DNA from: an uncultured Chlorobiota bacterium | GTDB taxonomy: Bacteria; Bacteroidota; Kapaibacteriia; OLB7 | DNA length: 7,227 bases | Direction of reading: 5' to 3' | Assembly: GCA_946481475.1 (NCBI GenBank) | Contig: CAMLOB010000185.1 | Location: 1-7,227 of the forward strand | Program-made: the position numbers and the translations under genes | Notes under the pieces: generated by a model | The model's database searches: none | Seen by the model: the letters and a program-made list of their open reading frames with translations, nothing else | What the model was told of the DNA's origin: nothing | In this document: positions 1 through 7,227 of the stretch, piece by piece | How positions within the stretch are numbered: position 1 is the stretch's first letter | How the letters are laid out: every line of letters starts with the position of its first letter

Positions 1-120
1 ACAGGCAAATTTTACCGTGGCGATTGAAGGGTCGACAAGGTTGTTCTGTATGCGAAACATGGCTTCTTCAGGCTTGAGTTCCAAGTGTAAAAATGTGGTG
101 AAGGGGAGCCCACCCGACAT
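1..120 (-). CDS. 5' part of an unrecognised protein, cut by the window edge
   Basis: An ATG at 118-120 on the minus strand opens a frame that stays open to position 1, giving 40 residues that begin MSGGLPFTTFLHLELKPEEA. The composition looks like a normal soluble protein, and the acidic/hydrophobic alternation is more plausible than the Ser/Arg-rich reading on the opposite strand. There is no clear Shine-Dalgarno sequence, only an AT-rich stretch (gtgtaacatt) just before the ATG, which is not unusual in Bacteroidota. It would be divergent from the TPR gene at 294. I do not recognise the family. The gene is partial by position only; nothing suggests it is broken. Confidence 0.4.
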   Translation of the reverse strand, partial: MSGGLPFTTFLHLELKPEEAMFRIQNNLVDPSIATVKFAC

Positions 121-293
121 AATGTTACACCATGCGGGACGCTCCCTTTGTAAGATAGCATCGTCCGGGCGTAGAACGTTATCCCGTGCATCTTCCGTTC
201 GATTCGGAAGAGCCTAACGCCTGTGTCGGAGAACTATTTTCAGGGCCGGTGGTTACCCCCCATTGGTCGATGATGACAGCAAGGAATTCATTG

Positions 294-1154
294 ATGAACA
301 ACGGCATCGACAGAAACGGGGTGGTCGCGAAAGAGACCCGAAGTCCCGACATGCTCAGGAATCGTCCTGCGGCTCCTGAGAAAAGATCGGGGTGCGGGGA
401 CGAACTTTCGCCCTACGAGTTCGCCGAACGCGTACCGGAGTATCTCCGTGAAGGATACGATGCGTTGATGCGGCGCGACGGCAATCGCGCTATCGAGATG
501 TGGAACTCTCTCTACGAACGTTTCCCTTCGGCCGAAGTCTGCGGCCACCTGGCCCGCGCCCACTACTACCAGATTTTCTTCCTCGGTCATGACGGCAACC
601 ATCCGATGCACATGGAGCATGTGCGTGAGATGCGACGCTGGGCCGAACGGGCTCTCTGTCTGAACTGCAACTCCTCGATCGGTCACGCAATGCTTGCCGG
701 AGCGCTGGGGCGCGAGTCGCAGTTGAGCGGTTCGCGGAAGGAAGTGATCCTGAGCGCGTGGCAGGTGCGGCACCATGCCGAGCGGGCGATCCAGATCGAC
801 AACAACTGGATCGGTCACTACATCCTGGCGATGTGGCACCGTGAACTTGCTGCGCTGAAGCCGGGAGTCCGGACGGTGGTGCAGATCCTTAACGGTCGGA
901 AACTTCCGCGCGGCACCTACGAGGAATCGATTGCCCACTTCGAGAAGGTACTGGAAATCTTCCCCAACAACAATGTGATCTACGCGGAGATGGCCTGCAC
1001 GTATTACGAGATGGGCGATCTGGCCAGGGCCCGCGAATTGTACCAGCAGTGCCTTGCCGCCCCGATGTTCCGCCACCCGATCGCCCCCTGCTTCATCGAA
1101 AGTATCCGCAAGCGTTTCGATTCCCTCCTGCAGATTGATCGTCATGTGGTCTGA
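294..1154 (+). CDS. TPR-repeat protein resembling the RMDN (regulator of microtubule dynamics) family
   Basis: A 286-residue helical-repeat protein, probably a protein-interaction scaffold. Residues 53-80 (GYDALMRRDGNRAIEMWNSL...) form a first TPR-like unit. The central part, about 130-222, follows the arrangement I know from RMDN/FAM82-type proteins: GxxLSGSRKEVI, then VRHHAERAIQIDNNWIGHYILAMWHRE, then a Leu/Val-rich helix, then LPRGTYEESIAHFEKVLEIFPNN. A canonical closing TPR (IYAEMACTYYEMGDLARARELYQQCL) lies at about 229-254. I chose the ATG at 294 because AAGGA at 281-285 gives an SD sequence with 8-nt spacing. An upstream in-frame ATG at 186 would add 36 low-quality residues and has no SD. 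I see no clear signal peptide or membrane anchor. The permease follows 74 bp downstream on the same strand, and co-transcription is possible. Cellular role is unknown; the family link is by motif recognition only. Confidence 0.82.
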   Translation: MNNGIDRNGVVAKETRSPDMLRNRPAAPEKRSGCGDELSPYEFAERVPEYLREGYDALMRRDGNRAIEMWNSLYERFPSAEVCGHLARAHYYQIFFLGHDGNHPMHMEHVREMRRWAERALCLNCNSSIGHAMLAGALGRESQLSGSRKEVILSAWQVRHHAERAIQIDNNWIGHYILAMWHRELAALKPGVRTVVQILNGRKLPRGTYEESIAHFEKVLEIFPNNNVIYAEMACTYYEMGDLARARELYQQCLAAPMFRHPIAPCFIESIRKRFDSLLQIDRHVV

Positions 1155-1228
1155 ACCCGGTTCTTCTCTCCCCTTGAGGGGATCGATTCCCTTTCGCGTT
1201 TCGCCAATCCTTCAGATCTTTCCCTTCT

Positions 1229-1957
1229 ATGGTTGAGATCATTCAGATTACTCTGGCCTCGTTTATCGCCGGACTCCTCGACACGGTCGTCGGGTTCGGC
1301 GGGGGCTTGCTGCTGCTGCCGGTCCTTGTCGCGTTGGTCGGCAGTTCCCAGGCGGTGGTGCTGACGGCGCTGATACCGATGGGCTGGAATATCGCCCGCC
1401 TTCCGATCCTCCGATCCTTTCTGGATCTGCGTGCTCTGAAGCTCTTTGCTTTCGGGATTGTTCCCGGAGCCTTTCTCGGGGGGCTGTTCCTTGATCAGAT
1501 CGATCCCGACCGGCTCCGTTTCGGCATCGGCCTTCTGCTTGTCTTTCTCGGCGTCGTTCACGTCGTCCGGCTCTATGTGGAACTTCCCATTCGCACGTTT
1601 TCCGATCGGTGGGCCTTTCCGCTCGTCGGTTTCCTTGCCGGTGCGTTGACGGCGGTTCTCGGAGCCGGGAACGGACCTCTGCAGTCCTGGACGATGTCGG
1701 CCGGGGGACTGGTGCCGCAGAGCATCGTTGCGGTTAATGGGGCACTTGGTGTGCTGAGTGGTGGGGTACGACTGGTGGCCTACGGGATGGGGGGGATGCT
1801 GGACGACTTCTCGTGGATCACAGCCGGTGCCGGTCTGGCAGGTGCCGTCGCCGGAGCCTATGTCGGTATCAGGCTCAGCCGCCGCACAAGCGATTCAACG
1901 CTGAAGCTGCTGATCGGCCTTGTTATTGTGCTTGCGGGAATCCGGTTGATGGTGTAG
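1229..1957 (+). CDS. TauE/SafE-family (DUF81) membrane permease
   Basis: A 242-residue, very hydrophobic polytopic inner-membrane protein with about seven to eight predicted membrane segments. It shows the internal duplication typical of TauE/SafE proteins: the N-terminal half has GLLDTVVGFGGGLLLLPVL (residues 15-33) and the second half has the matching ALTAVLGAGNGPLQSWTM (139-156), each a Gly-rich loop entering a helix. Length is normal for the family (about 240-270). Known members export or import sulfite, sulfoacetate or other small organic anions; the substrate cannot be told from this sequence or its neighbours. No SD precedes the ATG, which is the first in the frame. A weak 5-bp hairpin lies in the gap after the TPR gene, so separate transcription is possible. 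Confidence 0.9.
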   Translation: MVEIIQITLASFIAGLLDTVVGFGGGLLLLPVLVALVGSSQAVVLTALIPMGWNIARLPILRSFLDLRALKLFAFGIVPGAFLGGLFLDQIDPDRLRFGIGLLLVFLGVVHVVRLYVELPIRTFSDRWAFPLVGFLAGALTAVLGAGNGPLQSWTMSAGGLVPQSIVAVNGALGVLSGGVRLVAYGMGGMLDDFSWITAGAGLAGAVAGAYVGIRLSRRTSDSTLKLLIGLVIVLAGIRLMV

Positions 1958-2030
1958 AGTGAGAGTTGGTAGAGTTTATAGAGTTGAGAGTTCGTGGAGT
2001 GAGAGAGTGTGGGAGTGTATGAGTGGGGGT
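1954..2030 (+). repeat. Purine-rich, C-poor low-complexity spacer (degenerate GAGAGT/AGAGTT repeats)
   Basis: Immediately after the permease stop, about 75 bases on the plus strand consist almost entirely of G, A and T with a single C. They are built from degenerate units such as gtagag, gagagtt, tagagtt and gagagtg. There is no stable hairpin and no reading frame. It is an imperfect short tandem repeat of irregular period. A faint continuation (aagagttcacagagagaag) reappears at about 2084-2102. Confidence 0.6.
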
Positions 2031-2120
2031 GCCGTCGGGTTCGCCCCGACGCCATAAGGCCCGGAGCGAAATCGCAGCGTAGTTAAGAGTTCACAGAGAG
2101 AAGCCGTAAAGGACCGGGCC
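2031..2120 (+). other. Structured gene-free segment at the left edge of the transposon
   Basis: Two perfect helices can be drawn. CGTCGGG (2033-2039) pairs with CCCGACG (2045-2051) around a TTCGC loop. GGCCCGG (2058-2064) pairs with CCGGGCC (2114-2120) and closes a 49-nt interior. No T-tract follows, so this is not a standard terminator. It may be a structured repeat or an RNA 3' end for the permease transcript. It stops 5 bp before the transposon end and is therefore host flank, possibly the insertion target. Confidence 0.35.
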
Positions 2121-2125
2121 TGTAG

Positions 2126-2162
2126 GGGGCAAAAACTTTGGCACTAACATACATGACACACC
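2126..2162 (+). repeat. Left terminal inverted repeat
   Basis: This 37-bp repeat starts GGGGCAAAAACTTTGGCACT and ends GACACACC. It matches the reverse complement of 6327-6363 with mismatches only at repeat positions 10, 11 and 20. A fifth G at 2125 has no partner on the right. It is probably the transposase binding and cleavage end. Confidence 0.9.
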
Positions 2163-2222
2163 CAGTGATTCAGGTAAGCGATTCCGTATATTTCGCCCAA
2201 CGGACTACAAGCCGGTACAGGA

Positions 2223-2287
2223 TAGTGGATTTCGGGGAGGATGGGTAATCTACCAAACCGGGTATCAAGACCCGGATACCTCCACTA
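2223..2287 (+). other. Candidate structured RNA leader (three-way junction)
   Basis: TAGTGGA (2223-2229) can pair with TCCACTA (2281-2287), enclosing two hairpins: GGTA/TACC (2244-2247 with 2251-2254) and CCGGG/CCCGG (2258-2262 with 2271-2275). An alternative helix GGTATC/GATACC (2261-2266 with 2275-2280) is mutually exclusive with the last hairpin. The segment lies between the left repeat and a short open frame at 2301 that ends at a strong terminator, so it could be a 5' leader or part of a small RNA. No known riboswitch class is recognised. The pairing was found by eye and is not supported by covariation. Confidence 0.35.
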
Positions 2288-2300
2288 ACCCCATACCCTT

Positions 2301-2405
2301 ATGCTTGTAGAAGTACAGACCCTTGCAGCGATAACCGTGATGTTGGCAAACCTTCCCCGGGCTATCCGGACGGTGCGTCGATGGATCAAAAAGCTGTGTA
2401 GGTGA
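2301..2405 (+). CDS. Possible 34-residue hydrophobic/basic peptide
   Basis: A short frame starting MLVEVQTLAAITVMLANLPR and continuing into a cationic tail (AIRTVRRWIKKLCR). The N-terminal half could form a membrane-inserting helix and the C-terminal half carries eight Arg/Lys residues. The stop codon lies 7 bases before a strong intrinsic terminator, which supports a real transcript end here. Against it, there is no SD before the ATG and a frame this short can occur by chance. The composition resembles small membrane peptides, including some toxins and lysis peptides, but no homology is claimed. Confidence 0.33.
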   Translation: MLVEVQTLAAITVMLANLPRAIRTVRRWIKKLCR

Positions 2406-2412
2406 TCCGTCA

Positions 2413-2451
2413 GGGCGCGACTTGGGGGAAGTCGTGCCCGCTTTCGTTTCT
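2413..2451 (+). terminator. Intrinsic terminator
   Basis: GGGCGCGACTT (2413-2423) pairs with AAGTCGTGCCC (2429-2439): 11 bp with one G-U pair and a GGGGG loop. It is followed by the T-rich tail GCTTTCGTTTCT. It would end a plus-strand transcript from the left end of the element. Confidence 0.7.
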
Positions 2452-2689
2452 ACCCCCTCCAATCAGCTTCCGCAAAATACTCCCGTACCTTTCCCGTGTT
2501 GTCCGGTAATACCAGAATATCCCGATTCTCGTTATCTTCCCGACGCTAAACAGCTACCGGCGGCCGCATCCGTTAATGCGGCCTTCTATTGATCCATGAC
2601 CACGTGGGTCGGGTCTCCCCGTATCCGTAAGGGCGGGGGCGTCGTAGCTGACGTAGCAAGGCCCGGCCCGCCTCTTTTGCTGAACAGCT
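2452..2689. other. Gene-free stretch with one strong stem-loop
   Basis: I see no convincing gene here. GGCCGCAT (2562-2569) pairs perfectly with ATGCGGCC (2576-2583) around a 6-nt loop, with TTCTATT after it, so it is terminator-like but with a weak tail. A minus-strand frame at about 2453-2540 reads ENRDILVLPDNTGKVREYFA in protein-like style, but it has no start codon and a stop just upstream. It may be a gene remnant. The GC-rich 2600-2680 part should contain the promoter of the 2690 gene, but no good match to TAnnTTTG is visible. Confidence 0.4.
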
Positions 2690-2899
2690 ATGCCGACATT
2701 CAACCAACCAACCGAACCGACCGCATCGGAACAGCCGGAGCAACTCAGGGAAATCATTGAACGATCACGGGGACGATTGCAGGCACTGGAATACGCTTGC
2801 TACGGACTGGCTCACGTGACCGGAAAGGAAGCGTCGTGCCTGACGTGGGTTATCGAAGATATTATCAGAGATTTGGAGAGAGTGAAAGAGGGGAATTAA
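2690..2899 (+). CDS. Small helical hypothetical protein (69 residues), transposon cargo
   Basis: After a polar Pro/Glu-rich start, residues 16-40 and 47-66 look like two amphipathic helices (EQLREIIERSRGRLQALEY and SCLTWVIEDIIRDLERV) joined by a Gly/His turn (YGLAHVTGKEA), with Cys at 37 and 50. It is probably a small cytosolic helical hairpin. No SD is evident before the ATG. The stop is followed after 7 bases by a strong terminator, which supports it as a complete single-gene unit. The protein style (LEYACYGLAH...EASCLTWVIEDI) is familiar from unannotated mobile-element proteins, but no function is known to me. Confidence 0.68.
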   Translation: MPTFNQPTEPTASEQPEQLREIIERSRGRLQALEYACYGLAHVTGKEASCLTWVIEDIIRDLERVKEGN

Positions 2900-2906
2900 G
2901 AGAAAA

Positions 2907-2949
2907 AACACGACCAAAAGCCTTTGTCTTGGGTCGTGTTTGATTTTTT
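2907..2949 (+). terminator. Strong bidirectional-type intrinsic terminator
   Basis: AACACGACC (2907-2915) pairs with GGTCGTGTT (2932-2940). An A-tract precedes the stem and TGATTTTTTG follows it. It closes the 69-residue gene and insulates the next promoter. Confidence 0.85.
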
Positions 2950-2960
2950 GTCCAAACCAC

Positions 2961-2991
2961 TTGCATCCCTCCCTGAGGGGTAGTATTTTTG
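2961..2991 (+). promoter_or_regulatory. Bacteroidetes-type promoter for the winged-helix gene
   Basis: TTG at 2961-2963 and TATTTTTG at 2984-2991, separated by 20 bp, match the -33 (TTTG) and -7 (TAnnTTTG) boxes of the Bacteroidetes primary sigma factor. The position just after a terminator and about 20 bp before the start codon of the next gene is as expected. A small inverted repeat, CCCT/AGGG, lies inside the spacer and could be an operator half-pair. Confidence 0.6.
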
Positions 2992-3010
2992 CACCAGCTT
3001 TGGAGGATAT

Positions 3011-3532
3011 ATGGACGCAAATACAAATGCACTCAAACAGCTGTACGCTCTGCTTGAAGAGCGTCGCAATAGCGTTGTCAAGATCGAAAACGCTATTCGC
3101 GTGTTGGAAGATGAGTTGGGATTGTCAATTGAGACCGTGACCAAAGAAGACGCCTCAGTAGGCCAGCCGATGCGGAACGGAGCCAACCCTAAACGAGGGA
3201 AGCCAAGGTCAGTAAAGGCATTGTTTCGTCAAACGATTCTTGATGCTGGTAGGTTCCTTCACAAGTCGGAAATAATGGATCGACTCCGTGAGCATGGTTA
3301 TAAGGGAACTTCCAGCACCATATCGGGAACATTGAGTCACTTAACGAAAGCAGGGTACTTGCATGTAATCAAGTACGGGGATTCCCAGAACTTTCATCAC
3401 TATGGACTGCGGGAATGGATCCGCGAGGGAGAGGGGATGATACCGCCAACATTTGCGTCTCCTGAATACACTCCGATTATGCAGCGAGCCGGGCATATCA
3501 GCGAGAACGAGATCGATTGGAACCTGCAATAA
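3011..3532 (+). CDS. Coiled-coil plus winged-helix protein, probable regulator (173 residues)
   Basis: Three parts can be seen. Residues 6-37 form a heptad-like coiled coil (LKQLYALLEERRNSVVKIENAIRVLEDEL), likely for dimerisation. Residues 38-66 are a polar, basic linker. Residues 68-125 form a winged-helix-like domain with a FLHKSEIMDRLREHGY helix-turn-helix core, then SSTISGTLSHLTKAGYLHVIKYGDSQ as recognition helix and wing. The C-terminal tail (from about 138) is acidic and unrecognised. GGAGG at 3002-3006, 4 bases before the ATG, and a good promoter make this the best-expressed-looking cargo gene. Coiled-coil/wHTH proteins of this general build are common hypothetical proteins on Bacteroidota mobile elements. 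A role in controlling the transposon or its cargo is inference. Confidence 0.8.
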   Translation: MDANTNALKQLYALLEERRNSVVKIENAIRVLEDELGLSIETVTKEDASVGQPMRNGANPKRGKPRSVKALFRQTILDAGRFLHKSEIMDRLREHGYKGTSSTISGTLSHLTKAGYLHVIKYGDSQNFHHYGLREWIREGEGMIPPTFASPEYTPIMQRAGHISENEIDWNLQ

Positions 3533-3549
3533 CTAGGCAGTAAAAAAAG

Positions 3550-3585
3550 AAGAGACCGGATAGCTTTGGACGGCTCCGGTCTCTT
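3550..3585 (+). terminator. Stem-loop after the winged-helix gene
   Basis: AAGAGACCGGA (3550-3560) pairs perfectly with TCCGGTCTCTT (3575-3585): 11 bp and a 14-nt loop. The plus-strand tail (aaatgggcttttctg) is poor in T, whereas the minus-strand exit is TTTTTTTA. The hairpin is therefore a better terminator for leftward transcription, though it may still protect the 3' end of the plus-strand mRNA. Confidence 0.65.
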
Positions 3586-3608
3586 AAATGGGCTTTTCTG
3601 GTAAAAAT

Positions 3609-3728
3609 CAACGTTTACACGTTGGATTGTGCCCTGTTTGTGTTCACAAATGTACGTACATATGACGTGAAAAACAAGGAAAAAATGCTTCAAAGGGCGA
3701 CGGAGGGTCCGTCAACCGGCATTGCCGG
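3609..3728 (+). promoter_or_regulatory. Palindrome-dense gene-free region upstream of the 34-residue basic protein
   Basis: Five short perfect inverted repeats occur in 120 bases: CAACGT/ACGTTG (3609-3614, 3619-3624), TTTGTG/CACAAA (3637-3642, 3645-3650), the 10-bp palindrome TGTACGTACA (3651-3660), GACGGA/TCCGTC (3699-3704, 3708-3713) and CCGGC/GCCGG (3716-3720, 3724-3728). The first three are AT-balanced and look like protein-binding sites. The last two are GC-rich hairpins that would lie in the leader of the next gene. No promoter box is convincing. Confidence 0.45.
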
Positions 3729-3758
3729 GTTTCATTGATCCTTTAAACAGGAGGGCTC

Positions 3759-3863
3759 ATGGCGAAGAAGCCTGGACCGAAAACGGTCTATGTTCCTAGC
3801 CACATTCGAAACGGTACGTGGGTAAAGCCCCACTATCGGTCGAAGCCAAGACCGAAGAAGTAA
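3759..3863 (+). CDS. Very small basic protein with RNG..V..HYRS.P motif (34 residues)
   Basis: An optimal SD (AGGAGGG at 3749-3755) precedes the ATG by 3 bases, so translation is well supported despite the small size. The sequence begins MAKKPGPKTVYVPSHIRNGT and goes on WVKPHYRSKPRPKK; about a third of the residues are Lys/Arg. The core (VYVPSHIRNGTWVKPHYRSKP) matches a short motif I know from many unannotated bacterial proteins, of the form V.xHxRNGxxVxxHYRSxP, sometimes at the end of larger secreted or small cationic proteins. Here it makes up the whole protein, with no signal peptide. Nucleic-acid binding is plausible from charge but unproven. Confidence 0.7.
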   Translation: MAKKPGPKTVYVPSHIRNGTWVKPHYRSKPRPKK

Positions 3864-3913
3864 CTGATAACCGCTATCAATGGAGTGCGAAACGATGACC
3901 TTATTAGAAGAAA

Positions 3914-3953
3914 GCCCCGACACTCAAAACGCCGGAAAGCGCGGTGCCGGGGC
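3914..3953 (+). other. GC-rich imperfect stem-loop
   Basis: GCCCCGACAC (3914-3923) pairs with GTGCCGGGGC (3944-3953) with one A-C mismatch; A3913/T3954 extend it. An inner CGC/GCG helix could stack on top. It has no T-tract. It is the first of two tandem stem-loops between the 34- and 77-residue genes, in a segment with no firmly supported gene. Confidence 0.5.
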
Positions 3954-3993
3954 TATGACCATTAAGCGCGAGTACAAAGCGGTTGCCGTTTTC

Positions 3994-4036
3994 GGAGTGG
4001 GGGACGTTTGGCGACAGACCCCACTCCCTTTGTTTC
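3994..4036 (+). terminator. Terminator-like stem-loop before the 77-residue gene
   Basis: GGAGTGGGG (3994-4002) pairs perfectly with CCCCACTCC (4019-4027) around a 16-nt loop, followed by CTTTGTTTCACTT. It sits 34 bases before the next start codon, so it could be the end of the 3759 transcript or an attenuator for the 4061 gene. Confidence 0.55.
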
Positions 4037-4060
4037 ACTTAACAGTCAGAGGACTAAATC

Positions 4061-4294
4061 ATGGAAGCGATGCTTCTACCAACGCGCTGGGCGCAAACCC
4101 AGTCAAACGAGGTGGCACTAATCGTGCCCCGAGCATTCACGGCCTCTGATCCGCGAATGCAAGTGTTTCACGACCGTATCCGTGAAGGGTATTCCCTTGC
4201 GAGGGTCGTAGGCCTTGACAACGACCTGTCAAGGCTCGTCATGATCCTACAGAAGCCGGTAGAGCAGACCGGCATCGTCGTGGTATCCCGATAG
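4061..4294 (+). CDS. Small hypothetical protein (77 residues), transposon cargo
   Basis: AGAGGA about 9 bases before the ATG gives a good SD, and an intrinsic terminator follows 24 bases after the stop. Codon use is regular with many G/C third positions. The predicted product has beta-strand-like segments (VALIVPR at 18-24, and GIVVVSR at the C terminus) around a helical middle (MQVFHDRIREGYSLARVV), consistent with a compact alpha/beta fold. No motif or family is recognised. An overlapping 89-codon frame (3880-4149) was rejected in its favour. Confidence 0.65.
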   Translation: MEAMLLPTRWAQTQSNEVALIVPRAFTASDPRMQVFHDRIREGYSLARVVGLDNDLSRLVMILQKPVEQTGIVVVSR

Positions 4295-4318
4295 GTGAAC
4301 ATTCGATCCCCAGTGCAG

Positions 4319-4353
4319 AACCGCCCGTTCCATGCCGGGCGGTTGTCGTTTTG
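4319..4353 (+). terminator. Intrinsic terminator of the 77-residue gene
   Basis: AACCGCCCG (4319-4327) pairs perfectly with CGGGCGGTT (4336-4344) around an 8-nt loop, and GTCGTTTTGG follows. It ends the rightward cargo transcription facing the leftward transposase unit. Confidence 0.78.
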
Positions 4354-4398
4354 GCGATTGATAACTTTATCAATTGATCGGCAAGTCGCACCAAAACG

Positions 4399-4421
4399 CA
4401 ACATATAACCGTTATATGTTG
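4399..4421. repeat. 23-bp near-perfect AT-rich palindrome
   Basis: CAACATATAAC and GTTATATGTTG are perfect 11-bp arms around a single C at 4410. The site lies between convergent genes. Read on the minus strand it is followed by CGTTTTGG, so it might serve as a weak terminator of the transposase unit. Its dyad symmetry and AT content equally fit a repressor or recombinase binding site. Confidence 0.6.
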
Positions 4422-4460
4422 ACCGTTTACCCGGAGAGGGGGCTCCGCCTCTATTAAATT

Positions 4461-4619
4461 TTAATAGTCGCCGTTTTTACGCTTGGCCCCCTTTTCTTCC
4501 TGCTCCTCCTCTTCAATCTCTTCGACCGGCACCGTCAGCAAGGCTTTGGTCAACTTCTCGAATCGCTCGTATTCTTCCGAGCGTTCCGGTAATCGTTCTT
4601 TTTCCTTTTTCTTCGTCAT
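4461..4619 (-). CDS. Small charged partner protein of the IS1595-type transposase (52 residues)
   Basis: The frame starts 37 bases after the transposase stop on the same strand, so the two form one leftward unit. The product has a Lys/Glu-rich start (MTKKKEKERLPERSEEYERF), a helix EKLTKALLTVPVEEIEEE, an acidic run and a basic tail. The FxKLTxxLLxVPxxEI core is a pattern I know from short hypothetical proteins often found next to IS1595-type transposases in environmental bacteria, which supports a real gene. SD is weak (taggtttgcgaa). Its role is unknown; transposition control or complex assembly is a guess. A 17-bp palindrome, CTATTAAA/TTTAATAG (4451-4467), overlaps its stop codon. Confidence 0.72.
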   Translation of the reverse strand: MTKKKEKERLPERSEEYERFEKLTKALLTVPVEEIEEEEQEEKGAKRKNGDY

Positions 4620-4656
4620 TTCGCAAACCTACCACATCGTTTGTTCACTTCCAATA

Positions 4657-5604
4657 TCACGCATTCTTTCCAGTCAATCCCGCATACGTCAGCCGCCTTC
4701 CCGTCAATGCCCCGACAACCGTCTCGAATCGGTCTCGATCCTTCCCTTTTCGCTCGTTGAACCGGAAGGTCTCTTCGTCCAGATACCGGAACAGGTGAAA
4801 CGGCTCGACTGCTACGTACGTTCCTTTGATGCACCGCTTGAACAGTGCCCAGAAATTTTCCAGACCGTTCGTTGTGACGGTCCCCCGAACATATTCGTTT
4901 GCTGTGTGACAGACGATCTCGTGGTAATACTCCGCCGAAAGTCCTTCATACGAGGCGTTTGTATCCGTGTGGATATTCGATCCTTTCTCGACATTTGCCT
5001 TGACTTCTCCCTGTAGCGTTCCCCTCTTCGTATCAGGAACCACCATCGCCCGAACCTGACTTCCCTTGCCCTGCTTGTCCCGTTCCAGTAAACCCAGAAC
5101 GATGGCTTTCCCAACAGCACCCCCGCCTTTGATCTTCTCTTTCTTCTTCGATGCGTGCATGTTCCGCGCCTTGCCCCCGATGTAGGTTTCGTCAATTTCC
5201 ACGTCTCCCTTCATCTTTTCAAAGGTGCCGGTGCGCATTGCCATGCGGATGCGATGCAACAGGAACCACGCGGTCTTTTGCGTTACGCCCAATGCGCGAT
5301 GCACCTCATACGAGGAAATCCCGTTCTTCGCATTGGCAACAAGCCAGATCGCACACAACCACTTGTCCAGACCCAGCGCACTGTCTTCCATCAACGTTCC
5401 AACCTTAACGGAGAACTGCTTACGGCAGCCCTTGCACTTCCAGATACGGCGTGTTTTCAGGAACGAATGTTCCTTGCACTGGCAATGTGGACAGGTGACC
5501 CCATTCGACCAGCGAAGGGAGACCATGTAATCGAGTGCCCGATCTTTATCGGAGAAGTAGAGGATAGCCTCTTGAAGGGTACGTGGCGTGTTGCGCTGTT
5601 CCAT
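4657..5604 (-). CDS. IS1595-family (ISXO2-like) transposase
   Basis: A 315-residue enzyme expected to cut and rejoin the terminal repeats of this element. An N-terminal zinc ribbon has CPHC (residues 38-41) and CKGC (57-60). A helix-turn-helix-like region follows (about 95-122, SSYEVHRALGVTQKTAWFLL). The ISXO2-like catalytic core shows the first Asp in VEIDETYIGGK (D138), the second in IHTDTNASY (D214), and the third acidic or Asn position in TTNGLENFWALFKR (N246 or E249, with K256). The end has the family's RYLDEETFRFNER block (273-285). Length and domain order are normal, with no frameshift or early stop. A perfect promoter ends 4 bases before the ATG and no SD exists. The 52-residue gene follows it. 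Confidence 0.95.
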   Translation of the reverse strand: MEQRNTPRTLQEAILYFSDKDRALDYMVSLRWSNGVTCPHCQCKEHSFLKTRRIWKCKGCRKQFSVKVGTLMEDSALGLDKWLCAIWLVANAKNGISSYEVHRALGVTQKTAWFLLHRIRMAMRTGTFEKMKGDVEIDETYIGGKARNMHASKKKEKIKGGGAVGKAIVLGLLERDKQGKGSQVRAMVVPDTKRGTLQGEVKANVEKGSNIHTDTNASYEGLSAEYYHEIVCHTANEYVRGTVTTNGLENFWALFKRCIKGTYVAVEPFHLFRYLDEETFRFNERKGKDRDRFETVVGALTGRRLTYAGLTGKNA

Positions 5605-5608
5605 GCCA

Positions 5609-5639
5609 CAAAGATACGGCGCGATGCTGGATTATCAAA
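5609..5639 (-). promoter_or_regulatory. Perfect Bacteroidetes-type promoter of the transposase, implying a leaderless mRNA
   Basis: On the minus strand, TTTG (5639-5636), a 19-bp spacer and TATCTTTG (5616-5609) match the -33/-7 consensus exactly. The -7 box ends 4 bases before the ATG (5604-5602), so transcription should start at or within a few bases of the start codon. This agrees with the lack of an SD sequence. Confidence 0.8.
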
Positions 5640-5791
5640 GAATTTTTCGTATATTGCGAGGTTTTTCCCGAAAAAATTTCGCGGAAAATTTTCGATTGTA
5701 AATAGCAGAGCGATTCATTAGCTTTACTGGTATTCTGTCGCTATGTGTGGCGACTCTCACAATTCTTCCACTATCTCAGTAGGTGAACACG
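5640..5791. other. Divergent intergenic region between transposase and the 50-residue gene
   Basis: This AT-rich stretch contains an imperfect palindrome centred on CGCG (about 5669-5694, arms CGAAAAAATTT and GAAAATTTTCG). It lies just upstream of the transposase promoter, so it could be an operator. A hairpin GTCGC/GCGAC (5737-5741 with 5750-5754) lies near the rightward gene. TATGTGTG (5742-5749) is a one-mismatch -7 box for that gene, but no -33 box is correctly spaced. Confidence 0.4.
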
Positions 5792-5944
5792 ATGAAGGTT
5801 TCGCCGTACCACTCGATTACTCCGGAGGAGCCGGAGGTCTATCACGACGACAACAATTGTCCGTATGGGAAAAACATCAAACCGGAGAATAAGCGGTCCG
5901 GCACTGATGGTCGCCCAAAGTGCCAATGGTGCAAGGATAATTAA
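5792..5944 (+). CDS. Small Cys-containing putative metal-binding protein (50 residues)
   Basis: AGGTG, 8 bases before the ATG, is a reasonable SD. The product starts MKVSPYHSITPEEPEVYHDD. It has the pattern VYHDDNNCPYGKNIKPENKR (residues 16-35) followed by SGTDGRPKCQWCKDN, with three Cys (23, 44, 47) and His18 as possible ligands of one zinc or iron site. The layout V-Y-H-(4)-C-x-x-G-x-x-I ... R-x-G-x-x-G-R-x-x-C-x-x-C is one I know from short conserved hypothetical proteins on mobile elements and in environmental genomes. No function is established. Its stop lies 10 bases from the stop of the convergent gene. Confidence 0.75.
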   Translation: MKVSPYHSITPEEPEVYHDDNNCPYGKNIKPENKRSGTDGRPKCQWCKDN

Positions 5945-5954
5945 TTGCCGCGCT

Positions 5955-6308
5955 TTACTTGGTGGGAGCAAACACAAGCTCCCACCAAGCCCCTTCAACT
6001 TCCCGCGTCACGACACCACTGTTTTGAATCCAATAGACTCGGCGCAACTCTCTCACGGGTAATCCCGCATCGATCGCGATACCAAGTGCCCGGAAGCCTT
6101 CGCCGTACTGTCCTTTGAATCTGACCGTTGGCCTGTCATAGGAATGTCCCTCTCCACCTTGACAGGACTCTATCGTATACACTCCGTGATTTCGCAAGAG
6201 TGTGACTGCATCGAAGATTCCCGGATCAAGCCCCGGTATTGGTGGTAGTGGTTCTGGTGTGTAGGGGTTGCCTCGCAATTCGGCAAGCATAACCGTCTCC
6301 TCGCTCAT
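5955..6308 (-). CDS. Conserved hypothetical protein with ESCQGGEGHSY motif (117 residues)
   Basis: The protein contains GLDPGIFDAVTLLRNHGVYT (27-46), ESCQGGEGHSYDRPTVRF (47-64) and a closing WWELVF. This matches a family of short hypothetical proteins in bacteria and phages, with the order GlDP-LxxxGVxTxESCxGGxGH-xPTVxFxG-EGxrAL-LRR-WE. The Cys/Gly/His cluster looks like an active or binding site, but none has been assigned that I know of. I prefer the ATG at 6308 because GAGGA lies 7 bases upstream; an ATG at 6314 would place the same SD only 1 base away. The start is about 18 bp inside the right terminal repeat, making it the outermost cargo gene. Its last codons lie in a 12-bp perfect inverted repeat. 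Confidence 0.82.
   Translation of the reverse strand: MSEETVMLAELRGNPYTPEPLPPIPGLDPGIFDAVTLLRNHGVYTIESCQGGEGHSYDRPTVRFKGQYGEGFRALGIAIDAGLPVRELRRVYWIQNSGVVTREVEGAWWELVFAPTK
5958..5989. repeat. Perfect 12-bp inverted repeat at the convergent gene ends
   Basis: CTTGGTGGGAGC (5958-5969) pairs exactly with GCTCCCACCAAG (5978-5989) around an 8-nt loop. It codes for the last residues of the minus-strand gene (WWELVFAPTK) and follows the plus-strand gene's stop by 13 bases. Neither exit has a T-tract, but the hairpin would stabilise or terminate both converging mRNAs. Confidence 0.7.
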
Positions 6309-6326
6309 CTCCATTTCCTCACTCTT

Positions 6327-6363
6327 GGTGTGTCATGTATGTTGGTGCCAAAACTTTTGCCCC
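6327..6363 (-). repeat. Right terminal inverted repeat
   Basis: Read on the minus strand from 6363 it begins GGGGCAAAAGTTTTGGCACC and matches the left repeat at 34 of 37 positions. The three differences are all transitions. Similarity ends exactly at 6363. Confidence 0.9.
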
Positions 6364-6475
6364 TCATTTTGCCTCCCATCTTTTCCCTAAACAATGCCCC
6401 ACCGGCAGCCGTCGCTTTCTTTCGCCGATGTCCGGACATCTCTGTCCCATTGCAACGCTACACCACTCCCCACAT
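6364..6475. other. Right host flank, gene-free
   Basis: No reading frame is supported here. A perfect 14-bp palindrome GATGTCCGGACATC lies at 6427-6440, downstream of the leftward AlbA_2-type gene. It could form a hairpin at that transcript's 3' end, but no T-tract follows on the minus strand. The first 8 bases do not repeat the 8 bases left of the transposon. Confidence 0.4.
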
Positions 6476-7216
6476 CTACGCCAGCGTATAATAATCCTCC
6501 GCCTCGTCGGTGAAGATCCTTACCAGACCGGCCCGGACCAGGCGTACCATCACGCGGGAGGCGCGCCGCTCGGAGATATTGACCTGATGACGGAACTCCC
6601 GCAGGGTAATCCGTCGGTTCTTCTCCAGATAGTCGAAGAGGGCGCGTTCGATCTTTCCGATGTGAAGCGTCAGCGGAGGGGCGTCGGGATGGTCGGCCGC
6701 AAGCACCCGCTCCACTTCCCTGCTTGCGATGACGCTCCGGTCTCCCTGCCGGATATAGACCGGCCGGGGTGGTTCTTCCTCCTGCTTCTTCCCCTTCTTT
6801 TTTTCTCTTCGTGCCGAACCCCGAACCGACTCGTCGGGTGTTCGCGGCAGCAGGTAGTGGGGCTTTGTCCGGCTTTCGGGTATCGAGACGACCAGAACGT
6901 CGACCCCGTCGATCTCCACGACCTCGATATCGGCGTCGATTGCCGGGTCGCAGTAGAACTCCCCGGCGGTCGTCACCAGTTCGATTTCATGTTTCTCGCT
7001 GTCGACGCCGACAATGCTTCCGTCGTCGTTGACTCCGATCAGAATCATTCCCCCGCGTGTGTTTGCAAAGGCGATCATCTCCTTTGCGATCTTCTCGAAA
7101 TCGGAAAAACGACGCTTGAATTCCACAACGTCGTTCTCCCCAAGCTCAATGATCTCGCGGAGTTTCCGGACGCTCAACGGCCTGTTTCCTCGGTTTGACT
7201 CTGCAAGGGGAGACAT
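6476..7216 (-). CDS. AlbA_2/Schlafen-type putative DNA-binding protein with C-terminal winged helix
   Basis: A 246-residue protein. Residues 25-112 form an AlbA_2 (Schlafen AlbA-like) domain with the usual signature VVEFKRRFSDFEKIAKEMIA, then FANTRGGMILIGVNDDGSIVGV (50-71), and a following IPESRTKPHYL strand region. A very basic, low-complexity linker (about 131-150, RREKKKGKKQEEE) interrupts the usual domain end, and YIRQGDRSVIASREVERV (154-171) resumes it. Residues 187-245 look like a winged helix (IERALFDYLEKNRRITLREF, ERRASRVMVRLVRAGLVRIF). AlbA_2 proteins are generally treated as transcriptional regulators or nucleic-acid-binding proteins. The ATG at 7216 has no SD within the 11 bases visible upstream. 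It lies outside the transposon. Confidence 0.85.
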   Translation of the reverse strand: MSPLAESNRGNRPLSVRKLREIIELGENDVVEFKRRFSDFEKIAKEMIAFANTRGGMILIGVNDDGSIVGVDSEKHEIELVTTAGEFYCDPAIDADIEVVEIDGVDVLVVSIPESRTKPHYLLPRTPDESVRGSARREKKKGKKQEEEPPRPVYIRQGDRSVIASREVERVLAADHPDAPPLTLHIGKIERALFDYLEKNRRITLREFRHQVNISERRASRVMVRLVRAGLVRIFTDEAEDYYTLA

Positions 7217-7227
7217 CTTGAAATTCT

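Follow-up and report, generated by a model that had tools for sequence, protein, structure and literature searches.

An IS1595-family transposon with a candidate accessory gene and a passenger gene pair shared with environmental viral contigs

The IS1595 family of insertion sequences was reportedly defined by Siguier et al. in 2009. Among its members, ISApl4 is described as a 712-bp element with a 654-bp transposase gene, terminal inverted repeats (TIRs) and 8-bp direct repeats (PMC12561309). Larger gene contents are found in tISCpe8 and MTnSag1, which hold an IS1595-type transposase together with other genes between their ends and are described as integrative mobilisable elements (PMC5704250); the term tIS is used in PMC7986276, and tISCpe8 is, by the title of its paper, a lincomycin-resistance element.

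Here we analyzed a 7,227-nt stretch of DNA (hereafter the window; all coordinates are window positions) that holds an IS1595-family transposon of 4,210 bp. We read it, with a probability of roughly 70%, as an IS1595 transposon that has an accessory gene of its transposase subgroup (p52) and carries as a passenger a phage-type module of two small genes, which we call ESCQ and CYS. The parts of the IS1595 literature that we covered (PMC12561309, PMC7986276, PMC3942029 and PMC5704250), which were not queried by name or sequence, make no mention of the ESCQ–CYS pair or of p52.

Transposase, borders and target site

The initial annotation had described an intact ISXO2-like transposase, and our searches bear this out: the open reading frame (ORF) runs without stops and matches PF12762 (E = 8.9e-42), PF12760 (E = 2.3e-14) and NF033547 (E = 5.2e-55), all above the curated cut-offs, as an IS1595/ISXO2-type DDE transposase with an N-terminal zinc ribbon. 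A single transposase gene was recognized in the window, not the two complete IS copies of a composite transposon. The protein database yielded 7,999 scored transposase relatives; among the best 120 of these, the nearest other than the protein itself matched at 87% over 77% of the query and the next at 72% over 98%. Searches of nucleotide collections found ten genome loci (55–65% identity in the best segment) and one locus in viral contigs, and in three phyla the genomes with any transposase match numbered 56/199, 37/201 and 24/194.

The window contains inverted repeats of 40 nt at 2126–2165 and 6324–6363 with 90% identity, 37 bp of which had previously been taken as the TIRs of a transposon spanning 2126–6363. 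A script that scanned the surroundings of every transposase copy for TIRs accompanied by exact direct repeats of 8 bp found such ends in 17 distinct elements with a transposase identity of at least 47%, the window included; about 20 other distinct copies in the same identity range showed no such ends, some of them being cut at contig ends and eight having long flanks. The 17 TIRs start with GGC or GGT (AGT in one) and have a sequence close to GGYAAYAATATACTTGACTCACC. Because the TIRs of the relatives begin there, we set the frame of the window TIR at GGC, which corrects the element to 2140–6349, with TIRs matching at 22 of 23 positions. In this frame, an exact duplication, AAAACTTT, adjoins the element on both sides, as a re-check confirmed, whereas the octamers flanking the earlier borders, GCCTGTAG and TCATTTTG, do not match each other. 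The assignment to IS1595 therefore stands, on TIRs related to those of relatives, the 8-bp target duplication and the transposase, with the borders moved inwards.

The outer 14 bp of the 37-bp repeat are best read as the 8-bp duplication plus the halves of a palindromic target. With the element removed, the insertion site reads GGGGCAAAAACTTTTGCCCC, containing the palindrome GGGGCA...TGCCCC, and 9 of 10 symmetric pairs match in this reconstructed site versus a control mean of 1.95. The 37-bp repeats do reach 2126 and 6363, and PMC12561309 gives a TIR beginning GGGG for ISApl4; it is nevertheless highly improbable that they are the true TIRs of an element that made no target duplication, given the GGC or GGT starts and adjoining duplications of the relatives, the exact duplication found only in their frame, and the position of both mismatches within the outer 14 bp, which sit where a direct octamer cannot pair inverted (AAAACTTT matches at 8 of 8 positions as a direct repeat and at 6 of 8 if read as an inverted one). 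The window also illustrates that an inverted repeat may look longer than it is when the target is palindromic. The insertion site lies between two convergent genes, the ORF at 1229–1957, which we take to encode a TauE-like membrane protein, and the gene for a Schlafen/AlbA_2 protein at 6476–7216; a terminator would be expected at such a site. A general targeting of hairpins by this transposase group was considered and rejected: the mean symmetry of 22 reconstructed targets was 3.68 of 10 versus 2.51 in sliding controls, and only the window (9) and the elements L006 (7), L003 and L136 (6 each) had strongly symmetric targets. A mild preference for symmetric targets is possible.

The 8-bp duplication implies that the whole segment between the TIRs would have been moved by its transposase. 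As in a tIS, this segment includes genes other than those of transposition, the CYS and ESCQ families at least, and the earlier proposal of an IS1595 element with passenger genes is upheld.

Table 1. Features of the transposon and its insertion site in window coordinates.
Feature	Position	Strand	Basis or remark
Left half of palindromic target, GGGGCA	2126..2131		Outside the element; target symmetry
Target-site duplication, left copy, AAAACTTT	2132..2139		Identical to right copy
Terminal inverted repeat, left	2140..2162	+	Aligns with relatives' GGYAAYAATATACTTGACTCACC
p69, orphan small gene	2690..2899	+	Codon score 0.14
Terminator-like hairpin 3' of p69	2906..2949	+	10-bp stem, then T run
173-aa orphan protein	3011..3532	+	Coiled-coil-like N-terminus (by eye), weak winged-helix signal; GGAGG upstream
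Terminator-like hairpin 3' of 173-aa gene	3550..3585	+	Fold
HYRS34 mini-protein, orphan	3759..3863	+	AGGAGG upstream
p77, orphan small gene	4061..4294	+	AGAGGA upstream; hairpin 4319-4344 downstream
p52, candidate accessory mini-protein, VP[KH]xEI type, 52 residues	4461..4619	-	Family in 23/38 copies
IS1595-family transposase, 315 aa	4657..5604	-	PF12762, PF12760, NF033547
CYS, three-Cys mini-protein, 50 aa	5792..5944	+	Family alignment; convergent with ESCQ
ESCQ (ESCQGGEGH) protein, 117-119 aa	5955..6314	-	Protein-database and viral-contig relatives
Terminal inverted repeat, right	6327..6349	-	Repeat pair and relatives' ends
Target-site duplication, right copy, AAAACTTT	6350..6357		Relatives' frame
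Right half of palindromic target, TGCCCC	6358..6363		Target symmetry

A candidate accessory gene and the remaining cargo

Directly downstream of the window transposase lies p52, for which neither Pfam nor NCBIfam gave a match above cut-off. Relatives were sought with the motif F..F...(A/M).(K/R)LL.VP(K/H).EI and then with a profile. Among 3.38 million six-frame residues, all 37 profile matches (23 distinct ones, once duplicate places and four insignificant sub-hits are set aside) lay downstream of a transposase and within 1.5 kb of it, and none was found away from a transposase. p52 was present downstream of 23 of the 38 distinct transposase copies with at least 45% identity to that of the window versus 0 of 78 more distant copies; the profile, built from members of the window's group, may miss remote versions elsewhere. 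By transposase identity, the proportions were 11/18 at 54% or more, 12/20 at 45–54%, 0/48 at 35–45% and 0/30 below; these counts are of distinct copies that are not truncated at the 3′ end and have 300 bp or more of downstream sequence. The 23 distinct genes lie on the strand opposite to the transposase in 15 cases and on the same strand in eight. The profile had no match in the four other bounded elements that bear ESCQ. The idea that weak p52 matches are compositional noise was overturned by the motif and profile search and the count of distinct copies. Judged by this distribution, p52 is probably an accessory gene specific to this transposase subgroup and may serve transposition. It is thus a candidate second transposition gene, open to knock-out, for a widespread transposon subgroup.

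Besides the transposase, seven or eight small genes had been proposed. We count eight credible genes in the window element, transposase and p52 included; the 89-aa ORF at 3880–4149 is doubtful, because it overlaps p77, has no Shine–Dalgarno sequence and scores −0.14 bits per codon. p69, the 173-aa gene, HYRS34 and p77 are among the credible ones: all except p69 have ribosome-binding sites and all except HYRS34 are followed by a terminator-like hairpin, though codon scores are weak. They look like separate small transcription units. p69 had no match in Pfam, NCBIfam or PADLOC and reached only E = 0.23 in PHROGs. For the 173-aa protein, the search of 5.8 billion proteins returned only itself, and nothing exceeded the cut-offs of Pfam and NCBIfam; its helix-turn-helix matches were sub-threshold, the best PADLOC match was a chance-level one to Csa3 (E = 0.006), and its structural model had a pLDDT of 52. 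In the protein database, this protein and ESCQ are each recorded from eight contigs. HYRS34 had no PHROGs or PADLOC match, and its pattern was absent from all other loci collected. p77 had nothing above cut-off in Pfam or NCBIfam and chance-level or no matches in PHROGs and PADLOC.

Because no relatives of these four were found, the full cargo combination is not a conserved set. The initial annotation had envisaged a conserved travelling set, and this applies to part of the cargo: ESCQ and CYS recur in four other bounded IS1595 elements and on viral contigs, and p52 recurs with its transposase subgroup, whereas the winged-helix/coiled-coil protein, HYRS34, p69 and p77 have no relative in the data searched. 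Other elements of this transposase group carry other cargo. Among 21 bounded elements, delimited by their duplications, DUF3800 was found by Pfam in L001, L002, L003, L133 and L136, and a home-made profile added L071, giving 6 of 21; further families, from a comparison of 19 of the 70 listed cargo ORFs with Pfam, include a proteasome-like protein, PIN and an IrrE-like protein.

The ESCQ and CYS families inside and outside IS1595 elements

The protein database listed 15 ESCQ proteins, 14 of them relatives of the window protein, and at least 80 ESCQ loci were found in environmental viral contigs (100 stretches matched a pattern). The family core is LDxGIAxAVxxLxxxGVETFESCQGGEGHxYxEPTVRFxGxxGEGFRALG. 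Relatives of CYS, for which 5792 is the more probable start in the window (giving 50 aa), adjoin relatives of ESCQ and have the consensus VHHNNxxCTEGNNIExENxRxGTGGxPLCxxC. Neither protein matched Pfam, NCBIfam, PHROGs or PADLOC significantly, and both queries found nothing among 50,697 named phage records; one ESCQ-like predicted structure comes from an uncultured Caudovirales phage.

Around 88 ESCQ domains at 85 loci, CYS was convergent in 45 cases, on the same strand in one and absent within 1.5 kb in 42; among ESCQ–CYS neighbors, 45 of 46 are thus convergent with duplicates included, and about 39 of 40 once duplicate places are merged (L045/L228/L229, L155/L156, L196/L197 and L214/L216). 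A second count, in which L230/L255 are also duplicates, gave 37 of 86 ESCQ loci without any recognizable CYS. The two genes are not obligatory partners, since about half of the ESCQ loci have no recognizable CYS and some loci have CYS without ESCQ. This bears on whether ESCQ and CYS might be a toxin–antitoxin addiction pair that stabilizes its carrier. Two small linked genes on mobile elements would suit such a role, but a toxin–antitoxin system would be a two-gene operon of a known toxin or antitoxin family, and here the genes are convergent, each family occurs without the other, and neither window protein matched PADLOC or, significantly, any known family; we consider an addiction pair improbable.

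The neighbors of ESCQ–CYS pairs on viral contigs were surveyed at 19 of 21 selected paired loci (two duplicates omitted), drawn from loci with flanks of 4 kb or more on both sides, and for 95 of the 125 proteins listed. Some of them match families of integrases (four members, PF00589), portal proteins, terminases, capsid proteins and DNA methyltransferases, and the same set holds an IS110 transposase and cellular enzymes. Accordingly, many of the contigs are phage or prophage, though not each is proved to be so.

At ten distinct places (15 of 92 loci rows), ESCQ had an IS1595 transposase, or a fragment of such a gene, within 6 kb, namely the window, the genomes G065, G221 and G257, and the viral contigs L158, L159, L163, L168, L189 and L196/L197. 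CYS was within 1.5 kb of ESCQ at all ten; in L158 it shares the strand of ESCQ and lies at a distance of 0.9 kb. On viral contigs this linkage is the minority state, with six distinct places among the 80 loci fetched, of which two have only a transposase piece and one an interrupted transposase. Five IS1595-family elements contain ESCQ and CYS between both ends with an exact 8-bp duplication: that of the window, G221 (2,674 bp; ACATCCGA), L168 (4,237 bp; AGAATATT), G065 (3,863 bp; ACAGCCGT; ends less sure, with 10 extra bases outside the usual GGC start) and G257 (2,760 bp; TIR 24/24; GACATGTC). On re-checking, the transposases of these five were 28–51% identical pairwise, and the position and orientation of ESCQ–CYS relative to the transposase vary among them; both observations argue against one recent capture event. 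The ESCQ tree, built on 82 rows and 93 columns, mixes IS1595-linked and other rows: the ten linked rows need nine label changes versus a shuffled mean of 9.6, of which at least four are forced by supported branches, the tree being poorly resolved with many forks open.

On chromosomes, a search with the ESCQ alignment across 1,039 genomes in five phyla, run in five sets, matched 1/149, 16/301, 4/246, 1/149 and 0/194. In most of these 22 genomes the only matches were partial ones, in different and larger proteins that contain an SCEGH motif, and four of the 1,039 matched at least 80 of the 104 model positions: G065, G221, G257 (divergent) and G995 (weak). Each of the first three copies sits within a bounded IS1595 element; the short flanks of G995 contain no IS1595 transposase. 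In G403, an ESCQ end and CYS face each other at a contig edge. The CYS search reached more widely than that for ESCQ (10/201 and 3/149 genomes), and of the 18 CYS loci returned, four had ESCQ within 1.5 kb, three of these also with IS1595, and 14 had neither.

Two further explanations concern how the pair came to lie in these elements. ESCQ–CYS could be an independent mobile or homing unit that inserts itself into phages and IS1595 elements, as its differing positions and orientations might suggest; in L163, moreover, the pair interrupts a transposase gene and separates two residues that relatives have side by side. Neither ESCQ nor CYS showed a recognizable nuclease or recombinase domain, however, and CYS in L163 seems to be cut short at the junction, as an accident might leave it, so we hold such a unit to be unlikely. 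Chance capture without a selected role, with recurrence arising from shared gene pools, would fit cargo that ranges from DUF3800 to proteasome-like, PIN and IrrE-like proteins; it is a weightier possibility, yet still a doubtful one, given that ESCQ and CYS have residues that are invariant even between distant copies, and that they recur with such divergent transposases.

A proposed route and comparison with known systems

In the transposon-plus-module reading that we prefer, the element would have entered a palindromic intergenic site through an 8-bp staggered cut, with the transposase mobilizing everything between the TIRs and p52 aiding or regulating transposition. ESCQ–CYS would form a compact, self-contained accessory module of the phage kind, in which either gene has a promoter of its own and the stops face one another; it would have been swapped repeatedly between phages and IS1595-family transposons and retained for a benefit to its carrier against the host or competing phages. 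A bolder reading, which we consider less likely than not, is that environmental phages and IS1595-family transposons trade the convergent SC-G-G-H and three-Cys, zinc-finger-like genes as a module for phage–host or phage–phage conflict, with the VP[KH]xEI protein as an undescribed second transposition gene of this IS1595 subgroup. If so, IS1595-family transposons would transport weapons or shields of phages. Should the pair have a part in phage–host conflict, simple transposons would offer phage accessory genes a route into bacterial chromosomes. A shared, unnamed gene pair ties IS1595 transposons to environmental phages.

Phage accessory ("moron") genes are small and lie next to the structural or integration genes of phages. 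ESCQ–CYS resembles them in adjoining such genes on viral contigs and differs in also lying inside IS1595-family transposons. With ISApl4, the window element shares the transposase family, TIRs and 8-bp direct repeats, but it is larger, contains an apparent accessory gene and cargo, and has a different TIR sequence. Like tISCpe8 and MTnSag1, it combines an IS1595-type transposase with non-transposition genes between its ends; unlike them, it has no recognized resistance or mobilization gene and instead carries a gene pair common to viral contigs.

Similar proteins and context of the ESCQ-CYS pair

Larger proteins carrying an ESCQ-similar motif, DPGIxxxVxxLxxxGxxTxxSCEGH, were identified at loci L231, L233, L234, L236-L250 and others in genomes drawn from two ESCQ-alignment searches (301 and 246 genomes); the one member compared with Pfam (L236) gave no match above cut-off. 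CYS-type mini-proteins occur with neither ESCQ nor IS1595 within 1.5-kb flanks (L259-L264, L266-L271, L273 and L274); two of them lie in tandem in one instance (L263/L268). At locus L163, an ESCQ gene and a truncated CYS split the coding sequence of an IS1595 transposase; the break falls after GVTQKT and before AWFML, and the transposase is missing no residue at that point.

Stems of at least 9 bp were present at 3 of 40 ESCQ-CYS pairs, versus 0.6% in the control. In the window, a hairpin of 12 bp is made by the final ESCQ codons; one much like it, of 13 bp, is present at L152, and a 12-bp hairpin adjoins the pair at L194.

Coordinates of features at the compared loci
Feature	Locus	Position
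Repeated-word run	window	1957-2035
Near-palindromic insertion target	window	2126-2139 + 6350-6363
ESCQ-end hairpin	window	5958-5989
Split transposase gene	L163	9300-11000
Interval flanked by quasi-palindromic target	L006	9931-11913

Cargo and copy number

DUF3800 proteins are a repeated cargo of the window's IS1595 group (L001, L002, L003, L071, L133 and L136). The transposase search of genomes returned 17 matches within genome G008 alone, which suggests an expansion of the family there.

Insertion targets

Three separate insertions (L004, L128 and L080) share the duplication CAAGTTAG, and others have similar ones (CAAGTTTG, CAAATCAG and CAATCTTG); IS1595-group insertions may have a weak target preference.

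In the gap separating the TauE-like gene from the window's element there is a series of repeated GAGAGTT/GAGTG-like words.

The window's target, GGGGCAAAAACTTTTGCCCC, is a near-perfect palindrome and probably the terminator common to two convergent host genes. The L003 target, CCCCCTTTTTCAAAGGGGG, resembles it, and that of L006, CCATTCGATGCAGCTAACGG, is possibly akin to an integron attC-like quasi-palindrome.
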